This document shows, piece by piece, positions 1 to 9,206 of a stretch of 9,206 nt of DNA (position 1 is its first letter; each line of letters starts with the position of its first letter). Source of the stretch: Pseudomonadota bacterium (GTDB lineage: Bacteria; Pseudomonadota; Alphaproteobacteria; Sphingomonadales; Sphingomonadaceae); assembly GCA_023386515.1 (NCBI GenBank), contig JAEWJQ010000013.1, forward strand, positions 1 to 9,206, read 5' to 3'. The notes under the pieces are model-generated. The model worked only from the letters and a program-made list of their open reading frames with translations. It ran no database searches and was not told the DNA's origin. The position numbers were made by a program, and so were the translations under genes.

Positions 1-733
1 CGGGATTGCGGTGGCCGAGCGTCCAGATCTCCGGCCGGGCGTTGGCGGTTGCTGCGAAGGGATTGGCGGCCGCCGCGCTGCCGTCCAGGTTCAGCCGGAC
101 AATCTTGCCCAAAGTGCCGGACAAATCCTGTGCCGGCGTACCCTGTTGGCGTTCGCCGCTAGTGATGAAGAGATAGCGGCCGTCGGGCGAAAAGGCGAGG
201 CGCGCGCCGAGCTGCCCGCCGGTGGTCGTCGGCGTCGCGCGCCACACTATCGTCAGGTCATCGAGGCGGTTTGCCGTCAGGTTGAGCGTACCGCGTGCCA
301 CGGCGAGTCGCTGGCCGCCGGTCGCGGGCTCTGCATAGCTCAGCCACACGCGCCCGTTGCTGGCATAGCCTGGGTCGAGATCGACGTCCTGCAGCCCGAG
401 TTGTCCAGAATAGAAGACACTGGGCACCCCGGCGATGGCGGTCTTTGCGCCGCCGGTGGTCACCAGTTGCAGCCGCCCCGGCTTCTCGGTGACCAGCATG
501 CGCCCGTCGGGCAAGACAGCGATCGCCCAGGGATTGTCGAGGCTGGCGACGACGCGCTGGTCGACCGCCGTAACCGCGATTGCCGGCGTGGTGGCGGAGG
601 GCGAGGGACTCGGCGTGGGCGAGACGCTGGGGGTCGGCGATGGTGTCGAATCGATCGCACCGCCGCTATCGTCGCTACCGCATCCGCTCACCGCGAGCGC
701 CGCGAAGAGTGCCATTCCCCATCGGGTCGTCAT
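1..733 (-). CDS. PQQ-dependent sugar dehydrogenase-like lipoprotein (5' part, runs off left edge)
   Basis: Translating the minus strand from ATG at 731-733 gives 244 codons without a stop, continuing past base 1. Residues 1-18 are a short lipoprotein signal ending in lipobox V-S-G-C18, so the mature protein is probably membrane-anchored and periplasmic. Residues 28-50 are a Ser/Thr/Pro linker. From residue 61 the sequence matches the soluble PQQ glucose/aldose sugar dehydrogenase beta-propeller family (YliI/Asd type): SLDNPWAIAVLPDGRMLVTE at 64-83, GQLGLQDVDLDP at 110-121, RLAFSPDGRYLFITSGER at 178-195, LGKIVRLNLDG at 208-218, and GHRNP at 240-244 where the window cuts it. Known members oxidise aldose sugars with PQQ and calcium. 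The usual catalytic His, just before the G-x-R-L motif, appears to be Gln174 or Leu175 here, so activity is uncertain. AAAGGA at 741-746 lies 7 nt before the ATG. The family assignment is firm; the substrate is unknown. Confidence 0.9.
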   Translation of the reverse strand, partial: MTTRWGMALFAALAVSGCGSDDSGGAIDSTPSPTPSVSPTPSPSPSATTPAIAVTAVDQRVVASLDNPWAIAVLPDGRMLVTEKPGRLQLVTTGGAKTAIAGVPSVFYSGQLGLQDVDLDPGYASNGRVWLSYAEPATGGQRLAVARGTLNLTANRLDDLTIVWRATPTTTGGQLGARLAFSPDGRYLFITSGERQQGTPAQDLSGTLGKIVRLNLDGSAAAANPFAATANARPEIWTLGHRNP

Positions 734-860
734 GGCGCATTCCTTTATCGCTGTGCGGCGATCAACGACCGAACGATACTGAAGATGCGTGGCGATCAGC
801 GGAAAGAGATCGGCGCGCGCGAGGTGAAAGCATCGGACACTTCGCGGGGGCCGTGCAACC

Positions 861-2033
861 TTACCCTTCCGAACGGACCAGCTTGATGTCACGATCGGCG
901 GCCCAGCCCTGAATATCTTCGCGGCGAAGGGCCGTCGCCATCAGATCGGGAAACTGGTCGGGCGTGCAGGCGAACACGGGGATGCCCAGCGACGCGACCC
1001 GCGCCGCAAGATGTGGATCATAGGACGGTCGCCCTGTGTCGGTGATCGCGAGCAGCACGATGACGTTGACGCCCGACACCACCAGCCGGGCTAACCGGTC
1101 GACCAGCGCTTCGGCATCGCCGCCTTCGTACAGATCGGTGACGAGCACCAGATGCGCCTTTCCAGGCCGTTCGATCCGGTCCTCGCAATAGGCGACCGCC
1201 CGGTTGATCTCGGTGCCACCGCCCAATTGGACGCCGAACAGCACCTCGACCGGATCCGCCAATTCCTCCGCGAGGTCGACGATCGCGGTGTCGAAGCAGA
1301 CGAGCTTTGTGGCGACGACCGGCAGCGACGCCATGACGGCAGCGAAGATCGAGGCGTAGACCACCGAACTGGCCATCGATCCCGATTGGTCGACGCACAG
1401 GATCACCTCGTCCAGATCGACGATGCGCCGCTGTTGGCGCATGAAGCCGATTAGGCGTTCGGGAACCACCGTGCGATGGTCGGGCTGATAATGGCCGAGA
1501 TTGGCGCGGATGGTACGCGGCCAGTCGATATCGGCGAAACGCGGGCGGCTGCTCCGTCGCGCGCGATCGAGCGCGCCACGGATTGCGTCCGCCGTGCGTG
1601 CCTCCAGTCGGGCCAGCAACTCCGCGACCACCTTCGCGATCACGGCACGTGCTGTCTCTTTGGTCTTTTCCGGCATCACCTCGCGCAGAGCGATAAGATC
1701 GGCGACTAAGTTCACGTCTGCCTCGACCGTCGCCAGAAACTCTGGCTCCAGCAGCATCTGGCGCAAACCCTTGCGATGGAACGCGTCCTGCTGGATCACC
1801 TGAACGATCGGTACGGGGAAGAAGTCGCGAATATCGCCCAGCCATTTGGCGACCCTCGGTGCCGATCCGCCAAGCCCGCCGTGCCCCTTCTTTCCTTCCT
1901 CGCCGTCGCCGTAGAGCGCGGATAGCGCCTTCGACATGCGCCGATCACTTTCGGATAGGGGAAAGCCTTCCGCGTCGTCGCCCTCGACGCCCAAGGCGAG
2001 CGTCCAGCGGCGTCCGCGCTGGTCCGCGTTCAT
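861..2033 (-). CDS. VWA domain protein, CoxE/ViaA-like partner of the MoxR ATPase
   Basis: This 390-residue protein is the last gene of the operon. The C-terminal half is a von Willebrand factor A domain (about 205-375) with a complete metal-binding MIDAS: D215-Q-S217-G-S219 in VILCVDQSGSM, T274 in GGGTEIN, and D300 in LVLVTDLYEGG. The N-terminal half (about 60-200) is helical, as in CoxE/ViaA/NorD-type proteins, and has a flexible Gly/Lys/Glu-rich stretch at 42-57. There is no signal peptide or membrane segment, so it should be cytoplasmic. Family knowledge: such proteins pair with MoxR AAA+ ATPases and present substrates through the MIDAS metal. The ATG overlaps the upstream stop as ATGA (2030-2033). 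A GGGAG ribosome binding site at 2041-2045 lies 7 nt before the start. The partner role is inferred from the operon; the substrate is unknown. Confidence 0.93.
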   Translation of the reverse strand: MNADQRGRRWTLALGVEGDDAEGFPLSESDRRMSKALSALYGDGEEGKKGHGGLGGSAPRVAKWLGDIRDFFPVPIVQVIQQDAFHRKGLRQMLLEPEFLATVEADVNLVADLIALREVMPEKTKETARAVIAKVVAELLARLEARTADAIRGALDRARRSSRPRFADIDWPRTIRANLGHYQPDHRTVVPERLIGFMRQQRRIVDLDEVILCVDQSGSMASSVVYASIFAAVMASLPVVATKLVCFDTAIVDLAEELADPVEVLFGVQLGGGTEINRAVAYCEDRIERPGKAHLVLVTDLYEGGDAEALVDRLARLVVSGVNVIVLLAITDTGRPSYDPHLAARVASLGIPVFACTPDQFPDLMATALRREDIQGWAADRDIKLVRSEG

Positions 2034-4255
2034 CGTTGCGCTCCCGTCATCAGCGCGATCACGCGGGCTTCGTGCGCAGGCCAGATCGCGGTGGCCCCGG
2101 GCAACAGCCGATAGCTACGCGCACCGTTGCCGGATCGTCCGAGCGCGGCGTCCATCAATCGCCGACGCTCGTTGCGGTCAAGGGCGGAAAAGACCCGCCG
2201 GAACAGCGGCAGGTTGGCCACGAACGCGTCTTCCTCCAGCGCTAACAGCCAGGCGTCGACGGCGTCGCGCAAGGCCGCGTCGTGGATCAGCCGTTGTCCG
2301 GCGCCCTCCAGAAAACCTTCGAAATAGCCGGCCGCCTTGCTGACCGGCGTTCCCGGTGACAGTATACGGGCGAGCAGCGTCGCCGCGTCGTCGACGGACA
2401 GTTCCTCCGCCTCGTAGAGCAGGCGGGCGGCGGACCCGGCGATCAGGCGCGTCGTCTGCTCATCGTCGAACAGCTTGCGTAATGCCGCGTGCCAGATCGC
2501 GACCACGTCCGGTGCCAGTTCCGCCAGTTGGATCGCCCCTTCCGCCGCCAGGATCGTACCGCGCAGCGCCGCGGCGGCCTCGGCATCCAGGTTGCGTGCG
2601 GCATAAGGGAAGGCGAGCGCCGCCTGCACCACGATGCGGGGCATCAGTCCGGCGAGATGTTCGACCGTCCCGCTCCGTGCCTCGCCATAGCGCAGGATGT
2701 CGGCCATGGGCGGCAACGCGGCGAGCAGCGCCTGACAGTCGCTGGTGAGCGCAGCCAGATCTTCAAGCAGGGCAATACCGGCCTGGGTCGCGCGCGGAAG
2801 GTCTGCGATCATCGCCCGGCGTACCAGCGCCGCCAGCGCACCGAGATCGTCCTCCTCCCGCATCGCGTCGGTCAGCCGCCCGTCGGCGGCTTCGGCGATG
2901 GTCGAGCCATGGACGAGGTTCTCGACGAGTCGCACGGCAAATTCGGGCTGCCAGGCCAACACCCAATTCTCGCGGAAGGTGCCGCGACTGCGCCCAGCAT
3001 CGGCAAGACGGCCCCAAGGCACATCAAGCGCATCCAGTCGATGCAACAGCGTCGAGCGGGCCAGGCCGCTGTCGCTGCGCAGGTCGAGGGTCAGCGCGCG
3101 TTCCAGCGCTTCGGGCTTCAGCCGCGTGGCCCTTTGCTGGCGTTGCAGATCGTCCAGCAACGGGGCCAGCGGCGTGTCCGCGGGGATCACCCCGACCGCC
3201 GACCCGATCAGCAATTCGGCGGCGATGTCGTCCCATATCGCACGCTCGCCGTGGCACAGGCAGGCGATCGCCGCCTCGCGCAGTTCCTCGAAGCCGGGAT
3301 GCGGCCGCGCGCGCAGGGCGGCCAGCGCATGGCCCAAGCGCTGCGCGTCGATCACTGATGCGGTGGACACGAAGCGACCATGTTCGCGCATCACGCGCGC
3401 GATGCGGGCGAGCCAGATCGCGTCGCGATCACCGGCGTGGCGCGTGTCCCAGAGATGCGCGAACCATCCCGGCGCGACGACGCCGGCGGCATAGCCACTC
3501 CCGCGGGCGAGACGGGGTGCGGTCCAGGGTGCCCAGGTCGCCTTGGTCTTCGCCTTCGGACGCCCTTTGAGCAAGGCGCGGTCGGCGGAGAGGCTTACCT
3601 TGGCGGCCAGCGCGGGGACGTGCCACGCGCCGCACACTACGGCGACCGGGCCGTCGCTCTCCTTGGCCGCGCGCGCGATCTCAAGGCGCATATGCGCTTC
3701 CCGCGCGGCCTCCAGCCCCGATGGCGGACCGGCCTCGCAGCGCAGCGCAGTCATCGCATCGGCTACGGCGGCGAATACCGGCGTGGATGCCGGATTTTCC
3801 TCGATGACGTCGGCCCACCAGGATTCGCCATCGTCATATCCCGCCGCCATGGCGAGCACGCCGATCGGATCGCGGGTAATCGGATCATCGTCGGGGACGA
3901 CGTCCGGATCGTCGCCGTTGGCGGAGTGCTGGCCGCCCAGCCGATCCGACGAAGGAAGATCGATGAAGCGCAGCTCGGCGCCACGCGCCACCGCCCAGCG
4001 TACCGCCTGATATTCGGGTGAATAGTCCGCGAAGGGGAAGAAGCTGGCGCGGGCGGGATCGTCCTCGGCATAGGTCAGCAGCGCGACCGGCGTCGCCATC
4101 CCCGGATTGGCGAGCATTGGCAGCAGGTGTGAAGCGTCCGCCGGTCCCTCGATCAGCACCGCCGCCGGCCGTAGCGCGTCGAGCGCCTCCACCAGCCGGC
4201 GCGCCGAACCGGGGCCGTGATGACGCACGCCGAACAGCGATACCTCGGCCGCCAT
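2030..4255 (-). CDS. DUF5682 family protein with TIKI/TraB/EreA-like N-terminal motifs
   Basis: This 741-residue soluble protein is the largest in the operon. I recognise it as DUF5682 from G9-V-R-H12-H-G-P-G near the N-terminus, the IEGPAD strand end (E36), DYSPEYQAVRWA (76-87), RFIDLP (96-101), DPIGVLAMAAGYDDGESWW (129-147), GAWH (209-212), PRLARGSGYAAGVVAPGWF (247-265) and ENWVLAWQPEFAVRLVE (429-445). The first 215 residues contain GxxH (9-12), a strand-end Glu (36) and a second GxxH (209-212), the arrangement described for the TIKI/TraB/EreA superfamily, which includes a metalloprotease and an erythromycin esterase. The rest is mostly Ala/Leu-rich helix. Residues 111-128 are acidic and variable. 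The length fits what I recall for the family. The ATG lies 4 nt after the MoxR stop with no strong ribosome binding site, so translation is probably coupled. A hydrolase or effector role is inference. Confidence 0.9.
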   Translation of the reverse strand: MAAEVSLFGVRHHGPGSARRLVEALDALRPAAVLIEGPADASHLLPMLANPGMATPVALLTYAEDDPARASFFPFADYSPEYQAVRWAVARGAELRFIDLPSSDRLGGQHSANGDDPDVVPDDDPITRDPIGVLAMAAGYDDGESWWADVIEENPASTPVFAAVADAMTALRCEAGPPSGLEAAREAHMRLEIARAAKESDGPVAVVCGAWHVPALAAKVSLSADRALLKGRPKAKTKATWAPWTAPRLARGSGYAAGVVAPGWFAHLWDTRHAGDRDAIWLARIARVMREHGRFVSTASVIDAQRLGHALAALRARPHPGFEELREAAIACLCHGERAIWDDIAAELLIGSAVGVIPADTPLAPLLDDLQRQQRATRLKPEALERALTLDLRSDSGLARSTLLHRLDALDVPWGRLADAGRSRGTFRENWVLAWQPEFAVRLVENLVHGSTIAEAADGRLTDAMREEDDLGALAALVRRAMIADLPRATQAGIALLEDLAALTSDCQALLAALPPMADILRYGEARSGTVEHLAGLMPRIVVQAALAFPYAARNLDAEAAAALRGTILAAEGAIQLAELAPDVVAIWHAALRKLFDDEQTTRLIAGSAARLLYEAEELSVDDAATLLARILSPGTPVSKAAGYFEGFLEGAGQRLIHDAALRDAVDAWLLALEEDAFVANLPLFRRVFSALDRNERRRLMDAALGRSGNGARSYRLLPGATAIWPAHEARVIALMTGAQR

Positions 4256-4259
4256 CGCG

Positions 4260-5339
4260 TCAGATCAGCTCGGTTAGCGAGGCGTAATAGCCCTCGAACC
4301 CGCGGCGCTTCTTGAGCACGGTTTCCAGATATTCACCGAGCACCGCCTTGTCCTGCACCGGGTCCTTCACCACCGCGCCGATCATGTTGGCGGCCAGCAT
4401 GTCGGGCGTCAGGCGTCCGTCGTTGAAAAACGTCGCCTGGCTGATCCCGCCGACCATCACGCCGAGCGCCTCGGCGGTGGACAGCCCGCCCGAGGGGGAC
4501 TTCAGGGCGACCTTGCCGTCCTCGGTCGACCCGGAGCGCAGTTCGCGGAAGATCGCGACGACCCGCGCCACTTCCTCGGCGACGTTCTTCGGTGCGGGCA
4601 GGTCGAGGCTGTGCGCCATTTCGGCCACCCGCTTGACGATGATCGCCACTTCCTCGTCCGCGCTGTCGGGCAGCGGCAGGACGACGACGTTGAAGCGCCG
4701 CTTCAGCGCCGAACTCAGCTCGTTGACGCCCTTGTCGCGGTTGTTGGCGGTGGCGATGATGTTGAAGCCGCGCCGGGCATAGACTGCGCCGTTCAGTTCG
4801 GGGATCGGCATCATCTTTTCGGACAGGACGGTGATCAGCGTATCCTGCACGTCCGATCCCATCCGGGTCAGCTCCTCCATGCGGCACAGCTTGCCCGTCT
4901 CCATCGCTCGCATCAGCGGGGTCGGGACCAGCGCCTCCCGGCTCGGCCCATGCGCAAGCAGTTGCGCATAGTTCCAGCCATAGCGGACCTGATTCTCATC
5001 AGTGCCGGCGGTGCACTGGATCACCATCGTCGAATCGGCAGCGATCGCTGCGGACAGATGCTCGGACACCCAGGACTTGGCGGTGCCCGGAACCCCGAGC
5101 AACAACAGCGCGCGGTCGGTGGCGAGCGTCGCCACCGCCGTCTCGATCAAGCGCCGGTCACCGACATATTTGGGCGTGATGGCGGTGCCGTCGGGCGCCG
5201 TGCCGCCCATCAGATAAGTGACGACGCGCTTGGGCGACAACGCCCAGCCGGGCGGACGACGCTCGGTATCGTCCACAGCAAGCGCGGCGAGCTCGCCAGC
5301 ATAGACCTCCTCGGCGGGCAGGCGCAGCTTCTCGCTCAT
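4260..5339 (-). CDS. MoxR-type AAA+ ATPase
   Basis: This 359-residue cytoplasmic AAA+ ATPase is the motor of the operon. Visible motifs are Walker A GVPGTAKS (82-89), a Walker B-like strand LCRMEEL (151-157) where the usual Asp-Glu is Glu155-Glu156, sensor 1 IIATANNRD (194-202), and an arginine-finger candidate in ALKRRF (211-216). The NTP-binding core follows an N-terminal extension of about 60 residues; a helical lid region follows residue 230. Family knowledge: MoxR ATPases form hexameric rings and work with VWA partners (RavA-ViaA, NorQ-NorD, CbbQ-CbbO) to remodel proteins or insert metals. Here the VWA partner is two genes downstream, with the DUF5682 gene between. The start overlaps the DUF5691 stop as ATGA (5336-5339), and AGGAGA at 5348-5353 sits 8 nt upstream, giving it its own good ribosome binding site. 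Confidence 0.95.
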   Translation of the reverse strand: MSEKLRLPAEEVYAGELAALAVDDTERRPPGWALSPKRVVTYLMGGTAPDGTAITPKYVGDRRLIETAVATLATDRALLLLGVPGTAKSWVSEHLSAAIAADSTMVIQCTAGTDENQVRYGWNYAQLLAHGPSREALVPTPLMRAMETGKLCRMEELTRMGSDVQDTLITVLSEKMMPIPELNGAVYARRGFNIIATANNRDKGVNELSSALKRRFNVVVLPLPDSADEEVAIIVKRVAEMAHSLDLPAPKNVAEEVARVVAIFRELRSGSTEDGKVALKSPSGGLSTAEALGVMVGGISQATFFNDGRLTPDMLAANMIGAVVKDPVQDKAVLGEYLETVLKKRRGFEGYYASLTELI

Positions 5340-6742
5340 TCGGTCGGTCTCCTGATGTCGAGCGCGGCGTTGAGCCGCAGCATGTCGAGGCGCGGATCGG
5401 AGGCGACCAGCCCCGCCGCCGCCAAATCGTTGAGCGCCTGTCGCGCAGCACTGCGCGAGGCGATGAGGCCGAGGGCCAGCAGCGCGTCTGCGTGATCGCC
5501 AGGTCTAGCATCCTCCGATGCCAGCAAGCCAAGCAGCGCCGTGCCTGCGGCGGTGCGGATCGCTTCATCGATCCCGCCATCCCCGCCGACGATCGCCAGC
5601 GCCATCGCAAAGCTGGTGTCCTGCGCGCCCAGCAGTCGCGTCGCGACCTGACGGCGCCGGTATGGTGTCAGGCGGGGTGACAGCTCCACCAGCGTCTGTG
5701 CATCGATCGTGCTGGCGACACTAGCCGCGTCGGCGACCATGTCGACGATCCTATCGCTGCCGGATCGCGCCGCCATGGCCGCCAATTGCTGATCGCCGAA
5801 CAGATCCTGGCCCCAGGGCCAGGCGGCGGTCAGATCCGTCGCGGACAGGCCGAGCGCCTGCGCAAACCCGTCGTAGGATAGTGTCTCAAACAAGGTGGCG
5901 CGGCGATTTCGCCGGGCGGGGGTCTTCAATGCTTCAGGGACGATCACGCGCGTGCGTCGCAACAGGCCCTTGGTCTGGATGGTGAAGAAGGCGGCGAGGT
6001 CCATGCCATCCTCATCGCCGCCTCCGCCGTGACCCAGACGCGCCAGCAGCGCGATCGCCAGCTCCTTGACCCTCGCGCCCCGGTCGCCGGTCAGACGCTC
6101 CAGTAGCGGGCGGTCGACGTCGGACAGCGCTGTGGCCAGTGTCTCGAGCAGGCGCAGACGACGATCGGCGGACTCACCGGCGATCTTGTCCATCAGCAAA
6201 AGGCTTGCCTGTGCGGGGTCCTGTTTTCTTAGCGCAGCGAACGCCGCATGCCTTGCGGCAGGAGCGAACTCATCCCAATTTTCGATGCTCAGTGTCTCGG
6301 GGGCCACCGAGGCGGATCCTGCCGCGGCGGCCCAGTCCTGCCATGCCGCATAGACGGCGGGCACGTCTTCATCGGGCCGGGGCATCCAGTCGCCCGGATG
6401 CAGGCTCCAGCCGCGTGCGTCGATAAAATCGAGCAGATGGCGGCGCGTCCGCGCATCGCGGATTTGCTGGAGCAGGCGTCGTGCACGCGGGCGAAGTGCG
6501 TCGGGAAGTGGCGGCTGGGCAAGCGCCGGAATGTCGCCACGCGGACGAACCTCACCCACAGGCTGCGCAACCGCCAGCGTGCCGAGCAACTGGCCGGACA
6601 GCGCCAGCAGCCGCAACTCCGCCTCCCGCGCATCGGTGTCCAGCGCATCGCGCCAGTCGGCAGGGGCGTGAGCGGCGGCGCTGCCGCCCATCGTCCAGCG
6701 CGTCAGCACCGGGCCGAGCGCGTCGAGGATCGCGTCAGCCAT
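5336..6742 (-). CDS. DUF5691 family protein, HEAT-like helical repeat
   Basis: This 468-residue protein has no signal peptide or membrane segment. It matches my memory of DUF5691, found beside SWIM, MoxR, DUF5682 and VWA genes. The clearest part is residues 154-236: an ENW/EF/AP.AR start, then ALRKQDPAQASLLL (170-183), RRLRLLETLATALSDVD (194-210) and DRGARVKELAIALLARL (220-236). This helix-pair pattern looks like HEAT-type repeats, which usually bind other proteins. Residues 238-246 are a Gly/Asp loop. The C-terminal third is again Ala/Leu-rich helices with repeated S/R-L-A-type pairs. No catalytic motif is visible. The ATG (6740-6742) overlaps the end of the SWIM gene by 8 nt. I infer a scaffold or adaptor for the ATPase or the effector. 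The family name is from recall. Confidence 0.85.
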   Translation of the reverse strand: MADAILDALGPVLTRWTMGGSAAAHAPADWRDALDTDAREAELRLLALSGQLLGTLAVAQPVGEVRPRGDIPALAQPPLPDALRPRARRLLQQIRDARTRRHLLDFIDARGWSLHPGDWMPRPDEDVPAVYAAWQDWAAAAGSASVAPETLSIENWDEFAPAARHAAFAALRKQDPAQASLLLMDKIAGESADRRLRLLETLATALSDVDRPLLERLTGDRGARVKELAIALLARLGHGGGGDEDGMDLAAFFTIQTKGLLRRTRVIVPEALKTPARRNRRATLFETLSYDGFAQALGLSATDLTAAWPWGQDLFGDQQLAAMAARSGSDRIVDMVADAASVASTIDAQTLVELSPRLTPYRRRQVATRLLGAQDTSFAMALAIVGGDGGIDEAIRTAAGTALLGLLASEDARPGDHADALLALGLIASRSAARQALNDLAAAGLVASDPRLDMLRLNAALDIRRPTE

Positions 6743-8114
6743 GGCCGATCCGCCCCCAAGGCGTCTGCATCGCCAGCATCTCCAGCCGGTTGCCCGACCA
6801 TAAGGCGGCCGTGCGGGTCAGCTCAGTTCCGGTGACAAGCCCCTCGGCATCGTCCGCCAGCGGCAATGCTGCTCCTCCGGCAGACGGTTGCCACCAGGCT
6901 TGGCGGTTCCGATCGAGGCCGATCCGTCCGGAGGGGAGTAGAACTGGCCGCTCCGTCGCCCATGGCTCGGCGAGCAGCGGTGCGGTCAGCGTTTCCTCCA
7001 GCGCGACATCCGGCAGGGGCCATTCGAGTGGCGGCCCATCGACACATGCCACGTCCCGCTGGATCAGCAGGGCGCGCAGGGGCATGCGCGCCGGGTAGAA
7101 CAGCATTTCGCCAACGAACTGCTCGCCCGGAGTGAATGCCGAATGGCGTCGCCCGGCGCTGGCCGGAAAGAAATCAAGCAGCATCGCGAAGCGCGGCCCG
7201 CTGGTCAGGTTGAGCAGCCAGGTCGTCTGCGAGACCAGCCCGTCGCGACGCGTACGAACCCGCTCCGCGAGCACTTCCCAGGCGGCGGTCACGCGTGTCG
7301 GCGCTGGATCGGCCAGCAGCGTCTCACGGTTCTCGGCCGAAGCGACGACGCGGCGCAGTTCTGGATCACGCGGGTCGGCCCGGAACCCTCGGGCGAGTAG
7401 CACCAGTCGCGCCAGTTCCACCGTCGCGCCGCGCACCCTGTCGCCACTCAGCAAAGCCAGCAGCCGCGCGGGCATTTCATCGACATGACCGGCCAGCGCC
7501 GCGGCCTTGCCGTCGACCAGCCGTGCCGCGATCCGACGACAGCGTGCGGTCACATCATCGACGAAACCGCCAAGCCCCAGACGAAGTTGATCGCTGACCC
7601 ATTGCTCCAACGCATCCAGCGCGTCGAGGATCAGACGCTCGGTATCTTCGGTTCGCCGAGCGCTGGCCGCGTTGCGCCGTGCCGTCGCCCCCGGATCGTC
7701 CGCGGGCTCGGGCCCGGCGGACCGGGCGGCCTCCAGATCCTTGTCCGCAGCCGGTTTCACGGCCTTGGGTGCAGCGCCGGTCGGGCGCCGACGTGCCAGC
7801 CATTCGCCCACCCATTCCGGGGTTTCCGCCACGGCGAACGCAACGATCGCCTCCGCCCTCAGCCAGAACAGTCCAAGGGCGTGTTTGCATGGTATTTTGC
7901 GGGACGGGCACGTGCATTTGCTTCCCATGTCGCGAAGGTCGGCCATCACCCGATAGGGATTGGCCCCCGATCCGGCACATTCGCCCCAGATCAGCCCCTC
8001 GTCATCGCTGGTGCCGACGCCCAACCATTTCCCCGGCTTCGCGAGCCCGGCGGCGGCGTTTAGCGATGCCTGGTCGGGGGCAAGCTGTTCCACCGCCTCC
8101 AGATCGATCGTCAA
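6735..8114 (-). CDS. SWIM zinc-finger family protein
   Basis: First gene of the operon, 459 residues from the TTG at 8112-8114. The SWIM zinc-binding motif C67-T-C69-x6-C76-K-H78 (CxCxnCxH) is intact and followed by ALGLFW. Before it come ECAGSG (46-51) and NPYRVMADL (52-60), typical of this bacterial family; WVGEWLARR (101-109) follows. Residues 110-155 are an Ala/Pro/charged low-complexity linker, then helices (about 159-240), and a C-terminal part with short beta-like stretches. Family knowledge: SWIM domains bind DNA or proteins. Here it may be the recognition subunit of the complex. Start choice: the frame stays open to another TTG at 8169-8171, just after a TAA. The inner TTG has GGAGG 4 nt upstream, and the next residues (TIDLEAVEQLAPDQ) are where the family usually begins, so I prefer it. 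The extra 19 residues are Gly/Ser-rich and unlike the family. Confidence 0.92.
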   Translation of the reverse strand: MTIDLEAVEQLAPDQASLNAAAGLAKPGKWLGVGTSDDEGLIWGECAGSGANPYRVMADLRDMGSKCTCPSRKIPCKHALGLFWLRAEAIVAFAVAETPEWVGEWLARRRPTGAAPKAVKPAADKDLEAARSAGPEPADDPGATARRNAASARRTEDTERLILDALDALEQWVSDQLRLGLGGFVDDVTARCRRIAARLVDGKAAALAGHVDEMPARLLALLSGDRVRGATVELARLVLLARGFRADPRDPELRRVVASAENRETLLADPAPTRVTAAWEVLAERVRTRRDGLVSQTTWLLNLTSGPRFAMLLDFFPASAGRRHSAFTPGEQFVGEMLFYPARMPLRALLIQRDVACVDGPPLEWPLPDVALEETLTAPLLAEPWATERPVLLPSGRIGLDRNRQAWWQPSAGGAALPLADDAEGLVTGTELTRTAALWSGNRLEMLAMQTPWGRIGHG

Positions 8115-8118
8115 ACTG

Positions 8119-8123
8119 CCTCC
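8119..8123 (-). promoter_or_regulatory. Ribosome binding site deciding the SWIM start
   Basis: The minus strand reads GGAGG here, then CAGT, then TTG at 8112-8114. The alternative outer TTG at 8169-8171 has only AAGGG about 11 nt upstream. The GGAGG favours the inner start, though its 4-nt spacing is a little short. Confidence 0.55.
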
Positions 8124-8193
8124 GACCCCGGTCCCACCTTCGAATGATAAGGCGAGACCGCGAAAGCTCAAGGCGGTTTACACCCTTGGAAGG

Positions 8194-8214
8194 TCTGAAC
8201 AGCAATGGTTCAGA
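8194..8214. repeat. Inverted repeat in the operon leader (7-bp perfect arms)
   Basis: TCTGAAC, a 7-nt loop AGCAATG, then GTTCAGA. It could be a second operator, or an RNA hairpin in the leader transcript upstream of the SWIM ribosome binding site. No T run follows on either strand, so it does not look like an intrinsic terminator. Confidence 0.55.
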
Positions 8215-8231
8215 AAATGTCCAGACATTTT
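8214..8231. repeat. Inverted repeat, operator-like (8-bp perfect arms)
   Basis: AAAATGTC-CA-GACATTTT is a perfect 8-bp inverted repeat with a 2-nt centre. It lies just downstream of the promoter candidate and shares base 8214 with the next inverted repeat. A further ACATTT copy follows at 8234-8239, nine bases after the one at 8225-8230. Position and symmetry suggest a binding site for a dimeric regulator; no regulator gene is recognisable in the window. Confidence 0.6.
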
Positions 8232-8247
8232 AAACATTTCAATTTTT

Positions 8248-8278
8248 ATTATCGCATAGCTCAGTGCGCTGATCTCAA
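8248..8278 (-). promoter_or_regulatory. Candidate promoter of the five-gene operon
   Basis: On the minus strand, TTGAGA (8273-8278) is followed after 19 nt by GATAAT (8248-8253), which is preceded by TG-C, forming an extended -10 (TGCGATAAT). The spacing is longer than the ideal 17, but extended -10 elements tolerate a weak -35. It sits in the most A/T-rich stretch of the window, roughly 130 nt before the SWIM start. An alternative is TTGAAA with 17-nt spacing to CATTTT, whose -10 is poor. Transcription would start near 8241. Confidence 0.45.
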
Positions 8279-8340
8279 GACGATTGAGCAGACATGGTCA
8301 TGTGCTTCGGCGGACACTTTCGGTGATACGGGGCGTAGCT

Positions 8341-8394
8341 GTCTGAACGGAAGAGCGCGGAACAGTGCAGTTCGAAGAGCTTGCAGAAATGTCC
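8341..8394. repeat. Partial second copy of the leader motifs
   Basis: GTCTGAAC at 8341-8348 and CAGAAATGTCC at 8384-8394 repeat, in the same order and orientation, GTCTGAAC at 8193-8200 and CAGAAAATGTCC at 8211-8222, with one A fewer and a longer gap. This copy lacks the inverted-repeat partner arms. It may be an upstream binding half-site or a decayed duplication. Confidence 0.35.
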
Positions 8395-8762
8395 TTCAGC
8401 GCCAAGCCTGCGCCGTTCCGCCTAAGGGGCCGCGATTTTCACATGTCGACCTTTTTCACAAGCCTGCACCGATACCCGAAGGGTAGAGGGCAGCTCGGCG
8501 ATTTGCCGCCATCGGCAGCAGCCCGGATTGTTTGAATCCACTCTATCGGTTCGAAGTAGGCATGCTGCTGAGCACAGCCATGGACCTGCAAAGTGCGGTA
8601 CTCGTAGACGGAGATCAGGACCGTCGTCGGAGTATTCGCGCCTGCGTACGTGGGAGGTGACCTCGCGATGGCTCACGAAAGCTGGGTCACCGGCTAGCGG
8701 TTCGACCCCAGTCGACGTGATGGTCCATACCTCGTTCCGAAGCCTTGATGTAACTCTGCGCG

Positions 8763-8776
8763 CCTTGCCGGCAAGG
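8763..8776. repeat. Perfect 14-bp palindrome
   Basis: CCTTGCCGGCAAGG reads the same on both strands. It lies in the non-coding stretch, with an imperfectly placed stem (GTCGGC ... GCCGAC, 8784-8802) just to its right. It could be a protein-binding site. A palindrome this long has a modest chance of arising randomly in a window this size, so significance is uncertain. Confidence 0.4.
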
Positions 8777-8832
8777 AGCAGTGGTCGGCTCCGCTGGCCG
8801 ACATCAGGTGAACGAAGCCGGGCATATCAAAT

Positions 8833-8855
8833 GGGAGGATGGGGGTGGGGGCGGG
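8833..8855 (+). other. G-quadruplex motif
   Basis: Four G runs (GGG, GGGGG, GGGGG, GGG) with loops of 5, 1 and 1 nt meet the usual G-quadruplex pattern on the plus strand. It is in the gene-free stretch, 119 bases beyond the end of the partial gene at the right edge, on the strand opposite that gene's coding strand. Function unknown; high-GC genomes carry many such motifs by chance. Confidence 0.45.
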
Positions 8856-8973
8856 CCGCGACCCCAGCCAGGCGAACGTACCGTACGTATAGGGTCGGCT
8901 CGTCAGGCTACTCTTATGCACGATCCGCTCGGGTGGGGAGCCGAACTAAGGTCGCTGAGCGGGTGCATGTCTC

Positions 8974-9206
8974 TCATCGAATTTGGGTCAGCACGTCGAT
9001 CAGCGCGGCCTCGAGGCTTCGCTCATAGCCAGCCTCGGAAGTGCGCTCGGCGCCCAAGATGCGCGCAGCCCTCCGAACCCGCTGATGCGGTACGCCTATC
9101 CTGACCGCGAGTTCGATGTTCGTGACGAAGCGTCGTGCGAGCGCCTCGACATCGGCGATCGGTACCAGGGGTAGATTGCCCGTCGAGTAGCCGCGCAGTA
9201 CTTCGG
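8974..9206 (-). CDS. C-terminal fragment of an unidentified protein with HTH-like segment
   Basis: The minus strand has one frame open from the right edge to TGA at 8974-8976, giving 76 residues; the other two frames contain stops. Codons mostly end in G or C, as expected for a gene in this DNA. Residues 29-51, NIELAVRIGVPHQRVRRAARILG, have the spacing of a helix-turn-helix, after LPLVPIADVEALARRFV (11-27); the tail ERSLEAALIDVLTQIR looks like one helix. This layout resembles the end of TniQ-like or other DNA-binding proteins of mobile elements, but the match is from general pattern only. The start is outside the window. I cannot name a function. Confidence 0.5.
   Translation of the reverse strand, partial: EVLRGYSTGNLPLVPIADVEALARRFVTNIELAVRIGVPHQRVRRAARILGAERTSEAGYERSLEAALIDVLTQIR

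What the first reader, a model, noticed from the sequence alone, without database searches (positions are those of the whole stretch)
861..8114. Coupled SWIM-DUF5691-MoxR-DUF5682-VWA operon as a five-part NTP-driven system
The sequence shows five minus-strand genes joined by overlaps or a 4-nt gap. It contains an ATPase motor (Walker A, sensor 1, arginine finger), a VWA protein with an intact MIDAS, an intact SWIM zinc motif, a helical-repeat protein and a large protein with hydrolase-like motifs. Known MoxR/VWA pairs have simpler partners. The extra three genes suggest a machine with recognition, scaffold and effector parts, perhaps for stress response, maturation or conflict. To my knowledge its substrate and function are not established.
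Basis: partly seen in the sequence, partly recalled or inferred. Interest (0 to 1): 0.72.

Follow-up and report, generated by a model that had tools for sequence, protein, structure and literature searches.

The report
Five-gene ATPase machine with putative hydrolase
A tightly packed set of five bacterial genes, found in the same order in many distantly related bacteria, appears to encode an ATP-powered machine built around a probable cutting enzyme; what look like the same genes in radiation-resistant bacteria are switched on by radiation, so its unknown job can now be tested directly.

Summary
Five minus-strand genes, SWIM, DUF5691, MoxR ATPase, DUF5682 and VWA_CoxE, are joined by 4-8 nt overlaps and one 4-nt gap. 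The closest relatives are Sphingomonas. The five belong together: 68 of the 80 closest loci carry them all in this order. In three sampled phyla DUF5691 is over cut-off only in genomes that have DUF5682 (27 of 27; 0 of 429 others). Three cyanobacterial genomes with a lone DUF5682 keep MoxR and VWA elsewhere.

It is not undescribed. E. coli K-12 yehL-M-P-Q is a four-part sister type. Deinococcus ddrTUVWX, a radiation-induced five-gene operon of unknown function (PMC5552922), matches in gene count and in its first and last genes; D. taeanensis carries these five families behind an RDRM-like site.

New here: the DUF5682 N-terminal domain appears to have the TIKI/TraB/ChaN hydrolase fold, with invariant His, Glu and His in register. 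Most likely: a MoxR-VWA motor gating this putative hydrolase, with SWIM-DUF5691 as recognition half, in stress or DNA-damage recovery. Substrate and activity are unproven.

The parts
6735..8114 (-). SWIM zinc-finger protein, first gene (counterpart of yehQ and probably ddrT); ORF opens at 8171, conserved start at 8114
   Evidence: Pfam SWIM 2.6e-07; profile match to the YehQ family beyond the SWIM motif, E 2.2e-08, 172 columns
7881..7916 (-). SWIM zinc ligands CTCPSRKIPCKH (CxCx6CxH)
   Evidence: Cys/His kept in 28 of 28 survey SWIM proteins
5336..6742 (-). DUF5691 protein, partner specific to the type-A system
   Evidence: Pfam 1.2e-21; over cut-off only in DUF5682-bearing genomes of three samples
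4260..5339 (-). MoxR-type AAA+ ATPase (YehL orthologue, 42% identity)
   Evidence: Pfam AAA_5 1.4e-36; YehL 3e-80; midasin and NorQ by sequence
2030..4255 (-). DUF5682 protein (YehM orthologue): N-terminal TIKI-like domain plus C-terminal helical repeats
   Evidence: Pfam 2.2e-211; AlphaFold pLDDT 88.1
3476..4255 (-). TIKI/TraB/ChaN-like putative hydrolase domain, residues 1-260; H12, E36, E81, D99, R185 and H212 invariant
2135..2959 (-). C-terminal helical-repeat part of DUF5682, residues 433-707
861..2033 (-). VWA_CoxE-type co-chaperone with intact MIDAS (YehP orthologue, 36% identity)
   Evidence: Pfam 5.9e-52; YehP 1e-74; MIDAS D/S/S/D in 51 of 51 survey proteins with letters there, T in 48 of 51

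Best explanation
This is a five-protein MoxR-VWA machine of the yehLMPQ / ddrTUVWX kind. Shown by computation: the genes are co-inherited and syntenic across phyla, and the DUF5682 N-terminal domain resembles the TIKI superfamily in fold and profile with conserved catalytic-type residues. Inferred: MoxR forms an ATP-driven ring; the VWA protein docks on it as NorD does on NorQ and uses its MIDAS to grip a client or DUF5682 itself; DUF5682 is the catalytic subunit, a metal- or His/Glu-dependent hydrolase, probably a peptidase or esterase, gated or fed by the motor. SWIM and DUF5691 form the recognition half; in type B the DUF5691 place is taken by a WGR-DUF4132 protein. The system is most likely a stress and DNA-damage recovery device that remodels or cleaves proteins, not a cofactor inserter for one client enzyme.
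Confidence: 0.55

Rival explanations
1. A dedicated maturation chaperone: MoxR-VWA inserts a metal or opens one client enzyme, as NorQD, CbbQO and CoxDE do; DUF5682 is a catalytically dead adaptor.
For: The VWA protein is CoxE-type; the MoxR matches NorQ by sequence; NorQD shows how such a pair works (PMC13036017). The ChaN relative binds haem (entry title).
Against: No client enzyme gene was found recurring beside the operon among the neighbour clusters looked at: 15 of the 40 listed, chiefly ABC transporters, short-chain dehydrogenases, regulators and lineage-bound genes; 25 listed clusters were not identified. Catalytic-type residues are invariant in 59 of 59 DUF5682 proteins, unlikely for a dead adaptor.
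Confidence: 0.2
2. An anti-phage or conflict system of the MoxR-vWA ternary type with DUF5682 as a toxic effector.
For: MoxR-vWA pairs are the core of the ternary conflict systems (PMC7159879); presence is patchy, 61 of 706 sampled genomes over cut-off, the five centre genomes chosen as positives included.
Against: PADLOC: only weak matches of the ATPase (best 0.0026). The bpMoxR domain is below cut-off and no propeller, FtsH or STAND partner is named over cut-off in the five proteins. The parts stay fixed in the closest 80 loci instead of swapping effectors.
Confidence: 0.1
3. A general protein-quality or regulatory complex in which SWIM and DUF5691 bind nucleic acid and the motor remodels nucleoprotein, DUF5682 acting only as a scaffold through its helical repeats.
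For: SWIM motif and, in type B, WGR domains; helical C-terminal half; DNA-damage regulation in Deinococcus.
Against: Does not explain the invariant His/Glu set of the TIKI-like domain.
Confidence: 0.15

Closest known systems
E. coli K-12 yehL-yehM-yehP-yehQ
   Same: MoxR 42%, DUF5682 30%, VWA 36% identity; YehQ is homologous to the SWIM protein by profile
   Different: SWIM gene last; no DUF5691 found beside it or in the E. coli control genome; upstream yehI (DUF4132) and yehF (WGR) instead. DUF5682 falls in another clade
Deinococcus ddrTUVWX (PMC5552922)
   Same: Five-gene operon, SWIM first and VWA CoxE-like last; D. taeanensis has the same five families in the same order
   Different: Under IrrE/DdrO control with an RDRM; no such site in the window. 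D. taeanensis has an extra 237-bp ORF between MoxR and DUF5682
TIKI/TraB/ChaN/erythromycin-esterase superfamily
   Same: Fold of the DUF5682 N-terminal domain and H12, E36, H212 in register
   Different: One Glu of the 2His/2Glu motif absent; fused to a long helical-repeat region; works beside a MoxR-VWA pair
NorQ-NorD and other MoxR-VWA chaperone pairs
   Same: MoxR ATPase with a MIDAS-bearing VWA partner
   Different: No neighbouring client enzyme recognised; further conserved proteins
MoxR-vWA ternary conflict systems (VMAP, iSTAND, FtsH, beta-propeller)
   Same: MoxR-vWA core plus further components
   Different: None of the four defining third components recognised; no variable effectors seen

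Membership tests
TIKI superfamily (DUF5682 N-terminal domain) | alpha/beta core shared by TIKI proteins | tested here: met
   [not shown]
TIKI superfamily (DUF5682 N-terminal domain) | sequence-profile relation to TraB/GumN (PF01963) | tested here: met
   hhalign Prob 72.7, E 3.2e-05, 193 columns; nulls: 60 column shuffles best 0.011, reversed 0.036. Pfam ChaN only at E 0.12 in 2 of 59 members
TIKI superfamily (DUF5682 N-terminal domain) | 2His/2Glu catalytic set | tested here: inconclusive
   H12, E36, H212 in 59 of 59 survey proteins; the fourth position is not Glu, D99/E81 are candidates; geometry not measured
TIKI superfamily (DUF5682 N-terminal domain) | hydrolase activity | not testable with these tools
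   needs an assay
MoxR AAA+ with VWA partner | Walker A, sensor 1, arginine finger; VWA with MIDAS encoded beside it | tested here: met
   Walker A Lys in 54 of 55 survey proteins; Walker B is E-E
MoxR AAA+ with VWA partner | helix-2 insert / pre-sensor-2 insert | not tested
   no MoxR structure predicted
MoxR-vWA ternary conflict systems | VMAP, iSTAND, FtsH or beta-propeller third component | tested here: not met
   no such domain over cut-off in the five proteins; whether Pfam models VMAP was not checked
MoxR-vWA ternary conflict systems | variable effector domains | tested here: not met
   same gene set in 68 of the 80 closest loci
Single-client maturation systems (NorQD, CoxDE type) | client enzyme gene in the same operon | tested here: inconclusive
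   none seen in the window or among 15 of 40 listed neighbour clusters; the rest not identified
YehLMPQ type | orthologous MoxR, DUF5682, VWA and SWIM genes together | tested here: met
DdrTUVWX | five-gene order SWIM ... VWA_CoxE in Deinococcus | tested here: met
   D. taeanensis L259; D. deserti proteins themselves not compared
DdrTUVWX | RDRM / IrrE-DdrO control | tested here: not met
   none in the window with up to 2 mismatches; one in L259, 2 mismatches, 20 bp before SWIM, expected 0.12 in the 20-kb locus, 10 of 100 shuffles had one

The most novel reading that the evidence does not exclude
A widespread bacterial AAA+-driven protease machine for DNA-damage recovery: the MoxR-VWA ring pulls proteins recognised at damaged nucleic acid by SWIM-DUF5691 (or WGR-DUF4132 in the E. 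coli type) and feeds them to a TIKI-family protease, DUF5682. To my knowledge (recalled, not searched exhaustively) it would be the first MoxR motor coupled to a TIKI hydrolase, and it would give ddrTUVWX and yehLMPQ a shared function.
Probability: 0.2. Interest if true: 0.85.

Novelty: new variant of a known kind. Interest (0 to 1): 0.62.

Why it matters
Many MoxR-VWA pairs have no known client (recalled background). Here the large unknown partner turns out to carry a fold of known hydrolases with conserved active-site-type residues, so point mutants and assays can be designed. The same core is in E. coli K-12, so a question that looked exotic can be asked in a standard laboratory strain, and a radiation-induced Deinococcus operon of unknown function gains a mechanism to test.

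Tried and rejected
LexA/SOS control: alpha, gamma and actinobacterial LexA-type boxes (recalled motifs) upstream of 96 type-A SWIM genes gave 0, 1 and 1 hits against 0.31, 0.21 and 0.46 expected; in the window the alpha box with one mismatch gave 5 against 5.55 expected and the actinobacterial one 4 against 2.94. Rejected for these taxa.

A perfect 8-2-8 palindrome AAAATGTC-TG-GACATTTT at 8214-8231, upstream of SWIM, resembles RDRM half-sites, but its ATGTC...GACAT core occurs with that spacing in no other of the 96 upstream regions scanned. Left as a curiosity.

RDRM: none in the window. My first scan of L259 used a 17-mer recalled from memory; its best score there, 12 of 17 at two places, was reached in 36 of 200 shuffles, so that scan alone proves nothing. 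The test uses the consensus printed in PMC8533742.

Whole-length fold search of DUF5682 was filled by its helical half, so the N-terminal domain was folded alone. Sequence searches of the PDB with DUF5682 gave nothing relevant. A first TraB alignment, with badly chosen ORFs, gave E 0.059; the rebuilt one gave 3.2e-05. Only 2 of 59 DUF5682 proteins hit Pfam's ChaN family, best E 0.12.

BLASTP of the SWIM protein to YehQ failed; only the profile comparison found it. DUF5691 and YehI showed no relation (E 0.11). Viruses: none encoded in viral contigs, no phage DNA match, one 28.5% protein match in an unannotated 14-kb 'Bacteriophage sp.' record.

Prior art: 'DUF5682' and 'DUF5691' are in 0 papers of the held library. 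The rows shown (several lists were capped, and 'Yehl' is also an author name) held no paper that describes the system as a whole apart from the Deinococcus operon. Subscription journals are mostly not held.

Full report
1. What is there. Five minus-strand ORFs sit at the coordinates given, each named by Pfam above its cut-off. Junctions are 8-nt, 4-nt and 4-nt overlaps and one 4-nt gap. The SWIM gene is best read from 8114, where Sphingomonas relatives L002 and L004 have GTG and L003 ATG. Motifs are intact and conserved in relatives with few exceptions; Walker B reads E-E. The nearest DUF5682 proteins are a metagenome protein at 99% and Sphingomonas sp. CLY1604 at 90%. No whole genome is held.

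2. One system. 68 of 80 hold all five families in the order SWIM-DUF5691-MoxR-DUF5682-VWA on one strand. Of the other twelve, nine are cut by a contig end where the missing genes would lie. Three are real exceptions: L064 has DUF5682 alone with about 10 kb on each side; L070 has no partner in 6.6 kb upstream (its downstream side is cut); L074 has DUF5691 164 bp before DUF5682 with no MoxR between. Because these 80 are the closest matches, I sampled five phyla: DUF5682 is over cut-off in 10 of 200, 10 of 149, 7 of 117, 21 of 121 and 13 of 119 genomes; each sample includes one centre genome known to be positive. In 59 fetched neighbourhoods MoxR lies upstream on the same strand in 55 (within 350 bp in 54, 1.9 kb in L195) and VWA is present in 52 (5 fused; 7.7 kb away in L173). 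The missing cases are the three cyanobacterial loci L189, L191 and L192 and, for the rest, contig ends. Those three cyanobacterial genomes have MoxR (62, 55, 55% identity) and VWA (56, 43, 44%, in the order G007, G423, G359) elsewhere. SWIM of either type was recognised in 39 of 59 and DUF5691 in 26 of 59.

3. DUF5691 as partner. In three samples it is over cut-off in 5 of 200, 13 of 121 and 9 of 149 genomes. All 27 (three of them centres) also have DUF5682; none of the 429 genomes without DUF5682 has it over cut-off, and three had sub-threshold matches only. The tool scores only the top candidates of a loose first look, so absence is not absolute. Among 14 control genomes DUF5682 is in E. coli and Deinobacterium chartae, DUF5691 in the latter only.

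4. Two main types. Type A is the window's. Type B, the E. coli type, has MoxR-DUF5682-VWA with a YehQ-family SWIM protein (E. coli and 9 survey loci) and DUF4132-family proteins nearby (E. coli and 9 survey loci; WGR plus DUF4132 confirmed by Pfam in the three tested). YehQ and the type-A SWIM protein are homologous beyond the zinc motif (Prob 95.3, E 2.2e-08, 172 columns). In a DUF5682 tree the type-A set (32 plus 7 unassigned; support 0.80) and type B (11 plus 1 unassigned; 0.96) are separate. A third group fuses DUF5682 to VWA (L181, L183, L212, L216, L218). L182 has SWIM and DUF5691 in one frame, and L174-L176 carry the SWIM-DUF5691 half divergently. This points to two modules, SWIM-DUF5691 and MoxR-DUF5682-VWA.

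6. Link to DNA damage. PMC5552922 (passages) describes the D. deserti five-gene operon Deide_18730 (SWIM) to Deide_18690 (VWA CoxE-like), named ddrTUVWX, radiation-induced in an IrrE-dependent way with an RDRM, function unknown, with homologues in D. gobiensis, D. maricopensis and D. peraridilitoris; Deide_18700 does not appear in the passages I saw. D. taeanensis plasmid p_TS293_3 carries SWIM, DUF5691, AAA, a 237-bp ORF, DUF5682 and VWA, with identities to the window of 63% for MoxR and 51% for VWA, 40% for DUF5682, 33% for SWIM and 29% over 92 residues for DUF5691. The only match, with 2 mismatches, to the consensus printed in PMC8533742 lies at 4742-4756, 20 bp before the SWIM start at 4777 (expected 0.12 in the 20-kb locus; 10 of 100 shuffles had one). 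PMC8533742 (passages) also reports a DUF4132 and a WGR gene of D. radiodurans under DdrO. No such site is in the window.

7. Mechanism. By analogy to NorQD (PMC13036017, abstract and passages), the VWA protein would dock on the MoxR ring and transmit its movement. With DUF5682-VWA fusions, the hydrolase is the natural recipient. SWIM-DUF5691 or WGR-DUF4132 would supply recognition. These steps are inferred. Among neighbour clusters I looked at 15 of the 40 listed: besides the type-B partners, ABC transporter parts, short-chain dehydrogenases, response regulators and other broad or lineage-bound families, three without a Pfam name; 25 were not identified. No common client enzyme stood out, which speaks mildly against a single-client cofactor inserter; the fixed gene set and weak PADLOC result speak against a conflict system.

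8. Weak hints from E. coli. yehM acquired mutations in copper-evolved E. coli (PMC12409786, passages) and yehQ was among genes tested for butanol tolerance (PMC6442406, passages; result not read). Neither shows function.

9. Verdict. The finding is real and more than an annotation curiosity. The operon is known but unassigned; the TIKI-like assignment, the unification of yehLMPQ with the five-gene operon, and the DUF5691 link are what this work adds.

Noticed in passing
window 8214-8231: Perfect 8-2-8 inverted repeat AAAATGTC-TG-GACATTTT in the AT-richer stretch upstream of the SWIM gene; not seen with that spacing in the other type-A upstream regions scanned.
   Followed up: partly
window 2-892 (minus strand): Truncated glucose/sorbosone (PQQ-type) dehydrogenase-family protein just downstream of the VWA gene.
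   Followed up: no
L259 8765-9001: Small extra ORF (237 bp) annotated between MoxR and DUF5682 in Deinococcus taeanensis.
   Followed up: no
L207, L208, L209: Divergent variant in the G009 (Chloroflexota) sample with order VWA-MoxR-DUF5682 and a roughly 900-residue DUF5682.
   Followed up: partly
MT835988.1 10659-12755: A 14-kb 'Bacteriophage sp.' record from human faeces encodes a 28.5% identical DUF5682; possibly a bacterial contig labelled as phage. PHROGs also has families matching DUF5682 and VWA.
   Followed up: no
[not shown]
   Followed up: no
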